DNA from: Sulfurihydrogenibium sp. YO3AOP1
Lineage (GTDB): Bacteria; Aquificota; Aquificia; Aquificales; Hydrogenothermaceae
Length of the DNA: 64,000 bases
Reading direction: 5' to 3'
Assembly (NCBI RefSeq): GCF_000020325.1
Contig: NC_010730.1
Coordinates: 1,261,501 to 1,325,500, forward strand
The notes under the pieces: generated by a model
The model's input: the letters and a program-made list of their open reading frames with translations, nothing else
Databases searched by the model: none
Told to the model about the DNA's origin: nothing
Shown: positions 1 to 64,000 of the stretch, in pieces
How the letters are laid out: each line of letters opens with the position of its first letter
How positions within the stretch are numbered: the first letter of the stretch is position 1
Program-made: the position numbers and the translations under genes

Positions 1-2
1 TT

Positions 3-557
3 TATGATTGGATAGTTTTTTTACCTTCAAAATCTAATTCCGTTGGTGTTTCTAACCGTTATTTTGGAAAGTTTAGCAATGGTGAGTTTAAATTTAGAGG
101 AATAGATTTAAGAAGAAGAGATGTTCCAGAATTTATTAAAAATTTTCAATTAGAAGTTTTTGAGCATTTAGGCAAAGCAAAAAACAAAACAGAATTCTTA
201 AAGTTAATAAAAGATATAGATGAGATATTCGACAAACACAAACAAAAATTAATGGAAGGAGATTTTTCATTAAAGGACTTAATAATAAAAAAGAAAGTTT
301 CCAAGGATTCAAGTTCATATCAGAAAAGGACAGATTTATCAGAAGTAGCCGGAACTTTGCTAAAAGAAGGCTTTAATCTAAATCCGGGTGAAAGTGTTAA
401 TATCATTTATATTCTTGATAAATATATAAAAGCTATGCCGCTTGAAATCTATCTGACAAATCCAAAGCCAATAAACATAGAAAAATACTTAAAAATGCTT
501 GAAGAATCTAAAATTGGATTATTACCAAAAAAGCTTTTTGGTAATGTATTAAGGTAA
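3..557 (+). CDS. DNA polymerase family B, C-terminal part (truncated by window edge)
   Basis: The reading frame is open from the window edge, so only the last 184 residues are visible. Near the start it reads NRYFGKF and then RGIDLRRRDVPEFIKNFQ. This matches the family B polymerase motif NRYYG...RGIE.RRRDT.EF that follows the palm DTD motif, in the thumb region. The rest is a lysine-rich thumb-like tail without further recognisable motifs. Family B polymerases copy DNA; in bacteria they are either PolII-type repair enzymes or acquired archaeal/viral-type enzymes, and the visible part does not separate these. It is followed by about 400 bases without a gene. The family call is fairly sure; subtype and role are open. 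Confidence 0.75.
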   Translation, partial: YDWIVFLPSKSNSVGVSNRYFGKFSNGEFKFRGIDLRRRDVPEFIKNFQLEVFEHLGKAKNKTEFLKLIKDIDEIFDKHKQKLMEGDFSLKDLIIKKKVSKDSSSYQKRTDLSEVAGTLLKEGFNLNPGESVNIIYILDKYIKAMPLEIYLTNPKPINIEKYLKMLEESKIGLLPKKLFGNVLR

Positions 558-958
558 AAAATGGGAACAAGCATAATAGATTTCAAATAGAATTATTGAG
601 ATTTTTCGTATGGTTTTGGAACGATGTATTAATACTATTAACCTTCATTCTAAGACTTCAAAGCCGAGGGAACTTCTTTTTCAAAGATGGTGAGAAAATG
701 AATAAGTGAGAGACAAAAGGTGGAAATTCCTCGCTGTAATTGCAGAATGGCATAGTTGAATAACTTTTATCATCAACTATAAAAATAGTATCATTATAAA
801 TTTACATCTTTTCATTACTCATACAGCTTAGCTCGATTTAGGCTGAATAGACCTTCCTGTAGTAAATCACGAACTATCTTTCAATATGTAATTAGATGCG
901 GTACATTAATATCTTATCAACACTTCATTTTGCAATTTTATGTTTAACATCTTGCATT
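558..958. repeat. Gene-free region with a degenerate copy of the dispersed repeat
   Basis: No convincing gene is present. Bases about 635-745 are a decayed copy of the dispersed module found across the window. It starts with CATTCTAAGACTT, has the spacer GGTGAGAAAATGAATAAGTG, and ends with GGAAATTCCTCGC...GCAGAATG. The intact copy near 50703-50810 shows the same order. The remaining bases hold AT-rich sequence and nothing else that I recognise. Confidence 0.6.
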
Positions 959-1579
959 TTATGTATTAAAAGCCCTATCTCCAGCATCGCCAATACCTGG
1001 GATTATATAACCTTTGTCGTTTAATTCTTTATCAATCTGACCTATGTAAAATAAAACATCTTTAAATTTACTTATATTTCTGATTCCTTCCGGAGATGCA
1101 ACTATATTTAATGAAATAATTTTCTCCGGATTATGTTTTTTAATCACACTTATTGCATACTCTAAAGAACCACCTGTTGCAACCATTGGGTCGACTATTA
1201 TCACAGTTTTACCGTTTAAATCAGGAAGTCTTTCATAAAATAATGTACTTTTTAATGTTTCTTCATCTCTTTTTATTGCTAAAAATCCGGCTTTTGCCTC
1301 AGGTAAAACTTCTAAGCATCCATTCAACATCGGCAAACCGGCTCTTAAGATCGGTACAATAACGTATTTATCTTCTTCCAATGCTTCAAATGAACCTTTA
1401 GCAAGGGGTGTTTCTACTTCCGCGTATATCGGATTTTCATTCTTTAAAGCTTCTATTAATAAAATCTTTGCTATTATCTCTATCTGTTTTCTAACTTGAG
1501 AAGACTTTAAATTTTTATCTCTTAATTTTGTTAAAGCATTTTTTAACACCATATTATCAACTATTTTTATATTTTCCAT
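959..1579 (-). CDS. upp: Uracil phosphoribosyltransferase
   Basis: This enzyme converts uracil and PRPP to UMP in pyrimidine salvage. The 206-residue product has the usual length. It shows the PRPP-binding loop DPMVATGGS near residue 130 and the C-terminal uracil-binding segment GYIIPGIGDAGDRAFNT. The start MENIKIV was chosen because a strong ribosome site (AAAGGAGAAAA) precedes it. An upstream in-frame start would add 21 residues that the family lacks. The gene is divergent from the deacetylase-like gene, with an 80-base shared promoter region. Confidence 0.95.
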   Translation of the reverse strand: MENIKIVDNMVLKNALTKLRDKNLKSSQVRKQIEIIAKILLIEALKNENPIYAEVETPLAKGSFEALEEDKYVIVPILRAGLPMLNGCLEVLPEAKAGFLAIKRDEETLKSTLFYERLPDLNGKTVIIVDPMVATGGSLEYAISVIKKHNPEKIISLNIVASPEGIRNISKFKDVLFYIGQIDKELNDKGYIIPGIGDAGDRAFNT

Positions 1580-1658
1580 TTTTTCTCCTTTAAGAGTTAA
1601 TAAAATATGCCTAAAGTATTGTATAATTTTATCATTATTCAATTTGTGAGGTAATATC

Positions 1659-2579
1659 GTGAAGAAAGTTGGTTATTTTTATGATGATATATATTTAGAA
1701 CATGATACAGGAATAGGTCATCCAGAATCTCCGGAAAGACTTATTTACATAAATAAATATTTAGAACCTATAAAGGATAAATTAATCCATCTAAAGCCAA
1801 GAAGAGCATCTGCTAAGGAAATAACGTTGATACATGATATTTACTATCCACAAGAAATAATGGATTTTTGTGCTGCCGGTGGTGGATATTTAGACCCGGA
1901 TACACACGTTGGAGAGTATTCGTATGAAGCTGCTGTGATGGCAGTAGGTGCGGGTCTTGAAGCAATCGATAATATCGTTAATGGAAAGATAGAAAGGGCA
2001 TTTTGTGCTGTAAGACCACCGGGTCATCATGCAGAAAAAGATAAAGCAATGGGATTTTGTATCTTTAATAATATTGCTATAACAGCAAGATATGTACAGC
2101 AAAAAGGCTTTAATAAAGTTTTTATAATAGATTTTGATGCCCACCATGGAAACGGTACACAAAAAGCTTTCTACGATGATGACACTGTGTTTTACTTTTC
2201 AACCCATGAATATCCCTTTTATCCGGGAACCGGTTCAAAAAATGAAAAAGGAGTTGGAAAAGGCTACGGATATACTTATAATGTTCCACTGCCCGCCGGT
2301 ACAGGTGATGAAGTCTATACAGAAATTTACAGTCAAACCCTGCCAGAGCTTGTAAAGTCTTTTAATCCAGACATAATTCTTGTTTCTGCCGGTTATGACT
2401 TACATCAAGATGACCCATTAACTTACTTAGAAGTATCAACAGAAGGAATTGGAACGATAGTAGAAAATATTTTAAAGTCAGCAGATGTTCCTTATGTCTT
2501 CATGCTTGAAGGTGGGTATAATCTAAATGCTTTAGGTGAAAGTGTAAGATTAACAATTGAAAAAATGCTTTACATCTAA
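1659..2579 (+). CDS. Histone deacetylase family protein (AcuC/acetylpolyamine amidohydrolase-like)
   Basis: A 306-residue zinc-dependent deacetylase of the arginase/deacetylase fold. The active-site landmarks are visible: RPPGHHAEKDKAMGFCIFNN, with the His-His pair, near residue 120, DFDAHHGNG with the zinc ligands near residue 160, and a late EGGYN. Bacterial members remove acetyl groups from acetyl-CoA synthetase (AcuC), polyamines or other small substrates; the substrate here cannot be told. The start is GTG with GAGGT eight bases upstream. A TATAAT at 1622-1627 is a plausible -10 element. The next gene, murE, follows after 28 bases, so co-transcription is possible. Confidence 0.88.
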   Translation: MKKVGYFYDDIYLEHDTGIGHPESPERLIYINKYLEPIKDKLIHLKPRRASAKEITLIHDIYYPQEIMDFCAAGGGYLDPDTHVGEYSYEAAVMAVGAGLEAIDNIVNGKIERAFCAVRPPGHHAEKDKAMGFCIFNNIAITARYVQQKGFNKVFIIDFDAHHGNGTQKAFYDDDTVFYFSTHEYPFYPGTGSKNEKGVGKGYGYTYNVPLPAGTGDEVYTEIYSQTLPELVKSFNPDIILVSAGYDLHQDDPLTYLEVSTEGIGTIVENILKSADVPYVFMLEGGYNLNALGESVRLTIEKMLYI

Positions 2580-2607
2580 CCTTAATTGTTATCCTTAAGG
2601 AGCATTG

Positions 2608-4101
2608 ATGAAATTACTAAAAGAGATATTAACAGATGAAAAAATAATTTATGGAAATCAAGAGACAGTTATAGAAGGAATTACAAATAACAGCAAAAAA
2701 GTCGAGAAGAATTACGCATTTTTTGCCATTAAAGGCACATCGGTAGATGGTCATAACTTTATTGACGAAGCTATAAAAAATGGTGCATCTGTAATTTTTA
2801 TAGAAGATGAAAAGTATGTTGAAAGTTTAAAAGGAAAAAATATAACTGTTGTTTTGACAGATAACGGCAGAAAGTCTTTAGCTTTGGCTTCAAACAGGTT
2901 TTATGATAATCCATCTGAAAAGTTAAAAGTGATAGCAATTACTGGAACAAATGGAAAGACTACAACATCAAACTTACTTGCCCAGTATTATGAAATGGCC
3001 GGGTATAAAGTTGGTGTAATCGGGACAATCAATTACAGAGTTGGAGATGAGATATTATCTTCAGGACATACAACGCCAGACCCAGTAGAATGGTTTAAAA
3101 CACTTAAAGTAATGAAAGATAAAGGGGCGGATGTAGTAGTTGCAGAAGTTTCTTCCCATGCAGCAGACCAGTATAGAGTTTATTCAACAAAGTTTCATGG
3201 TGGAATTTTTACGAATCTAACACAAGACCATCTTGATTATCACCAAACAATGGAAAATTACTTCTTAGCAAAAAGAAGAATTTTTGAGCAGATTGATGAA
3301 TTCAATAAAGAAGCAATTTACAGCATAAATGTAGATGATGAGTATGGAAGAAGAATCTTAGATTATCTAAAAAACCATTTAAAAGTCAATGATGACAAAA
3401 TCATTACATACGGAAAAACATCAGAAGATTTTAAGATTCTTGATTATAGACTTTCACTTTTTGAGACTGAATTTAGCTATAAATATAAAGATACATTAAG
3501 CAAAATCAAAACAAAATTGAGAGGGGTTTTTAATATTTATAATCTATCTGCTGCCGTTTCTTTTCTTATAAAAGATGGTTTTGATTTGAAATTCTTAGAA
3601 GAAAAAGCATTACATCTAAAGCCGATTAAAGGAAGGTTTGAAGTAATAGAAGGGCAAGGTTTTATAGTTGTTATAGATTATGCCCATACACCGGATGCAC
3701 TTGAAAACATTTTAAAATCGTTAAATGAAATCAAAGAAAATAGAATCATAGCAGTGTTTGGAGCAGGTGGCAACAGAGACAAGACAAAAAGACCATTGAT
3801 GGGAGAGACGGCAGAAAAACTATCTGATATTGTAATTCTAACATCTGATAATCCAAGAAATGAAGACCCATTAAGTATAATAGAAGATATCTTAGATGGA
3901 ATAAAAGATAAAGACAAAGTAATAACTATTGTAGATAGAAAACAGGCAATAGAAAAAGCTATCAGTTTAGCAAAAGAAAAAGATATAATTTTAATAGCAG
4001 GGAAAGGACATGAAAATTATCAGATAATTGGCGATAAAATATTGCATTTTGACGATGCAGAAGTAGTAAAAGAAATTATAGACGGAGGAAAAGGTGTTTA
4101 G
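2608..4101 (+). CDS. murE: UDP-N-acetylmuramoyl-tripeptide synthase (meso-DAP adding)
   Basis: Adds the third amino acid to the peptidoglycan stem peptide in the cytoplasm. The 497-residue protein has the Mur ligase P-loop GTNGKTTTS near residue 112, the central-domain segment around HTTPDP, and DNPRNEDP near residue 414. DNPR is the signature that binds meso-diaminopimelate rather than lysine, so the cell wall is predicted to be DAP-type. ATG at 2608 follows AAGGAG with good spacing; a TTG three bases upstream is less likely. It overlaps murC by 8 bases, so the two are translationally coupled. Confidence 0.95.
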   Translation: MKLLKEILTDEKIIYGNQETVIEGITNNSKKVEKNYAFFAIKGTSVDGHNFIDEAIKNGASVIFIEDEKYVESLKGKNITVVLTDNGRKSLALASNRFYDNPSEKLKVIAITGTNGKTTTSNLLAQYYEMAGYKVGVIGTINYRVGDEILSSGHTTPDPVEWFKTLKVMKDKGADVVVAEVSSHAADQYRVYSTKFHGGIFTNLTQDHLDYHQTMENYFLAKRRIFEQIDEFNKEAIYSINVDDEYGRRILDYLKNHLKVNDDKIITYGKTSEDFKILDYRLSLFETEFSYKYKDTLSKIKTKLRGVFNIYNLSAAVSFLIKDGFDLKFLEEKALHLKPIKGRFEVIEGQGFIVVIDYAHTPDALENILKSLNEIKENRIIAVFGAGGNRDKTKRPLMGETAEKLSDIVILTSDNPRNEDPLSIIEDILDGIKDKDKVITIVDRKQAIEKAISLAKEKDIILIAGKGHENYQIIGDKILHFDDAEVVKEIIDGGKGV

Positions 4102-5458
4102 AGGTAAAGTTAGAAAAATCCATTTTATTGGAATTGGCGGTTCTGGAATGAACGGCATAGCTGAATTATTGCTAAACCAAGGATACACGATAACAGGTTC
4201 AGATTTAAAAGAGTCTCCAACGATTGAAAGATTGAGAAATCTTGGAGCAAAAATATTTATAGGGCATAGTGAAGAAAATGTTAAAGATGCGGATGTTGTA
4301 GTGTATTCATCAGCTGTAAAACCCGATAACCCGGAAATGATAAAGGCAAAACAGCTTGGAATTCCGACAATACCAAGAGGGGAGATGCTTGCTGAATTAA
4401 TGAGATTCAAATATGGGATAGCCATTGCCGGAAGTCACGGAAAAACAACAACAACATCAATGGTAGGAACCGTACTTGGAAAAACCGGATTTGACCCAAC
4501 GGTTGTAATTGGCGGTAAGTTGGAAGCATACGGCAGTAATGCAAAGCTTGGAAGAGGAGAGTTCTTAGTCACAGAATCAGATGAAAGCGATGGTTCTTTT
4601 TTAAAATTAACTCCGACCATTGTTTCTATAAACAATATAGATTTAGAACATATAGGATTTTATAAAGACTTAGAAGACATTAAAAAAGCTTTTGTTGCCT
4701 TTGCAAATAAAGTACCATTTTATGGAGCAGCAGCTGTTAACATAGATGATGAAAACGTAAAAAGCATTTTGCCTTACATTGAAAGAAAAGTTATAAAATT
4801 TGGATTTTCAGAAGATGCAGATATTAGAGCTTATGATGTGAGATTAGAAAATGGTAGATACAAATTTAAAGTCAATGATTTTGGAGAGATACACCTTTCA
4901 GTTCCAGGCATTCATAATGTTTATAATGCCCTTGCTACAATAGCAATATGTAATGAGCTTAGCGTTCCTTTTTGTGTCATAAAAGAAAGCTTAGAAAACT
5001 TTAAAAATGCAAAAAGAAGGTTTGAGATAAAATACTCCAACGATATCATTGTCATTGACGATTACGCACACCATCCAACAGAACTAAAAGCAACATTATC
5101 AGCAGCAAGAGATTATTTTAAAGACAGAAGAATAATAGCAGTATTTCAACCTCATAGATATTCAAGATTAAATGCCTTATTTGAAGAATTTGCGAAAGCG
5201 TTTGATATTCCGGATATTACTATCGTAACGGAAGTTTATTCAGCAGGCGAAAGTCCAATTGAAAATGTTTCAGGCGAAAAATTGGCAGAGAAAATCAGGG
5301 AGTATGGAAATAATGTTTATTATGTATCAAATTTGGAAGAGGCAGAAAATCTGTTAAAAAATATCATTCAAAAAGGTGATGTAATACTAACCCTCGGAGC
5401 AGGAAGCATTACTCAGCTTAGCGACACTTTAGCTAAATATTTATCAGAAAAAGAGTAA
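4094..5458 (+). CDS. murC: UDP-N-acetylmuramate--L-alanine ligase
   Basis: Adds L-alanine to UDP-MurNAc, the first step of stem peptide assembly. The N-terminal UDP-binding motif is HFIGIGGSGMNGIAE (residues 9-23). The ATP loop GSHGKTTTT lies near residue 113, and DDYAHHPTE, typical of MurC, lies near residue 322. At 454 residues it has the usual family length. It starts with GTG inside the end of murE, behind GGAGGAAAA, so the unusual order murE-murC forms one unit. The pncB gene starts 2 bases after its stop. Confidence 0.95.
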   Translation: MFRGKVRKIHFIGIGGSGMNGIAELLLNQGYTITGSDLKESPTIERLRNLGAKIFIGHSEENVKDADVVVYSSAVKPDNPEMIKAKQLGIPTIPRGEMLAELMRFKYGIAIAGSHGKTTTTSMVGTVLGKTGFDPTVVIGGKLEAYGSNAKLGRGEFLVTESDESDGSFLKLTPTIVSINNIDLEHIGFYKDLEDIKKAFVAFANKVPFYGAAAVNIDDENVKSILPYIERKVIKFGFSEDADIRAYDVRLENGRYKFKVNDFGEIHLSVPGIHNVYNALATIAICNELSVPFCVIKESLENFKNAKRRFEIKYSNDIIVIDDYAHHPTELKATLSAARDYFKDRRIIAVFQPHRYSRLNALFEEFAKAFDIPDITIVTEVYSAGESPIENVSGEKLAEKIREYGNNVYYVSNLEEAENLLKNIIQKGDVILTLGAGSITQLSDTLAKYLSEKE

Positions 5459-5460
5459 AA

Positions 5461-6816
5461 ATGGCAGTAGATAGATTTGTAAATAAAGATAATATGTCTC
5501 TTTTGACAGACCTGTATGAGCTTACAATGGCTCAGGTCTATTTTAATAAAGGAATGAATGGTACTGCTGTTTTTGATTTCTTTATCAGACCGACAAATAA
5601 AAGAAACTATTTTTTAAACGCAGGGCTTGAACTTTTAATAGATTATCTCTTAAATTTAAAATTTACAGAAGAAGATATAGATTTTTTAAGACAAACAGGC
5701 AGGTTTTCAGAAGAGTTTTTAGAATATCTTAGAAATTTTAAATTTACAGGAAATTTATATGCCATAGATGAAGGAGAGATAGTCTTTGCCAATGAACCCA
5801 TAGTCCAAGTAGAAGCCCCATTAATAGAAGCCCAAATTATTGAGACATTTTTAATAAACACGCTTCAAATCTCAATCCTTGTAGCAACAAAAGCCTTAAG
5901 ATGCTACAGCGTTGCTGAAAAAGCTCTACTTGTAGATTTTGGACTGAGAAGAGCTCATGGCACAGACGCAGGAATGATAGCATCAAGAAGTAGCTATATT
6001 GGTGGTTTTGTGGGAACATCAAATGTTTTAGCAGGCAAGGCTTTCGGAATTCCAATCTATGGAACAATGGCACACTCTTTCATAATGGCTCACGATACAG
6101 AAGAAAAGGCTTTTGAAGATTTTGCATCGATTTATCCGGAAAACACGATTTTTTTAGTAGATACATACGACAGCTTAGAAGGTGTAAAAAACGCTATAAA
6201 AGTAGCTAAAAGGCTTGGCATCAGAATAAAAGGCATCAGATTAGACAGCGGAGATGTAGCAACTTTATCAAGAGAAGCAAGAAAGCTTCTTGATGCAAAC
6301 GGTTTTAGAGATGCAATTATTTTTGTCAGCGGTGGTATAAACGAATATAAGATAAAGGAGTTGATTCAGGATAAAAAAGCTCCGATTGATGGCTTCGGTG
6401 TTGGAACAGAGCTTGTAACAAGTGCAGATTTACCATATTTAGATTGTGCTTATAAATTGGTAGAGTATGAAAGAAAGCCAAAAATCAAGTTAAGCAGAAA
6501 GAAAATGACATTACCTTTCAAAAAACAGCTTTTTAGAATCTACAAAAATGGCACTATCTTTAAAGATATTGTAGGACATTTTGATGAACATTTTGATGAC
6601 TCTGTTAAAATGCTCAAACTTTATATTGAAAATGGTGAGCTGGCAAGAAACCTTCCATCTTTAAAAGAAATCAGAGAAAAAGCATTGATTAACTTTAAAA
6701 CAGTTCCAAATACTTTTAAATCTTTAAATCAATACATGACCCTTACACCGGAAATATCACATAGGCTATTAAAATCGGCAGAAGAGTTAAAAGAAAAGTT
6801 GAGGTTGAAGCATTGA
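5461..6816 (+). CDS. pncB: Nicotinate phosphoribosyltransferase
   Basis: Makes nicotinate mononucleotide from nicotinate and PRPP in NAD salvage. The N-terminus LLTDLYELTMAQVYF, the catalytic-region GTMAHSFIMAHDTE and the PRPP-site IRLDSGD segment are typical of the NAPRTase family. At 451 residues the length fits. It begins 2 bases after murC and ends in a 4-base TTGA overlap with the metal-binding protein gene. It is therefore part of the same transcript despite the unrelated pathway. Confidence 0.93.
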   Translation: MAVDRFVNKDNMSLLTDLYELTMAQVYFNKGMNGTAVFDFFIRPTNKRNYFLNAGLELLIDYLLNLKFTEEDIDFLRQTGRFSEEFLEYLRNFKFTGNLYAIDEGEIVFANEPIVQVEAPLIEAQIIETFLINTLQISILVATKALRCYSVAEKALLVDFGLRRAHGTDAGMIASRSSYIGGFVGTSNVLAGKAFGIPIYGTMAHSFIMAHDTEEKAFEDFASIYPENTIFLVDTYDSLEGVKNAIKVAKRLGIRIKGIRLDSGDVATLSREARKLLDANGFRDAIIFVSGGINEYKIKELIQDKKAPIDGFGVGTELVTSADLPYLDCAYKLVEYERKPKIKLSRKKMTLPFKKQLFRIYKNGTIFKDIVGHFDEHFDDSVKMLKLYIENGELARNLPSLKEIREKALINFKTVPNTFKSLNQYMTLTPEISHRLLKSAEELKEKLRLKH

Positions 6817-7649
6817 AAAGGATAATTTTATCAGTTTTACTGCTTTTTGGTTTTTCATTTGCAGAAGTTAAAATCACAACCACTATAAAACCTTTAGCAG
6901 ATATAGTAAAAGAAGTTGGGAAAGATAAAGTAAATGTGGCTTATATAATCCCTTCAAACGTAAACTTTCATACTTACGAATACAAGCCGATGGATATAAA
7001 AAAAGTATATGAAAGCGATTTATTTATATTTATAGGCTATGGAGAGCCAAACATATCAAGCCTTACAAAAAATCTTAAAAAAGAAAAATTAATACAGATA
7101 ACAAACCTCAAAGGAATGTTTCTTTTAAAAGAAGAAGACCATGATGAAATCCATCCGGCAGTATGGTTAGACCCGGAAAATGTAAAAGTAGTAGCAAAAG
7201 CAGTTATGGATTTTTTGATATCCAAAGATAAACAAAATGCACAATTTTATAAATCAAACTATTTAGAATTTGAAAAAAAAGTAAATGAAATTTTAAACTA
7301 TGGAAAAACAAAACTTTCATCAGTTAAAAATAAATACTTTGTATCTTATCACTATGAATTTCCTTACTTTGTAAAAAGATTTAATCTTATCTATCTTGCA
7401 GAGATAGAAATGGGTCATGGAAGAGAGCCATCACCAAAACATTTGATAGAAGTGATTCAAAAAATCAAAAAATATAATGTAAAAGCAATTTTTACATCAA
7501 AGCAGTTTTTCAATCCAAAGACTGCCAATATCGTCATATCTCAAACAGGAGCAAAAGTAATTTTTCTTGACTCTATGGGTGAGACAGGAGATTACTTAAA
7601 TATGATGAGACACAATATAGACAAAGTTTATGAAGGACTTAATTTATAA
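6813..7649 (+). CDS. Metal ABC transporter substrate-binding protein (ZnuA-like)
   Basis: A periplasmic solute-binding protein of cluster A-I, binding Zn or Mn. It has a short signal peptide (MKRIILSVLLLFGFSFA) followed by the mature start EVKITTTIKPLADIV. Candidate metal ligands are His in VNFHTYEYKP, HPAVWLDPENV, EMGHGREP, and a late acidic residue in IFLDSMGE. The His-rich loop of classical ZnuA is short here (EEDHDEIH). It starts with TTG in a TTGA overlap with pncB, behind GAGGT. No permease or ATPase gene lies beside it, so its partners must be elsewhere. Confidence 0.87.
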   Translation: MKRIILSVLLLFGFSFAEVKITTTIKPLADIVKEVGKDKVNVAYIIPSNVNFHTYEYKPMDIKKVYESDLFIFIGYGEPNISSLTKNLKKEKLIQITNLKGMFLLKEEDHDEIHPAVWLDPENVKVVAKAVMDFLISKDKQNAQFYKSNYLEFEKKVNEILNYGKTKLSSVKNKYFVSYHYEFPYFVKRFNLIYLAEIEMGHGREPSPKHLIEVIQKIKKYNVKAIFTSKQFFNPKTANIVISQTGAKVIFLDSMGETGDYLNMMRHNIDKVYEGLNL

Positions 7650-7651
7650 GT

Positions 7652-8392
7652 ATTGAATATTATTTAAATTTACAACTTAAAAAACCATATATAGTAGTCG
7701 GAGATATACATGGTTGTTATAACGAGTTTAAAAGATTAATAAGCGTGGCCAAAGAAAAGTACGGGAAAGACTTAATTATTATCTCTGTTGGAGATACAAT
7801 AGATAGAGGAGATTACAATTTAAAAACGTTGCTTTACACAATAGACCTTTATTATCAAAAAGAATACTATGAAGTAAAAAGTAATCATCTTGATAAATTT
7901 GTTAGATGGCTAAAAGGAAACAATGTAAACATATCCTACGGAATGCAAAAAACAGTATCGGAATTTTTAGCCTTAAACAAAAACCTTCAAGAAGAGCTTA
8001 GAGAAAAAATAATTTCATATTACGAAGCATTACCACTTTACATAATCGTTAATAATAACGTAGTAGTTGCGCATGCAGGAATAAAAGATGAGTTTACAGG
8101 AAGGACTGACAAGCAAGTTAAAAGCTTTGTTTTATACGGAGAAACAACAGGAAAATACACAGAAAAAGGATTTCCAGAGAGAAAAGATTGGACAAAATAC
8201 AGAAAGATTGAGGAAAACTCACCTAAAATTGTTTACGGTCATGTAGTTTTTGATGAACCTTATATAAATAATCTTTGTTATGGCATTGACACAGGTGCAT
8301 GTCTTGGAAACAAACTAACTGCATACAACCCGGAAAAAGATGAGTTTATCTTTATTAAATCAGAAAAGGTTTACTTTACATTTGAAGACTGA
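7652..8392 (+). CDS. PPP-type metallophosphatase with a probable non-canonical start
   Basis: A calcineurin-like phosphatase of the PPP/symmetrical Ap4A hydrolase/PrpE group. The motifs in order are GDIHGCYNEF, GDTIDRGDYN, SNHLD (the GNHD position), VVAHAG and YGHVVFDEP. The first motif lies upstream of the first GTG at 7745, so that GTG cannot be the true start. The frame opens at 7643 after a stop. It contains no ATG, GTG or TTG before the motif, only ATA at 7646 and ATT at 7652. AAGGA at 7633-7637 would serve either one. Translation probably starts there, coupled to the preceding gene. The substrate may be a phosphoprotein or dinucleotide. Confidence 0.8.
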   Translation: MEYYLNLQLKKPYIVVGDIHGCYNEFKRLISVAKEKYGKDLIIISVGDTIDRGDYNLKTLLYTIDLYYQKEYYEVKSNHLDKFVRWLKGNNVNISYGMQKTVSEFLALNKNLQEELREKIISYYEALPLYIIVNNNVVVAHAGIKDEFTGRTDKQVKSFVLYGETTGKYTEKGFPERKDWTKYRKIEENSPKIVYGHVVFDEPYINNLCYGIDTGACLGNKLTAYNPEKDEFIFIKSEKVYFTFED

Positions 8393-8451
8393 TTTATAAT
8401 ATTTAATACTTTTCTCATGATACTAACCTCCTCTCCTCCGGGTGGATAATT

Positions 8452-9552
8452 TCATCTGGAGGAGCTTTTAATGTAAAAAATAGCCATATCCGGAGGACAT
8501 CCAATCCTAATTGGTGGTCCACCTGTTCCTATTCCTCTACTTACAAAGATATAACTATTATTAATCTTTAAAAATCCTGCATCTGTTATAAAAATCTTTC
8601 TCAAAATAAATTTTACAGGCCAAAGAACGCCTCCATGAGTATGACCCGCAAGCATCAGGTCAAATTTACCAATTAAATCATTGTCAAGCTTTGGTTGATG
8701 TTTTAAAAAGATAATAAATTTAGAATCATCAACGCTTTTAAATAACTCTTTTTCCGGTATTAATTTTCTTACTTTAAACCTTTCAGCCTCTTCGTCATCA
8801 ACTCCAACAAAAGTTAAATCTTGAATAGAAAATATTTCATCTCTCAAAACCTTAAACCCGGCTTTTTTAGTAAATTCTATCGCTTGGTTTACATCATTAT
8901 AATATTCATGATTCCCAAGAATAGCATACTTTCCAAGGGGTGGATTCATCTGATTTAACAGGTTTATATAGCTTTCTTTATTAAGAACATAACCATCTAC
9001 CAAATCACCGGTTGAGATTACAATATCCGGCTTTTCTTTGTTATAAACATCAAAAACAAGATTTATTTTATTCTCTCTCATGACTTGATTTAGATGCAGG
9101 TCAGAAATATGAAGAATTTTAACATCTCTTTTAATCTTATCTGAATAAATCTCAAACTTGTAAACTTTTAAATTCAAAGTTTCATAATATCCATAAGCCA
9201 TTGAAGATAATGTCAAAACAGTAATAAATATAAAACCCTTAAAACTGCTAATGTGGGACAGTGGATTATGTTTTAATATTCTTTCCGAAATTTTTAAAAT
9301 AAAATGATAAATATCTATAAAAAGATAATACAAGAAAAAAAGCATAATAAAGCCCATCCAAAGTAGGATAAAAAGAGACATATAGTAATTATCATATCCA
9401 AGCTTATCGTAATACTTATAAAACGCAGGAGATAAGGTCATTATCAGAATTAAATATAAAAATTTAGACCTGATATTAAAAGCCGATTTTAACTTTTTAA
9501 TAAAGTAAAGATGCATAAATCCGTATATACTGAAAAAGACTACTAAAAACAT
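8452..9552 (-). CDS. Membrane-anchored metallophosphoesterase (YkuE/YaeI-like)
   Basis: A 366-residue protein. Roughly the first 120 residues form several hydrophobic membrane segments. The C-terminal phosphoesterase domain has HISDLHLN, STGDLVDG, LGNHEYY and AGHTHGG, the full two-metal active site. YkuE-type relatives act on the outer face of the membrane, some on lipid substrates; the exact substrate is unknown here. The start follows GGAGGTTTTGA. The gene converges with the PPP phosphatase gene. A 7-bp inverted repeat CTCCTCC/GGAGGAG at 8434-8465 overlaps its stop and may mark the shared end. Confidence 0.85.
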   Translation of the reverse strand: MFLVVFFSIYGFMHLYFIKKLKSAFNIRSKFLYLILIMTLSPAFYKYYDKLGYDNYYMSLFILLWMGFIMLFFLYYLFIDIYHFILKISERILKHNPLSHISSFKGFIFITVLTLSSMAYGYYETLNLKVYKFEIYSDKIKRDVKILHISDLHLNQVMRENKINLVFDVYNKEKPDIVISTGDLVDGYVLNKESYINLLNQMNPPLGKYAILGNHEYYNDVNQAIEFTKKAGFKVLRDEIFSIQDLTFVGVDDEEAERFKVRKLIPEKELFKSVDDSKFIIFLKHQPKLDNDLIGKFDLMLAGHTHGGVLWPVKFILRKIFITDAGFLKINNSYIFVSRGIGTGGPPIRIGCPPDMAIFYIKSSSR

Positions 9553-9559
9553 TCAAAAC

Positions 9560-9660
9560 CTCCATATAAGACTGCTTGCAAAAATCAACATCGTCGTTCT
9601 GCAGTAGGCTGACACGGAAAGGTAAGCTTACGAAAATTTTGGAACACTCTTACCTCCATA
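9560..9660. repeat. Dispersed repeat fragment
   Basis: An intergenic fragment containing ACTGCTTGCAAAAATCAACA, CGTTCTGCAGTAGGCTGAC and a tail AAAATTTTGGAACACTC. The same pieces recur at 12988-13030, 45615-45640 and 59750-59782. It is a remnant of the repeat modules, lying between two divergent genes. Confidence 0.55.
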
Positions 9661-9717
9661 TTTTCAAATAGGTTAAAATATACTATAAAGAATAAAATTT
9701 CAAGATAGGAGATTTTT

Positions 9718-9945
9718 ATGGTCGGAAAAATAATTTGGGAATCTTTATCTATAGCTCTTTTGCTCTATGGTTCTTATTTAGCATATGTTTTCATATGGTT
9801 TAGTTTGTTTAGAATCTTTGATATGGATATCACAACTGCAAAGCTTATTTCAGGTTCTATAACATTAACGATTATAGCTATATCATCAATAAGATGGTTT
9901 ATTAAAAAACATAAAGAGCTAAAAGTAATGAAAAATGAGGGCTAA
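9718..9945 (+). CDS. Small membrane protein, unknown
   Basis: I do not recognise this 75-residue protein. It has two predicted membrane helices (about residues 8-30 and 40-60), then a short basic tail. The start is supported by AGGAG about nine bases upstream and an AT-rich promoter-like stretch. It lies just ahead of another small gene and a c-di-GMP-type signalling gene with overlapping junctions, which suggests one transcript. Confidence 0.65.
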   Translation: MVGKIIWESLSIALLLYGSYLAYVFIWFSLFRIFDMDITTAKLISGSITLTIIAISSIRWFIKKHKELKVMKNEG

Positions 9946-9946
9946 A

Positions 9947-10150
9947 ATGTTTCAGGAAATTGACGATAATTATTATGTAATGATGGAAAATGTTTCTGCA
10001 GTAAAATTAATTTATGAAGATGGTAAATACATATGGCTATTTTATACAAACCATCCTATGCCTTTAAAATCTAAACCATTTGATACAGAAGAGGAAGCCA
10101 AAATTTGGTTTAGAAATCTAAAATATGATTATTATAGGAGAAAAGAGTAG
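9947..10150 (+). CDS. Small soluble protein, unknown
   Basis: A 67-residue hypothetical protein beginning MFQEIDDNYY. It is rich in Tyr, Trp and acidic residues and has no membrane segment. ATG at 9947 is preferred because GAGGG lies just upstream, at the end of the previous gene. An earlier ATG at 9935 has no ribosome site. It ends exactly where the PAS-domain gene begins, so it is likely part of the same operon. The function is not inferable. Confidence 0.6.
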   Translation: MFQEIDDNYYVMMENVSAVKLIYEDGKYIWLFYTNHPMPLKSKPFDTEEEAKIWFRNLKYDYYRRKE

Positions 10151-10986
10151 TGTTTTTAAATGAAGAAGCAAATATAGATATTCTATGTGAAGTAATAGAT
10201 AAATCTCCTGATATTATCTTTACAATAGATTTAGATGGCAATGTTTTATATGTAAATGATGCTTTTGTAAACTTGCTGGGGTATAATAGAGATGAAATAA
10301 TTGGAAAAAGTATTAGAATAGTCTCTGTTGAAGATGAAATATATAACGCATGTATGGTTAGCGTTAAAGAAATGGGCAAATGTTTAGACCAAGAGACGGT
10401 TTTTAGAAAAAAGGATGGTAGTTTAATTCATGTAGTAAAAAACGTTAATGCCGTATATGATGAGAATGGAAATATAAGATATCTTATAATCAATGCAAGA
10501 GATTTAACACACATAGACCACCTTAATAAATCGTTAGAAAATCTAAGCAGATTATATGAAGAAAGGTATAATCTCATATATCAAGTTTTCTTAAATATTA
10601 AAGATGCTGTTGCTATCTTGGATCCAGAAGGACGTTATATAGAACAAAATAAATCACACCAAGAGCTAATAGGTTATTCAATTGAAGAGCTAAAAGGTAA
10701 AACTCCGGCTATTCATTTGTCAGAGGAAGAATTTAAAAAGATATTAAAAACAATGGAAGATAAAGGCTCATTCTTTGGAGAAGTTGAAAGTAAAACCATA
10801 GATGGAAAAGTAAAGGATATTGAATTATTTGCATTTCCAATAAAAGATGAAAATGGAAAAATTCTTTATTACGTTGGAATTAAGAGAGATATAACAAAAG
10901 AAAAAGAAATCCATTTAACAGATAAACTTACAGGTTTATATAACAGACTAAAACTTATTGAAGATTTAAAAGATAAAAAAATGTAA
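10150..10986 (+). CDS. PAS-PAS sensor part of a GGDEF-EAL protein (frame 1, stops at A7 run)
   Basis: It starts with GTG behind AGGAG. Two PAS domains are visible: residues about 10-125 (SPDIIFTIDLDGNVLYVNDA) and about 140-255 (VFLNIKDAVAILDPEGRY, then DITKEKE). The GGDEF entry motif LTDKLTGLYNRLKLIEDL follows. The frame ends at DKKM-stop directly after seven A residues (10975-10981). Reading one base back gives KKNVKLILINIDSFKEIND, which restores a normal GGDEF domain. The product is thus half of a sensory c-di-GMP enzyme. It may be a pseudogene, a base-call error, or a gene expressed through slippage. Confidence 0.85.
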   Translation: MFLNEEANIDILCEVIDKSPDIIFTIDLDGNVLYVNDAFVNLLGYNRDEIIGKSIRIVSVEDEIYNACMVSVKEMGKCLDQETVFRKKDGSLIHVVKNVNAVYDENGNIRYLIINARDLTHIDHLNKSLENLSRLYEERYNLIYQVFLNIKDAVAILDPEGRYIEQNKSHQELIGYSIEELKGKTPAIHLSEEEFKKILKTMEDKGSFFGEVESKTIDGKVKDIELFAFPIKDENGKILYYVGIKRDITKEKEIHLTDKLTGLYNRLKLIEDLKDKKM

Positions 10987-12110
10987 AGCTTATATTAATA
11001 AACATAGACTCATTTAAAGAGATTAACGATGTATATGGATATGAGGTTGGTGATAAGATACTTAAAACTTTGGCTGAAAGATTAAAGTCTTTTGTAAGTA
11101 ATCATAACTTACAGGTATATAAACTTTCTGGTGATGAATTCGCAATCTTGGTGGACAGGTATTTTCCGCAAAACGCTTTTGAAATGTTTATTAATGGATT
11201 AATCTATTATATAGAATCAAATCCAATAGAGATTAATGGTTATTCAATAAAAATAGATATAACCTTAGGAATTGCTGATAGTACAGAAGGAAATTATAAA
11301 AATCTTCTTGAAAAAGCAGACATGGCTTTGAAATATGCAAAGCAACAAAAAAAGCCTTACATGTTTTATAGAGAAGATTTAAATATTCAAAAGAAATATC
11401 AGGAAAATAGATACTGGTTGAATGTACTAAAAGATGCTATAAATCAAGATAACTTAATAGTATATTATCAAGGAATATTTAATAACCAAACAAACAAAAT
11501 CGAAAAATATGAAAGTTTAATCAGACTAAAATTAGAAGATAAAATCATTTCTCCTTTTTTCTTTTTGGAAGTTGCAAAAAAATCTAAACTTTATCCAGAA
11601 ATAACTAAAAAAGTTTTTTCTGAAATTATTAAGTATGCAAAAGACCATGAAATTTCCATAAACATTTCGGTAATGGATATTTTAAATGAGGATATTGTTT
11701 CGCATATACTTAATACATTAAAAAATAATAATTTAAAAATAACTTTTGAAATTTTAGAATCTGAAGGAATAGAAAACTATGCAGAAGTTTCTCAATTTAT
11801 AAAAAATGTTAAAGAGTATGGTTGCAAAATAGCAATAGATGACTTTGGTTCAGGATATTCTAATTTTGCACATATTTTAAACTTAGATGTTGACTATCTA
11901 AAAATTGACGCATCATTAATAAAAAATTTAGATACAGATAAAAACTCTCAAATAGTTGTTGAAACGATCGTTGGTTTTGCAAAAAAACTTGGTATTAAAA
12001 CTATTGCTGAATTTGTTCATTCAAAAGAAGTTTTTGATAAAGTTGTAGAAATGGGAATAGATTATTCACAAGGATATTATATATCTGAACCAAAACCAAA
12101 TATATCTTAA
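10980..12110 (+). CDS. GGDEF-EAL part of the same c-di-GMP enzyme (frame 3)
   Basis: This frame continues the GGDEF domain (INIDSFKEINDVYGYEVGD) and reaches the signature SGDEF, a tolerated variant of GGDEF. An EAL domain follows. Its residues look intact: ESL for EAL, INIS, TFEILESE, DDFGSGYSN, YLKID, IAEF and SQGYYISEP. The phosphodiesterase half therefore looks catalytically complete. The first TTG in this frame (11070) lies inside the GGDEF domain and is not a sensible start. With one extra A, the joined protein would be 653 residues: PAS-PAS-GGDEF-EAL. It ends tail-to-tail with the next minus-strand gene, with a 4-base overlap. Confidence 0.85.
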   Translation, partial: NVKLILINIDSFKEINDVYGYEVGDKILKTLAERLKSFVSNHNLQVYKLSGDEFAILVDRYFPQNAFEMFINGLIYYIESNPIEINGYSIKIDITLGIADSTEGNYKNLLEKADMALKYAKQQKKPYMFYREDLNIQKKYQENRYWLNVLKDAINQDNLIVYYQGIFNNQTNKIEKYESLIRLKLEDKIISPFFFLEVAKKSKLYPEITKKVFSEIIKYAKDHEISINISVMDILNEDIVSHILNTLKNNNLKITFEILESEGIENYAEVSQFIKNVKEYGCKIAIDDFGSGYSNFAHILNLDVDYLKIDASLIKNLDTDKNSQIVVETIVGFAKKLGIKTIAEFVHSKEVFDKVVEMGIDYSQGYYISEPKPNIS

Positions 12111-12970
12111 AAATCCTTTTTCCAATCTCTTATAAAACCCAATAGGTCTTTAACTCCTTTATATTTTCCACTGCAAACATTGTCCTTATCAAGCATATAA
12201 TACTGATCTAAAGTCATGATAGGTTTAGGCATAAAAGAGAATATTGGTAAAAGTAGTTTAAATGTTTTCTTTGGCACAGGCATAACAACTCTTTTGACAC
12301 CTATAAAATCTAAGGCAAATTTAAAAAGTTCAACATAATTTATAACTTCATTACCGCATAGCTCAAAAATCTCATTTTTTATATCAGAAATAACAGCCTT
12401 TTCAAAACAATCTGCAACATCTAAAACGCTTACAGGCTGCACTTTTGCGTCATAGGGGGCCATAAATATTGGAGTTATCTTGCTGTAGAATCTAAAATCT
12501 TCAAACAGTTTTTGCTCTCTCCCAATTATAATAGAAGGTCTAAAAATGACATAATTCAATCCAGATTTTATAATATACTCTTCAGCCATTGTCTTGGTTT
12601 TTAGATATCTGCTTTTAGAATTAATATCAGCACCAAGGGCAGACATCTGAATAAATTTCTTAACACCGACGGCTTTACTTGCATCTACTAAGCTCTTTGT
12701 TATTTCAAAATGAACCTTTTCAAATGTTTGATTGCTTGTTTCTGTGAGTATTCCGATTAGATTGATTACCATGTCCGGATTAAATTTATAAATAGGCTCT
12801 TGAATGTTATCCTCGTTTATTTGAACATAATTTATTAAAGATAAATCTTTAAATACTTCCTGAATTTTTTTTATATTTCTTGCAGGCAAAATAAGATTAA
12901 CTTTATTGTACAGATTTCTAACTATATATCTACCAACAAAACCATAAGATCCATAAATTATTACATTCAT
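12107..12970 (-). CDS. NAD(P)-binding atypical SDR (complex I NDUFA9-like)
   Basis: A 287-residue Rossmann protein with the nucleotide motif GSYGFVGRYI at residues 6-15, then INLIGILTE and VKKFIQMSAL. This is typical of the NDUFA9-like atypical short-chain dehydrogenases, in which the catalytic Tyr-Lys pair is replaced. Relatives stabilise complex I or act on lipids and quinone-linked substrates; the role here is unassigned. The start MNVIIYG was chosen because AAGGAG lies 7 bases upstream. The longer frame would begin inside repeat sequence. Confidence 0.78.
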   Translation of the reverse strand: MNVIIYGSYGFVGRYIVRNLYNKVNLILPARNIKKIQEVFKDLSLINYVQINEDNIQEPIYKFNPDMVINLIGILTETSNQTFEKVHFEITKSLVDASKAVGVKKFIQMSALGADINSKSRYLKTKTMAEEYIIKSGLNYVIFRPSIIIGREQKLFEDFRFYSKITPIFMAPYDAKVQPVSVLDVADCFEKAVISDIKNEIFELCGNEVINYVELFKFALDFIGVKRVVMPVPKKTFKLLLPIFSFMPKPIMTLDQYYMLDKDNVCSGKYKGVKDLLGFIRDWKKDF

Positions 12971-12984
12971 AGCTATACTCCTTT

Positions 12985-13131
12985 TAGAAACTGCTTGCAA
13001 AATCAACATTATCATTCTGTAGCCGGCAAAGAATCTCTTTTTTACCTCCTCTTACTTTCAAATAACAATAAAAGAGGAGATCCTTCGGCCTTCGGCCTTC
13101 GGCCTCAGGATGACGAAAACATTAATGATGT
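12985..13131. repeat. Dispersed repeat module flanking IS110 copy 1
   Basis: Contains ATCATTCTGTAGCCGGC, AAGAATCTC, a short spacer, and then GAGGAGATCCTTCGG...CCTCAGGATGACG. These are the two inverted ends of the dispersed module. CCTTCGG is repeated three times in tandem at 13081-13104. The sequence then runs into GATGTCATC, where the insertion element starts. Confidence 0.7.
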
Positions 13132-13210
13132 CATCGTATATTAAATATACTAAAAATTTTTTAAACTATAAGAGAATAAGTTTTATAATAATTATAGACA
13201 TGGGAGAAAA

Positions 13211-13357
13211 AAAGAAGGACAGATCAAGTTTCTGTCATTGGTCTTTTAAGACCGATCAGGATGTTTTAGACTGTCCTTCCTCTACTTCCTAAAACCTGAA
13301 TCAGAACATTAGGCTTTTAAGCCTGTATTTAACTACGATGATAGGTTATCAGGAAGT
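13211..13357 (+). ncRNA. Putative bridge RNA of IS110 copy 1
   Basis: Two looped stems can be drawn. Stem 1 pairs GAAGGACAG (13214-13222) with CTGTCCTTC (13271-13279) around an inner hairpin GGTCTTTTAAGACC. Its loop carries TGTCATT (13233-13239) and CAGGATG (13257-13263), which correspond to the left and right sides of the target TGTCATCCTGA. Stem 2 pairs ACTTCCT (13284-13290) with AGGAAGT (13351-13357) around AGGCTTTTAAGCCT. Its loop carries AGAACAT (13303-13309), identical to the element's right end, and TACGATG (13334-13340), the complement of its left end. This is the architecture described for IS110 bridge RNAs. Transcript ends are not known. Confidence 0.8.
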
Positions 13358-13396
13358 TTCTTTCATGTCAAGTATTTTATGAAAGGAGGTACTATT

Positions 13397-14383
13397 ATGA
13401 ACAGCTACAAAATTGTTATAGGAGTTGATGTATCTAAAAACTCATTCACTGCTACAGTTTTGTATGATAACAAGAAAGAAACTTTTGAAGTTAAATCTGA
13501 CCCAGTTGAGTTTGAAATGAAAGTAAAGCCTTACCTTAAGAAGTTTAAAAAGTCAGATATGCTTATCATAATGGAGCATACGGGAGTTTACCATTTAAAG
13601 CTTGCTAATTATCTGTATGAAAATGACTATAAAGTAGCAGTAGTAAATCCATTTTCAATAAAGAAATTTATGGAAGCTAAAATGACAAGAGTTAAAACAG
13701 ATAAAGCTGATTCATTCTTTATAGCAGAGTATGGAAGAACGTTTTTCGATGGAGAGCTTTATAAACCAAAATCAGATGTAGAAAAAGAAATAGAAGTAAA
13801 ACTAAAGATATTGGAAGACTTACAACAGCAGCTTACAATGCTAAGAAACAAAAGAGAATCATTAAGTCATGTACCAATGAAAAAATTGAAAGAGAATTTA
13901 GAATATTACGATGAGCTAATTAGAAAAATAGAAAAAAACATAAAAGAACTTGAGAAAGAGATAAAAGAATTGTCTAAGAAGAATTATCAAGAGGAATACA
14001 AACTTTTAAAAAGCATACCTGGTATAAGTGATAGGACTATAGGAATGATAATATCAGTATATGGAAATTTTGAAAGATTTAAGAGTGTAAAAGATATATC
14101 GAGTTTTATAGGAATTAATCCAAGCCCATATGAAAGTGCAGCATGTGTAAAGAAAAGTGGCTGGATAAAAAAGATGGGAAATCCATATGCAAGGAAAATA
14201 TTATACATGGCAGCATTATCAGCAATAAGGTTTAACAAATACTGCAGAGAATTATACGAAAGATTAGTAAGTAAAGGTAAGGCTAAAAAGTTAGCATTAG
14301 TAGCTGTAGCACATAAGTTATTAAGGCAGGCATATGGTGTATTAAAGAATAAAAGACCATTTGATGAAAATTTTTGTACTTGA
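13397..14383 (+). CDS. IS110-family transposase (DEDD recombinase), copy 1
   Basis: A 328-residue recombinase. The N-terminal RuvC-like domain starts IVIGVDVSKNSFTA and continues with MEHTGVYH and KTDKADS. A coiled-coil region lies at about residues 130-195. The C-terminal Transposase_20 domain begins LLKSIPGISDRTIGMIIS and ends KMGNPYARKILY. The start was chosen behind AAAGGAGGT; an ATG 18 bases upstream overlaps that site. Compared with copy 2, the stretch around the predicted catalytic serine reads NPSPYESAAC instead of SPGIHESGTS. Serine is kept but the neighbouring Gly is lost, so activity is uncertain. Confidence 0.93.
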   Translation: MNSYKIVIGVDVSKNSFTATVLYDNKKETFEVKSDPVEFEMKVKPYLKKFKKSDMLIIMEHTGVYHLKLANYLYENDYKVAVVNPFSIKKFMEAKMTRVKTDKADSFFIAEYGRTFFDGELYKPKSDVEKEIEVKLKILEDLQQQLTMLRNKRESLSHVPMKKLKENLEYYDELIRKIEKNIKELEKEIKELSKKNYQEEYKLLKSIPGISDRTIGMIISVYGNFERFKSVKDISSFIGINPSPYESAACVKKSGWIKKMGNPYARKILYMAALSAIRFNKYCRELYERLVSKGKAKKLALVAVAHKLLRQAYGVLKNKRPFDENFCT

Positions 14384-14397
14384 CATTTAACATAGAA

Positions 14398-14592
14398 CAT
14401 CCTGAGCGTCAGCGAAGAATCTCATTTTTTAAATCAAAAAATCAAAAGAGGAGATCCTTTGGACTTATGTCCTTAGGATAACGAACAAAAGTAAGCTCAT
14501 TTTACGCATACATTATACAACTTGCAAGAATTTTAGAACATCCCTACTCCTTAAAGACTTTAAAATAAATCTAAGTCAATAAGAAGATAGAA
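14398..14592. repeat. Dispersed repeat module on the right side of IS110 copy 1
   Basis: Directly at the element end lies CATCCTGAGCGTCAGCGAAG, then AATCTC, a spacer, and GAGGAGATCCTTTGGACTTA. This is a module with inverted ends. From 14488 a second repeat type follows, with CATACATTATACAACTTGCA and AATTTTAGAACATCCC; it is also seen at 59733-59782 and, inverted, at 36131-36169. Confidence 0.65.
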
Positions 14593-15042
14593 TCAATTAG
14601 AATTTGACTGTTTGAACCTTTCAATTGTAGAGACAAGTTTTGAATTTGAAAGGAGAGTGTTTAAGATTTTATTTTTGTTTTTCACTTCTGAGATTATAAA
14701 TAAAGAAAAACTAAAGATACCAATAGCAAGTAATCCGCCAAGTATTCTGTCTGTAAGTTTTACATATTTGATAGTATAAAGTCTTTTTTTTAGTAAACTA
14801 TCAACAATGATGCTCAGTCCTAATGTAAGTAATACTATGAAAGAAAAAGCCATGAAATCTATAATCAAAATATTTCCTGAGAAAACTTTACTAAAGAAGA
14901 TACTAAGCGGTTTATAGAACAAATATCCTAAAAAAACTCCTAAACCAAATCCAAGAATTTTCAAGAAAATATTAAAAAATCCTCTGTAAAGACCATTAAA
15001 TGTCAAATAAATAAAAGTTAGCAATAAAATTAAATCAACCAT
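14593..15042 (-). CDS. cvpA: CvpA family membrane protein
   Basis: A 149-residue inner-membrane protein with four hydrophobic segments and the family's early NGLYRGFFN motif (equivalent to G..RG). CvpA proteins are linked to envelope homeostasis and, in enterobacteria, to colicin V export and purF expression; the biochemical role is unknown. It is the last gene of the rpsU-yqeY-cvpA run, 26 bases after yqeY. No strong ribosome site is visible. Confidence 0.8.
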   Translation of the reverse strand: MVDLILLLTFIYLTFNGLYRGFFNIFLKILGFGLGVFLGYLFYKPLSIFFSKVFSGNILIIDFMAFSFIVLLTLGLSIIVDSLLKKRLYTIKYVKLTDRILGGLLAIGIFSFSLFIISEVKNKNKILNTLLSNSKLVSTIERFKQSNSN

Positions 15043-15068
15043 AATGAATATTTCGTCAAAAGAAGTTT

Positions 15069-15518
15069 TTAACTTAACTTTTCTTTAACTATCTTACTGA
15101 TTAAAGACCCTTCTGCTCTTCCCTTTACTTTATCCATAACCGCTTTAACCACTTTCCCCATATCTTTTATAGAAGAAGCGCCAACTTCCTGAATTGTCTC
15201 TTCAACTATTTTTATTAGCTCTTCTTCTGATAATGGCGGTGGTAAAAATTGCTGAACTATCTCTATTTCTTTTAACTCTTTTTCTGCTAAATCTTTTCTG
15301 CCGGCTTGTTCATACTGTGCATATGCTTCTTTTCTTTGCTTTATGTATTTTTGCAGTATAGAAATTATCTCTTCGTCAGAAAGCTCTTTTTTTGAATCGA
15401 TTTGAACTTTTTTGATTTCAGAGATTAGCATTCTGATTGTTGATAGCTTATCTTTATCGCCGCTTTTCATCGCGGCTTTCATCTCTTCTTGGAGCTTATT
15501 AAAAAGCTCTGCAGCCAT
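15069..15518 (-). CDS. yqeY: GatB/YqeY domain protein
   Basis: A 149-residue protein of the YqeY family, which resembles the C-terminal tail domain of the amidotransferase subunit GatB. Typical stretches are LQEEMKAAMKSGDKDKLS, RMLISEIKKVQID and DMGKVVKAVM. Its role is thought to involve tRNA interaction but is not established. It follows rpsU after 1 base, and its ribosome site AAGGAT lies inside the rpsU coding end, so the two are coupled. The rpsU-yqeY pairing is common in bacteria. Confidence 0.9.
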   Translation of the reverse strand: MAAELFNKLQEEMKAAMKSGDKDKLSTIRMLISEIKKVQIDSKKELSDEEIISILQKYIKQRKEAYAQYEQAGRKDLAEKELKEIEIVQQFLPPPLSEEELIKIVEETIQEVGASSIKDMGKVVKAVMDKVKGRAEGSLISKIVKEKLS

Positions 15519-15519
15519 A

Positions 15520-15714
15520 TTATAATAATCCTTTTTTCTTTAATGCTTTAATTAATCTTTTTCTTGCAGCTCTTTCTTTTCTTTTTCTTTTTACAGATGG
15601 TTTTTCATAAAATTCTCTTCTTTTATATTCTGTGAGAATACCTTCTTTCTCGATTATTTTTTTGAATTTTTTTAATGCTTTCTCAAAATCACCTTCTACT
15701 ATTACCGTTGCCAT
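15520..15714 (-). CDS. rpsU: 30S ribosomal protein S21
   Basis: A 64-residue basic protein. The N-terminal part [19 protein letters not shown] and the RREFYEKPS segment are diagnostic for S21, which joins the small ribosomal subunit near the anti-Shine-Dalgarno region and assists initiation. The ribosome site AGGAGGAG lies upstream of the ATG. It heads the operon with yqeY and cvpA. Its promoter shares a -35 box with the divergent ilvE promoter. Confidence 0.95.
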
Positions 15715-15752
15715 TAACCTTTTCTCCTCCTAAAATAAAAATTAATTTTAAT

Positions 15753-15782
15753 ATTCTATCATTTTTTTTATTTAAATTGCAA
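15753..15782 (-). promoter_or_regulatory. rpsU promoter (sigma70-type)
   Basis: On the minus strand, TTGCAA (15782-15777), an 18-base spacer and TAGAAT (15758-15753) fit a housekeeping promoter. TTGCAA is its own reverse complement, so the same six bases also act as the -35 box of the opposite promoter for ilvE. Confidence 0.6.
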
Positions 15783-15805
15783 GCTTGTGTATAAAGTGAT
15801 AAAAT
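15777..15805 (+). promoter_or_regulatory. ilvE promoter (sigma70-type)
   Basis: TTGCAA (15777-15782), a 17-base spacer and TAAAAT (15800-15805) lie 29 bases before the ilvE start. The -35 box coincides with that of rpsU on the other strand, so RNA polymerase cannot occupy both at once. Confidence 0.65.
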
Positions 15806-15833
15806 TTTTTAAATAAAAAATTGGAGGAAATGT

Positions 15834-16742
15834 ATGGCAATAGTATATTTTGAAAACAAATTTGTCCCGGAAGAAGAAGCAAAAATCAGCATAAAAACCA
15901 ACTCTTTCCACTATGGAACAGCAGTATTTGAAGGAATCAGGGCTTATTACAACAAAGAAAATGATAAAATGTACGGCTTATTTTTTAAAGAACATTATGA
16001 AAGACTATTTAAAAATATGAAAATATTAAACATGAGTATTGAAGAAACGATAGACCAGCTTGTAGACATAACAGCACAGTTGGTTAAAGTTAACAATCAT
16101 AAAGAAGATGTTTATATAAGACCGATTGTGTATTTCTCTGATTTAGCAATTGGACCAAAATTAATCGGATACACTGCGAAAATTGCAATTTATACATTAC
16201 CTCTTGGAGATTACATAGACACTGATAAAGGAATTAAAGCTAAGGTTTCTTCTTGGACAAGATTAAATGATAACATGATTCCACCAAGATTAAAGGTTAC
16301 AGGTGCTTATGTAAACTCAGCAATGGCAAAAACAGAAGCATTATTAGCCGGAGCAGAAGAAGCAATCGTATTAAACAAAAACGGTTATGTCTCTGAAGGT
16401 AGTGCAGAAAATATTTTCATCGTTAGAAACGGAAAGCTTATAACCCCGCCGGTAAGCGATGATATTTTAGAGGGAATAACAAGATATGCGGTTATGGAAA
16501 TAGCAAGAGATTTAAATATACCTGTTGTAGAAAGAAGCATTTCAAGAACAGAGCTTTACGTGGCTGATGAAGTATTCTTCTGTGGAACAGGAGCGCAAAT
16601 TTCTCCGGTAATTGAGATAGATGGTAAGCCGATAGCAGATGGTAAAGTTGGGAAAATAACAAAGATGATTAAAGATATATACTTTGATGCAGTAAGAGGT
16701 AAAAACGACAAATATAAACACTGGGTTATTGAGATAGGTTGA
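15834..16742 (+). CDS. ilvE: Branched-chain amino acid aminotransferase
   Basis: A class IV PLP aminotransferase for the last step of valine, leucine and isoleucine synthesis. It shows HYGTAVFEGIRAY near residue 27. The PLP lysine falls in RLKVTGAYVNS near residue 155, and EGSAENIFIV near residue 190. At 302 residues it has family length. It starts at ATG behind GGAGG. A 4-base TTGA overlap joins it to the next, unknown gene. ilvD lies 40 kb away, so the pathway is scattered. Confidence 0.95.
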   Translation: MAIVYFENKFVPEEEAKISIKTNSFHYGTAVFEGIRAYYNKENDKMYGLFFKEHYERLFKNMKILNMSIEETIDQLVDITAQLVKVNNHKEDVYIRPIVYFSDLAIGPKLIGYTAKIAIYTLPLGDYIDTDKGIKAKVSSWTRLNDNMIPPRLKVTGAYVNSAMAKTEALLAGAEEAIVLNKNGYVSEGSAENIFIVRNGKLITPPVSDDILEGITRYAVMEIARDLNIPVVERSISRTELYVADEVFFCGTGAQISPVIEIDGKPIADGKVGKITKMIKDIYFDAVRGKNDKYKHWVIEIG

Positions 16743-17350
16743 AAAAGATAGAAAAGATTATTCAAAAAGATTTAAAGAAGCATCCTGATTTAAAATTAAA
16801 TGTTGTAGGTGAAAAAGATAACAGCTGCATCTTTTTTGATATAGGCTACGGTGATAAGTTTTTTATATATTATTTAAGCATCAAAGATTTAGAAAAACTT
16901 TCAGATTTTTCAACATATATCGTCTTTAAAGAAATTTTAGATAGATATATGAAAGTCGGCTACCCAAAAGGATTTCGTACCAGATTTTTTATAAATTTTA
17001 ATAATGATTTTCAATGCTTGAGAAAAAATTTAAAAGAACTAAAAAAAGATGATATTTTACTGCTTTTTTTGTTAAACAATGCTGGCGTAGGGAATGAAAA
17101 ATTGGCAGTTAATAATATAAATAAAAATTTAATTAAAAGATTGGAGAAATTGATAGAAAATAATGGATTGGATACATCGTTAATCTTAGATAAAGATTTT
17201 AATTTTGAATTTGAAGGTATTAACACATTATGGTTAAAACCCTATCCAAATGAATTTTATAAAATTTTGGACAAAAAATTTTTTTCTGAAGATTTTAAAA
17301 ATAAAATAGTTTTTACAATAAATTTGATTTCAAAGAAGATTTTTGAATGA
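16739..17350 (+). CDS. Hypothetical protein
   Basis: I do not recognise this 203-residue protein. It starts with TTG in a TTGA overlap with ilvE. It looks soluble, is rich in Lys, Asn and Phe, and has an alternating hydrophobic pattern that suggests an alpha/beta fold. It includes DDILLLFLLNNAGVGNEKLA and a late GINTLWLKPYPNEFY. It overlaps the next membrane-protein gene by 4 bases (ATGA). The tight coupling suggests expression with ilvE, but the role is unclear. Confidence 0.7.
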   Translation: MKKIEKIIQKDLKKHPDLKLNVVGEKDNSCIFFDIGYGDKFFIYYLSIKDLEKLSDFSTYIVFKEILDRYMKVGYPKGFRTRFFINFNNDFQCLRKNLKELKKDDILLLFLLNNAGVGNEKLAVNNINKNLIKRLEKLIENNGLDTSLILDKDFNFEFEGINTLWLKPYPNEFYKILDKKFFSEDFKNKIVFTINLISKKIFE

Positions 17351-18204
17351 ATAATAATGCCGCGTTTCTTCAAATTTTAATAAGATTTATCTTAGCTTTA
17401 TCAATAATAATTTACGTTCAACTTTATAATTATGACTTTAAAACACCTTTAACTTTGCTGTCCATTGCTTATTTTGTTGGAACGTTAGTTCTTTATCCTT
17501 TACATAATCATAAATTTTTAAAACATCTTTTATTTTTATTTGATGTTTTGCTTATTAATTATTTCATGTATACAACCGGAAATATTTATTTTTCTCTATT
17601 TTTCATAACTTTTATTTTCTTTGTTGAAAATTTAATAGACCTTGTATTTATGAGCATTTATACAATATCTATTTTTGGAGTAGCTCTATATCTATCTGGA
17701 TTTTTTGATTTTACTTATATATTTATAATTTTAGGATTTTGGTTGGTACTTTTAAAATACTTTTCAGATAAGAGCCTACTTGAAAAACAAAAGGAAGAGA
17801 TTAATAGTCTTGCAAAAAATCTGTATATAGAAAATCTTAAATGTAATGATAAATCTGAATTTTATAGGAAATTTTATGACTTAAGCACAGCAGTAAAAAT
17901 GTTCAAATCCGGTAAATTAGACCAAGAGATCTTTATTAAAGAATTGTATGAAAATTTAAACTGTAATGGTTTAGTCCTGTTTAACATAAACACAAAAGAG
18001 AAGTTAAAAAAAGGATTGTTAAATTTTAATGAAGAAATATTGGATGATTATAATTTAATTCCAAAAACTTATGTAAACGACGATTTGAATTTAAAAACTG
18101 GTTGTGAATTTATAATTGTTAGACAGATTAATGATTATCTCATCTTAATCTTCTATAAATCTGCAATTTTAGATGATTCTGAAATCTTAGATATAATTAA
18201 GTGA
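17347..18204 (+). CDS. Membrane protein with cytoplasmic GAF-like tail (sensor-like, no output domain)
   Basis: A 285-residue protein. Residues 1-150 hold about six hydrophobic helices, like the membrane input domains of some histidine kinases (PilS-type). A short linker KQKEEINSLAKNLYIEN follows, then a soluble part from about 190 to 280 that resembles a reduced GAF-type domain. No His-kinase, GGDEF or other output motif is present before the stop. It could be a decayed kinase or a partner subunit. The assignment rests on topology only. Confidence 0.6.
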   Translation: MNNNAAFLQILIRFILALSIIIYVQLYNYDFKTPLTLLSIAYFVGTLVLYPLHNHKFLKHLLFLFDVLLINYFMYTTGNIYFSLFFITFIFFVENLIDLVFMSIYTISIFGVALYLSGFFDFTYIFIILGFWLVLLKYFSDKSLLEKQKEEINSLAKNLYIENLKCNDKSEFYRKFYDLSTAVKMFKSGKLDQEIFIKELYENLNCNGLVLFNINTKEKLKKGLLNFNEEILDDYNLIPKTYVNDDLNLKTGCEFIIVRQINDYLILIFYKSAILDDSEILDIIK

Positions 18205-18258
18205 AGTTTATTATTATGATAAAATAAAATCAAAAAACTCTACAAAAAGAGGAATAAT

Positions 18259-18810
18259 GTGGATAAGTTTTTTGGTTTGATTGAACAGATATTTGAAAGG
18301 ATGCTATGGGAATCACGATTGATGGTAATTCTTGCAGTAGTTGCATCAGTCCTTGCTGCTTTAACTTTAACCATAATAGGATCATATGATATTTATCTTG
18401 TTTTTAGTGAAATGTTTCATGCTTTTTCAGACCCTCAAGCCTATGAAAACTTTCATAAAGATGCTATTACCCATATAATAAGTGCAATTGATGCTTATTT
18501 GATATCAACAGTGCTTTTAATATTTGGTATTGGACTTTATGAATTGTTTATAAGTAAAATAGACTATGCGGAAAAAGAAACAAAATCTTCTAAAATCCTT
18601 GTTGTTCACTCTCTTGACCAATTAAAAGATAAGCTTGCTAAAGTTATAGTTATGGTCTTAATTGTTACATTTTTTAAACACGCTGTTAGTTTTAAGTATG
18701 AAGAAGTTTTAAACTTGCTTTATCTTTCAATAGGAATACTTTTAATAGCATTGGCTATTTACTTTTTAGCAAAATCTCATCACGAAGAAGCACATAGCTC
18801 GGAGGAGTGA
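18259..18810 (+). CDS. YqhA/UPF0114 family membrane protein
   Basis: A 183-residue integral membrane protein. It opens LIEQIFERMLWESRLMVILA and contains IDAYLISTVLLIFGIGLYELFIS, both typical of UPF0114. Three to four helices are expected, with a His/Glu tail (SHHEEAHSSEE) that could bind metal. The biochemical role of the family is unknown. GTG follows AGAGGA. It lies 3 bases before the copper-ATPase gene, so co-expression with copper export is possible. Confidence 0.78.
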   Translation: MDKFFGLIEQIFERMLWESRLMVILAVVASVLAALTLTIIGSYDIYLVFSEMFHAFSDPQAYENFHKDAITHIISAIDAYLISTVLLIFGIGLYELFISKIDYAEKETKSSKILVVHSLDQLKDKLAKVIVMVLIVTFFKHAVSFKYEEVLNLLYLSIGILLIALAIYFLAKSHHEEAHSSEE

Positions 18811-18813
18811 GAA

Positions 18814-19161
18814 ATGAAAGATTTTACGATGCTTAGTATATCATTAGCTTTAATTGGTGGTATTAGTTGGTTCTTTTTTGGAAAGAAGTCTAATCAAGAA
18901 AAAAATGAAAGTTTATCCGATGAGTTAGAAACTATACAACTTAATATCTCAGGAATGCATTGTGCAGGCTGTGCAGCTGGAATAGAAGCAACGTTAAAAA
19001 TGATTGATGGAGTTAAAGAAGCTTCTGTAAACTTTGCTACTTCAAAAGGTGTTTTCACATTTGACCCAACTAAAATAACCAAACAGCAAATAGTGGATAA
19101 AATAAAAGAACTTGGATACGATGCTTCCTTTGATTTAGAAAATTTTGAAAAAAAAAGTTAG
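18814..19161 (+). CDS. copA: Heavy-metal-associated domain front part of a copper ATPase (stops after A9 run)
   Basis: A 115-residue product with one N-terminal membrane segment (MLSISLALIGGISWFFF), a linker, and an HMA domain with the Cu-binding loop GMHCAGCAAG. The frame stops just after nine A residues (19148-19156). Shifting back one base joins it to the ATPase frame with no residues missing, giving a 761-residue CopA. As it stands, the short product would be a membrane-tethered copper chaperone. Known precedent: E. coli copA makes a short HMA chaperone and the full pump from one gene by frameshifting. Whether this site is programmed, a mutation or a read error is open. Confidence 0.85.
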   Translation: MKDFTMLSISLALIGGISWFFFGKKSNQEKNESLSDELETIQLNISGMHCAGCAAGIEATLKMIDGVKEASVNFATSKGVFTFDPTKITKQQIVDKIKELGYDASFDLENFEKKS

Positions 19162-21098
19162 AAGAGTTAAATAATCTAAGACATAGGCTAATAGTTTCTC
19201 TTTCCCTCTTTTCTCTTCTTGTTTTATCAATGTTTATAAAATTTTCCTACAATGAATACTTTCAGTTTATCATTGCATCAATAATTCAGTTTTATGGTGG
19301 TTATGAATTTTATAAATCTTCATTTATGTCTTTAAAAAATAGACTTGCAGACATGAATCTGCTTGTTTCTCTTGGAACTTTTTCAGCTTATTTTTATTCT
19401 ATATTAGTCTTACTTTTTCCTTCTTTTTTTCCAGAAAATATGAGACATGTATATTTTGAAGGGTCATCTGCTATCATTACATTTGTTTTACTTGGTAGAT
19501 ACTTAGAGCAAAAGTCAAAATTAAAAGCAACAGACTTTATGAAAAATCTACTATCTTTAAAGCCAACTTATGCAACCATCATAGTTGATGGGAAAGAATA
19601 TCATGTAAAGGCGGAAAATATAGTTAAAGGCGATATTGTAATTGTTAGACCTGGTGACAAAATACCTGTTGATGGAATTATCATAGAAGGTCAGACAGAG
19701 GTTGAACAGTCGTTTTTAACAGGGGAGTCTAACCTTGTATATAAAAAGGAAGGTGATGAAGTTTTAGGGGGAAGTATAAATAAAGTTGGTGTAATCAAGA
19801 TAAAAGCGACAAAAAACGCAAAAGATAGTGTTTTAAATCAGATTATAAACCTACTTCTTGATGCACAATCAAAAAAGCCGAAAATTGGTCAGTTGGCAGA
19901 TAGAATATCTCAGGTTTTTGTGCCATCTGTTTTAATCTTTGCTATTATAGTGTTTAACATTTGGTACTATCTTGGATATCCACTAAATTTTGCATTTACA
20001 ACAGCTTTAGCTGTTCTTGTTATAGCTTGTCCTTGTGCTTTGGGACTTGCTACTCCAATTGCAATAGTTAATATCGTTGGTAGGGCTGCAAAAGAAGAAA
20101 TTTTAATCAAAAATCCTGAAGTAATTGAAAATCTAAAAGATATAGGTATTGTAATTTTTGACAAAACAGGGACATTAACAGAAGGTAAATTTCAAGTTGT
20201 AGATACATTGTACAAAGGAAGTAAAGAAGAGTTAGAAATGATTTTATCTTTGGAGAAAGATATTAACCATCCTATTTCTCAATCAATCGTAAATTTTATG
20301 AAAGAAAACGGCTTTAATTTTGTTAATATCTCTCAAAAGCAGATTTTAGCAGGAAGAGGAATAACTGGCATTTTTGATAACAAAAATTTGTACATTGGAA
20401 ATAAAAAGCTTTTTGAAGAGATTGGTATAAACATATCAGATGAATTTTTAGAATTTTTAAAGAAAAATGAAGAAAACGGCTACACTGTAATCTTTGGTGC
20501 TGTTGATGATAGGATTGTGCTAGCTTTGGCTGTTTCAGATAGTATAAAAAAAGAAGCTTTTGAAGTTGTAAAGTGGTTTAAAAATAAAGGTGTAAAAACT
20601 GTTCTGCTAACAGGGGATAACGAGAAGGTAGCAAAAAATGTAGCTAAAACTCTTGGCATAGATGAGGTTTATTGGCAGTTGACGCCAATAGATAAATATA
20701 AATTTATCAAAAACTTAAAATCAGATTATGAAAAAAGTATAGTTTTTGTAGGAGATGGAATAAATGATGCTCCCGCAATGGCTGAATGTGATGTTGGCCT
20801 AGCAGTAGAATCAGCTTCTGATATTACAAAAGATGCAGGAGATATAATACTGCTAAATTCTAATCTTAAAGGTGTAATAAAAGCTGTGGTATTAGCAGAG
20901 AAAGGACTAAAAATAATAAAGCAGAATCTATTTTGGGCTTATGTATATAATTTGATTGGAATTCCTGTTGCTGCCGGCTTTCTATATCCAATCTTTGGAA
21001 TTTTATTGAATCCAATGTATGCAGGTATGGCTATGGCGTTTAGCTCAATTACAGTAGTTTTAAACGCATTGAGACTTAGAAGGATTTCTTTAGAATGA
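19149..21098 (+). CDS. copA: Copper-transporting P1B-type ATPase, core
   Basis: The frame continues from KKLEELNNLRHRL through the membrane part and holds all pump motifs. These are TGES (near 19720), CPC in VIACPCALGLATP, DKTGTLTEG, the HP of INHPIS, GDGINDAP, then YN and MAMAFSS in the last helices, a Cu(I)-type set. The first ATG in this frame (19230) lies inside the first membrane helix, so independent initiation would clip it. It is most simply the continuation of the HMA frame across the A9 run. It exports Cu(I) across the inner membrane. Confidence 0.93.
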   Translation, partial: KKKLEELNNLRHRLIVSLSLFSLLVLSMFIKFSYNEYFQFIIASIIQFYGGYEFYKSSFMSLKNRLADMNLLVSLGTFSAYFYSILVLLFPSFFPENMRHVYFEGSSAIITFVLLGRYLEQKSKLKATDFMKNLLSLKPTYATIIVDGKEYHVKAENIVKGDIVIVRPGDKIPVDGIIIEGQTEVEQSFLTGESNLVYKKEGDEVLGGSINKVGVIKIKATKNAKDSVLNQIINLLLDAQSKKPKIGQLADRISQVFVPSVLIFAIIVFNIWYYLGYPLNFAFTTALAVLVIACPCALGLATPIAIVNIVGRAAKEEILIKNPEVIENLKDIGIVIFDKTGTLTEGKFQVVDTLYKGSKEELEMILSLEKDINHPISQSIVNFMKENGFNFVNISQKQILAGRGITGIFDNKNLYIGNKKLFEEIGINISDEFLEFLKKNEENGYTVIFGAVDDRIVLALAVSDSIKKEAFEVVKWFKNKGVKTVLLTGDNEKVAKNVAKTLGIDEVYWQLTPIDKYKFIKNLKSDYEKSIVFVGDGINDAPAMAECDVGLAVESASDITKDAGDIILLNSNLKGVIKAVVLAEKGLKIIKQNLFWAYVYNLIGIPVAAGFLYPIFGILLNPMYAGMAMAFSSITVVLNALRLRRISLE

Positions 21099-21174
21099 GA
21101 ATTATCATATAAGGGTTGATTTGCATATATTATTATAAAAAACAAAATATTGATTAAGTAAGAGGTGAAATTTT

Positions 21175-22410
21175 ATGAATAAACCAGAAATTTTAGCTCC
21201 GGTAGGGCATTATGAAGGACTTGCAGCTGTTATTAAAGCTGGCGCAGACGCAATTTATATGGGTGTTGGAAAATTAAATCAAAGGGCTTTAAAGTCTGAA
21301 TTTGACATAAACGATGTAAAAGAAATTAGAAAGATTACTCAGGACAAAAGTATAAAGCAGTATATAGTCTTAAACTCCATAGTGTTTGAAGATGACTTGC
21401 CTTGGGTAAATGAGACATTAGACCAGTTGAAAGAGATAGGTGTTGATGCAGTTATAGGTTGGGATATGGCAGTATTATCCGGTGCCATAAAGAGAGGCAT
21501 CACTACACATTTATCAACAATGGCTTCTGTTTCTAACTCACAAGCTGCAAAGTTTTATGAAGAACTTGGTGTAAAAAGAATAGTTCCTGCAAGGGAAGTA
21601 AAGCTTGATGGGCTAATCCAGCTCAAAGAAAAAACAAATCTTGAGATTGAAATATTTATCCACGGTGCAATGTGTATGGCTATTTCTGGAAGATGCTTTT
21701 TAAGCCATGATGTATTTGAAACATCCGGCAACAGAGGAGAATGTTATCAAGTTTGCAGACATGAATTTGAAGTAAAAATAACTTCAAAAAACACCGGAAC
21801 AGATTTTATTCTTGGTTCAGATTATGTTTTATCTGCAAGAGATTTGGTTACCATTAATTTTGTTGATAGGTTGATGTGGGCTGATAGTTGGAAGATTGAA
21901 GGAAGGAATAAAAATCCTGATTATGCATACCTTGTAACCTATGCTTATAGAGAGGCAAGGGATAGAATAATAAACGGAGAGTGGCAGACAAAAGGCTACC
22001 AAGACCTTTGGGACCTATTAGAAAGGGCATACCATAGAGAATGGGACAGTGGTTTTTACTTTGGTCAAGGATTGTTTGGTTTAAATCAAAGTATAGCAAA
22101 AGAGAAGAAAGTATACGTTGGTGAAGTAATCAAGTACTATCCAAAAATAAGTGTTGCTGAAGTAAGAATTATAAACAATCCTATGAAAATAGGAGATACT
22201 ATCCATATAATCGGAAAAACTACCGGCGTTGTAAGACAAAAAGTTGAGTCTATGCAGGTTGATAGAAAAAATATTGAAGTTGCAGAAAGAGGAATGGTTG
22301 TAGGTTTAAAGACAGTTGAAAGAGTTAGAGAGGGCGATAAAGTTTATGTAATGCAAGAGGTAGACGTAGAAGAATTGCTTAAGAAAGGCGATGGTGCAAA
22401 AGTTGGTTGA
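21175..22410 (+). CDS. Peptidase U32 family protein (YegQ/TrhP-like)
   Basis: A 411-residue protein with the U32 signature EIFIHGAMCMAISGRCFLS near residue 160, followed by ECYQVCRHEF. The four cysteines of this region bind a metal or cofactor in the family. Members once called collagenases are now known, in E. coli, to make 5-hydroxyuridine in tRNA (TrhP) or act on rRNA (RlhA). The best guess is tRNA hydroxylation with prephenate-derived chemistry. A GAGGTG site precedes the ATG. It stands alone between copA and a repeat-filled gap. Confidence 0.88.
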   Translation: MNKPEILAPVGHYEGLAAVIKAGADAIYMGVGKLNQRALKSEFDINDVKEIRKITQDKSIKQYIVLNSIVFEDDLPWVNETLDQLKEIGVDAVIGWDMAVLSGAIKRGITTHLSTMASVSNSQAAKFYEELGVKRIVPAREVKLDGLIQLKEKTNLEIEIFIHGAMCMAISGRCFLSHDVFETSGNRGECYQVCRHEFEVKITSKNTGTDFILGSDYVLSARDLVTINFVDRLMWADSWKIEGRNKNPDYAYLVTYAYREARDRIINGEWQTKGYQDLWDLLERAYHREWDSGFYFGQGLFGLNQSIAKEKKVYVGEVIKYYPKISVAEVRIINNPMKIGDTIHIIGKTTGVVRQKVESMQVDRKNIEVAERGMVVGLKTVERVREGDKVYVMQEVDVEELLKKGDGAKVG

Positions 22411-22903
22411 TTTAAAAAAATGAGTTTACCTTTTCTCTCATCCTGAGGACATAAGTCCGAAGGATCTCCTCTTTTAGATAAGGTGAGAAAATGAGAGGTA
22501 AAAGGTGGAGATTCTTAGCCGGCAGCAAAATGACAATATTCCAACATTAACTTCCCATTCTCTTCTGTAATGGCGATTCATGAATCGCCCCTGCTCTTCC
22601 ACTTTTCCGCTTTATTTATCATCCCGAGTCCGTAAGTCCGAAAAGGTCTCTTTTTTGATTTTTTTGACTTGAATAGAAAAAAGATGAGATTCTTCGCCGG
22701 CTGCAGAATGAATAAAAAGATTATTTTTTCTAATGCTTATCATTCAACCTTTCTATGTCATCTTAAGGACATAAATCCAAATGGTCTACTACTTAAAAAG
22801 ACAATAAAGAGCATGAGAATTTGGAAGTAAATTATAGTCATCTATAGCCGTACAAAGAGCCATCTGTTTTAACCAAACTCCTCATCCCGAAGTATTACCT
22901 AAC
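22411..22903. repeat. Repeat-filled gap: two modules and a palindrome
   Basis: A well preserved module spans about 22439-22534, from TCATCCTGAGGACATAAGTC to GGCAGCAAAATGACA, with the spacer GGTGAGAAAATGAGAGGTAA. A second, decayed one covers about 22617-22712. The perfect palindrome GGCGATTCATGAATCGCC sits at about 22573-22590. Pieces of a third module follow to 22890. No gene is supported here. Confidence 0.7.
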
Positions 22904-24085
22904 TTAATTACTTACCAAATCTATATCAAAATCCAAACTCTTTAAATTAGCTTTCGCTTTAATCAAAGTCTCTTCATACTCCTTAACCGGGTCAGAATCC
23001 CAAACAATACCACTTCCAACATAGATTGAACATCTATCTTTTGTAAAAATCATTTGCCTTATAGCCACGCTCAAAACAAAGTCTAAATTTGGTTTTATCA
23101 AAAACGTTGCTCCACAATAAACAGACCTTTTTTTGTCTTCAAGCTCATCTATAATTTCCATAGATCTTTTTTTTGGTGCTCCGGTTACAGACCCGGGCGG
23201 GAACGTATTTAAAATAACTTCTTCAAAAGATAGTTTTTCTTTTAATATCCCTTTCACAGTAGAACTCATCTGAAATAGTGTTGAATACTTATCTACTTTA
23301 AAAAGCTCTTCTACTTTTACATTATTGGCTATTTTTGATAAATCATTTCTCATTAAATCTGTAATCATTAAATTTTCTGCTCTTTCTTTTTCAGAATTTA
23401 TAAGCTGATTTTTTAATACTTCATCTTCCAACTCATTTAAACCTCTTTTTATAGTACCTTTTATTGGCTTTGTGATTATCTCTCTTCCTTTCTTTTCTAA
23501 AAAAAGCTCCATAGAGCCGGAAATAAGAGAAAAATTTAAATCTTTTATAAACATCATGTAAGGCGTGGGCTGAGTTTTCACAAGATTTAAAAAGACGCTA
23601 AAAGGATAGAATATTCCATAAACATCAATTCTATGAGATAGATTGGCTTGATATATATCTCCTTTTGATATGTAATCTTTTATTTTCTCTACTTTTTGGA
23701 TAAATTCAGATTTGCTTGTGTTAAACTTTATCTGCTTGATTATTGATTTTTCGGGTGGTAAATCTAAACGCTCTTTAAACTCAAATTTTTTGTATAGATT
23801 TACAAAAATTTTTGGCAAAGCTAAATCATCCTTCTTTAAATTTTTAGAATTTAGAATATGCTTATTAAAGTCATAACCAATAAATCCCAATGCATAAAGA
23901 TTATGTCTTTTTATAAGCTTTTCTAAAATCAGTAAAGGTCTTTTTGTTTTTATTTCATTTTTATTTATCCTAAGAATGTCATTGTCATAAACGGCCTTGA
24001 ATATTGGTTTTTCAAATACATAAAACCCTTTTTTATCAAACCAGCCATTTTCAGATGTATATAAAACTGTTTGCCCTGCTTTCAT
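22904..24085 (-). CDS. pabB: Aminodeoxychorismate synthase component I
   Basis: Chorismate-binding enzyme of the TrpE/PabB family, 393 residues. The motif ITKPIKGT carries the Lys that distinguishes PabB from TrpE (which has PIAGT, as seen in the trpE of this window). It also shows PPGSVTGAPKKRSM near residue 300 and a C-terminal GSGIVWDSDP. It makes 4-amino-4-deoxychorismate for folate, using ammonia from a PabA partner. No pabA or pabC gene lies nearby. It is divergent from hisIE. Confidence 0.9.
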   Translation of the reverse strand: MKAGQTVLYTSENGWFDKKGFYVFEKPIFKAVYDNDILRINKNEIKTKRPLLILEKLIKRHNLYALGFIGYDFNKHILNSKNLKKDDLALPKIFVNLYKKFEFKERLDLPPEKSIIKQIKFNTSKSEFIQKVEKIKDYISKGDIYQANLSHRIDVYGIFYPFSVFLNLVKTQPTPYMMFIKDLNFSLISGSMELFLEKKGREIITKPIKGTIKRGLNELEDEVLKNQLINSEKERAENLMITDLMRNDLSKIANNVKVEELFKVDKYSTLFQMSSTVKGILKEKLSFEEVILNTFPPGSVTGAPKKRSMEIIDELEDKKRSVYCGATFLIKPNLDFVLSVAIRQMIFTKDRCSIYVGSGIVWDSDPVKEYEETLIKAKANLKSLDFDIDLVSN

Positions 24086-24152
24086 TAACTCCTTCCAAAA
24101 GTTGTAGTGATATAATAATTACTATACCATCTTAAATAGTAGGAGATAAATT

Positions 24153-24773
24153 TTGAACCTTGATAATTTAAAGTTTAATCAAGATGGATTGATTCCGGTT
24201 ATTACTCAAAACTATTATACCGGAAAAATATTAATGCAAGCATATGCAAACAAAGAAGCCATTGAAGAAACATTAAAATCCGGATATGCAACTTATTTTT
24301 CCCGTTCAAGAAATGCTTTATGGAAAAAAGGTGAAACTTCTGGAAATTATCAAAAAATCATGGATATAAAAGTTGATTGTGATGAAGACAGTATTATATA
24401 CCTTGTTGTAGAAGAAGGTCCGGCATGCCATACAGGAGAAGAAAGCTGTTTTTATAGAAATCTAAATCTTGAAAAAGATTCCAAGCCGGTTCCTTTTGAG
24501 ATACTTCATAAACTCTATGAAAAGATTCAAGAAAGAAAAGAGACCATGCCAGAAGGCTCTTACGTTGCATCTTTATTTAAAAAAGGAAGCGATAAAATAA
24601 TTCAAAAAGTTGGTGAAGAAGCCGTAGAAACGGTTATAGCGTTAAAAAATAAAAATAAAGATGAAATTGTGTATGAAACATCCGATTTACTTTTTCATCT
24701 GCTGATTGCTTTGGTTGATGCCGGCGTTAAATTATCAGATATAGAAGAAGAATTGTTAAAAAGGTATAAGTAG
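24153..24773 (+). CDS. hisI: Bifunctional phosphoribosyl-AMP cyclohydrolase / phosphoribosyl-ATP pyrophosphatase
   Basis: Performs the second and third steps of histidine synthesis. The HisI domain (residues 1-110) shows YATYFSRSRN, KVDCDEDS and GPACHTGEESCF, with the zinc-binding residues. The HisE domain follows with GEEAVETVIALKNK and the late DLLFHLL. A TTG start follows AGGAG. It is followed 12 bases later by a DUF29 gene and the peroxiredoxin-pyrK pair, in one probable transcript. Confidence 0.95.
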   Translation: MNLDNLKFNQDGLIPVITQNYYTGKILMQAYANKEAIEETLKSGYATYFSRSRNALWKKGETSGNYQKIMDIKVDCDEDSIIYLVVEEGPACHTGEESCFYRNLNLEKDSKPVPFEILHKLYEKIQERKETMPEGSYVASLFKKGSDKIIQKVGEEAVETVIALKNKNKDEIVYETSDLLFHLLIALVDAGVKLSDIEEELLKRYK

Positions 24774-24785
24774 AGGTCTGACAAT

Positions 24786-25304
24786 ATGGCTACTAAAAGC
24801 ATAAGTAAAGACTTTTTAAAGGAATTGTATGAAAAAGATTATTATAGATGGGTAAATGAGAATCTTCAGCTTTTAAAAGAAAGAGAATATGACTCTGTTG
24901 ATTGGGAAAATCTTCTTGAGGAGATTGAAGATTTGGGAAGGAAGCATTTGGAGAGTGCAATAAACTACATGGCAGTAATCTTACAACATCTTTACAAGAT
25001 TGATAATTTTAAAATTTACGAATATTCAGGTAAGGGCTGGATTAATAGCGTACTGCATGCAAGAAAGAGCTTAGAAAAACTTTTTTTAGAGCATCCATCT
25101 TTAAAACAAAAAGCAGTTGAAAGTATTGAAAAAGCTTGGAAACGAGTAGTAATAGATTTAGTATATTGGTTTCAAAGACCGGAAAATGAAGAATTAGCTA
25201 AAAAGTTTTTTGGAAGATTGCCAACAGAAAAAGATTTTCCAGAAAATTGTCCATATACATACAAGCAGATTTTTGAATATAAACCATGGATTAAGGAGGA
25301 TTAA
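24786..25304 (+). CDS. DUF29 family protein
   Basis: A 172-residue protein of DUF29, with the family stretches LYEKDYYRWVNENLQLL, DWENLLEEIEDLGR and the C-terminal FPENCPYTYKQIFEYKPW. The family has no established biochemical function and is common in cyanobacteria and Aquificota. It is predicted all-helical and soluble. Two more paralogues stand in tandem near 49 kb. The ribosome site of the next gene overlaps its last codons. Confidence 0.85.
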   Translation: MATKSISKDFLKELYEKDYYRWVNENLQLLKEREYDSVDWENLLEEIEDLGRKHLESAINYMAVILQHLYKIDNFKIYEYSGKGWINSVLHARKSLEKLFLEHPSLKQKAVESIEKAWKRVVIDLVYWFQRPENEELAKKFFGRLPTEKDFPENCPYTYKQIFEYKPWIKED

Positions 25305-25306
25305 AG

Positions 25307-25774
25307 ATGGAAAAAGCTATAGATTTCTGCCTGCCAGGAATTGATGAAAAAGGAAATGAGATTAATTTTTGCCTTAAAGATTATCTTGGAAAAGATAAAG
25401 ACGTTATTCTTTACTTTTATCCAAAGGACGACACGCCCGGTTGTACAACGGAAGCATGCGATTTTAGAGATAATTTAAATATATTACAAAATTACGCTAT
25501 AGTCGTTGGAGTTAGTCCGGACAGCATTGAAAGTCATAAAAAATTTAAAGAAAAGTATGGTTTGAATTTTATTCTTTTGTCTGATAAAAACAAAGAAGTC
25601 ATGAAACAGTATGGAGCTTATGGCAAAAAAGTAATGTATGGCAAAGAGACAGAAGGAGTTATTAGGTCTACATTTATAATTTCACCTGATGGCAGTATTA
25701 AAAAAGCTTGGAAAAATGTAAAAGCTAAAGGTCATGTTGAACAAATATTAAAATTTCTTGGAGTGAAGTCTTGA
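25307..25774 (+). CDS. bcp: Thioredoxin-dependent peroxiredoxin (BCP/PrxQ)
   Basis: A 155-residue peroxidase that reduces peroxides using thioredoxin. The active site YPKDDTPGCTTEACDFRD carries the peroxidatic Cys and, five residues later, the resolving Cys typical of PrxQ. AAGGAGG precedes the ATG. It overlaps pyrK by 4 bases (TTGA). It belongs with the other oxidative-stress genes of the window (superoxide reductase and dismutase) in function, though not in location. Confidence 0.93.
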   Translation: MEKAIDFCLPGIDEKGNEINFCLKDYLGKDKDVILYFYPKDDTPGCTTEACDFRDNLNILQNYAIVVGVSPDSIESHKKFKEKYGLNFILLSDKNKEVMKQYGAYGKKVMYGKETEGVIRSTFIISPDGSIKKAWKNVKAKGHVEQILKFLGVKS

Positions 25775-26547
25775 TAAAAGATATTGAAGCTTTAATATTA
25801 GAAAACAGATTTATCTCCGGGAAAACTTACATGCTAAAGCTGAAAGCCCCAGAAATTGCAAGTTTTGTAAAGCCGGCTCATTTTGTCATGATAAAGCCAA
25901 CACCTCAAGATTTTTACGACCCATTACTTAGAAGAGCCTTTGCCATAGCCGATGTAGAAGATGGCACTATAGTTGTTTACTATGACGTTTATGGAAAAGG
26001 AACCCAGGCAATTTCTCAAAAGAAAGAAGGAGAAACGATAAACGTCCTTGGACCACTTGGAAACAGACTATTTCCGGAAGATTATGATAATTATATCGTT
26101 GTAGGTGGTGGCATTGGTTATGCCGGCTTAAGCTTATTTTTAAAGCAGTTAAAAAAGCACAGCAAAAGATTTGTAGCAATTTACGGAGCAAGAAAAAAAG
26201 AAGATTTATCAATGATTAAATGGAATGAAGAAAACCAAATCCAGCCAATATATTACACGGAAGATGGAAGCTTTGGAAGAAAAGGATTAGTCACGCAGGA
26301 TTTAAAAGATATTATAAAATCAAATTCAAATGCACCATTAATAGTTTGCGGTCCAAAAGGAATGATGAAAGCTGTAGCAAAAATAGCCAAGGAAGAAAAT
26401 GCATTATGCTATCTATCCCTTGAAAGTAGAATGGCTTGCGGAATTGGTATCTGTGTTGGCTGTGTAGTCAAGGATGTTAAAAATGATACATATGTAAGAG
26501 TATGCTATGAAGGTCCTGTCTTTGAGGCTAATGAGATTGAATTATAA
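25771..26547 (+). CDS. pyrK: Dihydroorotate dehydrogenase electron transfer subunit
   Basis: A 258-residue FAD and [2Fe-2S] protein. It carries the FAD motif RRAFAIADV, a nucleotide segment GGGIGYAGLSL, and the cluster loop SRMACGIGICVGCVVK with a final Cys in RVCYEG. It passes electrons from the PyrD subunit to NAD+, so a class 1B PyrD must be encoded elsewhere. TTG start, coupled to bcp. Confidence 0.93.
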   Translation: MIKDIEALILENRFISGKTYMLKLKAPEIASFVKPAHFVMIKPTPQDFYDPLLRRAFAIADVEDGTIVVYYDVYGKGTQAISQKKEGETINVLGPLGNRLFPEDYDNYIVVGGGIGYAGLSLFLKQLKKHSKRFVAIYGARKKEDLSMIKWNEENQIQPIYYTEDGSFGRKGLVTQDLKDIIKSNSNAPLIVCGPKGMMKAVAKIAKEENALCYLSLESRMACGIGICVGCVVKDVKNDTYVRVCYEGPVFEANEIEL

Positions 26548-27142
26548 AAATTTCAAAAAAAGCTTAATATTCTTCACAGGCTTTAGGATGATATTTTTAT
26601 TACTTCTCACCTCTTTTAATTCATTTGCCGAGACAACTATTGAACCAAAAATAATTGAGTATAAAGGTGTAAAAGCCGAAGATTTGCAAAAGGTAAATCA
26701 ACAAGTTAATGCTTTATATCAAAAACAAAAACAGTTAGAAGAAAAAATAAGTCAAATCGAAAAACTTAAGAATGTATCACAAACAGATAAAAAACTAATT
26801 GAGTATTTTTTAACAGAAATTGAAGAGCTAAAAAAGAATCAGGAAGAGCTAAAAAATCAAATAACAAATTTTGAAAAAGAAACAAAAAAATCTTTTTTTA
26901 TGTTAAACTTAATTCAATTTGTAACCTTTGGAATATTCGTTGTTTTTATGATCTTACTTTATAACTACAAGAAAGATACCGGCAGAGAAATCAAAGAAGT
27001 TAGCGAAAAAGTTGATAAAATTCAAGAAAGGTCAGATGTTGAAGTAGTTCTATCTCTTATTGAAAAAGCTAAAACCGACCCAAAAGCAGCAGAAATATTA
27101 CAAACATACTTAAAAAGCAGAGGTGAAGTAGATGAAATATGA
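26531..27142 (+). CDS. Membrane protein with coiled coil, unknown
   Basis: I cannot assign a function. From the ATG at 26531 there is a basic n-region and a signal-like segment (MIFLLLLTSFNSFA). A long heptad-rich stretch of Lys/Glu/Gln follows, then a membrane helix (LIQFVTFGIFVVFMILL) and a second short coiled coil. The start is uncertain: ATGs at 26507 and 26588 are also in frame, none with a clear ribosome site. It overlaps pyrK at its start and queD at its end, so it is coupled to both. Confidence 0.6.
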   Translation: MRLNYKNFKKSLIFFTGFRMIFLLLLTSFNSFAETTIEPKIIEYKGVKAEDLQKVNQQVNALYQKQKQLEEKISQIEKLKNVSQTDKKLIEYFLTEIEELKKNQEELKNQITNFEKETKKSFFMLNLIQFVTFGIFVVFMILLYNYKKDTGREIKEVSEKVDKIQERSDVEVVLSLIEKAKTDPKAAEILQTYLKSRGEVDEI

Positions 27143-27617
27143 AATAACAAAAATCTTTAGATTTGAAGCAGGGCATAGAGTTTGGAAGCAAAACCTTGCA
27201 GAAGGTAAAACCGCAGTCCTTTCAGGATACGCTTGTATAGATAACAAATGCAGAAATTTACACGGACACAGCTATATTCTTGAAGTAACCGTTGGCTCTG
27301 ATACATTAAACGAGCAGGATGTTGTGGTGGATTTTTATCATATTAAGAATGCTTTGAAAGATTTAGTAGACAACGTATTTGACCATTCTTTTATAATAGA
27401 CATAAACGACCCACTTTACCCAATATTTAAAGAGCATTTTAAAGACTTAAAGATTACCGAAGTTGATTTTTGTCCAACAGCTGAAGCAATGGCTAAATAC
27501 TTCTATGATTATTTAGTTCAAAAGCTTAAAGAAGCAAATCTTGAGGAAGATATAAAAGTAGTTCAGATCACACTTTGGGAAACAGCAACAGGTAAAGCAA
27601 CTTATAAAGGTGAGTAG
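27132..27617 (+). CDS. queD: 6-carboxy-5,6,7,8-tetrahydropterin synthase
   Basis: A 161-residue member of the PTPS/QueD family, making the pterin intermediate of queuosine (preQ0) synthesis. Zinc ligands are the first His in FEAGHRVW and the pair in NLHGHSY; the upstream Cys of DNKCRNLHGH fits QueD. Late acidic and His residues (VFDHSF, LWETAT) are in place. The tgt gene, which inserts the base into tRNA, is also in this window at 43 kb. Confidence 0.9.
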   Translation: MKYEITKIFRFEAGHRVWKQNLAEGKTAVLSGYACIDNKCRNLHGHSYILEVTVGSDTLNEQDVVVDFYHIKNALKDLVDNVFDHSFIIDINDPLYPIFKEHFKDLKITEVDFCPTAEAMAKYFYDYLVQKLKEANLEEDIKVVQITLWETATGKATYKGE

Positions 27618-27620
27618 TAT

Positions 27621-27737
27621 TTGGAAATAATAAAACTTTTACCTGGAATATTTATTATGTTAATCTTCACAAGTTTATACTTTTTTGTTGGTGTTAAGTT
27701 TATAAAAAAGTGGAGGAAAAAAGGTGGCAATCATTAA
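27621..27737 (+). CDS. Small single-span membrane protein, candidate
   Basis: A 38-codon frame in the 106-base gap after queD. It starts with TTG behind AGGTGAG and encodes MEIIKLLPGIFIMLIFTSLY, then FFVGVKF and a basic tail KKWRKKGGNH. One helix with a positive-inside tail is a sensible membrane topology. It overlaps the next GTG start by 14 bases. The support is codon pattern and spacing only. Confidence 0.45.
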   Translation: MEIIKLLPGIFIMLIFTSLYFFVGVKFIKKWRKKGGNH

Positions 27738-28248
27738 GCCATACAAAGGAATCTATCCAAAGATAGACCAAACAGTTTTTATTGCTGAAAATGCTGTAAT
27801 CATTGGAGATGTTGAGATAGGCAAAGATTCAAGCATTTGGTATAATGTAGTTATAAGAGGTGATGTTAATTACATTAGAATTGGCGAAAGAACAAATATT
27901 CAAGATGGAACTATTATTCACGTAGACCATAAAAGATATCCAACGATAATAGGTAATAATGTGACAGTGGGTCATAAAGTTATGCTTCATGCCTGCACGA
28001 TAGAAGATTACTGTTTAATTGGGATGTCTGCAACTGTTATGGATGGTGTAATTGTAGGAAAATACTCAATAGTTGCAGCAGGAGCATTGGTCACACCCGG
28101 TAAAGTTATAGAGCCTTACTCTTTGTGGGCCGGAGTTCCTGCTAAATTTGTAAGAAAATTAACAGAAGAAGAGATAGCTTGGTTAGAAAAATCTGCTGAA
28201 AATTATGTAAAATATAAAAATAGCTATTTAGAAGAGGGATTAGGATGA
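27724..28248 (+). CDS. Gamma-class carbonic anhydrase family protein
   Basis: A 174-residue left-handed beta-helix protein with hexapeptide repeats (VIIGDVEIGKDSSIWYNVVI and following). The metal-ligand positions are seen: His in TIIHVD, and two His in VGHKVMLHAC. A helical tail closes the protein. Relatives (YrdA, CaiE, Cam-like) bind Zn or Fe; some are carbonic anhydrases. It starts with GTG behind GGAGG. Its end overlaps a small ORF by 4 bases. Confidence 0.88.
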   Translation: MAIIKPYKGIYPKIDQTVFIAENAVIIGDVEIGKDSSIWYNVVIRGDVNYIRIGERTNIQDGTIIHVDHKRYPTIIGNNVTVGHKVMLHACTIEDYCLIGMSATVMDGVIVGKYSIVAAGALVTPGKVIEPYSLWAGVPAKFVRKLTEEEIAWLEKSAENYVKYKNSYLEEGLG

Positions 28249-28412
28249 ATGAAACGTTTGAGCTTTTACTTGCAATTGTAATTTTTATTATCGCAGCGTT
28301 AGTAATTGTTGGTTTGATGGTATATTGGAGTAAAAACAACACAGTTGTAGATGAAAGAGATAAAAAATACTATGGTAGAGAGGTAGGAGATGAAAAGAGC
28401 AGACATAGTTAA
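28245..28412 (+). CDS. Small membrane protein, unknown
   Basis: A 55-residue frame that starts in an ATGA overlap with the carbonic-anhydrase gene, behind AGGGATTAGG. It has an acidic N-terminus (MNETFELL), one strong helix (AIVIFIIAALVIVGLMVYW) and a charged tail (DERDKKYYGREVGDEKSRHS). Its end overlaps the start of the HU gene by 23 bases. Consistent junctions on both sides support a real gene. No family is recognised. Confidence 0.62.
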   Translation: MNETFELLLAIVIFIIAALVIVGLMVYWSKNNTVVDERDKKYYGREVGDEKSRHS

Positions 28413-28686
28413 CAAAATAGCAAGAAATGAAAAAATAACGTTAGATAAAAAAGAGATAGCTACTATCGTAAATGAAACATTTGACTTAATCTCTGACTAT
28501 TTAACAAATGATATACATGAAGGAAAAAAAGTGATGATTTCAGGCTTTGGGACGTTTGTCATTAAAAAAAGAAAAAGTAAAATCGGCAGGAATCCAAAAA
28601 CCGGTGAAGAGAAGTTGATTCCCGACAGGCTTGGCATAACTTTTAAACCTGGCAAGCTTTTAAAGAAAAAAGTTAATTCAAAATAA
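28390..28686 (+). CDS. hup: HU/IHF family DNA-binding protein
   Basis: A 98-residue nucleoid protein. The DNA-binding arm region reads FGTFVIKKRKSKIGRNPKTG, followed by a hydrophobic and basic end (ITFKPGKLLKKKV). The helical dimer half is MKRADIVNKIARNEKI... It bends and packs DNA. GTAGGAG precedes the ATG. The tRNA-Pro gene follows immediately downstream. Confidence 0.93.
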   Translation: MKRADIVNKIARNEKITLDKKEIATIVNETFDLISDYLTNDIHEGKKVMISGFGTFVIKKRKSKIGRNPKTGEEKLIPDRLGITFKPGKLLKKKVNSK

Positions 28687-28691
28687 ATAAT

Positions 28692-28764
28692 CGGAGCGTG
28701 GCGCAGGTGGTAGCGCACTGGCATGGGGGGCCAGAGGTCGCCCGTTCGAATCGGGTCGCTCCGA
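28692..28764 (+). tRNA. tRNA-Pro (anticodon GGG)
   Basis: The cloverleaf can be drawn by hand. The acceptor stem is CGGAGCG/CGCTCCG, and the D arm holds GCGCAGGTGGTAGCGC. The anticodon stem CTGGC/GCCAG encloses the loop ATGGGGG with anticodon GGG. The T arm is around GTTCGAAT. The discriminator is A, and the CCA end is not encoded. GGG reads proline codons CCC and CCU. Confidence 0.95.
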
Positions 28765-28802
28765 CTTGTATGTGAGATAGTGAGAAGTAAAAGGAGAAAA
28801 TA

Positions 28803-29582
28803 GTGAAAAAAATAGTTTTTCTTACAAATGATGACGGTTATCAGTCAAAAGGATTACAGGCAATAAGAAATAGATTGATAGAAGAAAATTTTAGAGTAAT
28901 TACAGTAGCACCGGATAGAAACATGTCCGGAACAAGCCATTCATTAACATTTACAAGACCATTAAAAATAGAAAAAATTGAAGAAGATTTTTACTATATC
29001 GTAGATGGAACGCCTGCCGACTGTGTCCATCTTGGATTGAATGTAATTCTTCAAAATCAAAAGCCGGATTTATTAATATCCGGTATAAATACTGGACCAA
29101 ACATAGGCAATGACGTTTTTTATTCTGGAACGGTTGGAGCGGCAAGAGAAGGAACACTTTTTTGCATTCCATCTGTAGCCTTTTCTGTAGGTTCTTCTAA
29201 GAATCCAAACTTTGAAGATGTATCAAAAGTAGCTGTTAAAATAGTAAAAGCATTGCTTATTAAAAACCTTCCAAAAGGAACATTCCTCAACGTAAACATT
29301 CCAACAATTCCAGCAGAAAAAATAAAAGGATTTTTGCTTACAAAACAAGGAAGAGGAGCTTATAAAGAGGAAATCGTTAAGTATCTATCGCCTTCAAAGG
29401 AAGAGTATTACTGGATAGGTGGAGAAGAAGCACTATTGGAAGAATGCTCACCTGGCACAGATTACACGGCAGTAAAAGATGGATATGTATCTATAACACC
29501 AATTAGATTAGACCTTACAGATCACAAAGCCATCGATATTTTAGATAAAGAAAACTTTATATCTGAAATTGTGAGGCTCTAA
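28803..29582 (+). CDS. surE: 5'-nucleotidase SurE
   Basis: A 259-residue metal-dependent nucleoside monophosphate phosphatase. The N-terminal [15 protein letters not shown] carries the Asp-Asp metal ligands. [12 protein letters not shown] and [20 protein letters not shown] complete the active site. It recycles nucleotides and helps survival in stress. GTG start behind AGGAG. Its stop overlaps the trpE start by 1 base (TAATG). Confidence 0.95.
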
Positions 29583-31060
29583 TGGGTTTAATATCCTTCC
29601 AAGAATTTGAAAGATTAGCAAAAGAATTTAATGTAATTCCAATTTACAAAGAAATCTTACTTGATATAGATACACCATTGTCTGTTTATCTTAAAATTTC
29701 ATCACCGGATAGATTTAATTTTATTCTTGAAAGTGTAGAAAGAGGAGAGCAGATAGGCAGATATTCATTTATAGGCTCTTCGGAAAACTTTTACATCAGA
29801 ACAAAAAAGGATACAGTTGAAATTTACAACAAAGGACAGATAGAGTATAAAAAAACAACAGACCCAATCAGAGAAATAAAAAACTTAGTTAAAGAATTTA
29901 AGCCATATAAAGATGAAAGCTTACCGCCATTTTATGGGGGATTCGTTGGGTATATAGGCTATGATGTTATCCATTTTTACGAACCTATTCCAGACGTAAA
30001 AATAGACACTTTAAAAATCCCAGATTTATTTATGTTTTTAAGTGATGAAGTTATCGCTTTTGATAATCTTACCAACAAGATCAAAATAATTGTATGTGCA
30101 ATAATAAACAAAAATGAAGATTTAAAAATCCAGTATGATAAAGCTGTAAGTAAACTAAATGCGATTGAAGAAAGGCTTAATAAAACAATAGAAGAAAAAA
30201 GATTAACATTAAAAGAAAAAGAAGTAAACCTTGAAAACTGGAATTCTAACTTTAAAAAAGAAGATTTTGAAAAAGTAGTTTTAAAGGCAAAAGATTACAT
30301 AAAAGAAGGAGATATTATACAGGTTGTACTATCTCAAAGATTTTCAAAGAAGATAAAGACAGACCCATTAAACATTTACAGAGCTATAAGAGTAATAAAC
30401 CCTTCTCCGTATCTATTTTATTTAGATTTTAAAGATTTAAAAATCATCGGATCTTCTCCCGAAATACTTGTTACAGTGAAGGATAAAAAAATACTTACAA
30501 AACCTATAGCCGGCACAAGACCAAGAGGAAAGACTATAGAAGAAGACTTAAAACTTAAAGAAGATTTACTCAGTGATGAAAAGGAAAGGGCAGAACATTT
30601 AATGCTTGTAGACCTTGCAAGGAATGATGTAGGCAAGGTAGCTGTTAAAGGTAGTGTTAAAGTAGATAGATTTATGTATATAGAAAATTATTCTCATGTT
30701 ATGCATATAGTTTCCGATGTTTCTGGAATTTTAAGAGAGGATTTACATCCACTTGATGTTTTAAAATCAGTTTTTCCTGTTGGAACTGTTAGTGGAGCTC
30801 CAAAAGTTAGGGCAATGCAGATAATAGAAGAGCTTGAACCGGAGAAAAGAGGAGTATATGCAGGGGCAGTAGGATATATATCCTTTGATGGCAATCTTGA
30901 TACAGCGATAGCAATCAGAACTGCGGTAGTAGTGAACGATACTGTGTATATCCAAGCCGGAGCTGGAATTGTTGCAGACTCAGTGCCGGAAAAAGAATGG
31001 CTTGAGACAGTAAACAAAGCAAAGGCTATGATGAAAGCGGTTGAAGTGGTTGAGGATTAG
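29582..31060 (+). CDS. trpE: Anthranilate synthase component I
   Basis: A 492-residue chorismate-binding enzyme for tryptophan synthesis. The TrpE-type motif KPIAGTRPRG is present, with Ala where pabB has Lys. Others are ERAEHLMLVDLARND, PVGTVSGAPKVRAMQ and the C-terminal IQAGAGIVADSVPE. The N-terminal LLES-type tryptophan feedback site may be represented by FILESVERGEQIGRYSFIG. No trp leader or attenuator is visible, as it is coupled to surE. Confidence 0.95.
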   Translation: MGLISFQEFERLAKEFNVIPIYKEILLDIDTPLSVYLKISSPDRFNFILESVERGEQIGRYSFIGSSENFYIRTKKDTVEIYNKGQIEYKKTTDPIREIKNLVKEFKPYKDESLPPFYGGFVGYIGYDVIHFYEPIPDVKIDTLKIPDLFMFLSDEVIAFDNLTNKIKIIVCAIINKNEDLKIQYDKAVSKLNAIEERLNKTIEEKRLTLKEKEVNLENWNSNFKKEDFEKVVLKAKDYIKEGDIIQVVLSQRFSKKIKTDPLNIYRAIRVINPSPYLFYLDFKDLKIIGSSPEILVTVKDKKILTKPIAGTRPRGKTIEEDLKLKEDLLSDEKERAEHLMLVDLARNDVGKVAVKGSVKVDRFMYIENYSHVMHIVSDVSGILREDLHPLDVLKSVFPVGTVSGAPKVRAMQIIEELEPEKRGVYAGAVGYISFDGNLDTAIAIRTAVVVNDTVYIQAGAGIVADSVPEKEWLETVNKAKAMMKAVEVVED

Positions 31061-31327
31061 AGAGTCAGTGTGTAAGGATATATTCATTTTGCTGATTTCT
31101 CACTAAAAACAATAATAATCTTCTAAAACATCGGGTGAAAAATTGGTGGGCTTCAGACTGTTCCAAAATTCCTATTCTATCACAGGAACGTCCGCTAAGT
31201 AATGACATTTCATTAATTACTACATGTACGGGCAATTCATGAATTGCCCCAACATCAACCTCTCACTTTTAACATCGGTCTGAAGAAACGTGTAATCTGT
31301 TGAATTTCTCACCCGCATATAATTTAA
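31061..31327. repeat. Gap with palindrome and decayed repeat pieces
   Basis: Holds the perfect 20-base palindrome GGGCAATTCATGAATTGCCC at about 31210-31229, a variant of the palindromes at 22.6 and 63.5 kb. Decayed pieces such as GACTGTTCCAAAATTCC match the tails of the dispersed modules. No gene is supported. Confidence 0.6.
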
Positions 31328-31996
31328 CTATAAATAATCTTCTAATCTAACGAATCTATAACCTTTCTGCTTTAAAATTCTAACAATCTCGGGTAAAGCT
31401 TCGCCTGTTTTGTAACCTCTACCATTTGCATGGAATATTAAAATAGAGCCAGGTTTTGTATTTCTTATCACATGGTCTATCAACATCTCTTTTGTTATTT
31501 TTTTATCCGGGTCGCCACTTGGAAAAGTCCAATGAATAACTTTATAACCTAAACTTTCTACTAAGCGTAAAGCTCTTTCATTATAATTGCCAGCAGGAAA
31601 CCTAAAATATTTTGGTTTAATTCCCGTTATCCCAATGATTAAATTTTCATTTTTCAGTACATCTTCTTTAATCTCTTCTTCGTTTAGAAGGTTCATATGA
31701 TTGTTATGATTGTAAGAATGATTTTGAATCGAGACCAAACCAGTATTATAAAGATTTTTTAAATCCTGAAAATTTCTTTCAATAAACTTTCCACTTACAA
31801 ACAGTGTGAAAGGAATTTTTTGAGAAACCAAAAAATCAATTATTTTATGGTCTAAATATGATGGTGTTTTAGTCTCACAGGCATCAAATGTAAGAGCAAC
31901 AACTTTATCATCTGTTTTTAACGTTGTGATTACTTCAGCATTTGAGAATAAAAAAGAAGATATCAAAAATAATAAGATGAATGTTAGTTTTTTCAT
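31328..31996 (-). CDS. Polysaccharide deacetylase (NodB domain), exported
   Basis: A 222-residue protein with a signal peptide (MKKLTFILLFLISSFLFSNA) and a NodB deacetylase domain. Motif 1 reads VALTFDACE (usually TFDDG or TFDAG), the metal-His motif is NHSYNHNNH, and motif 3 is RFPAGNYN. It probably deacetylates peptidoglycan or another surface glycan. The ATG has no ribosome site. A TATAAT (32011-32006) places the likely transcript start within a few bases of the ATG, so the message may be leaderless. Confidence 0.85.
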   Translation of the reverse strand: MKKLTFILLFLISSFLFSNAEVITTLKTDDKVVALTFDACETKTPSYLDHKIIDFLVSQKIPFTLFVSGKFIERNFQDLKNLYNTGLVSIQNHSYNHNNHMNLLNEEEIKEDVLKNENLIIGITGIKPKYFRFPAGNYNERALRLVESLGYKVIHWTFPSGDPDKKITKEMLIDHVIRNTKPGSILIFHANGRGYKTGEALPEIVRILKQKGYRFVRLEDYL

Positions 31997-32067
31997 AATC
32001 AAAAAATTATAACACAGCTAAAAAATGGTTGTATAATAAATTTAAAGATAATGCAGGAGGATTAAAA

Positions 32068-33891
32068 GTGTCTGCCAATAGTGATAAAGTAAGCTTAAGT
32101 AATGTTATTCGAGCTATAGGGACAGTTTTTGGAGATATTGGAACAAGCCCACTTTATACATTTGCCGTTATAGTTTTAGTAACAAAGCCAAAACCAGATG
32201 AAATTCTTGGTATTGCATCGTTAATAATATGGACGTTAATATTGATTCCAACGGTCCAGTATGCTTGGTTTGCGATGAATCTTAGTTTAAGAGGTGAAGG
32301 TAGTATTATAGTTTTGGGAGAAATTGCCCAGTCTATAACTAAAAATCCTAAGATAAGGCTAATCCATCGTGCTTTAACAATAGTTGGTATTGGATTTTTA
32401 CTTGGAGATGGAATTATTACACCTGCCATAACTATCTTAAGCTCAACAGAAGGTTTAAGGTTAATTCATGGTTTGGAAGGTTTAAGTCAGGAAATTATTT
32501 TAGGTATTGCTATTTTTATAACAACAATGTTGTTTCTTATTCAAAGATATGGAACAGGTAAAATTGGTATAGCTTTTGGACCAATAATGACTTTATATTT
32601 TATAACCATTGCATCAATAGGAATTTATTATATTTCACATAATCCAATAGTCTTAAAAGCTTTTAATCCATTAGAAGCTATAAATTTTATTTCTAACCAT
32701 CCATTTGTTGCGTTTTTGGCTTTATCTGAAATTATTCTGGCTGCAACAGGTGGAGAAGCAATGTATGCAGATATGGGTCATATCGGTAAAAATGCAATAA
32801 GAACAGCTTGGGTCTTTGTATTTTTTGCAGTAGTTATGAGCTACTTAGGTCAAGCTTCTATACTTTTAGGAAACATAAAAGAAGATAATCCATTTTTCCA
32901 TGGAGCTAATTTGTTGCTTGGAAATGATTTATACATTCTTTTCTTAATTTTAATAACAATTGCCGGCATTATTGCATCTCAAGCACTTATTAGCGGTGTA
33001 TTCTCTCTAATTTTTCAATCAATCAACGCAAGATTGGTTCCATTACTTCTTGTTAGACATACCTCAACAGAAATAAGTACACAAATATTTATACCAATAG
33101 TTAATCTTTTCTTATTTATCGGCGTCCTTATCATGTTTTTCATTTTTAGAGAATCGGAAAAGATGGCATCAGCTTATGGTTTAGCTGTAAATATTGATAT
33201 GGTAATCACAAGCTTATTTTTAATCTATATCTATTTTAATTTGAAAAAATACGGTTATTTCTTAGGAAGTATATTGTTGTTATTGATAGATTTAACATTC
33301 CTATCATCAAATACATTAAAGATTCCTCATGGTGCTTATTGGCCTATTTTATTTGCAATTCCGCCTATATTCATAATTTCTCTTTATACAATAGGTCAAA
33401 GTAGAATTGGTAAAGTTGGTAAATTTATGCCAAAAGAAAACTTTATTGAGAATTTCAATAAAATCTATCCTAAAAAATGTCATATAAAAGGTTCAGCAGT
33501 ATTTCTTGTTAGAAGCATTGAGAGAATTCCGCCTTATATTGTTGAAACAATGATTAAGCATGGTATAGTTTATGAAGAAAATATTTTCCTTTCGCTTAAA
33601 AAATTAGACCGACCTTTTGGTATTAGAAGCTATTTTGCAGAAGATTTGTGTCCAGGCATTAAATACGCAGTTATAGAATATGGATATCAAGAGATTGTAA
33701 ACGTTGAAAAAGAACTTAGAAATTTAGACATAAACGAAAGGGTTGTTTTCTATGGCGTAGACAATGTTTACTCTGATAATATTATTTGGAAAATCTTTGG
33801 TTTAATAAAAAGAATATTCTCTAACTTTGCAGAGTTTTATAAACTACCGGCTCAAAAAGTTCATGGTGTTGTTGTTAGAGTTGAGATATAA
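32068..33891 (+). CDS. kup: KUP-family potassium transporter
   Basis: A 607-residue transporter with about twelve membrane helices. The family signature GTVFGDIGTSPLYTF falls near residue 22. LLGDGIITPAITILSSTEG and GGEAMYADMGH are further conserved stretches. The C-terminal 140 residues are cytoplasmic. It takes up K+ with protons. GTG at 32068 is chosen behind AGGAGG. The longer frame from TTG at 32029 would run through a TATAAT promoter element (32032-32037). Confidence 0.93.
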   Translation: MSANSDKVSLSNVIRAIGTVFGDIGTSPLYTFAVIVLVTKPKPDEILGIASLIIWTLILIPTVQYAWFAMNLSLRGEGSIIVLGEIAQSITKNPKIRLIHRALTIVGIGFLLGDGIITPAITILSSTEGLRLIHGLEGLSQEIILGIAIFITTMLFLIQRYGTGKIGIAFGPIMTLYFITIASIGIYYISHNPIVLKAFNPLEAINFISNHPFVAFLALSEIILAATGGEAMYADMGHIGKNAIRTAWVFVFFAVVMSYLGQASILLGNIKEDNPFFHGANLLLGNDLYILFLILITIAGIIASQALISGVFSLIFQSINARLVPLLLVRHTSTEISTQIFIPIVNLFLFIGVLIMFFIFRESEKMASAYGLAVNIDMVITSLFLIYIYFNLKKYGYFLGSILLLLIDLTFLSSNTLKIPHGAYWPILFAIPPIFIISLYTIGQSRIGKVGKFMPKENFIENFNKIYPKKCHIKGSAVFLVRSIERIPPYIVETMIKHGIVYEENIFLSLKKLDRPFGIRSYFAEDLCPGIKYAVIEYGYQEIVNVEKELRNLDINERVVFYGVDNVYSDNIIWKIFGLIKRIFSNFAEFYKLPAQKVHGVVVRVEI

Positions 33892-33903
33892 GGAGGAAAG
33901 ACA

Positions 33904-34593
33904 ATGAGAACATTGGCAATTAGACATGTAAAGATAGAGCATTTAGGGCTGATTGAAAATTATTTAAAAGAAAAAAATTTTGAGATTGATTATGTAGATA
34001 CATCGGAAGGTCAACTTTTAAAAAGAGAATTAGATAAGTATCAGTTTATTGTCGTTCTTGGAGGATACATGGGTGCTTATGAAGAAAGTAAGTATCCATT
34101 TTTAAGTTATGAGTTTAAAATAATGGAGCAAGCTTTAAAGAAAGAGATACCTTTACTTGGAATTTGCCTTGGGTGTCAGATGCTTGCAAAAGTTTTAGGT
34201 TCAAAAATTTATAAAGGAGAAAATGGAAAAGAAATAGGTTTTTATGACATTAAAAAAGTGTCTGACAATAAAATTTTTGAAGGGTTTCCGGAAGTTTTTA
34301 AAGCTTTTCAGTGGCATGGAGACACGTTTGATTTACCCAAGGATGCACAGTTAGTTTTTAGCAACGATATATACACAAACCAAGGATTTATTTGTAAAAA
34401 TGCAGTAGGGCTACAGTTTCATATAGAAGTTTCGCAAAATATGATAAAACAATGGATACAAGAGTATAAAGACGAGATTTTAGAAGAAAAATTAAACCCT
34501 GATGAGATAATCAAAGACGCTGAGATTTATATTCCTAATTTAAAGACATATCTGTATGATTTTTTAGACAAATTTTTGAATGATAGGAGATAA
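33904..34593 (+). CDS. Class I glutamine amidotransferase-like protein
   Basis: A 229-residue stand-alone class I amidotransferase domain of the GMP-synthase-like type. The nucleophile loop is LLGICLGCQMLAKVLG, and the His-Glu pair lies in LQFHIEVS; FQWHGDTFDLP is a further family stretch. Such single-domain proteins act as putative amidases or gamma-glutamyl hydrolases with unknown substrates. AAGGAGG precedes the ATG. The next gene starts 2 bases after its stop. Confidence 0.85.
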   Translation: MRTLAIRHVKIEHLGLIENYLKEKNFEIDYVDTSEGQLLKRELDKYQFIVVLGGYMGAYEESKYPFLSYEFKIMEQALKKEIPLLGICLGCQMLAKVLGSKIYKGENGKEIGFYDIKKVSDNKIFEGFPEVFKAFQWHGDTFDLPKDAQLVFSNDIYTNQGFICKNAVGLQFHIEVSQNMIKQWIQEYKDEILEEKLNPDEIIKDAEIYIPNLKTYLYDFLDKFLNDRR

Positions 34594-34594
34594 A

Positions 34595-34915
34595 ATGATA
34601 GAATTTCAATACTTTGAAGGCTGTCCCAATGCAGATGAAACTCTTAAAAATCTAATATCTTTAAAAGACGAAGGGTTTATTTCAGAAGAAATTAAAATAG
34701 TTAATGTAGAAAGTCCTGAAAAAGCTAAGGAGTTAAATTTCCAAGGCTCACCAACTATTTTATACAATGGATATGATATTTACACGATGGAAAAACCGGA
34801 AGGGTTTACTTATAACTGCAGAGTTTACTTTATAAACAGCTTTCCAACGGGCGTTCTACCTAGGGAATTTATAAAAGAAAGAATAAAAATTTTGAAAGAG
34901 AAAAATTATGCTTGA
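34595..34915 (+). CDS. Thioredoxin-like small protein
   Basis: A 106-residue protein starting MIEFQYFEGCPNADETL, with a single active-site-like Cys followed by Pro-Asn. Near residue 52 it has QGSPTILYNG, the cis-Pro loop of thioredoxin folds. Similar proteins occur beside mercury or metal genes and as disulfide-related proteins of unknown role. A second Cys (YNCRVYF) could pair with the first. ATG at 34595 follows AGGAG. It overlaps coaBC by 8 bases. Confidence 0.7.
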   Translation: MIEFQYFEGCPNADETLKNLISLKDEGFISEEIKIVNVESPEKAKELNFQGSPTILYNGYDIYTMEKPEGFTYNCRVYFINSFPTGVLPREFIKERIKILKEKNYA

Positions 34916-36095
34916 AGGGAAAAGATTATTAGTTGGAGTGTGTGGTTCAATAGCAAGCTATAAAGCTTGTGAGATAGTGAGACATTTTCAGAAAAAAGGA
35001 ATGGAAGTTAAAGTCTGTATGACACCAGAAGCAGAAGATTTTGTTGGAAAGCTTACATTTCAAGCATTAACAAACAGTGAAGTTTATTCTTCTTGGAAAG
35101 ATGGTAAAACAGGATTAGAGCATATTTATGTAGCAAGATGGGCGGATGTTTTTTTAATAGCACCGGCAACAGCAAACACTATAGCAAAGCTTGCTAGCGG
35201 CATGGCAGACAACTTTTTAACTTCCACAGCGTTAGCTTATGATAAGCCATTAGTAATAGCACCTGCAATGAACACAAAAATGTTAGAAAATCCAATAACC
35301 CAAAAGAATATAAATATTCTAAAAGAAAAAGGAGATATTTTTGTAAATCCATGTGAAGGATTGTTAGCCTGTGGAGAAGAAGGAAGCGGTAAGCTTGCTG
35401 ATTTGGAAGATATAGAGCTTGCAGTAAAATATGCATTATATCCAAAATTCTTAAAAGGTAAAAAAGTATTAATTACAGCAGGAGCTACAAGAGAATTTTT
35501 TGACCCTATTAGATACATATCAAACGCATCTTCAGGACAAATGGGATATGCTCTCGCAAAGGAAGTCTACGGATTTGGAAGCCAAGTTACTTTAATCTCT
35601 GCACCAACATGCTTAAAATTACCTTCACAAATCAAAAAAATAGATGTAGTAACTGCAATTGATATGTTTGAAGCTATAAAAGATATCTACCAAGACTTTG
35701 ATATAATCATAATGAATGCAGCGGTTGCAGACTTTAGACCAAAAGCTTACAGTGAAAATAAACTTAAAAAAACAAAAGAAAATCCAGTAGTAGAATTACA
35801 GCCAAATCCAGATATCCTTAAATTCTTAGGAGAAAATAAAAAAGAAAATCAGATTTTAATAGGATTTGCGGCAGAGAGTGAAAACATTTTTGAAAATGCA
35901 ATAGATAAATTAAAAAGAAAAAATCTTGATGTAATCATTGCCAATCCTGTTAAAGTATTTAGCAAAGATATATATGAAGGCTATATAATCTTTAAAGACG
36001 GCGGAAAAATAGAGATTAAGGCAGAAAGTAAAGAGAGGGCATCGTATTTAATTTTAGATAGTATTTTTAATAAATTAGGGAGCGAGTTAGAATAA
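34908..36095 (+). CDS. coaBC: Bifunctional phosphopantothenoylcysteine decarboxylase/synthetase
   Basis: A 395-residue enzyme for two steps of coenzyme A synthesis. The CoaC half has GVCGSIASYKACEIVRHF, the flavin-site PATANTIAK, PAMNTKM, and the lid motif with the catalytic Cys in GLLACGEEGSGKL. The CoaB half starts KVLITAGATREFFDPIR and continues with NASSGQMGYALA and an NAAVADFRP segment. It is coupled to the thioredoxin-like gene upstream. Confidence 0.95.
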   Translation: MLEGKRLLVGVCGSIASYKACEIVRHFQKKGMEVKVCMTPEAEDFVGKLTFQALTNSEVYSSWKDGKTGLEHIYVARWADVFLIAPATANTIAKLASGMADNFLTSTALAYDKPLVIAPAMNTKMLENPITQKNINILKEKGDIFVNPCEGLLACGEEGSGKLADLEDIELAVKYALYPKFLKGKKVLITAGATREFFDPIRYISNASSGQMGYALAKEVYGFGSQVTLISAPTCLKLPSQIKKIDVVTAIDMFEAIKDIYQDFDIIIMNAAVADFRPKAYSENKLKKTKENPVVELQPNPDILKFLGENKKENQILIGFAAESENIFENAIDKLKRKNLDVIIANPVKVFSKDIYEGYIIFKDGGKIEIKAESKERASYLILDSIFNKLGSELE

Positions 36096-36482
36096 TTAGC
36101 CCAAACTGCTCCCAGAATGAATAAAGTTTTTGTAAGCTGTAGAATGTCTATGTAGATATAACTTTATCTTTGTTCATCATCCAATAAGTAAAATCTTATT
36201 CTTGAGATCTTATTCTTCAATGATTTTTCAAAAGATTTGTAAGGCTGAGATCCTTCGCTAACGCTCAGAATGACACTTTTGAAAATTCTCTGTCATCCAG
36301 CAGCGAAGTGAAGGATCTCCTCTTTTAATGTCTTTTAAAAGGAAGACAAAAAGAGCAGAGAGATTCTTAGTATGGCTTTAGGAAGACTATAAAAAGTTTA
36401 ATTAATTTTTAGATTTAGTTAAAATTTGAAAGCACTCTCCTAAGTCTTAGATAGATGCTTGATGACTTTTTATTTAATTATA
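36096..36482. repeat. Repeat-filled gap with both repeat types
   Basis: At 36131-36169 the second repeat type is present in inverse orientation, containing GCTGTAGAATG (36136-36146), TCTATGTAGATATAACTTTA. This 11-base piece equals the right target guide of IS110 copy 2. From about 36244 follow module parts GAGATCCTTCGCTAACGCTC, AGAATGACA, then a module from TGTCATCCAGCAGCG to GAGAGATTCTTAG. No gene is supported. Confidence 0.65.
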
Positions 36483-38504
36483 TTATTCACCAGGAGCAGA
36501 TAAGATTAAATTTTCAATTTCATCATTTGGGTTGTTTTGTTCTTTAAGAATAATATTTTCCACATTTTTACCCTTTGTCTCTTTATCTTTATTTGAAAGT
36601 TTCTCAGAAATATCTGATTCTTTATTATCTAAAGATTCTTTTTTATTGATTTTTGCTTCAACTTTATCATATTTTTGCTCGTCATCTGTCTTTTGCTGTG
36701 GTTTATAGTTTTTGTATTCTATTCCTAAATTTTTAGCAATTAAACTTGCAAAGTATTTAGCACCTTTGTTATTTAGATGGACTTTATCTGTTGTAAACAA
36801 TTCCTCCTTTTCTCTGCTATAGCTATACCAATCTATGATTTTAACATTCTTATATTCTGATGCAATTTCCTTAAATGTATTGTTAACCTGATTTTGCCAT
36901 GGTCTTGGAACTTTTAAAGTAATTAAGTATATTTCTTTATCTTTAAGTCTTTCTATCACATTCTCTAAATCTTTTTTACTAACATAACCATTATTGCCAA
37001 GAGCAATGACAATTTTGTTATACTTATCCAACTTTCCGCTTTCTAATAAAGAATAAATTTCTTTAAACTGTCTTCCTACTTTAGCATCTATATATGCATT
37101 TTTTAAAAAATCTTGAACATACTTTGATGCACCAAGTAAAACAGAATCTCCTATCAAGATTACTTCCCCATTTAGATTTCCAACTTCAATATTTTTTATC
37201 TCCTCCAAAGGATTTTCTTCATTTTCCTTAGTATTATCTTTTTGAGATTTTTTATCTATACCGCTAACTTTTACCTCTTCAGATACAACTTTATCATTGC
37301 TTATAGATAAAAATGCAGCTTTTTCTACATTTCTTTCTTTAGCAAGATTTGCATCTGTAGAAAAAGATAAATAACCAAAAACCAAACCTAACAAAACAGA
37401 GCTGATAGAAAGATTTAAAACAACTTTCAAATCATATAAACTTAAGAAATTTAACCTTCTAAAAGGTTCTTCAATAAGAAGATAACTAATGTTTGAGATT
37501 AAAAAGCTTAAAATAAAACCTAAAATTACAGCTTCTTGAATATTTTTTGCATAAAACAAACTTAAAAAAGAAAATATTGGAAAATGCCAAAGATACAGTG
37601 AATAGCTTCTTACACCGACATAAGAAAGCGGATAAAAAGACAATAATTTGTCAAAATATTCCGATTTTAACACCGATAATATAAATAAAGCTGAAATAAT
37701 TGAAACTACTAAAAATCCAAATGGATACATATAGCTTTCGTAATTGTTAAGTAAAAAAAAGGATGCTAATAAAAGAAATAAAGAAATAATTCCTGTGGTT
37801 AAAAATATCCAATTTCTTTTTTCAATCTTATTTTCAGCTAAAGCTAAAAGTGAGCCAATCATAAAAGAAGAGAATCTTGTATCTGTTTCAAAATAAATTC
37901 TATCTATGTTTTCATACATTTTATAAAAGATGTACATATCTAATACTGAAAGTAAAGCAAGCATAATTGTAAATATTATTGCAACTATTTTGCTAAATCT
38001 AAGTAGAATTAAAAATATAACACTCCAAATTAAATAATACTGCCATTCTATTGATAATGACCAAAAATGAAGATTAAATAAAGTTTCTTGAAATCTTTCA
38101 AAATATGGAACTTCTCTTTTTATTAGCCACCAGTTATAAACATTTAGAGAGCCAAAAAGTAATTCATTTAGGAGATTTTTTAGTTTTTCTGGAAAAAATA
38201 GATGAATAAAAGATATTTCAATAATAGAAAGAAGTATAAAAGCTGGAAATAATCTTAAAAGTCTTGATTTTAGAAAGTCCAAATAAACTTCAAAAAAATT
38301 ATTTAATTTTTTATTTTTTATTATCAATGACTTTGTGATCAGAAAGCCTGATAATACAAAAAAAGACTCTACAGCTAAAAATCCACCGTTAAACTTGGAT
38401 AAATTTTCTGGAGAAAAGACCAGAAAAGCATGAAATACAATTACAGAAAGGACTAAAATTCCTCTGAAACCATCTAAACCGTCAATCTTAGTTAGCTTAT
38501 TCAT
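36483..38504 (-). CDS. Acyltransferase 3 with C-terminal SGNH domain (OafA/OatA-like)
   Basis: A 673-residue fusion. Residues 1-370 form the acyltransferase-3 membrane domain with about ten helices and the early motif FDGFRGILVLSVIVFHAF-like LDGFRG...VFHAF. A linker follows, then an SGNH domain (about 460-600) with ILIGDSVLLGA and the Asp-His pair in DKVHLNNKG. A charged tail of about 60 residues closes the protein. Such fusions O-acetylate peptidoglycan or surface sugars: the membrane part moves the acetyl group and the SGNH part transfers it outside. Its start overlaps the downstream end of the following gene by 8 bases. Confidence 0.88.
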   Translation of the reverse strand: MNKLTKIDGLDGFRGILVLSVIVFHAFLVFSPENLSKFNGGFLAVESFFVLSGFLITKSLIIKNKKLNNFFEVYLDFLKSRLLRLFPAFILLSIIEISFIHLFFPEKLKNLLNELLFGSLNVYNWWLIKREVPYFERFQETLFNLHFWSLSIEWQYYLIWSVIFLILLRFSKIVAIIFTIMLALLSVLDMYIFYKMYENIDRIYFETDTRFSSFMIGSLLALAENKIEKRNWIFLTTGIISLFLLLASFFLLNNYESYMYPFGFLVVSIISALFILSVLKSEYFDKLLSFYPLSYVGVRSYSLYLWHFPIFSFLSLFYAKNIQEAVILGFILSFLISNISYLLIEEPFRRLNFLSLYDLKVVLNLSISSVLLGLVFGYLSFSTDANLAKERNVEKAAFLSISNDKVVSEEVKVSGIDKKSQKDNTKENEENPLEEIKNIEVGNLNGEVILIGDSVLLGASKYVQDFLKNAYIDAKVGRQFKEIYSLLESGKLDKYNKIVIALGNNGYVSKKDLENVIERLKDKEIYLITLKVPRPWQNQVNNTFKEIASEYKNVKIIDWYSYSREKEELFTTDKVHLNNKGAKYFASLIAKNLGIEYKNYKPQQKTDDEQKYDKVEAKINKKESLDNKESDISEKLSNKDKETKGKNVENIILKEQNNPNDEIENLILSAPGE

Positions 38505-39033
38505 GTGTATACTTGTATATTAGCAATGAAAATAGATAACTTCCCATGTCTGTTAGATGATAACCATCCTTTCTAAAACATTCTGGGATATCATTTCTTA
38601 AACATATTACATTACTTATTGTTTTCCAATCAATTATTATAATATTTGGTTTTAATCTTTTTAACTTTTCGTAAGTATTATTAACATCCGATTCCCACCA
38701 ACGAGGAACTTTTGTATTTACAAAAACCACTTTTTTATTTCTACTTTGTAGATAATCTATAACTTTTAAACCCTCTTCAACTGTAAAATAGCCATTTGTA
38801 CCCAGGGCTATCACTACTATATCTTTTAATAATCCTTTGCTTTCTAAATCTAATATTCTATCCATTGCTTCTTGAAATTTCCTTCCTACCTTTGCATCTA
38901 TTACAGCATTTGGAATATAGTATCTAATATACTTTTCAGCACCAACGGTTAAACTATCACCAATAATGGTTATTTCTTCTGCAAAGGCTATGTTTATGAC
39001 TGCTAAAAAACTAAAAATAAGTTTTTTTAACAC
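38497..39033 (-). CDS. Exported SGNH-hydrolase-like protein
   Basis: A 178-residue protein with a signal peptide (MLKKLIFSFLAVINIAFA) and an SGNH fold: ITIIGDSLTVGAEKY, ALGTNGYFT and the Asp-His pair in KDGYHLT. It is clearly related to the C-terminal domain of the neighbouring acyltransferase (shared IDAKVGR.F.E, ALG.NGY and KVPR.W...VNNT). The pair probably work on the same acetylated surface polymer. It is transcribed first and overlaps the acyltransferase start. Confidence 0.85.
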   Translation of the reverse strand: MLKKLIFSFLAVINIAFAEEITIIGDSLTVGAEKYIRYYIPNAVIDAKVGRKFQEAMDRILDLESKGLLKDIVVIALGTNGYFTVEEGLKVIDYLQSRNKKVVFVNTKVPRWWESDVNNTYEKLKRLKPNIIIIDWKTISNVICLRNDIPECFRKDGYHLTDMGSYLFSLLIYKYTHE

Positions 39034-39218
39034 CTTGTCCCTCAGTTTTTTAATATTGATTATATTATTGATTATATATTATGAGCAAAAAATTTAACAT
39101 AATTATGAGATCCTCGTTTTGCTTAGAATTCAAACTTCTCACCTATATTGTCATCCTGAGGACTTTGGTCCGAAAGATCACATTTTAAAAATTCTAACAA
39201 CATGGTTTCAATGTCATA

Positions 39219-39246
39219 TTGAACTTATATATCTTTATTATATAAT
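39219..39246 (+). promoter_or_regulatory. Promoter of the DnaC-like/hisB unit
   Basis: TTGAAC (39219-39224), a 16-base spacer and TATAAT (39241-39246) lie about 50 bases before the ATG of the DnaC-like gene. The preceding gap (39034-39218) also holds a partial dispersed module, GTCATCCTGAGGACTTTGGT, at about 39151. Confidence 0.55.
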
Positions 39247-39295
39247 ATCTTTGGCTTAATTTTCTATTATTTTAAAATCTTAGCGAGAGGTCTTC

Positions 39296-40024
39296 ATGGA
39301 AAAAGTTAAAGAAGAGATAAAATGTCCGATATGTAATGATATCGGCTGGATTTTTAAAGATAATGAAGTTATTAGGTGTGAATGTCAGCTTTTTAAAAAT
39401 ACAGAAAAATTAAATAAAGCTCTTAATATTCCAAAAAAATATTACCATGCAAACCTTGATAATTTTATCCCAAATCATCCTTCACATCATATTATTTTAA
39501 CAAAGATTAAAGAGTATATTTATAGTGATGATTATTTAGAAGGAAAGGGAATTTTCTTCTATGGAAAGCATGGCGTAGGAAAAACACATTTAGCAGTTAG
39601 TATTTTAAAAGAGTTTTATTTTAAAAGGGGTATTACAGGTTTGTTTTATGATACAAGAATACTATTATACGATTTAAAATCTACGTTTGAAGGAAGCAGT
39701 AGTACAAGATATCTTTTAGATAGTGTGATTAAAGCTCCAATTTTGGTTTTAGATGATTTGGCAAGCGAAAGGCTTACTGACTGGGCGAAGGATATTTTGC
39801 ATTATATAATTATCAGTAGATATAACGATAAACTTCCTGTTATAATAACATCTAATATATCATTAGATGAAGAAGATGAGATAGAAATCGTAGATAGTAT
39901 TGAAAGTAAATTTGGAAAAGGTATAGCATCAAGATTAAATGAGATTTGTATTCCTATAAAGGTTGAAGGAGAAGACCAAAGAAAAAGTCCGTTTAAAGAA
40001 TTTTGGAAAGGTGGTAAGAAATGA
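39296..40024 (+). CDS. DnaC/IstB-like AAA ATPase (replicative helicase loader)
   Basis: A 242-residue ATPase. An N-terminal zinc-finger-like CPICNDIGW...RCEC (Cys4) comes first. Walker A is [10 protein letters not shown] near residue 96, Walker B is [10 protein letters not shown] near residue 158, and a sensor VIITSNI follows. This is the layout of bacterial helicase loaders (DnaC/DnaI). It is coupled to hisB by an ATGA overlap. No transposase lies next to it, so a chromosomal loader is more likely than IstB. Confidence 0.85.
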
Positions 40025-40608
40025 GCAGAAAAGCTTTAATCAAAAGAGAGACAAAAGAAACACAGATAGAGTTATCAATAAATTTAGATGGTACAGGTAA
40101 ACATAAAGTAGATACGCAAGTTGGATTTTTATCTCATATGCTTGAAAGCTTTTCATTTCATTCCATGATAGACCTTGAAATCATGGCAACAGGAGATGTT
40201 CATGTTAGCCATCATCATTTAGTAGAAGACGTTGGTATAGTCTTAGGTCTTGCCGTAAAAGAAGCACTTGGGGATAAGAGGGGCATAAAAAGATTTGGAT
40301 ATAGTATAATTCCAATGGATGAAGCATTGGCAATGTGTAGCATTGACCTTTCTGGCAGACCATTACTTTTTTATGATGATTTTGGACTAAGAGGTAAGAT
40401 AACCAATTTTGATTTTGAACTAATGGGAGAATTCTTTAAAGGTTTTACACTTTCAGCCGGAGTAACCATGCACTTAAAAGCTTTGACAGGTCATAATCTT
40501 CATCACATAGCTGAATGTTTAACAAAATCTTTTGCAATTGCGTTAAAAGAAGCAGTATTAATAGACCCAAGAAGATTGGAAGTTCCATCAACAAAAGGAG
40601 CTATTTAG
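40021..40608 (+). CDS. hisB: Imidazoleglycerol-phosphate dehydratase
   Basis: A 195-residue enzyme for the sixth step of histidine synthesis. The metal-binding repeats are [18 protein letters not shown] with [11 protein letters not shown], and [20 protein letters not shown] is a further family stretch. It is the stand-alone dehydratase without a phosphatase domain. The next gene starts 2 bases after its stop. Confidence 0.95.
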
Positions 40609-40610
40609 GG

Positions 40611-41246
40611 ATGCTAACAGATAAAGAAAGAAAGGCAGAGATATTAAGAATACTTAGAGAAAAAAAGGAAGTAACAGTTAAAGAGCTTAGTCATATATTT
40701 GGCGTTTCTGCGATGACTATTTACCGTGATATAAGAGAGCTTGAAAGAGAAGGGGAAGTAAAGAGAAAGCATGGTTCTGTAACTTTAAATACAGTTGAAA
40801 ATAAAGAAACTATCCCTATTAAATCCTGTCCAATCTGTGAAAAGCCTATTACAAGGTCTCATCCTTATAAAATAATAGTTGAAGGTAGTAAGATTGTAGA
40901 AGCTTGCTGTGAACACTGCGGATTAATGCTTCATCAAAATTATGCAGAAAAGAATGTATCTGCATTAACTTACGATTTCATAACAGAAAAGCCTATTAAC
41001 GCCCTTGATGCTTATTATGTAGTAGGAAGTTCTGCAGTTCCATGTTGCAGTCCAAGTGTTATTCCATTTATAAATAAAGATGATGCAGAAAAATTTTCAA
41101 AAGGCTTTGGCGGTAAAGTTTTAAACTTCATAGATGCTTATAATGAAATTATAAACAGAATGAATATTAATATAAAAAGTTGTTGCTCACCACAACAACC
41201 CGTTAGCTTTGTGTTAAAGGATTTAAATAAGAAGGATAAAGAATAG
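40611..41246 (+). CDS. DeoR-type HTH protein fused to a cysteine-rich NosL-like domain
   Basis: A 211-residue protein. Residues 1-60 form a DeoR-type winged helix (RKAEILRILREKKEVTVKEL, VSAMTIYRDIRELEREG). Instead of a sugar-binding domain, the rest is Cys-rich: SCPICEKPI, EACCEHCGLMLH, VPCCSPS and a late KSCCSPQQP. The middle resembles NosL/TRASH-type metal chaperone domains. The likely role is a metal-responsive repressor, perhaps for copper, but this is inference. ATG at 40611 is chosen; the longer frame would lie inside hisB. Confidence 0.75.
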   Translation: MLTDKERKAEILRILREKKEVTVKELSHIFGVSAMTIYRDIRELEREGEVKRKHGSVTLNTVENKETIPIKSCPICEKPITRSHPYKIIVEGSKIVEACCEHCGLMLHQNYAEKNVSALTYDFITEKPINALDAYYVVGSSAVPCCSPSVIPFINKDDAEKFSKGFGGKVLNFIDAYNEIINRMNINIKSCCSPQQPVSFVLKDLNKKDKE

Positions 41247-41585
41247 TCCTAAAAGCAAATGAATTGGTAAGCTTTATTGGCATATATGCAAGTCAATTTG
41301 GGAGTGGAACGAGTACGAATGAAAATGTCTCATGAAAATTAGGAATTTATTTACTATACCGTAGCAAGAAGTTTCGTAATCCTAAATTTATCAGAATATG
41401 TTTTTATGTATTTGTTTAGAGTATGTGTCGGATGAAAGATTCAATAAAAGTATGAGATTCATCGCCGGCTGCAGAATGATAGATTTTTATTTTGTAATCC
41501 TGAATGTAGTGAAGGAACTCATTTTTAAATTCTGTAAAAATCACTTATTTTCTAATGTTTTATATATTTGCAGTTTGAGGAATTT
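41247..41585. repeat. Repeat-containing gap
   Basis: About 41430-41530 holds module pieces: ATGAGATTCATCGCCGGCTG, CAGAATGATAG and then ATCCTGAATGTAGTGAAGGA. A short frame of 66 codons running through it is just repeat sequence read as protein. The first part (41247-41400) shows nothing that I recognise. Confidence 0.55.
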
Positions 41586-41608
41586 AGGCACCTTGTAGGT
41601 GCCTTTGT
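41586..41608. terminator. Hairpin terminator beside the superoxide reductase gene
   Basis: AGGCACC (41586-41592) pairs with GGTGCCT (41598-41604) over a 5-base loop, followed on the plus strand by TTTGTTT. It sits about 10 bases beyond the stop of the minus-strand superoxide reductase gene. The T-rich side favours plus-strand termination, but it can fold on both strands. Confidence 0.5.
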
Positions 41609-41613
41609 TTATG

Positions 41614-42018
41614 TTATGCTGTAGCTGGTTCTGGTGATAAAACGTCTATTTCAACAGTTTCACTTTGCCATAAACCGTGCTTTGTGCAGTAACTCATTGC
41701 GTTTAATTTTAATTTGTCTTTTGTCGGAACAATATAAAAATCTACTTCAGCTTGGTTTGGCTTGTTTCCAAGAGAACCCGGTGTAAATGTAGCTTGTCCG
41801 AGTAAAGTATCGCCATCCCATAATTGAACGTAAGCGATATAGTGGTCAAAATCATCTGGATGAACGTATTCGTTTCCAACTCTCACTTTTACTTTTAATT
41901 TTTGACCTTTTACAGCTTCACCTTCTACATGTACAAATGGAGAGTGTCTGTCAATAAAATCTCTTTTAGCTTCTTTGTCGATTTGTGAAATGTCTACATA
42001 ACTGTTAACTTTTGGCAT
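41614..42018 (-). CDS. sor: Superoxide reductase (desulfoferrodoxin/neelaredoxin class)
   Basis: A 134-residue one-domain enzyme that reduces superoxide to hydrogen peroxide without making oxygen. The Fe(His4Cys) ligands are visible: the N-terminal His in DRHSPFVH, EYVHPDDFDHYIAYVQL, and the late NAMSYCTKHGLW with Cys and His. The usual EKHVP lysine motif is changed to DRHSPFV. The start MPKVNSY is behind AAAGGAGG. It is divergent from the superoxide dismutase gene, with 147 bases between them. Confidence 0.9.
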   Translation of the reverse strand: MPKVNSYVDISQIDKEAKRDFIDRHSPFVHVEGEAVKGQKLKVKVRVGNEYVHPDDFDHYIAYVQLWDGDTLLGQATFTPGSLGNKPNQAEVDFYIVPTKDKLKLNAMSYCTKHGLWQSETVEIDVLSPEPATA

Positions 42019-42165
42019 TTTTCTTCCTCCTTTATGAGTTTTGATTATTGAAGTATACATTATAAAACAGAGTTTTATTAATGATAGGAGTCATTATATT
42101 TTTGTGATTTCAGTCATAGATGTAGGAGAATTTGAAATTAATTTTATCAATAATAGGAGGATTAA

Positions 42166-42900
42166 ATGGACAGAAGAGATTTTATTAAATTGTCGGGAAT
42201 CAGTATTTTAGCTTCAAGCACAAATATTTTAGCAATGGAAATTTTAGAAAAAGAAGAAAAACCTAAATCAGGAGGTAAGAAAATGAAAGTTATGAAACTT
42301 CAGCCAAAGGACCATTTAAAACCAAAAGGTCTTGTAGGAATATCAGATGAGCAAATTGAGGTTCATTTTGAAGCTCATTACAAAGGTTATGTAGCAAAAT
42401 ACAATGAAATTCAAGAGAAGTTAGCATCTAATTTTGCGGACAGGTCTAAGGCTAATCAAAACTACTCTGAATACAGAGCTCTTAAAGTTGAGGAAAGCTT
42501 TAACTATATGGGGGTTATTTTACATGAACTTTATTTTGAAAACTTAATCGGTGGTGGAAAAGGTGAGCCAAGCGAACAGCTTAGAAAAGCTATAGAAGAA
42601 TGGTTTGGTTCGGTTGATAACTGCTTAAATGAAATTAAAGCTACAGGTATAGCATGCAGAGGTTGGGCTACTTTATCTTATGATTTGTACAACAAAATGT
42701 TATTTGTAAACGGTTTTGATGCTCACAATCAATATGGGTTTGTTGGCTCTATTCCATTGATAGTTCTGGATGTATACGAACATGCTTATTATGTAGACCA
42801 AAAAAATAAAAGACCACCATATATTGATGCATTTTTCAAAAATCTTAACTGGGATGTGATCAATCAGAGATTTGAAAATGCTTTAAAAGTAAAAGTTTAA
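42166..42900 (+). CDS. sod: Fe/Mn superoxide dismutase with Tat-like signal
   Basis: A 244-residue protein. The N-terminus MDRRDFIKLSGISILASS is a twin-arginine-type signal, so the enzyme may act outside the cytoplasm. An internal methionine (KKMKVMKLQ) could give a cytoplasmic form. The SOD body shows the metal ligands His in HFEAHYKGYV, His in LHELYFENL, and Asp/His in DVYEHAYYVD. AGGAGG precedes the ATG. An inverted repeat AATGA-TAGGAG-TCATT lies in the shared upstream region with the superoxide reductase gene and could bind a regulator. Confidence 0.87.
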   Translation: MDRRDFIKLSGISILASSTNILAMEILEKEEKPKSGGKKMKVMKLQPKDHLKPKGLVGISDEQIEVHFEAHYKGYVAKYNEIQEKLASNFADRSKANQNYSEYRALKVEESFNYMGVILHELYFENLIGGGKGEPSEQLRKAIEEWFGSVDNCLNEIKATGIACRGWATLSYDLYNKMLFVNGFDAHNQYGFVGSIPLIVLDVYEHAYYVDQKNKRPPYIDAFFKNLNWDVINQRFENALKVKV

Positions 42901-42933
42901 AATATAAAAAGGGCGGTCTTAAACGGACTGCCC
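42901..42933 (-). terminator. Rho-independent terminator of tgt
   Basis: On the minus strand an 8-bp stem (GGGCAGTCC/GACCGCCC with one G-U) and a short loop are followed by TTTTTATATT. It overlaps the tgt stop codon and also separates it from the convergent superoxide dismutase gene. Confidence 0.75.
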
Positions 42934-44058
42934 ATTGTACCTTTCTAAAAACTCCTTTTTAAACTGTTTAAATCTATTTTCTTTTATAGCTTCTCTTATA
43001 TCTTCCATTAGCCTGAGGTAAAATCTTAAATTATGGATGGTTCCGAGTATGTAGGCTGTTATCTCTTCTGCATTGTAAAGATGTCTTAAATATCCTTTTG
43101 AAAAATTTTTACATGTATAACAATCACATAATGGGTCTACTGGCGTCTCGTCAAGTTTGTATTTTGCTGATTTTATGTTGATTTTTCCAAAATGAGTAAA
43201 AAGCGTTCCATTTCTGCCATTTCTGGTAGGCATTACACAGTCAAACATATCAATGCCTCTATCTACACTTTCAAGCAAATCTTCCGGAGTTCCAACACCC
43301 ATTAAGTATCTTGGTTTGTCTTTTGGAAGAAGTGGTGCTATTATCTCGGTCATTGCATACATATATTCTTTTGGTTCACCAACAGATAGACCGCCGATAG
43401 AGTATCCATCCATATCAAGCTCTACAGTCCTAAGTGCACTTTCTCTTCTTAAATCTTCGTAAGTTGACCCTTGAATTATTCCAAATAATGCTTGATTTGG
43501 ATTTTTCTTTGCTTTTTTTGACCTTTCAAGCCATCTGATAGTTCTTTTAAGACTTTCTAAAGCGTATTGATGGCTGGAAGGATAAGGTGGGCATTCATCT
43601 AAAGGCATCATGATATCACTGCCGATTATTTCTTGAATTTCAACGACAAACTCTGGTGTGAAAAAATGCCATGAACCATCTAAATGAGATTTAAACTTTA
43701 CGCCTTCTTCTGTAATTACAACCTGTGCCTTTTGTTTACCTTCTTTCTCCTTTCCGGCTGCTAAAGAAAAAACCTGAAACCCTCCACTGTCTGTTAAAAT
43801 CGGTTTTTGCCAAGATGAAAAATTATGAAGTCCGCCGAATTTCTTTAAAACTTCAAGGCCCGGTCTTAAATATAAATGGTATGTATTTCCAAGAATTATC
43901 TGTGCGTTTATCTCTTCAAGATTTTTCATAGTTATAGCTTTAACTGTTCCCTGGGTACCTACCGGCATAAAGATAGGTGTGTCTATTTCCCCGTGAGGTG
44001 TGTATATCTTTCCAAGTCTTGCGTTGCCATCTTCTTTTAAAAGCTCAAACTTAAACAG
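42919..44058 (-). CDS. tgt: Queuine/preQ1 tRNA-ribosyltransferase (apparent CTG start)
   Basis: Exchanges guanine for preQ1 at the wobble position of certain tRNAs. Motifs are MPVGTQGTVKA, ILGNTYHLYLRPG, LTDSGGFQVFSLA with the active-site Asp, FDCVMPTRNGRNG, and the zinc site CDCYTCKNFS with a late His. The first ATG (43968) would cut off the conserved N-terminus FKFELLKEDGNARLGKIYTP. In that frame no ATG, GTG or TTG exists after the upstream stop. A CTG at 44058-44056 lies 6 bases after CGGAGG and gives a 379-residue protein. CTG is therefore the most likely start. Confidence 0.9.
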   Translation of the reverse strand: MFKFELLKEDGNARLGKIYTPHGEIDTPIFMPVGTQGTVKAITMKNLEEINAQIILGNTYHLYLRPGLEVLKKFGGLHNFSSWQKPILTDSGGFQVFSLAAGKEKEGKQKAQVVITEEGVKFKSHLDGSWHFFTPEFVVEIQEIIGSDIMMPLDECPPYPSSHQYALESLKRTIRWLERSKKAKKNPNQALFGIIQGSTYEDLRRESALRTVELDMDGYSIGGLSVGEPKEYMYAMTEIIAPLLPKDKPRYLMGVGTPEDLLESVDRGIDMFDCVMPTRNGRNGTLFTHFGKINIKSAKYKLDETPVDPLCDCYTCKNFSKGYLRHLYNAEEITAYILGTIHNLRFYLRLMEDIREAIKENRFKQFKKEFLERYNGQSV

Positions 44059-44097
44059 CTTTAACCTCCGTTTTTATAAATTTTTATTAAAATAATA

Positions 44098-44307
44098 AAA
44101 TTCTTAGCCGACTGCGGAATAGCAATAATATTACCTCTCATCTCCTCATCTCTCGCTGAGGTGTTCCAATTTTAACTAAATCCAAAAATTAATTTAACCT
44201 TTTGATCGTCATTCTGAACGAAGTGAAGAATCTCCTCTCTTTCTTACCTATCACTTACTCACTTTACTTTTTTTTAAAAGAGGAGATCCTTCGGCTTGTA
44301 GCCTCAG
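44098..44307. repeat. Dispersed repeat module next to IS110 copy 2
   Basis: A decayed piece (ATTCTTAGCCGACTGCGGAA) is followed by a full module from about 44207: GTCATTCTGAACGAAGTGAA, GAATCTCCTC, a spacer, GAGGAGATCCTTCGG and CCTCAGGATG. The insertion element begins inside the final inverted end. Without it the end would read CCTCAGGATGACGG. Confidence 0.7.
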
Positions 44308-44325
44308 GATGTTCTATGTTAAATG

Positions 44326-45312
44326 TCAAGTACAAAAATTTTCATCAAATGGTCTTTTGCTTTTTAATACACCATATGCTTGCCTTAATAACTTATGTGC
44401 TACAGCCACTAATGCTAATTTTTTAGCCTTACCTTTACTTACTAATCTTTCGTATAATTCTCTGCAGTATTTGTTAAACCTTATTGCTGATAATGCTGCC
44501 ATGTATAATATTTTCCTTGCATATGGATTTCCCATCTTTTTTATCCAGCCACTTTTCTTTACACTCGTTCCACTTTCATGTATACCCGGACTGATTCCTA
44601 TAAAACTCGATATATCTTTTACACTCTTAAATCTTTCAAAATTTCCATATACTGATATTATCATTCCTATAGTCCTATCACTTATACCAGGTATGCTTTT
44701 TAAAAGTTTGTATTCCTCTTGATAATTCTTCTTAGACAATTCTTTTATCTCTTTCTCAAGTTCTTTTATGTTTTTTTCTATTTTTCTAATTAGCTCATCG
44801 TAATATTCTAAATTCTCTTTCAATTTTTTCATTGGTACATAGGTTAACGATTCTCTTTTGTTTCTTAGCATTGTAAGCTGCTGTTGTAGGTCTTCCAATA
44901 TCTTTAGTTTTACTTCTATTTCTTTTTCTACATCTGATTTTGGTTTATAAAGCTCTCCATCGAAAAACGTTCTTCCATATTCTGCAATAAAGAATGAATC
45001 AGCTTTATCTGTTTTAACTCTTGTCATTTTAGCTTCCATAAATTTCTTTATCGAAAATGGATTTATTACTGCTACATTATAGTCATTTTCATACAGATAA
45101 TTAGCAAGCTTTAAATGGTAAACTCCCGTATGCTCCATTATGATAAGCATATCTGACTTTTTAAACTTCTTCAAAAATGGCTTTACTTTCATTTCAAACT
45201 CAACCGGGTCAGATTTAACTTCAAAAGTTTCTTTCTTGTTATCATACAAAACTGTAGCAGTGAATGAGTTTTTAGATACATCAACTCCTATAACAATTTT
45301 GTAGCTGTTCAT
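44326..45312 (-). CDS. IS110-family transposase (DEDD recombinase), copy 2
   Basis: A 328-residue recombinase almost identical to copy 1 apart from a few single changes and one dense cluster. That cluster, near residue 235, reads SPGIHESGTSVKKSGW, the normal form around the predicted catalytic serine. This copy therefore looks competent. The N-terminal RuvC-like domain (GVDVSKNSFTA, KTDKADS) is intact. The start is behind AAAGGAGGT, as in copy 1. Confidence 0.93.
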   Translation of the reverse strand: MNSYKIVIGVDVSKNSFTATVLYDNKKETFEVKSDPVEFEMKVKPFLKKFKKSDMLIIMEHTGVYHLKLANYLYENDYNVAVINPFSIKKFMEAKMTRVKTDKADSFFIAEYGRTFFDGELYKPKSDVEKEIEVKLKILEDLQQQLTMLRNKRESLTYVPMKKLKENLEYYDELIRKIEKNIKELEKEIKELSKKNYQEEYKLLKSIPGISDRTIGMIISVYGNFERFKSVKDISSFIGISPGIHESGTSVKKSGWIKKMGNPYARKILYMAALSAIRFNKYCRELYERLVSKGKAKKLALVAVAHKLLRQAYGVLKSKRPFDENFCT

Positions 45313-45351
45313 AATAGTACCTCCTTTCATAAAATACTTGACATGAAAGAA

Positions 45352-45499
45352 ACTTCCTGATAACCTATCATCGTAGTTAAATACAGGCTTAAAAGCCTAA
45401 TGTTCTGATTCAGGTTTTAGGAAGTAGAGGAAGGACAGTCTAAAACATTCTACAGCGGTCTTAAAAGACCAATGACAAACACTTGATCTGTCCTTCCTT
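45352..45499 (-). ncRNA. Putative bridge RNA of IS110 copy 2
   Basis: Same two-stem layout as copy 1. The donor loop is identical, with AGAACAT (45406-45400) and TACGATG (45375-45369). The target loop differs: the left guide region reads TTTGTCATT (45479-45471) and the right one GCTGTAGAATG (45456-45446) instead of GATCAGGATG. The right guide therefore specifies CATTCTACAGC, close to the CATTCTGCAGC form of the dispersed repeat, and no longer matches the CATCCTGAG at which this copy sits. Confidence 0.78.
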
Positions 45500-45662
45500 T
45501 TTTCTCCCATGTCTATAATTATTATAAAACTTATTCTCTTATAGTTTAAAAAATTTTTAGTATATTTAATATACGATGACGGAATCAAGGTAAAGTTATA
45601 TTTATATATGTATTTTACAGCTTGCAAAAATTTTTCCGGCACTCTCAGCCTTTCGCCATATT

Positions 45663-46895
45663 TTACAACTTAGAAAGTAAAACATCTATTAAATCTTCTT
45701 CGTTTATAAATATCTCCTGGTCGCCTGATGTCATATCTTTAAGCTCTAATTTATCAGATACAAAAATTACATACTTAGCATTAAATTTATTTGCTGTTTT
45801 TAGCATTGATTTTAAACTTCCTTCTTTTAAGAGTAGCTCTGTTTGAATATGCTTTTCTCTTGTCTTTTCTGAAAGTTTTAAAGCTTGTATATAATAATTT
45901 TGGTTTAAAGGAATGATTACGATTAATGGTTTTTCCGGTGGTAGGTCTTTGACTAATAAGATAAGTCTCTCTATACCTGCTGCAAAGCCAAGCGCTGGCG
46001 TTGGTGGTCCTCCAAGTTGTTCTGCAAGATTATCATATCTTCCACCTGCTGCAATTGTTCCCTGAGAACCTATTTCTTGAGAGATAAACTCAAAAACAGT
46101 ATGTGTGTAATAATCAAGACCCCTAACAAGTCTTGGATTTTCTATAAAATCAACGCCGATAGCTTTTAAGCTTTCTTTTATCTTTTCAAATCTTTCTATT
46201 GCTTCTTTTGAAAGGCTTTCTGTTATTTTTGGTGCATCTTTTGTTATCTCTTTACAGCTTTCTACTTTGCAATCTAAAACTCTAAGTGGATTTTCATGAA
46301 TTCTTCTTCTGCAGTCTTGACATAAAGAGTTTTCATATTTTTTTAAGTATTCAATCAGCTTTGATATATACTCTTTTCTTGATTGAAAATCGCCAAGTGT
46401 GTTTATTTCAAGTCTAAAATCTATTTTAAGATATTTAAGTATTTTATAAACCATGCTGATAAGCTCAACATCTGCCAAGTATGATGAAACTCCGAATATT
46501 TCTGCTCCGATTTGATGAAACTGTCTATATCTTCCTGCTTGTGGTCTTTCGTATCTAAACATTGCTCCTTCATAAAATAGCTTATGGTATCCACCTTCTG
46601 CATACATCTTTTCTTCTATGTAAGCTCTAACGCAACCTGCTGTACCTTCTGGTCTAAGTGCAACTTCTCTACCGCCTTTATCTGTAAAAATGTACATCTC
46701 TTTTTGAACTATATCCGTAGCCTCACCAACAGACCTTTTGAATAACGATATATCTTCAACATAAGGAAGGATTATTTCTTGGAAGTTGTAATCTAAAAAT
46801 GTTTTTCTGAATGTTTCTACTATGTATCTGTATTTTTTTGCATTTTCTCCGTATATATCCTGAAATCCTCTGATTTTTTGGAATTTTTCCAACAT
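45663..46895 (-). CDS. hisS: Histidyl-tRNA synthetase
   Basis: A 410-residue class II aminoacyl-tRNA synthetase. Motif 2 is MFRYERPQAGRYRQFHQIGAE, the histidine-specific loop is LVRGLDYYTHTVFE, and motif 3 is ALGFAAGIERL. A C-terminal anticodon-binding domain follows. Its ATG overlaps the thiS stop (TAATG). It is the last gene of a minus-strand operon beginning with mtnB. IS110 copy 2 sits 85 bases beyond its stop. Confidence 0.96.
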   Translation of the reverse strand: MLEKFQKIRGFQDIYGENAKKYRYIVETFRKTFLDYNFQEIILPYVEDISLFKRSVGEATDIVQKEMYIFTDKGGREVALRPEGTAGCVRAYIEEKMYAEGGYHKLFYEGAMFRYERPQAGRYRQFHQIGAEIFGVSSYLADVELISMVYKILKYLKIDFRLEINTLGDFQSRKEYISKLIEYLKKYENSLCQDCRRRIHENPLRVLDCKVESCKEITKDAPKITESLSKEAIERFEKIKESLKAIGVDFIENPRLVRGLDYYTHTVFEFISQEIGSQGTIAAGGRYDNLAEQLGGPPTPALGFAAGIERLILLVKDLPPEKPLIVIIPLNQNYYIQALKLSEKTREKHIQTELLLKEGSLKSMLKTANKFNAKYVIFVSDKLELKDMTSGDQEIFINEEDLIDVLLSKL

Positions 46896-47098
46896 TAGCC
46901 TCCGCCAACAAAATGAACTATCTCAACCTTGTCTCCATCTTTTAAAATAAATGTATCATACTCACTTTTTGGAATTACATCAAAGCCTACTGCAACGGCA
47001 AAATTTGGCGCTTTTATTTGTAGCTCTTTTACTAATTCTGATATTGTCATCTGCTCTTTATCAAACTCTTTTAAAACGCCGTTTATATACAGCTTCAT
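46895..47098 (-). CDS. thiS: Sulfur carrier protein ThiS
   Basis: A 67-residue ubiquitin-like protein ending in Gly-Gly (HFVGGG), the site that carries thiocarboxylate sulfur for thiazole formation in thiamine synthesis. MKLYINGVLKEF at the start and VEIVHFVGGG at the end are typical. The usual partners thiG and thiF are not adjacent. thiC is elsewhere in the window under a TPP riboswitch. Confidence 0.9.
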   Translation of the reverse strand: MKLYINGVLKEFDKEQMTISELVKELQIKAPNFAVAVGFDVIPKSEYDTFILKDGDKVEIVHFVGGG

Positions 47099-47107
47099 AC
47101 GAACACC

Positions 47108-47875
47108 TCACATACCTATGATGTTATAACCTGCGTCAACATGTAATATTTCTCCTGTTATGCCGGACGATAAATCAGAACATAAAAATAATGCTGCTTT
47201 CCCAACTTCTTCTATGCTTACGTTTCTTTTAAGTGGCGCTCTTTCAGCTGATATTTTTTGAATTTCGCTAAAATCTGAAATTCCCATTGCTGCTAAGGTC
47301 TTGATTGGTCCGGCTGATATACAGTTAACTCTTATACCTTTTTCTCCAAGATCTCTTGCAAGATATTTTACAGATGCCTCTAACGCTGCTTTTGCAACGC
47401 CCATGACGTTATAATTATAAACAACCTTTTCAGCACCGTAATATGACAGCGTTAATAAACTTGCACCTTCATTTAGTATTGGTAAAAATTCCCTTGCTAT
47501 GGCTGTAAATGAGTAAACGCTTATATCCATAGCCTGTAAAAATGACTGTCTATTAACAGTATAATAGTAATCTTTTAAATATTCTTTGTTCGCAAAGGCT
47601 ATTGAGTGAACGATTATATCAACGCTACCCCACTTTTCTTTAACAGCTTCAAACAAACTTTTAATCTCTTCATCCTTAGAAACATCGCATTTAACAACAA
47701 GGTCGGAATTAAACTCTTGAGCTATTGGTCTAACTCTTTTTTCTATCCTCTCATCAAGATAATTAAATCCAAGTATAGCTCCGTTTTCATAGAAAATCTT
47801 GGCTATTCCGTAAGCTATACTTTTATCGTTAGCTACTCCAAGGATCAATACTTTTTTGTTCTCTAAAATCTTCAC
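47108..47875 (-). CDS. fabI: Enoyl-[acyl-carrier-protein] reductase (NADH)
   Basis: A 255-residue reductase for the last step of each fatty acid elongation cycle. The N-terminal motif VLILGVANDKSIAYGIAK is the FabI form of the Rossmann loop. The catalytic YYGAEKVVYNYNVMGVAKA holds Tyr and Lys with FabI spacing. A GTG start behind GGAGG places its beginning inside the end of the DUF2628-like gene, an overlap of 47 bases. Confidence 0.95.
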   Translation of the reverse strand: MKILENKKVLILGVANDKSIAYGIAKIFYENGAILGFNYLDERIEKRVRPIAQEFNSDLVVKCDVSKDEEIKSLFEAVKEKWGSVDIIVHSIAFANKEYLKDYYYTVNRQSFLQAMDISVYSFTAIAREFLPILNEGASLLTLSYYGAEKVVYNYNVMGVAKAALEASVKYLARDLGEKGIRVNCISAGPIKTLAAMGISDFSEIQKISAERAPLKRNVSIEEVGKAALFLCSDLSSGITGEILHVDAGYNIIGM

Positions 47876-48341
47876 TTTTATCCTCCATTCCGTATTCTAT
47901 GATAGATGATGCTACTAAATACATCAATCCTATACCGATCGCAGTAAAATAACTTGCTCCACCTTGTCTTGCAAGTTCAATATAAAGATTTTTTTCATCT
48001 ATTATTTTACTTTTTATCTCTTGAACCTTTGATTTTGCATATTCATAGTATAAATAGTTTCCAAACATTCCTATGAATGTTGAAATAGCTAAATTTGTCA
48101 AACCTATGATTAAAGGATCTGTATTCATTTTTATTTGAATAGTTTGAAGTATAAGACTGAAAATCATAAACCCAAAAGCATGCGGATACATTTTTCTATA
48201 TCCAAACCACAAAAGACCAAAGAAAAAAGCTGCCCAGTTCCAGCTTATTTTATTTTCTGAAATCTCTTCCCATTTAGATATATAGTAATCTGCATTTTTC
48301 CCAACAAATATTCTTAGCTCTTCTCTCTCTTGCTGGGTCAT
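47829..48341 (-). CDS. DUF2628-like membrane protein
   Basis: A 170-residue protein. A soluble N-terminal part is followed by KISWNWAAFFFGLLWFGYRK, the aromatic motif typical of DUF2628 proteins, then about four membrane helices. The function of the family is unknown. Its ATG comes directly after the mtnD stop, and its 3' end overlaps fabI by 47 bases. Confidence 0.75.
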   Translation of the reverse strand: MTQQEREELRIFVGKNADYYISKWEEISENKISWNWAAFFFGLLWFGYRKMYPHAFGFMIFSLILQTIQIKMNTDPLIIGLTNLAISTFIGMFGNYLYYEYAKSKVQEIKSKIIDEKNLYIELARQGGASYFTAIGIGLMYLVASSIIEYGMEDKSEDFREQKSIDPWSS

Positions 48342-48881
48342 TTAGTCCCTCATAGTTGCTGTTTCATTTTCATTGTAAATAGCTTCCCAACCTGCAGGTG
48401 TTTTGAAAACTCTTATACATTTTATTTTTCTGTTTTCGTCAAGCTCAAACCAGTGTCTTGCTCCCGCCGGCACAACGATTAACTCCCCAGCTTCTACATG
48501 AATATCTACAATATCATCTTCTATTTTTACCGGAAATATACCACTACCATCAACTACAAATCTAACTTCATCATCTATATGGTGATGCTCTCTTTTAAAT
48601 TTAGCCATTAGACCATCAAGATTTGGAGTTTTTTCAGATAAAACAACTATATCTTCTGTAATGTATCCCATTTTTTCTTTCAATTCTTTTAATTCTTTTT
48701 CGTATGCTTGGATTATGGCTTTTGAGTTTTCTTCATCTATGTCGTAATTTTTTCTAACATCTTCCGGAAGTCTATCAACGCCCCAAACGTCATAAACTAC
48801 ACCATACTGAGACAAAAATGATTTTATCTCTTCGGGATTTTCTATTACCTTACCGTTTTTTCTGAAAACTAATCTTGCCAT
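48342..48881 (-). CDS. mtnD: Acireductone dioxygenase
   Basis: A 179-residue cupin enzyme of the methionine salvage pathway, which oxidises acireductone to the methionine precursor keto acid. Metal ligands are in EHHHIDDEVRFVVDGSG and GARHWFELDEN (His, His, Glu, His). AGGAGG precedes the ATG. Together with mtnB in the same operon it supports salvage of methylthioadenosine. metK is 8 kb away in the window. Confidence 0.92.
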   Translation of the reverse strand: MARLVFRKNGKVIENPEEIKSFLSQYGVVYDVWGVDRLPEDVRKNYDIDEENSKAIIQAYEKELKELKEKMGYITEDIVVLSEKTPNLDGLMAKFKREHHHIDDEVRFVVDGSGIFPVKIEDDIVDIHVEAGELIVVPAGARHWFELDENRKIKCIRVFKTPAGWEAIYNENETATMRD

Positions 48882-48892
48882 ATCTAAACCTC

Positions 48893-49414
48893 CTAAGTAT
48901 TATTTTCAAGCCACGGTTCATGTTCTAAAATTTGCTCAAATGTATATGGACATTTTTTTGGAAAATCTTCTTCTGTTGGTAATTTGTCAAAATATTTTTT
49001 AGCTAAATGGTAATTCTCTGGTTTTCTAAACCATTTAACCAGCTTTTTAACAGCTTTATACCAAGCTGAATCTATCTCTTGCTGTGCTTTTCTTTTTAAG
49101 GAAGGTATTTCTTTAAATAACCATTCCAATTCAACTCTTGCATTATCTATGCTATTAATCCAGCTATTTCCCATATTTTCATTTTCTCTAAAATGTTCAT
49201 ACTTGTATAGATGCTCCAAAACAATAGCTATAAAGCTGACAGCACTATCTAAATATCTTCTGCCCATATCCTCTATTTCCTCTAAAAGATTTTCCCAATC
49301 TACTAAATCAAACTCCTTGTTTTTAAGAAGTTCTAAGTTTTCCATTACCCATAGGTAAAAATCTCTATCATAAAGCTGTTTCAATTCTTCTTTGTTTACA
49401 ATTTGTGTACCCAT
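48893..49414 (-). CDS. DUF29 family protein, paralogue 2
   Basis: A 173-residue DUF29 protein with LYDRDFYLWVMENLELLKNK, DWENLLEEIEDMGRRYL and the C-terminal FPKKCPYTFEQILEHEPW. It follows its tandem paralogue after 3 bases, behind GGAGGAG. Its place between mtnB and mtnD is unusual. No function is known. Confidence 0.85.
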   Translation of the reverse strand: MGTQIVNKEELKQLYDRDFYLWVMENLELLKNKEFDLVDWENLLEEIEDMGRRYLDSAVSFIAIVLEHLYKYEHFRENENMGNSWINSIDNARVELEWLFKEIPSLKRKAQQEIDSAWYKAVKKLVKWFRKPENYHLAKKYFDKLPTEEDFPKKCPYTFEQILEHEPWLENNT

Positions 49415-49417
49415 TTT

Positions 49418-49930
49418 TTACTCCTCCAAATCTTTTAACCACGGCTTATAGTCTAAAATCTGCTCAATCGTATAAGGACGCCTTTCTGGAAAATCTTTTC
49501 CTGTTGGAATTCTACCAAAATATTTTATTGCTAAATACAAGTTCTCTGGATCCTCAAACCAATTTACCAATCTTCTTACGGCACTTTTCCATGCTAAATC
49601 AATTTCTTCCTTAGCTTTTCTTTTTAAAGAAGGACTATTATCAAACAGCTCTTTTAATTGAATTATTGAAGTGTTTATACTTCTAACCCAACCATTACCC
49701 ATACTATTATTTTCTTTAAAGTTTTCCCATTTATATAAATGCTCTAAAATAACAGCCATAAAACTAATCACGCTTCTAAGCTCACTTCTTTTTATACTTT
49801 CAAGCTCCTCAATCACATTCTCCCAATCTACCAAATCAAACTCTTTATTTTTAAGAAGTTCTATATTTTCTGTAATCCACTGATAAAAGTCTTTCTCATA
49901 CAACTCTTTTAAATTTGCTAAAGTTTTCAT
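49418..49930 (-). CDS. DUF29 family protein, paralogue 3
   Basis: A 170-residue DUF29 protein, the most similar to its neighbour at 48.9 kb (shared WITENIELLKNKEFDLVDWE, MGNGW, FPERRPYTIEQIL). The tandem pair looks like a local duplication. AGAGGTAAAAA precedes the ATG. It lies 10 bases after mtnB. Confidence 0.85.
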   Translation of the reverse strand: MKTLANLKELYEKDFYQWITENIELLKNKEFDLVDWENVIEELESIKRSELRSVISFMAVILEHLYKWENFKENNSMGNGWVRSINTSIIQLKELFDNSPSLKRKAKEEIDLAWKSAVRRLVNWFEDPENLYLAIKYFGRIPTGKDFPERRPYTIEQILDYKPWLKDLEE

Positions 49931-49940
49931 TTTTTACCTC

Positions 49941-50588
49941 TTACCAAATATCTTTACTACCTTTAAATATAATTAAATTTTTCATCAGCTCAAACATAAA
50001 CTCAAATGCTTCAACATGTCTTTTTGCTTCAAATTCATCCCTTCCCCAGCAATAAATTCCATGAGTTTTAATCAATACTGCCGGAACATCCGGATTTATA
50101 GCTTTTCCAGCCTCTTCAGCAAGCTTTTTTAAATCAAAAAAGTTATCAACTATCGGAACTTCTATTTCTGCGTTTTCTTTCCAAATATCAAGTGCTTTTA
50201 TCATCTCTAAATCCTTTATTTTTACTTTTCCATCTTCAAAGTAAACATAAGATATAAAATTGTTTGCTGGCGTATGAACATGAATAACACAACCAGCATC
50301 AGTTTTTTGATATATATAAGAATGAACCATCGTTTCTGCCGAAGGTTTCATTTTTGTTTTTTCAACAGGTTTGCCATCTTTGTCAACAAAAATCACATCT
50401 TCATGTGTAACAGTTCCCTTATCTTTACCTGATGTAGTAACTGCAAATATAAGCGGGTCATCATGAAGCTTGTAAGATAAATTTCCGCTTGTTGCAGGAA
50501 AAAATCCTTTATTGTATAGTTTGATTTTTAAATCATTTAAAACATTTACAGCCTTTTGTTTTTCTTCTTGATATAATCTCTCCGGCAT
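49941..50588 (-). CDS. mtnB: Methylthioribulose-1-phosphate dehydratase
   Basis: A 215-residue class II aldolase-family enzyme of methionine salvage. It shows FFPATSGNLSYKL, VTTSGKDKG, the zinc-site CVIHVHTPA and a C-terminal IKTHGIYCWG. Together these fit MtnB better than fuculose aldolase. mtnD in the same operon supports this. It is the first gene of the minus-strand operon and has GAGGT upstream. Confidence 0.9.
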   Translation of the reverse strand: MPERLYQEEKQKAVNVLNDLKIKLYNKGFFPATSGNLSYKLHDDPLIFAVTTSGKDKGTVTHEDVIFVDKDGKPVEKTKMKPSAETMVHSYIYQKTDAGCVIHVHTPANNFISYVYFEDGKVKIKDLEMIKALDIWKENAEIEVPIVDNFFDLKKLAEEAGKAINPDVPAVLIKTHGIYCWGRDEFEAKRHVEAFEFMFELMKNLIIFKGSKDIW

Positions 50589-50960
50589 AAGATTAACCTC
50601 TTAAGTCATTTAAAAATTAGAAATTATAATTTTATCACAATAGAAGTTAAGCTTTTGGTGATAATAGTGTTGAAAAATTTTTGTAAGTTTACTTTTTCTT
50701 GTCATCATGAAGACTTTAGTCCAAAAGATCTTCTTTTTTAAAGAAGGTGAGAAAGTGAATAAGCAAGAGGTAAAAAGGAGGAGATTCTTCGCTTCGCTCA
50801 GAATGACAGAATAGGGGCATGAAGGCTGAGATTGTTCACCGGCTTCAGAATGACGACGTTGATTTTTGGAACAGTCTCATTTTTGATTAATAACCTTAAA
50901 TTTTCATGCTACAATATCTTATCATATATACCAAACTTTAATTTAAGCTTATTGCAAAAA
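50589..50960. repeat. Repeat-filled gap
   Basis: A well preserved module spans about 50703-50810, from GTCATCATGAAGACTTTAGT through GGTGAGAAAGTGAATAAGC to CGCTTCGCTCAGAATGACAG. Further pieces follow (CACCGGCTTCAGAATGACGA, TTGATTTTTGGAACAGTCTC). No gene is supported. Confidence 0.68.
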
Positions 50961-51013
50961 GGGGATTGGATAGCGTAGTTAACAGGTCAGTTCTCCTGCT
51001 TTACGAGACTATG
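50961..51013 (+). ncRNA. Structured leader upstream of dedA, class unknown
   Basis: A GC-richer island in an AT-rich leader. Nested pairs can be drawn: ATAG (50970-50973) with CTAT (51009-51012), GTA (50975-50977) with TAC (51002-51004), and CAGG (50983-50986) with CCTG (50995-50998), with internal loops C/GAGA and GTTAA/CTT. It ends about 34 bases before the TTG start of dedA. It may be a riboswitch-like or protein-binding leader. It matches no class that I can name. Confidence 0.35.
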
Positions 51014-51046
51014 TAAATTTAAAATTTTAAAGTTTAAGGAGCCAAT

Positions 51047-51652
51047 TTGGAATTTTTGGACTTTATTCTTCATATAGACAAATATTTAGACTTAATCATA
51101 CAAAATTACGGCAGTTTAGTTTATCTAATTTTATTTTTTATAATCTTTGCTGAAACGGGCTTCGTAATTACTCCATTTTTACCCGGAGACTCTCTCTTAT
51201 TTGTAGTTGGAAGCTTTGCAGGAAAGGGAAGTTTAAATTTTTGGACTGTTTATTTTTTGCTATTAATTGCAGCTATCTTGGGAAATTTAGTTAACTTTCA
51301 CATAGGCTACTATTTTGGAAATAAGCTTATAGAGAAAAATCTTGTTAAAAAAGAGTACATAATTCAAACTGAAAAGTTTTTTCAAAAACACGGTGGAAAG
51401 GCTGTAACCATCTCAAAATTTTTACCAATTTTTAGAACCTTCGTTCCATTTGTTGCAGGAATTGGTAAGATGGACAAAAGAGAATTTTTTGTCTATAACT
51501 TTATTGGTGGTTTTTTGTGGATTACACTGTTTTTAACTCTTGGATACTTTACAGGTAATTTACCATTTGTAAAAGAAAACTTTAGCTTATTTATATACGG
51601 AATTATTATAATTTCGATCTTACCGGCAGTTGTAAAAGCAATTAAAAAATGA
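51047..51652 (+). CDS. DedA family membrane protein
   Basis: A 201-residue protein of the DedA/SNARE-associated family, thought to move lipid carriers or phospholipids across the membrane using proton force. The family motifs are ETGFVITPFLPGDSLLF and the basic FLPIFRTFVPFVAGIGKM stretch, with the functional Arg. A TTG start follows AAGGAG. It overlaps comEC by 4 bases. Confidence 0.9.
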   Translation: MEFLDFILHIDKYLDLIIQNYGSLVYLILFFIIFAETGFVITPFLPGDSLLFVVGSFAGKGSLNFWTVYFLLLIAAILGNLVNFHIGYYFGNKLIEKNLVKKEYIIQTEKFFQKHGGKAVTISKFLPIFRTFVPFVAGIGKMDKREFFVYNFIGGFLWITLFLTLGYFTGNLPFVKENFSLFIYGIIIISILPAVVKAIKK

Positions 51653-52968
51653 TTTACCCTTTGGCAGTTTTATTTATAAATCTGTCCTTAGCTGTAATTT
51701 TAAACAAATATCTGAATTTAAACATCTCCGCCCTAATATCAATTTTAGTAATAATTTTATCCTTTGTCTTTAATGGCATTATAAGATTTTTAGTATTAAA
51801 CCTTGCAGTATTTTTACTTGGAATTAGTATTTCTTACAAAGAAAAACCAATGGTACAGACAAATCAACCAATTTTTGTAGAATGTGCAGTAAGTTCTTTT
51901 CCTGATTATACAAGATTTGGAAGTAAGTTTGACTGTAAAGTAATAAACTCATCAGAAAAACAGCTTATAAGTAAAACTTTTCCAGTTTTTGCAAAGTATG
52001 AAGAGAATATATATTTTTTATCAAGGATTGCTTTCTTAGGGAGAGCTAAAGAAAAAGACGGAAATTTAGTTTTAATGCCTACGAGATATTTTTTAAAAGT
52101 TGATAATTCTGACAACTTTTTATATCCGATTTTAAAATATCGTGAAAACTGTATTAGTAATTATAGACAAAATGCAATTAGTTATGAAACATTTCAGGTT
52201 GGCTCGGCTCTAGTATTTGGTGAAAGCAGATATTTAGATTTACAAGCTAAAAAGCCGTTTTATCAAACAGGATTAGCCCATCTAATAACTATTTCAGGCT
52301 CTCATATTGCAATATTATTTTTATCTTTAAGCTTTATACTTTTCTTTTTATCTGAAAGAAAAAGACTTATGATTCTTGGCTTAATTTTGCCTGTTTATGG
52401 AGTTTTAACAGGACTTGCTATTCCGGTCGTCCGTGCTGTTTTTATGAGTTTATTTTACATAATTTCTAAGCTCTTTTATCTAAAAAACAACAGTATAAAC
52501 ATTCTGTTTTTTACTGCTTTTATCTTTGTTTTCTTTAATCCGGAAAGTTTATTTTCTGTATCTTTTCAGCTCTCTTTTTTGGCAGTGTTTGGAATAATAC
52601 TAACTTTTGAAGTTTTTAAAGATTTAGAAAATTGGCAAAAAGTTTTAATTTCTTCACTTTTTGCAACGCTATTTACTCTGCCGATAATACTTTACTACTT
52701 TGGCAATTTCTCACCTACAACAATCTTTGCAACGCCGATAGCTTCACTACCTCTTTATCCACTACTTACAATTTCAGTTTTAAATTTACTTACAGGATTT
52801 GAAATTTCTTTTTTAGTTAAGATTATGGACTTTTTCACAGTAGTATTTATCCAGATAGTGAAATTTTTCAGCAGCTTAGGACTTTACTTTACAGGATTTA
52901 GCCCAAGCATATTGCTTATTTTTATCTATCTTGCTATACTAACTTTTATTTTAATTTACAATATTTAA
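51649..52968 (+). CDS. comEC: ComEC/Rec2-type competence protein, membrane part
   Basis: A 439-residue protein with an N-terminal hydrophobic region and a soluble OB-like part (about 65-165). The competence domain follows: GLAHLITISGSHIAIL, GLAIPVVRAVFMS and SVSFQLSFLAVFG. This channel brings single-stranded DNA into the cytoplasm during transformation. The C-terminal beta-lactamase-like domain of longer ComEC proteins is absent. The frame ends in two stops, and a second ORF follows at once in another frame. Confidence 0.88.
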   Translation: MIYPLAVLFINLSLAVILNKYLNLNISALISILVIILSFVFNGIIRFLVLNLAVFLLGISISYKEKPMVQTNQPIFVECAVSSFPDYTRFGSKFDCKVINSSEKQLISKTFPVFAKYEENIYFLSRIAFLGRAKEKDGNLVLMPTRYFLKVDNSDNFLYPILKYRENCISNYRQNAISYETFQVGSALVFGESRYLDLQAKKPFYQTGLAHLITISGSHIAILFLSLSFILFFLSERKRLMILGLILPVYGVLTGLAIPVVRAVFMSLFYIISKLFYLKNNSINILFFTAFIFVFFNPESLFSVSFQLSFLAVFGIILTFEVFKDLENWQKVLISSLFATLFTLPIILYYFGNFSPTTIFATPIASLPLYPLLTISVLNLLTGFEISFLVKIMDFFTVVFIQIVKFFSSLGLYFTGFSPSILLIFIYLAILTFILIYNI

Positions 52969-53371
52969 TAAAACTCAAAAGATTATAATATCTACGGCTT
53001 TAGCAGTTGTATTTTTGATTTTCAGTAAATCTGATTTATCTCCAAAAATCTATTTATTTGAAAATAAAGTTTATCCAGTAGTTTTATTCACAAACAATGG
53101 AAAATGCTATCTTTTTGCAGATTTTGAGTCAAAAAAGATTTTAAATATTATGAATAAAGAAGGCTGTGAGTATAAAGTTTTACTTACAGAAAAAAGAGAA
53201 AAGTTTTCAGATGAATTTTTATCAGAGTTTGACATTGTAAAAGATTTTATTTATCAAATTAGCTTTGAAAATATTCATTATAAAAAATGGATAAATCCAA
53301 TTTTGGCTGTTGATGGAAAAGTTTTTGAACTTAAAAATCAAGATTTGGTTATAATGGTTAATAATGATTAA
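52961..53371 (+). CDS. Small protein following comEC; possible detached C-terminal part
   Basis: A frame open from 52955 that encodes a membrane helix (KIIISTALAVVFLIFSK) and about 115 soluble residues (KIYLFENKVYPVVLF, GKCYLFADFESKK). There is no ATG, GTG or TTG before the helix; the first TTG (53015) lies within it. Its position and layout resemble the last helix and outer domain of a long ComEC, but it has no beta-lactamase metal motif. It may be a remnant separated by a frameshift, or a gene starting at ATA 52961. Function is uncertain. Confidence 0.5.
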   Translation: MFNKTQKIIISTALAVVFLIFSKSDLSPKIYLFENKVYPVVLFTNNGKCYLFADFESKKILNIMNKEGCEYKVLLTEKREKFSDEFLSEFDIVKDFIYQISFENIHYKKWINPILAVDGKVFELKNQDLVIMVNND

Positions 53372-53438
53372 CCTCATTTTAATAAAAGTTTAACATTGAT
53401 ATCATAAAATTATAAAAACTTTATAAGGAGGTTGTAGG

Positions 53439-53825
53439 ATGGTAGAAAACTTAATTCAAAACATTGAAAAAGCAATTGAGGCTGACAAACAAAAGCCAAA
53501 TCTTGGTATGATAGACCTTGAAAAGGCAAAAGAACTCTACAATAACGGTGCAATCATTTTAGATGTTAGACCACCAGAAAAAGTAAGCGGAAAAACTATG
53601 GAAGAAGCAGGCATTAAAAATGCTATGTATATACCAGTAGTAGAATTTACAAAACATTTAAACAGACTTCCACAAAATAAAGATGCTGTTATCATAACTA
53701 CATGCAACTTGGTAAAATTTGCAAACAGAGTTATGGGATATTTAGAAGCTCTTGGATACACAAATGTTTATGCTTTCGATGGCTCTACACAAGAATTAAT
53801 GGAAGCTTTAACTCAAAACAGTTAA
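53439..53825 (+). CDS. Rhodanese-like domain protein
   Basis: A 128-residue single rhodanese domain, with AIILDVRPPEK, AMYIPVVEF and the C-terminal YLEALGYTNVYAFDGS. The active-site loop is unusual: TTCNLVKFANRVM has the Cys but not the common CxxGxR pattern. It could be a sulfurtransferase or a sulfur-binding scaffold. AAGGAGG precedes the ATG. A strong hairpin terminator follows its stop. Confidence 0.82.
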   Translation: MVENLIQNIEKAIEADKQKPNLGMIDLEKAKELYNNGAIILDVRPPEKVSGKTMEEAGIKNAMYIPVVEFTKHLNRLPQNKDAVIITTCNLVKFANRVMGYLEALGYTNVYAFDGSTQELMEALTQNS

Positions 53826-53835
53826 TTAGATTTAT

Positions 53836-53860
53836 GGGGGGCAAAAAAACAGCCCCCTTT
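53836..53860 (+). terminator. Rho-independent terminator of the rhodanese gene
   Basis: GGGGGC pairs with GCCCCC across an A-rich loop and is followed by TTTGCTTTCT. It lies 10 bases beyond the stop. The gap that follows to 54068 shows no gene and only faint repeat traces (CGTCGGACTAAAGTTTTTAC). Confidence 0.8.
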
Positions 53861-54068
53861 GCTTTCTAAGAATTAAGTTAAAATGTATTAAATTTATCTA
53901 CTTAATAATCAACTACCAATCTTTACAATAGGCTCAAAACGAAACAAACAAACTTTCTTCTAATTAGAAGTCATTTTTTTATGTCTTACTTTTAAATAAG
54001 CCTTGATTCAAAATATAAAAAGAAAACCGTCGGACTAAAGTTTTTACTTGAATATTTTCATTTTGCAT

Positions 54069-54716
54069 TTAACTCTTTTTATCATGTTCACAGTACTTTA
54101 CAATCGGACATTCTTTACACTTAGGTTTAACAGGCTTACAAATGGTTTGTCCGAAGGCAACGAGAACAAAATTTATATCTTTCCAATATTTTTTAGGTAA
54201 TATCTTCATCAGCTTAAACTCGGTCTCTTCTGGATTTTTGGTTTTTACTAAGCCAATCCTGTTTGATATTCTGTGAACATGAACATCTACACATATAGCA
54301 GGTTTTCCAAAACCTTCCGATAAAACTAAATTTGCGGTTTTTCTTCCAACACCTTTGAAAGACAAAAGCGTTTCTAAATCGTCAGGGACCTTAGAATTAA
54401 ATTTTTCAACAAGTATTTTTGAAATCTCTTTTATAATCTTTGCTTTATTTCTATAAAATCCTACTGGATAGATTAATTTTACTATTTCTTTTTCAGATAG
54501 TTTTAAAATTTTTTCTGGTGTATCTGCAACTTTAAAAAGTCTATCACTTGCTTGAGCTGTTATTTGGTCTTTTGTTCTAAGGCTTAAAATGGTAGAAATC
54601 AATATTTTAAATGGGTCATTTCCATTTCTACCCATAAATGCAACTACAGGTGCATTCCAATTTTTACTTTCTTTTTTTAGTATTTTAAAAGCTTTTTCAA
54701 ATGTTTTTAAGTCCAT
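54069..54716 (-). CDS. nth: Endonuclease III
   Basis: A 215-residue DNA glycosylase/AP lyase for oxidised pyrimidines. The helix-hairpin-helix with the catalytic Lys is [16 protein letters not shown], and the catalytic Asp is in [13 protein letters not shown]. The C-terminal cluster [17 protein letters not shown] has the Cys spacing for a [4Fe-4S] cluster. GAGGAAAATT precedes the ATG. Confidence 0.95.
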
Positions 54717-54775
54717 AATTTTCCTCTATTTTAGAGTTATGTTAAAATTTTACAAAATACGAGAGGAGGTAAGCA

Positions 54776-56152
54776 ATGGAATTTCTAAGGAAAAAAGAAT
54801 ATAAACAAGTAGAAACCAAATTAAAAAGAAGTTTGGGCTTTTGGGATTTAGTTTTTATTGGAGTTGGTGGAATTATAGGTGCAGGTATTTTTGTAATCAC
54901 GGGACAAGCGGCAGCAAGTTATGCAGGACCTGCAATTGTTTTATCTTTCATTTTTTCTGCTATTGCTATAGGAATTACAGCTCTTGTCTATGCAGAATTT
55001 AGCTCATCTTTTCCAGTTTCTGGAAGTGCTTACAGTTATACATATGCCACACTTGGAGAGATTATAGCTTGGCTTGTTGCTTGGAATATTTTACTGGAGT
55101 ATGGAGTTGCTACTGCGGCGGTTGCTACAGGTTGGTCTGGATATCTACGAACCTTTTTAGAAAAAAACTTTGGATTTACTCTACCGGTTGAACTAACAGG
55201 TGCTTTTGATCCAAGTAAAGGAACTGTTATTGACCTATTTGCTTTCTTAGGTGTTATCGGTGTTTTTGTTTTACTGACAATTGGAATTAAAGAAAGTGCA
55301 AAAGTAAACTCTGCAATAGTAATACTTAAATTAGCAATTTTGATTGCTTTTATCATTGTTGGAATTAAGTATGTAAAATTAGAAAATATCACTTCTGACT
55401 TTTTACCATACGGATGGAAAGGTGTTTGGACTGCAGCGTCTTTAATAGTTTTTGCATATCTTGGATTTGATGCTATCTCTACATTGGCAGAAGAGACAAA
55501 AGACCCACAAAAAACCATGCCAAAAGGCTTAATAACAGCTCTTGGAATTAGTACTGTTTTATATATAGCTGTCTCTTTTGTACTGGTAGGAATGCTTAAT
55601 TATAAATCTTATGAAGGAAAGCCTGATTCTCTTGCCTATGCTATGTATCAAGTAAATGAAAAATGGGTTGCTGACTTTATTTCTATTGGTGCGGTCATAA
55701 CCATTACAAGTGTAATGATTGTTATGGGACTTGGTTTTACAAGAGTTATGTATGCATTATCAAGAGACGCACTTTTCTTTAAAACTTTTTCGGATGTTCA
55801 CCCTAAATTTGGGACTCCGTATAAAGCTTCTATTGTTGGTGGTTTATTTTTATCTATATTGGCTGGAATTTTGCCTTTAAAAGTTTTAGCAGAGCTTGTA
55901 AATATTGGGACATTATTTGCATATTTCATGGTAGGAATTGCAGCAATAGTTGTTAGAAAGGATTCAAACTATAATCCATTATTCAAAGTTCCTGCCCCGA
56001 ATTTACTCCTTCCTTTAAACGTTGTATTCTTGCTTTTAATAATGGCAGGTTTACCAATGGATACGTGGTTAAGATTTTTTATATGGAGTTTTATCGGATT
56101 GCTTATTTATGCTTTATACGGATTTAAAAATAGTAATTTAGGTGGAAGGTGA
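54776..56152 (+). CDS. APC-superfamily amino acid permease (CAT/YfnA-like)
   Basis: A 458-residue transporter with about twelve helices. The first helix carries [15 protein letters not shown], the substrate-binding loop of the APC fold, and helix 6 shows [16 protein letters not shown]. This is the pattern of cationic-amino-acid-transporter-like permeases. The substrate is not predictable. GAGGAGG precedes the ATG. It is divergent from nth. Confidence 0.88.
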
Positions 56153-56271
56153 GAAGTATTTAAAAGTCATCATTTTCACTTTATTAGATGAAATTTTATA
56201 ACGATAAACATCACCGTTAAATTGAATTTATGCTAAAATTTAACATAAAAATACGAAATACGGAGTTTTTC

Positions 56272-57945
56272 ATGAGAAGTGATGAGATTAAAAAAGGGAT
56301 AGAAAGAGCACCACACAGAAGCTTGCTTAGAGCCTGTGGACTTAAAGAAGAAGATTTTGGAAAACCATTTATCGGCATTGCTAACTCTTACATAGATATA
56401 ATACCCGGACACGTTCATCTTCAAGAATTTGCAAAAATCGTTAAAGAAGCTATCAGAGAAGCAGGGGGAGTTCCATTTGAGTTTAACGTGATCGGCGTTG
56501 ATGATGGAATAGCAATGGGACACTCTGGAATGTTTTATTCGCTGCCAAGTAGGGAGCTAATAGCTGATAGTGTAGAAACGGTTGTTCAAGCACATAAATT
56601 AGACGGATTAGTCTTAATACCAAACTGTGATAAGATCGTACCTGGAATGATAATGGCTGCTGCAAGGGTCAATATTCCTACAATCCTTGTAAGCGGTGGA
56701 CCTATGGCAGCAGGTCATACATCAGATGGAAAACCAATAGACCTTGCTACGGTTTTTGAGGCTGTCGGTGGAATAAAAAAAGGATTGATAGATGAAAAAC
56801 AATTGATAGACATAGAAACTCATGCTTGTCCTACATGTGGTTCTTGTTCTGGAATGTTTACTGCAAACTCTATGAACTGTCTTGCAGAAGCTCTTGGAAT
56901 AGCATTACCTGGAAATGGTTCAATTCTTGCTATAGACCCAAGAAGAAAAGAATTGGCAAAACAAGCAGGAAGGCAAATAGTAGAGCTTGTTAAAGCTGGA
57001 TTAAAATTTAGAGATATAGTTAATCAAGAAACTATTGAAAATGCATTTACTCTTGATATTGCAATGGGTGGCTCATCAAATACTGTTTTACACCTACTTG
57101 CCATTTCGCATGAAGCTGGAATAGAATTTCCGATGGAGAAAATAGATGAAATTTCACGAAAAACACCAACTCTTTGTAAATTAGCCCCAGCTTCCCAGTA
57201 TCATATGGAAGACTTAGATAAAGCTGGTGGAATTTATGCAATCTTAAAAGAGCTTTCTAAAAAGAATTTACTACATTTAGACAGACCAACAGTTTTGATG
57301 AAAACTATCGGAGAAGCAATAAAAGATGCAGAAATAAAAGACACAAATGTAATAAGACCTTTAGAAAATCCTTACAATGAAACAGGCGGTCTTGCAGTAT
57401 TGTTTGGAAATCTTGCACCGGATGGAGCAGTTGTAAAGGCTGCCGCAGTAGACCCAAAAATTTTAGTCCACAGAGGAACAGCTGTAGTATTTGACAGTGA
57501 GGAAGAGGCAATAGAAGGCATTACAAACGGAAAGGTAAAAGAAGGAAATGTTGTTGTGATTAGATACGAAGGTCCAAAAGGTGGACCAGGAATGAGAGAG
57601 ATGCTGGCTCCTACTTCAACAATCATGGGAATGGGACTTGGAGATAAAGTCTCATTAATCACAGATGGAAGATTTTCTGGGGCTACAAGAGGAGCTTGTA
57701 TAGGACATGTTTCTCCAGAAGCTGCAGCAGGTGGTCCTATCGGAATTGTCCAAAACGGAGACGAAATTTTAATAGATATACCAAATAGAAAAATTGAACT
57801 TTTAATATCTGAGCAAGAGTTTGAAAGAAGAATGAAAGAGTTTAAACCAAAGAAAAAAGAAATACCAAGCCCATGGCTAAGAAGATACTCTAAATTTGTC
57901 ACATCGGCAAACAAAGGTGCAATTTTAAGCGATGAATGCAGTTAA
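56272..57945 (+). CDS. ilvD: Dihydroxy-acid dehydratase
   Basis: A 557-residue Fe-S enzyme for branched-chain amino acid synthesis. Cluster ligands fall in [11 protein letters not shown] and [14 protein letters not shown]. The Mg and active-site segment is [21 protein letters not shown]. The start MRSDEIKKG follows CGGAG. An ATG 42 bases earlier has no ribosome site. metK starts 10 bases after its stop, so both share a transcript. Confidence 0.95.
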
Positions 57946-57955
57946 GGAGCGATAG

Positions 57956-59071
57956 ATGAAAACCATTCAAAGCGCAGAAAGTGTATGTCTTGGACATCCG
58001 GATAAAATAGCAGACATAATAGCAGATGCTATATTAGACGACCTTATTTCAAAAGACCCCTATACAAGAGCATCAGTAGAAGTGTTAGTAACGATGGGGC
58101 TTGTACATGTTGCAGGAGAAATTTCAACAGATGCATACGCTGATATACCAACTATCGTAAGGAATACATTGATAGAGATAGGCTACACTAAACCCGAGTA
58201 TGGATTTGATGGATACACGGCAGGAGTAATTACAACCATAAACGATCAAAGCCCGGAGTTATCCCTTGGACTTCCTTCAGATAAAGCCGGGGATAGCTGT
58301 ATAGTTGTAGGATATGCTACCAACGAAACAGAAAACTACATGCCGCTTGCGTCTAATATTGCCAATGAAATAACAAAAAGAATAAATACATTAAGAAAAG
58401 AAAATATAGTCCCATTTTTAAGACCGGATGGTAAAGCTATTGTGTCTGTTGAATATGAAAATGGAAAACCTAAAAGAGTAAACAGCATAGCAGTTATGGT
58501 CCAACATGAGCCATATATAACAGAAAGAGAAATAAAAGAAGTGATTATGGAAGAAGTTATAAAAAAGTTAAAGTATAGTAATTATATTGACAATAAGACT
58601 AATATTATCATTAACCCACTTGGAAAGTTTATAATAGGTGGACCTATGGCAGATACAGGACTAACTGGAAGAAAAATATCTGCAGATGCATATGGAACAG
58701 CATGTCCTAATGGCGGAAGTGCCTTTTCCGGTAAAGACCCGACAAAGGTAGATAGGTCTGCTTCCTATTTCGCAAGATATATAGCTAAAAACATTGTAGC
58801 AAACGGATTAGCTGAACAATGTAAAGTAGAAATGGTTTTTGCAATAGGTATGGAATATCCAATTGTTGTTAATATTTCGAATTTTGAAGATGAAAAAATT
58901 GTAAAAAATCTTTACAAATTTTCTGTTAATGATATAATAGAGATGTTAGATTTAAGAAAGCCTAAATATAGAAAATGTTCTATGGAAGGACATTTTGGAA
59001 TTAATTCGGATGAATACACATGGGAAGAAGTAGGAGATACTTTTAAAAAGCTAATGGGGGATATTCTATGA
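57956..59071 (+). CDS. metK: S-adenosylmethionine synthetase
   Basis: A 371-residue enzyme making SAM from methionine and ATP. Motifs are SVCLGHPDKIADIIADA, the phosphate-binding GGSAFSGKDPTKVDRS and TGLTGRKISADAYG. The substrate-loop GYATNETENYMPLA is also present. AAGGAGCGATAG precedes the ATG. SAM use yields methylthioadenosine, which mtnB and mtnD in this window would help recycle. It overlaps the next gene by 4 bases (ATGA). Confidence 0.95.
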   Translation: MKTIQSAESVCLGHPDKIADIIADAILDDLISKDPYTRASVEVLVTMGLVHVAGEISTDAYADIPTIVRNTLIEIGYTKPEYGFDGYTAGVITTINDQSPELSLGLPSDKAGDSCIVVGYATNETENYMPLASNIANEITKRINTLRKENIVPFLRPDGKAIVSVEYENGKPKRVNSIAVMVQHEPYITEREIKEVIMEEVIKKLKYSNYIDNKTNIIINPLGKFIIGGPMADTGLTGRKISADAYGTACPNGGSAFSGKDPTKVDRSASYFARYIAKNIVANGLAEQCKVEMVFAIGMEYPIVVNISNFEDEKIVKNLYKFSVNDIIEMLDLRKPKYRKCSMEGHFGINSDEYTWEEVGDTFKKLMGDIL

Positions 59072-59499
59072 ACAAGGAAAAAGATTTAAAATTCTATGAT
59101 TTTGAAGTTTTTAAAGCATTGATAGAAATAGAGATTGAAAGAATTAATAGATACAAAAAATCATCACAATTCTCTATAGCTTTTTTATATTTTCCAGCTA
59201 TTACAAATCTATTAATGGAAAAAAAACCAAAAGATATTGATATAGTCTTTAAACTAAGAGAAAATTTAAGAAGTGTAGATGTAATTTCACCTGTTGATGA
59301 AGATTTTGTCTTCTTATTTTTACCGGAAACAGATAAAAAACAAGTCGGCACATTGGTAGAAAGATTAAAAAAATTTACAGATATAAATTTTGTAGAAGGA
59401 GTAGTTTCTTATCCAGAAGATGGAAAAACTGCAAGAGAGCTGTTTGATAAGATGGTTCAAATTATGAATGATAAGCTTATTCCTATTATTGAAATTTAA
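59068..59499 (+). CDS. Degenerate GGDEF-fold protein
   Basis: A 143-residue protein whose pattern follows a GGDEF domain: an early EIERINRYKKSSQFSIAFLY, then LRENLRSVDVISPVDEDFVF in place of R..D...R.GGDEF, and a final VSYPEDGKTARELFDKM. The catalytic signature reads PVDED, so diguanylate cyclase activity is unlikely. It may bind a nucleotide or act by protein contacts. It is coupled to metK by an ATGA overlap. Confidence 0.7.
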   Translation: MNKEKDLKFYDFEVFKALIEIEIERINRYKKSSQFSIAFLYFPAITNLLMEKKPKDIDIVFKLRENLRSVDVISPVDEDFVFLFLPETDKKQVGTLVERLKKFTDINFVEGVVSYPEDGKTARELFDKMVQIMNDKLIPIIEI

Positions 59500-59824
59500 A
59501 AGAGTGCTACTAAAAAAATTTAAGATTTATAATTGTATGGGTTATGTTATCGTTTTATATTTGTAAGAAACATTTTATTTTTACTTATTTGTCATTCTGC
59601 AGCCGGTGAAGAATCTCCTACTTTTTGCCTCTACAATGTCATTCTAAGCGTAAGCGAAGAAGCTCCTGTTTTTCTCTTTAAAAGAATAGGAAATCCTTCG
59701 GACTAAAGTTCTCAGAATGAGAGAAAAATGTAAAGTTATATCTACATATACATTCTACAACTTAAAAAATTTTAGAACACTTTCAACCCATCTTAAAAAA
59801 TTGACAAATAAATGAAAAATCTAA
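59500..59824. repeat. Repeat-filled gap with both repeat types
   Basis: About 59592-59720 holds a module: GTCATTCTGCAGCCGGTGAA, GAATCTCCTAC, a second TGTCATTCTAAGCG start, and AATCCTTCGGACTAAAGTTC, TCAGAATGA. From 59733 to 59782 follows the second repeat type (AAAGTTATATCTACATATAC, ATTCTACAACTT, AATTTTAGAACACT). No gene is supported. Confidence 0.68.
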
Positions 59825-59856
59825 TCTAAAAAGAAAGGGAGTCTTTAGCTCCCTTT
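59825..59856 (-). terminator. Rho-independent terminator of thiC
   Basis: On the minus strand AAAGGGAG pairs with CTCCCTTT over a 7-base loop and is followed by CTTTTTAGATT. It lies about 10 bases beyond the thiC stop. Confidence 0.8.
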
Positions 59857-59866
59857 GGTGGATTAA

Positions 59867-61246
<1,380 letters not shown>

Positions 61247-61277
61247 TTAATAAATAATTCTGCATTAAGGAAGATGG

Positions 61278-61382
61278 CTTGGAGGTTTTCTCAAGCCCGC
61301 TTCCCTACGGCAGCATTACCTGCATCAGGTTCTAAGGGTATATTCTCAGGCTGTCTTTTTAAGACAACCACCCCCGCGGCTT
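61278..61382 (-). promoter_or_regulatory. TPP riboswitch with anti-Shine-Dalgarno platform
   Basis: The minus strand carries the THI-box landmarks in order: GCGGGGGTG, CTGAGAATATACCC, GAACCTGATGCAGGTAATGC and CGTAGGGAAGCGGGCTT, with AAGCC...GGCTT closing the base stem. Just downstream, CCTCCAAG (61285-61278) is the exact complement of the thiC ribosome site CTTGGAGG (61245-61238), 32 bases away. Binding of TPP would therefore favour hiding the ribosome site, which is control at translation. No terminator hairpin with a T run is seen. Confidence 0.94.
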
Positions 61383-61775
61383 ATTGCAACTTAATATATA
61401 ATATATATTCAATCATTTCAATAGCTTTTGTATGCAAAACATCATAAATGTAAAGTAAAAAGTAACAAAGATAAGATAAATGTTAACCATACCTCACGAA
61501 GCTTGAGCTACGAATCTACTAAATTTTTCATTGTTTAATGATTTAATATTGGTTGAGAAATTCAATAAAAGTAGGGGATTCTTCCCACGGCTGCAGAATG
61601 ACAAATGAGCTTATTCTTTTTCTGATGCTTATCATTCAACCTTTCGCTATCATTCTGAGGGCTTTAGTCCGAAGAATCTCCTCTTTTGATTTTTTGATTT
61701 GAAAAGAAAAACAGGAGATTCTTCGCTGACGCTCAGAATGACGATGTTGATTTTTGGAACATCCTTTTGTCCTTC
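61383..61775. repeat. Repeat-filled gap
   Basis: The thiC promoter must lie in 61383-61440, but I see no clear boxes. A full module spans about 61648-61742, from ATCATTCTGAGGGCTTTAGT through GGAGATTCTTCGCTGACGCT to CAGAATGACG, with the tail TTGATTTTTGGAACATCC. A partial piece with GGCTGCAGAATGACA lies at about 61588. No gene is supported. Confidence 0.66.
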
Positions 61776-61804
61776 TTGCATTGAATTTAATTTTAGGATA
61801 AAAT
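61776..61804 (+). promoter_or_regulatory. Promoter of the CopD-like/rrf2/lipB unit
   Basis: TTGCAT (61776-61781), a 17-base spacer and TAAAAT (61799-61804) stand 26 bases before the first ATG. The three following genes are tightly packed, so this promoter probably serves all of them. Confidence 0.6.
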
Positions 61805-61829
61805 TGTCTTTAATTTTAAGGAGTTTCCT

Positions 61830-62279
61830 ATGAAAGAATTAGTCTTAACAATTCATATAATTTTAGCTACATTGTGGATAGGCGGTATGCTTTTTATGGT
61901 TTTTGTACTATCTCCATACGTCAGAAATCTACCAAACAGTGTTGAGGTATTTCAAAAAGTTGGAAAAAGATTTTCTATTATTGGTACGTTTATAGGTTTA
62001 CCTTTGCTTTTTATTACCGGAATAGGAAATATGCATAATTTAGGTATTTCTTTTAACGATTTGATAAACAGGACTTCCGCGTATGCATCAACGCTTCATG
62101 ACAAAATTCATCTTTTCTTGCTAACTTTCTTTTTAGCAGTATTGCATGACCTATACTTTGGTCCAAAATCCCATTTAAATGAAAAGTTTAGGATAATGAC
62201 ACGAATTATTGGAATAATTAATCTCATAATTGGAGTGGTTATTATCTATTATGCAGCAAAATTGAGATTTGGGGGTTAA
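61830..62279 (+). CDS. CopD/DUF4149-like membrane protein
   Basis: A 149-residue protein with four membrane helices. The first contains TIHIILATLWIGGMLFMVFV, a His and Trp-Ile-Gly-Gly pattern shared with CopD-type proteins. Further His residues lie in MHNLG and LHDKIHLF. It may bind heme or copper. The assignment is by pattern only. AAGGAG precedes the ATG. The Rrf2 regulator follows after 1 base. Confidence 0.65.
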   Translation: MKELVLTIHIILATLWIGGMLFMVFVLSPYVRNLPNSVEVFQKVGKRFSIIGTFIGLPLLFITGIGNMHNLGISFNDLINRTSAYASTLHDKIHLFLLTFFLAVLHDLYFGPKSHLNEKFRIMTRIIGIINLIIGVVIIYYAAKLRFGG

Positions 62280-62280
62280 A

Positions 62281-62709
62281 ATGTTATCAGAATCTGTTAA
62301 AGATTGTATAAGAGCTTTAATCTATCTTGCTATAAATCAAGAGAAAAACTATGTTTCCGTAAAAGAAATAGCTGAAAAATTAAATCTTCCTTTTCATTAT
62401 TTGGCAAAAAACGTTCAAAAACTTGTGAAATCTGGAATTCTTGAATCTTATAGAGGTCCAAAGGGTGGTATAGTTTTTAAACAGCCAATAGAAAGCATAA
62501 AAATAATAGATATTATTAAATCATTAGATGATGATAGGTTATTCAAATCTTGTATTTTAGGGTTTGAAGAATGTAGTGATGAAAATCCATGTGCCATTCA
62601 TAATAGATGGGTTGTTGAAAGAAATCATTTGTATAATCTTTTTAATACATCTCTTAAAGATATAGTGGAAGATATAAAACAAGGGAAAATTAGCAACGTA
62701 AAATTATGA
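62281..62709 (+). CDS. Rrf2-family transcriptional regulator
   Basis: A 142-residue winged-helix regulator. The HTH is SVKEIAEKLNLPFHYLAKNV, with LVKSGILESYRGPKGG as the wing. Three cysteines, SCILGFEECSDENPCAIH, have the spacing that binds an Fe-S cluster in IscR, NsrR and RsrR. It likely senses redox state, iron or NO. The ATG is at 62281; an earlier in-frame start would lie inside the previous gene. It overlaps lipB by 4 bases. Confidence 0.88.
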   Translation: MLSESVKDCIRALIYLAINQEKNYVSVKEIAEKLNLPFHYLAKNVQKLVKSGILESYRGPKGGIVFKQPIESIKIIDIIKSLDDDRLFKSCILGFEECSDENPCAIHNRWVVERNHLYNLFNTSLKDIVEDIKQGKISNVKL

Positions 62710-63284
62710 TAGAAATTGTAAATCTTGGATTGATTGATTATCAAAATGGTTTGAATATTATGAAAGATTTTCACAAAAAAGCATTAGAGAATAATAAAAA
62801 CTATCTTTTGATATGTCAGCATTATGATGTTTATACAGTAGGTCAAAATGAAAATAAAAATTTTCCTGTAAATGTGATAAAAACAGATAGGGGCGGGTCT
62901 ATAACGTTTCACGGACCCGGTCAGCCAATTTTTTATTTTATTTTTAAAGTTAAAAGTCCAATTGTTTTTTATAAAAAAGTAGTTAAGTCTTTTGATATGA
63001 TTTTTAAACCCCTTTGTGAAAAAATTTATCATGATTTTAAAAATCCTGGATTTTACATTGAAAATAGAAAGCTTGCGTCAATAGGGTTTAAGTATAGCAA
63101 GGGTTATTCTTTGCACGGCGTAGCTGTAAATCATTCAGTTGATTTAGATAAATTTAATCTAATAAAACCATGTAATTTAGATGGTTACGTTGCAACATCC
63201 TTAATCAATGAAGGTATTGAGATTGAATTAGATGAGTTGGTCAGTAGAATAACGAATAGTATATTAAAGAATTTTCAAAGGTAA
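62706..63284 (+). CDS. lipB: Octanoyltransferase LipB
   Basis: A 192-residue enzyme that moves octanoate from acyl carrier protein to lipoate-dependent enzymes. The motif TDRGGSITFHGPGQ is diagnostic. The catalytic Lys lies in RKLASIG, and the catalytic Cys in IKPCNLDGYVATSL. It is coupled by ATGA to the Rrf2 gene. lipA is not in the window. Confidence 0.93.
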   Translation: MIEIVNLGLIDYQNGLNIMKDFHKKALENNKNYLLICQHYDVYTVGQNENKNFPVNVIKTDRGGSITFHGPGQPIFYFIFKVKSPIVFYKKVVKSFDMIFKPLCEKIYHDFKNPGFYIENRKLASIGFKYSKGYSLHGVAVNHSVDLDKFNLIKPCNLDGYVATSLINEGIEIELDELVSRITNSILKNFQR

Positions 63285-63743
63285 GAAGTTTGTTTAAATA
63301 AAGTCTATATCAACTTTATAAATGGTAAACACTATTAATATTTTTCAATTTACTTATTACCATATCCCACCTTGGATGAGAAATTAGTGGTTTATAGAAT
63401 TTAAAAAGAAGATCCTTCGGACCTACGTCCTCAGGATAAAAAATAAAGTGGAAAAGTGTAAGAGTAGGGGGCGATTCATGAATCGCCCTTACGAAAGTAA
63501 AGTTGTAATTCTTAAGCCGTGCGAAGAATCTACTACTTTTATTAAATTTCTCACCTGACATATTTTTTGTTATTATTATATTAATATACGATGACATGTA
63601 TTAGAACACTCTTAATAAAATATCCCAAATTTTTTCTCAATTTTGCAAAAATCAAAAAAGGTTAACTGAGTTTTCAAATGATTTTATCTAAAATTTTAGG
63701 TATAATTTTTGCATATTTTTTATAAAAAAATTTGGAGACGGTC
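63285..63743. repeat. Repeat-filled gap with palindrome and an IS-end-like piece
   Basis: About 63404-63440 holds AAGATCCTTCGGACCTACGT, CCTCAGGAT. The palindrome GGGCGATTCATGAATCGCCC is at about 63469-63488. About 63515-63530 has AAGCCGTGCGAAGAATC. Near 63580-63596, TATTAATATACGATGACATG resembles in inverse orientation the left end of the IS110 elements (GTCATCGTATATTAAATATA). No gene is supported. Confidence 0.6.
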
Positions 63744-64000
63744 TTGAAGGTAGGAATAGTTGGCATTGGAAATATGGGCAGTAAGTATGTTAATAAATTT
63801 AAAGAGTTAAACCTGGATTATGTTCTTATAGATTCAAATCCTGAACAACTTTCAAAATTTCCTGATAATGTTAAAAAATATCAAGATATAGAAAAGGCTT
63901 TAAATGAGGATTTAGACGCTGTTTTTGTAGCAACATCTCCACAATCGCATCTTCCAATAGCAAGAAAATTTTTAGATGCTGGCATTAATGTAATGGTAGA
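63744..64000 (+). CDS. Gfo/Idh/MocA family oxidoreductase, N-terminal part (truncated by window edge)
   Basis: The first 85 residues of a Rossmann-fold oxidoreductase. It begins MKVGIVGIGNMGSKYVNKF with the nucleotide loop GIGNMG. AVFVATSPQSHLPIARKFLD, with the P.SHL pattern of the family, and GINVMVE follow. The end lies outside the window. The TTG start follows GGAGA at a good distance. Substrates in this family are mostly sugars or their derivatives. Confidence 0.85.
   Translation, partial: MKVGIVGIGNMGSKYVNKFKELNLDYVLIDSNPEQLSKFPDNVKKYQDIEKALNEDLDAVFVATSPQSHLPIARKFLDAGINVMV

What the first reader, a model, noticed from the sequence alone, without database searches (positions are those of the whole stretch)
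13132..14401. IS110 copy 1 carries a readable bridge RNA: donor guides match the element's own two ends
Seen directly: in the leader before the transposase gene, a looped stem (ACTTCCT/AGGAAGT around AGGCTTTTAAGCCT) holds AGAACAT, identical to the right end (14394-14400). It also holds TACGATG, the exact complement of CATCGTA at the left end (13132-13138). Established: IS110-family elements such as IS621 use a bridge RNA whose donor loop pairs with both ends of the circular element. Inference: this element uses the same mechanism in a thermophile.
Basis: partly seen in the sequence, partly recalled or inferred. Interest (0 to 1): 0.85.

Follow-up and report, generated by a model that had tools for sequence, protein, structure and literature searches.

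The report
Bridge-RNA jumping gene in hot-spring bacterium
This is a mobile DNA element of a known kind (IS110) from a heat-loving bacterium, whose own small guide RNA can be read letter by letter: one loop matches the element's two ends and the other matches the short repeat into which every copy in the genome has inserted.

Summary
The element is an IS110-group insertion sequence; its recombinase is related to IS621/ISCro4 and keeps the catalytic residues. The 265-nt leader folds into two loops. The donor loop holds AGAACAT (right end) and TACGATG (complement of the left end), as reported. All 26 left and 26 right junctions in this genome fit GTCAT(C/T)CT, a dispersed palindromic repeat with about 360 intact sites; a sister species keeps the empty site of window copy 2. 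The joined ends form TTGACA-N17-TATATT in the IS621 register, placing the core at AT. Handshake bases pair with the opposite DNA as IS621 predicts, possibly over 4-6 nt rather than 2. Target guides are the most variable part of the leader; donor guides are fixed. Insertion flavour follows each species' dominant guide beyond site availability, but copy-by-copy matching within this genome is not significant. New member of a known kind; RNA production and activity are untested.

The parts
13126..13132 (+). left target half (LT, positions 1-7: TGATGTC) flanking the left end
   Evidence: GT precedes CAT in all 26 left junctions of the genome, TGT in 21 of 26
13133..13134 (+). left copy of the predicted AT core
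   Evidence: CAT shared by donor and target; AT sits at spacer positions 14-15 of the junction promoter like the CT core of IS621
13135..13139 (+). right donor (RD) CGTAT at the left end
13137..13142 (+). -10 box TATATT of the circle-junction promoter
   Evidence: TTGACA-N17-TATATT on the joined ends
   Evidence: fold -23.7 kcal/mol, z = -3.4
13230..13238 (+). left target guide TTCTGTCAT; bases 13230-13232 vary between copies
   Evidence: TGTCAT identical to the target top strand; variation
13256..13262 (+). right target guide TCAGGAT, complement of ATCCTGA (target positions 8-14)
13263..13268 (+). handshake guide of the target loop, GTTTTA: pairs with donor TAGAAC (one G-U), not with target
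13284..13357 (+). donor-binding loop (stem ACTTCCT/AGGAAGT, inner hairpin 13311-13324)
   Evidence: fold -20.3 kcal/mol, z = -3.0
13303..13309 (+). left donor guide AGAACAT, identical to the right end
13334..13339 (+). right donor guide TACGAT, complement of ATCGTA at the left end
13340..13343 (+). handshake guide of the donor loop, GATA: pairs with target TGTC (one G-U), not with donor
13397..14383 (+). IS110 recombinase, 328 aa (DEDD RuvC-like + Transposase_20), ribosome site AAAGGAGG upstream
   Evidence: Pfam PF01548 2.7e-22, PF02371 9.1e-22; PDB IS621 8wt6 3e-35
14380..14385 (+). -35 box TTGACA of the circle-junction promoter (overlaps the stop codon)
14392..14398 (+). left donor (LD) ATAGAAC at the right end
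14399..14400 (+). right copy of the predicted AT core
   Evidence: as for the left core
14401..14424 (+). right target half and the rest of the host palindromic repeat (CCTGAGCGTCAGCGAAGAATCTC)
   Evidence: CAT(C/T)CT in 26 of 26 right junctions of the genome
44308..45578 (-). second full copy in the window, variant guides GTTTGTCAT / CTGTAGAATG; its empty site is present in S. yellowstonense

Best explanation
This is an IS110-group insertion sequence that moves by bridge-RNA-guided recombination. Shown by sequence: the leader encodes a two-loop RNA whose donor loop matches the element's own right and left ends, and whose target loop matches the dispersed palindromic repeat GTCAT(C/T)CTGA into which every copy is inserted. 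Inferred: the recombinase excises a circle; joining the right end to the left end creates a TTGACA-N17-TATATT promoter that transcribes the bridge RNA and the recombinase; the RNA-protein complex brings the donor junction ATAGAAC-AT-CGTAT to NNNTGTC-AT-YCTGA; top strands are exchanged at the AT core, helped by handshake bases (GUUUUA to donor, GAUA to target), giving scarless insertion.
For: Homology to IS621/ISCro4 recombinases and conserved catalytic residues. All four guides present in order, 0 of 20,000 shuffles. 26/26 left and 26/26 right junctions in this genome, one orientation, at the repeat named by the target loop. Empty site of window copy 2 in S. yellowstonense. Two-loop fold z = -4.4, conserved in three genomes. 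The IS621 leader read the same way as a control gives the same anatomy and promoter register. Handshake bases match the non-cognate and not the cognate DNA at the discriminating position 6 in both loops. Insertion flavour C:T is 19:7, 9:2 and 1:8 in three species whose main guides are GGATG, GGATG and GAATG, against near-equal site availability.
Against: No RNA-seq and no recombination data. Stems hardly vary in the genus, so covariation is uninformative, and no Rfam model covers the RNA. Within this genome guide type does not predict the resident target copy by copy (Fisher p = 0.60; all genomes p = 0.087), and copies with the CTGTAGAATG guide sit in repeats it matches poorly. LTG positions 1-3 match their own flank only slightly above chance (p = 0.045). 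Five of 26 left junctions lack TGT.
Confidence: 0.95

Rival explanations
1. The element is an IS110 insertion sequence, but the matches are passive: the leader loops are a protein-binding or translational-control structure, and target choice is by protein recognition of the repeat.
For: A hairpin CTTTCAT/ATGAAAG reaches the ribosome site. Guide variants do not predict resident targets within this genome.
Against: All four guides in IS621 order and register, 0 of 20,000 shuffles. Handshake cross-match. Leader variation concentrated in target guides (7 of 17 guide positions against 12 of 248 others, p = 4e-5) and absent from donor guides. Recombinase homologous to enzymes shown to need the RNA (PMC11208160).
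Confidence: 0.03
2. The system is a decayed relic: the sequence features are inherited from an active ancestor but these copies no longer move.
For: About 14 copies are broken, and 3 of 12 full copies have a stop in the gene.
Against: Nine full copies have an open recombinase gene, two are 99.8% identical at different sites, and a sister species has the empty site of copy 2, so movement happened after the species split.
Confidence: 0.15

Closest known systems
IS621 (IS110 group, Escherichia coli; bridge RNA, PMC11208160 and PMC11208158)
   Same: Recombinase domains and catalytic residues; leader-encoded RNA with target loop before donor loop; order and strand of the four guides; promoter across the joined ends with the core at spacer positions 14-15; target is a dispersed palindromic repeat.
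   Different: AT core instead of CT; right target guide of 7 nt (positions 8-14) instead of 4; guide and donor sequences unrelated; handshake complementarity may run 6 and 4 nt instead of about 2; host is a thermophile with an AT-rich genome.
ISCro4 recombinase (PDB 9t56)
   Same: Homologous over residues 7-324.
   Different: Sequence only about as close as IS621; its RNA was not compared here.
IS1111 group (seekRNA, PMC11187229)
   Same: DEDD recombinase and RNA-guided target choice.
   Different: IS1111 elements carry the non-coding region downstream of the gene and have longer subterminal inverted repeats; here it is upstream.

Membership tests
IS110 group insertion sequence | Recombinase with DEDD RuvC-like domain (PF01548) and Transposase_20 domain (PF02371) | tested here: met
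   79.7 and 77.7 bits, above cut-offs
IS110 group insertion sequence | Long left non-coding end and short right end (reverse of IS1111) | tested here: met
   265 nt before the gene, 18 bp after it
IS110 group insertion sequence | Catalytic residues D11, E60, D102, D105, S241 of IS621 | tested here: met
   D11, E60, D102, D105 at the same numbers; the YES serine aligned
IS110 group insertion sequence | Scarless insertion at a specific short site with a shared core | tested here: met
   26/26 junctions per side; empty site
Bridge-RNA system (IS621 type) | Two-loop RNA in the left end, target loop first | tested here: met
   predicted fold only:
Bridge-RNA system (IS621 type) | Donor guides match the element's own ends | tested here: met
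Bridge-RNA system (IS621 type) | Target guides match the genomic insertion site | tested here: met
   for the consensus site; copy-by-copy association not significant
Bridge-RNA system (IS621 type) | Guides covary with donor ends and targets across homologues | tested here: inconclusive
   donor invariant in the genus; species-level target shift in the expected direction
Bridge-RNA system (IS621 type) | Handshake bases pair with the non-cognate DNA | tested here: met
   sequence only
Bridge-RNA system (IS621 type) | Promoter reconstituted across the joined ends in the circle | tested here: met
   TTGACA-N17-TATATT; sequence only
Bridge-RNA system (IS621 type) | CT core dinucleotide (T nearly invariant, AT tolerated) | tested here: met
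   AT core predicted by register; IS621 also recombines AT cores (PMC11208158)
Bridge-RNA system (IS621 type) | RNA expressed, bound by the recombinase and required for recombination | not testable with these tools
   needs RNA-seq and in vitro recombination

The most novel reading that the evidence does not exclude
In this lineage the 3' arm of each loop is complementary across the recombinant junction and not only to its own DNA half. The target-loop arm TCAGGATGTTTTA complements TAGAACATCCTGA (13 nt, one G-U); the donor-loop arm TACGATGATA complements TGTCATCGTA (10 nt, one G-U). This would be a handshake two to three times longer than in IS621, which might stabilise strand exchange at high temperature or help the RNA bind integrated junctions for excision. 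In addition, copies within one genome carry several target-guide alleles that mirror the alleles of the host repeat.
Probability: 0.3. Interest if true: 0.55.

Novelty: new member of a known kind. Interest (0 to 1): 0.4.

Why it matters
It is a complete, readable bridge-RNA system from a thermophile, with natural 7-nt right-target pairing and natural handshake matches, both of which improved IS621 when engineered (PMC11208158). A heat-stable bridge recombinase would be a practical tool. Dozens of insertions in three sister species, with several target-guide alleles and hundreds of intact landing sites of two flavours, form a natural experiment on how guides and targets evolve together.

Tried and rejected
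Structure covariation within the genus: stems nearly invariant, so no test. Rfam: no bridge-RNA model hit; the one weak hit (mir-59, E = 0.05) is far below its cut-off. More distant Aquificota elements (24-38% identity) have other layouts; in the many-copy element of G122 I could read only one donor guide and could not place the core, so it was left out. Viral contigs: no relatives. A RAYT as source of the repeats: the only Y1 transposase in the genome has no such repeat near it. Copy-by-copy guide/target association in this genome: not significant.

Full report
What is there. The window is 1261501-1325500 of a closed 1,838,442-bp genome. The nearest named relatives of the element are in Sulfurihydrogenibium yellowstonense SS-5, which matches genome G103, listed as the same genus; the host is therefore a member of the Aquificales, and 'thermophile' rests on that. 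The strain name is not given. The element spans 13132-14401. Its gene (13397-14383, 328 aa) has both IS110 Pfam domains. Its best solved relatives are the IS621 (E = 3e-35) and ISCro4 recombinases, and D11, E60, D102 and D105 fall at the IS621 numbers.

Observation. The ordered donor-guide pair did not occur in 20,000 dinucleotide shuffles of the leader. The two-loop segment folds with z = -4.4.

The stem AAGGACAG/CTGTCCTT (13215-13278) is the target-binding loop. Its guides TTCTGTCAT and TCAGGAT(G) read out TGTCAT and ATCCTGA. The genome holds 12 full-length copies and about 14 broken ones. All 26 left junctions read GT|CAT (21 of them TGT|CAT) and all 26 right junctions CAT(C/T)CT, in one orientation relative to the repeat. 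GTCATCCTGA and GTCATTCTGA each occur 180 times in this genome, and the window has 7 of them against 0.19 expected. S. yellowstonense carries the uninterrupted site of window copy 2, aligned through the join. For copy 1 the sister locus also lacks the element, but the local repeats differ.

Register. IS621 sites are 14 nt with the core at 8-9; LTG pairs with 1-9, RTG with 8-11, extendable to 14 (PMC11208158). Joining the ends here gives TTGACA-N17-TATATT with AT at spacer positions 14-15. IS621, fetched as a control, has TTGCAG-N17-TATTAT with its CT core at the same positions (my reading). The core is therefore taken as AT, which IS621 tolerates. Donor = ATAGAAC-AT-CGTAT; target = NNNTGTC-AT-YCTGA. 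The integrated copy also has an internal promoter-like site at 13160-13189, so the RNA might be made without excision.

Handshake. In IS621 the two bases after the core-pairing base of each 3' arm pair with the other DNA molecule, and pairing with the cognate DNA blocks exchange. Here the target arm continues GUUUUA, which pairs with donor positions 7-2 without interruption (one G-U) and fails on the target at position 6. The donor arm continues GAUA, which pairs with target positions 7-4 (one G-U) and fails on the donor at position 6. Shuffling the downstream bases gives 0.4% for the six-base and 6% for the four-base run. The two-base handshake is as expected for the family. The longer run is suggestive only: it was noticed after the fact, part of it may be used in stems, and most S. 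yellowstonense copies keep only four of the six pairs (sequences).

Guide variation. Among the 12 full copies, 7 of 17 target-guide positions vary against 12 of 248 other leader positions (Fisher p = 4e-5); the matching donor-guide bases do not vary. Guide alleles mirror repeat alleles: TCAGGATG (CATCCTGA), CTCAGAATG (CATTCTGAG), CTGTAGAATG (CATTCTACAG; CATTCTRCAG occurs 79 times in this genome). Across species, insertion flavour follows the dominant guide beyond site availability: C:T 19:7 here (availability 180:180, p = 0.03), 9:2 in G101 (100:148, p = 0.01), 1:8 in S. yellowstonense (142:135, p = 0.02). These counts were tallied by hand, copies are not fully independent, and three species are few events. 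Copy by copy the association is weak (p = 0.087 overall, 0.60 in this genome; LTG positions 1-3, p = 0.045). Copies with the CTGTAGAATG guide sit in repeats that fit it poorly, so if guiding holds, insertion in trans by another copy's RNA, later guide change, or tolerance of mismatches must be common.

Verdict. This is an IS110-group element with an IS621-type bridge RNA: a new member of a known kind, with a longer right target guide and possibly a longer handshake. Targeting of dispersed palindromes and natural reprogramming of guides are already published for the family (PMC11208160; PMC11187229). Activity is not shown here.

Noticed in passing
L031:3199-4437 and similar places in L032, L033, L034, L038, L039, L044, L045, L047: About 11 IS110 copies are interrupted by one Mutator/IS256-type transposase element (PF00872) with ends GAGACTTGTCAATAATTTTGTGTCT, often with a deletion of variable length in the IS110 part.
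   Followed up: partly
genomes G000, G101, G103 against G098, G099, G100, G102: The dispersed repeat GTCAT(C/T)CTGA has hundreds of copies in the three genus members that carry this IS110 element and 0-2 copies in four members without a close relative of it. Shared ancestry or a causal link is open.
   Followed up: no
L051 about 3011 and L058 about 2288 (S. yellowstonense right junctions): Two right junctions read CATCTGAG and CATCTGCAG, one T shorter than the expected CATTCTGAG and CATTCTGCAG, as if recombination slipped by one base at the core.
   Followed up: no
L001 and L034 left flanks: Two IS110 copies share an identical 30-nt left flank but have different right flanks, which suggests homologous recombination between copies.
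   Followed up: no
L114 (G122), about 1057-2408: A distant IS110-type element with 16 matches in another Aquificota genome inserts at an AGGAGG ribosome-site-like sequence; its joined ends also appear to form TTGACA-N17-TATAAA.
   Followed up: partly
window 61284-61385 (-): TPP riboswitch (Rfam RF00059, 67.9 bits).
   Followed up: no

What the first reader, a model, noticed from the sequence alone, without database searches (positions are those of the whole stretch)
22439..22534. Dispersed MITE-like module with inverted TGTCATYCTG ends in most gaps
A unit of about 95-115 bases recurs near 640, 13000, 14400, 22440, 22620, 36290, 44210, 50703, 59592 and 61648. Each starts TGTCATYCTGA...GGATCTCCTC and ends GAGATTCTTCGC...CAGAATGACA, with a spacer often reading GGTGAGAAAATGAATAAGTG. 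The ends are inverted repeats, so the RNA would fold as a long hairpin. It occurs only between genes. No transposase with such ends is in the window.
Basis: seen in the sequence. Interest (0 to 1): 0.6.

Follow-up and report, generated by a model that had tools for sequence, protein, structure and literature searches.

The report
REP-like hairpin pairs inside two MITEs
The repeated unit is real: it is a pair of small DNA hairpins that forms the core of two different kinds of 'passenger' transposon in this heat-loving bacterium, serves as the landing site of a third, apparently RNA-guided transposon, and uses a hairpin sequence also found letter for letter in bacteria of about twenty phyla, with no known enzyme of its own.

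Summary
Each end is its own ~28-33 bp hairpin ("arm": unpaired Y-GTC tag, ATYCT/AGRAT stem, GA/GA step, variable inner hairpin). The window's genome has 354 exact arms (reversed control 0), about 840 by extrapolation. Two of six genus relatives also have hundreds; the other four, and 54 further relatives, have essentially none. A second MITE-A carries the pair inside-out (ends GGGTGAGAAATT, 14-39-bp duplications) and shares ends with a distant IS982-like IS whose intact copies make 25-34-bp duplications; comparison with relative G002 gives two clean empty sites. The IS110 element in the window sits in an arm's tag, and its leader carries bridge-RNA-like guides matching the arm. The identical 27-mer occurs in about 20 phyla, at times between other, unrelated inverted ends. 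The arms resemble CGTC-tagged REPs but differ in stem and tail; no RAYT flanks them. Best reading: a REP-like doublet that hitchhikes in successive MITEs; its own mover, if any, is unknown.

The parts
22436..22535 (+). Focal outward doublet: C-type arm 22438-22468 (+), spacer with GGTGAGAAAATGA, T-type arm 22508-22535 (-); a decayed MITE-B core whose outer ends are not recognisable
   Evidence: profile scores 39.1 and 11.6
22571..22590 (.). GCGATTCATGAATCGCC palindrome between two doublets; the same palindrome lies in the ~63-bp inner spacer of MITE-A copies
22617..22711 (+). Second, degenerate outward doublet
13010..13114 (-). Outward doublet (T arm +, C arm -)
13135..14397 (+). IS110-family element, copy B (334-aa transposase 13379-14383), inserted in an arm tag: GTCAT at 13130-13134 before it, CATCCTGAG after it; guide-like motifs in its leader
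14398..14482 (+). Outward doublet split by IS110 copy B
44207..44311 (+). Outward doublet whose C-arm tag is split by IS110 copy A; an outward doublet without IS110 is at the same place in relative G005 (L040)
44312..45575 (-). IS110-family element, copy A (transposase 44326-45330)
50698..50877 (+). Outward doublet 50700-50808, an extra T arm 50828-50854 and a MITE-B end 50864-50877
59590..59783 (-). Outward doublet 59590-59720 and a MITE-B end 59770-59783
61551..61765 (+). Array: MITE-A end 61551-61562, T arm (-), 46-bp-type inner spacer, C arm 61648-61680 (+), T arm 61715-61743 (-), MITE-B end 61752-61765
63374..63556 (-). Complete MITE-A (183 bp): both GGTGAGAAATT-type ends, C arm (-), 63-bp-type inner spacer with the GATTCATGAATC palindrome, degenerate T arm (+)
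39149..39179 (+). C-type arm with a MITE-A-like end motif close by (39133-39144)
36247..36275 (-). T-type arm of a decayed composite

Best explanation
The unit is a doublet of two REP-like DNA hairpins (Y-GTC-tagged, like CGTC REPs) that forms the core of two unrelated non-autonomous transposons. MITE-B carries it tags-outward and shares its ends with decayed IS5-like elements (~10-bp duplications). MITE-A carries it tags-inward and shares its ends with a distant IS982-like IS that makes 25-34-bp duplications. I infer that the two DDE transposases spread the MITEs in trans and that the doublet is a passenger. The two arms of a doublet nearly always differ, which I take to keep each folding on itself rather than forming one perfect long palindrome that would be deleted. 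The tag and outer stem (TGTCAT^YCTGAG) are the target of an IS110 element whose bridge-RNA-like guides read the arm, so copies act as landing pads. Shown: anatomy, end sequences, duplications, two empty sites for MITE-A, a nested insertion for MITE-B, one IS-free site for IS110, IS110 target uniformity, phyletic breadth. Inferred: mobilisation in trans, hairpin formation in cells, selection for unlike arms, bridge-RNA function.
For: 354 exact arms in own genome, control 0. 264 and 278 in G002 and G005, none in four other genus members. Clean MITE-A insertions: G002 L056:9259-9422 against the empty own site, 33-bp duplication; own L021:2695-2880 against the empty G002 site, 26-bp duplication. 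Direct repeats >=14 bp at 15 of 57 MITE-A copies, none in the shuffled-partner control; 25-34 bp at seven intact 953-956-bp IS-A copies in G004, G006 and G043. Parent transposase hits in 12 of 41 genomes, IS982-like at 48 bits. MITE-B: 17 of 35 with short direct repeats, mostly 10-12 bp, against 2 of 35 in the control; a copy nested in the IS-A end in G002 L071 with repeat CCTCCATAGT. IS5-like IS-B remnants with the same ends. Doublets in own: 171 C+T, 8 T+T, 0 C+C. Nearly all IS110 left ends (15 own, 9 relatives) abut GTCAT or a one-base variant, and the true right ends CATYCTGAG or decayed forms. IS110-free site in G005. Stem covariation: T-A 129, C-G 64, mixed 5; cross-phylum partners keep the complement 45 of 58 against 16.3 shuffled.
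Against: Half of the arms (192 of 394) have no recognisable MITE end, so some may have spread otherwise. No clean polymorphic empty site for a MITE-B in ordinary chromosomal DNA was found, only the nested case. IS-B is known only from broken copies. The own IS-A copy encodes 241 aa against ~283 in relatives and may be inactive. T-type arms alone fold no better than shuffled sequence by nearest-neighbour energies. Guide 2 of an IS110 copy does not always match the arm it sits in.
Confidence: 0.78

Rival explanations
1. The doublet is an independently mobile REP/REPIN-like element with its own, still unknown mover (for example an enzyme acting on tagged single-strand hairpins); MITEs are only one of the places it lands in.
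For: The exact 27-mer occurs in about 20 phyla, with the same tag and an outward-doublet preference (out 75, in 24, tandem 8), and at times inside unrelated inverted ends; half of own arms lack MITE ends; tag plus hairpin is what HUH enzymes of the IS200/RAYT kind read.
Against: Own genome has a single Y1 transposase, an IS605 tnpA without arms nearby; none in the six genus relatives, arm-bearing G002 and G005 included; none of 14 Y1 loci in six arm-bearing genomes of other phyla has an arm within the ~1.5 kb held on each side.
Confidence: 0.25
2. The arms are conserved because they work as RNA or DNA elements (transcription termination at convergent genes, mRNA 3' protection, protein binding), and mobility is incidental.
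For: Compensatory stem changes; enrichment in convergent gaps (41 of 73 hold arms, against 34 of 89 divergent and 76 of 349 tandem).
Against: Four genus members lack them; many copies are decayed; convergent bias is also expected from selection against insertion into promoters.
Confidence: 0.12
3. Ordinary MITEs with long imperfect inverted repeats, in which the arm similarity is only the inner part of each MITE's own inverted repeat.
For: Both MITEs are inverted-repeat elements with end-matched parent ISs.
Against: The same arms occur in opposite orientation in two families with unrelated ends, were not seen in the parent ISs, and occur in other phyla with other ends.
Confidence: 0.05

Closest known systems
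CGTC-tagged REPs (Di Nocera et al. 2013, PMC3733652)
   Same: CGTC/TGTC unpaired tag, stem beginning AT, inverted doublets mostly of unlike units, intergenic, no transposase gene flanked by them
   Different: 5-bp outer stem plus GA/GA step plus 2-4-bp inner hairpin instead of an 8-9-bp stem with 4-5-nt loop; tail TCTC instead of CCA; reported there from 5 phyla, Aquificota not among them
IS-derived MITEs, e.g. the Cardinium MITE with an IS982-family parent (PMC9769881)
   Same: Short, no ORF, ends shared with an IS
   Different: Two MITE families with unrelated parents share one REP-like core in opposite orientations; MITE-A duplications are 14-39 bp
REPIN/RAYT systems (PMC2817692, PMC6006769)
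   Same: Tagged hairpin doublets in hundreds of copies
   Different: No RAYT flanks them; the copies with defined boundaries lie in DDE-type MITEs
IS621 and other IS110 elements in REPs (PMC1525189, PMC11208160)
   Same: IS110 inserted in a REP-like palindrome; leader with two guides matching left and right target
   Different: Target is the TGTCAT^YCTGAG arm; guide function inferred from sequence only
IS1202 group (24-29-bp duplications, cited in PMC10045372)
   Same: Very long target duplications
   Different: IS-A transposase is distantly IS982-like, not IS481/IS1202

Membership tests
MITE (IS-derived) | Short, no ORF, inverted ends shared with an IS | tested here: met
   MITE-A and IS-A ends; MITE-B and IS-B ends
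MITE (IS-derived) | Target-site duplications and an empty site | tested here: met
   MITE-A: two empty sites and long repeats. MITE-B: ~10-bp repeats and a nested case
MITE (IS-derived) | Moved in trans by the parent transposase | not testable with these tools
   needs a transposition assay
CGTC-tagged REP | CGTC/TGTC unpaired tag and stem starting AT | tested here: met
CGTC-tagged REP | 8-9-bp stem and 4-5-nt loop | tested here: not met
   5 bp + GA/GA + 2-4 bp; the paper's figure with consensus sequences is not held
CGTC-tagged REP | Tail fitting CCA | tested here: not met
   tail is TCTC
CGTC-tagged REP | Inverted doublets, mostly of unlike units | tested here: met
   171 unlike, 8 like
REPIN/RAYT | RAYT gene in the genome flanked by the repeat | tested here: not met
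IS982 family (parent of MITE-A) | Transposase over the family cut-off | tested here: not met
   NF033520 48 bits, cut-off 130
IS110 (resident IS) | DEDD plus Transposase_20 domains | tested here: met
IS110/IS621-type target guides | Leader guides match left and right target | tested here: met
   TGTCATT and GATCAGGAT/GCTCAGAAT guides, by sequence only; guide 2 is not always matched to the copy's own site

The most novel reading that the evidence does not exclude
A pan-bacterial, nearly sequence-identical hairpin doublet is a hyper-parasite: it travels by being captured in, or inserting itself into, the MITEs of many unrelated transposon families across phyla, or by an undiscovered enzyme of its own, and keeps its two hairpins unlike so that they cannot pair with each other.
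Probability: 0.3. Interest if true: 0.85.

Novelty: new variant of a known kind. Interest (0 to 1): 0.62.

Why it matters
CGTC-type REPs were described in 2013 as lacking any dedicated transposase, and how they spread was left open. Here is a concrete route: a REP-like doublet carried as the core of end-defined MITEs with identifiable parent ISs. A patchy invasion (three of seven genus members) makes it testable by comparing strains. The exact 27-mer in some twenty phyla, the rule that paired arms differ, and the doublet's place inside unrelated inverted ends elsewhere suggest a general phenomenon. The arm as an apparently guided IS110 target links it to bridge-RNA recombination, and the long duplications of the IS982-like IS-A are unusual.

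Tried and rejected
RAYT/IS200 as mover: one unrelated IS605 in own, none in six genus relatives, 14 Y1 loci elsewhere without arms. Genes flanked by opposed arms at 0.3-2.6 kb in other phyla: few, and by eye ordinary metabolic genes, no transposase. TGTCATYCTG as the true transposon end: rejected by the MITE ends and empty sites. Long RNA hairpin or terminator as the main function: focal-strand folding modest, z -1.9. Motif strings in papers: first search swamped by primers, second none. A joined-flank query was built but not run, for its length.

Full report
Observation. The module at 22436-22535 is real. The 354 exact arms in the genome against 0 in the reversed control, and about 840 by profile (394 in 864 kb), put chance out of question. 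The genome is one contig of 1,838,442 bases, which fits Sulfurihydrogenibium (Aquificota) from memory; S. yellowstonense SS-5 contigs in the named collection (L189, L201) carry the same two elements.

Anatomy. The stem covaries: T-A 129, C-G 64, mixed 5. T-type arms (ATTCT/AGAAT, short inner part) and C-type arms (ATCCT/AGGAT, long inner part) pair almost only with each other: 94 outward and 77 inward C+T pairs, 8 T+T, none C+C. The same rule shows in the rows I read by eye for genome G067 (record 'Bacterium HR16'; about 25 of 25 outward pairs join an AGAAT with an AGCAT arm) and a Bacteroides genome (4 of 4). Di Nocera et al. (PMC3733652) noted the preference for unlike partners and suggested escape from cleavage of long palindromes; that remains inference.

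Two MITEs. Flanks of outward doublets share outer ends GAGASTGTTCCAAAA some 20-60 bp from the C arm and 10-50 bp from the T arm. Paired ends enclose about 140-240 bp, with short direct repeats at 17 of 35 (mostly 10-12 bp, nine at exactly the same offset) against 2 of 35 for shuffled partners. In G002 one copy sits inside the end of IS-A with CCTCCATAGT on both sides, while other IS-A ends are uninterrupted. Inward doublets lie in an element of mostly 135-190 bp with GGGTGAGAAATT ends. Two clean presence/absence cases between own and G002 give 33-bp and 26-bp duplications. Across 57 copies 15 have direct repeats of 14-39 bp; the shuffled-partner control reaches 11 at most.

Parents. IS-A, with the same ends, encodes a DDE transposase of ~283 aa (241 in own) distantly like IS982. 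Intact 953-956-bp copies in G004, G006 and G043 have 25-34-bp duplications at seven of ten copies. G004, G006 and G043 have IS-A but no arms, so IS-A does not need arms. IS-B, about 800 bp with MITE-B ends and an IS5-like fragment, is broken in the copies seen. The exact MITE-B end motif is present 27, 75 and 35 times in own, G002 and G005 and at most stray elsewhere. G001-G006 lack any Y1 transposase.

IS110. Two copies lie in the window (96% identical). Left ends in own and relatives abut (T)GTCAT and right ends CATYCTGAG, with few decayed exceptions, so insertion is within the arm tag. Relative G005 has an outward doublet without the IS at the place of the window's 44207 doublet. The leader holds TGTCATT, a GGTCTTTTAAGACC stem, then GATCAGGAT, GCTCAGGAT, GCTCAGAAT or GCTGTAGAAT, i.e. 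the left target and the reverse complement of the right, an arrangement like that of the IS621 bridge RNA (PMC11208160). Tobes and Pareja (PMC1525189) showed REPs as IS targets before.

Beyond the genus. Doublets are mostly outward (75, 24 inward, 8 tandem). Partner arms found by their left half only keep a complementary right half in 45 of 58 (16.3 expected). Of 84 outward doublets 18 have flanking inverted repeats of score >=10 against 0.7 expected; four of these are other arms, one is Sulfurihydrogenibium itself and one or two are low-complexity, leaving about a dozen with other end sequences (such as L113, L125, L154, L162, L186, L204, L217). Some flanks recur at a second locus (L125/L129, L154/L177, L186/L187, L146/L181). 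Target duplications were not tested there.

Verdict. Filing: IS-derived MITEs with a REP-like core. Not filed as a CGTC REP family, since the stem and tail tests were not met, nor as REPIN/RAYT, since no RAYT flanks it.

Noticed in passing
window 13135-14397 and 44312-45575: Two IS110 copies with readable, copy-specific guide motifs in their leaders; guides differ between copies and could be used to track retargeting.
   Followed up: partly
window 22571-22590, 31230-31249, 63469-63488: A second dispersed palindrome, GGGCGATTCATGAATCGCCC, recurs alone and inside the MITE-A spacer.
   Followed up: no
window 31133-31314: A MITE-A-sized element with both GGGTGAGAAATT-type ends but no full arms; it holds a MITE-B end fragment and the GATTCATGAATC palindrome.
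   Followed up: no
L076, L078, L079, L086, L088, L089, L094: IS982-like IS with unusually long (25-34 bp) target duplications, 22 matches in one genome of the same order (G043).
   Followed up: partly
L009:1-1900: The only Y1 transposase of the genome, an IS605-type tnpA beside what looks like tnpB, not associated with arms.
   Followed up: yes
L254, L260-L266 (G065): A deltaproteobacterial genome with eight divergent Y1-type matches, none near arms.
   Followed up: no
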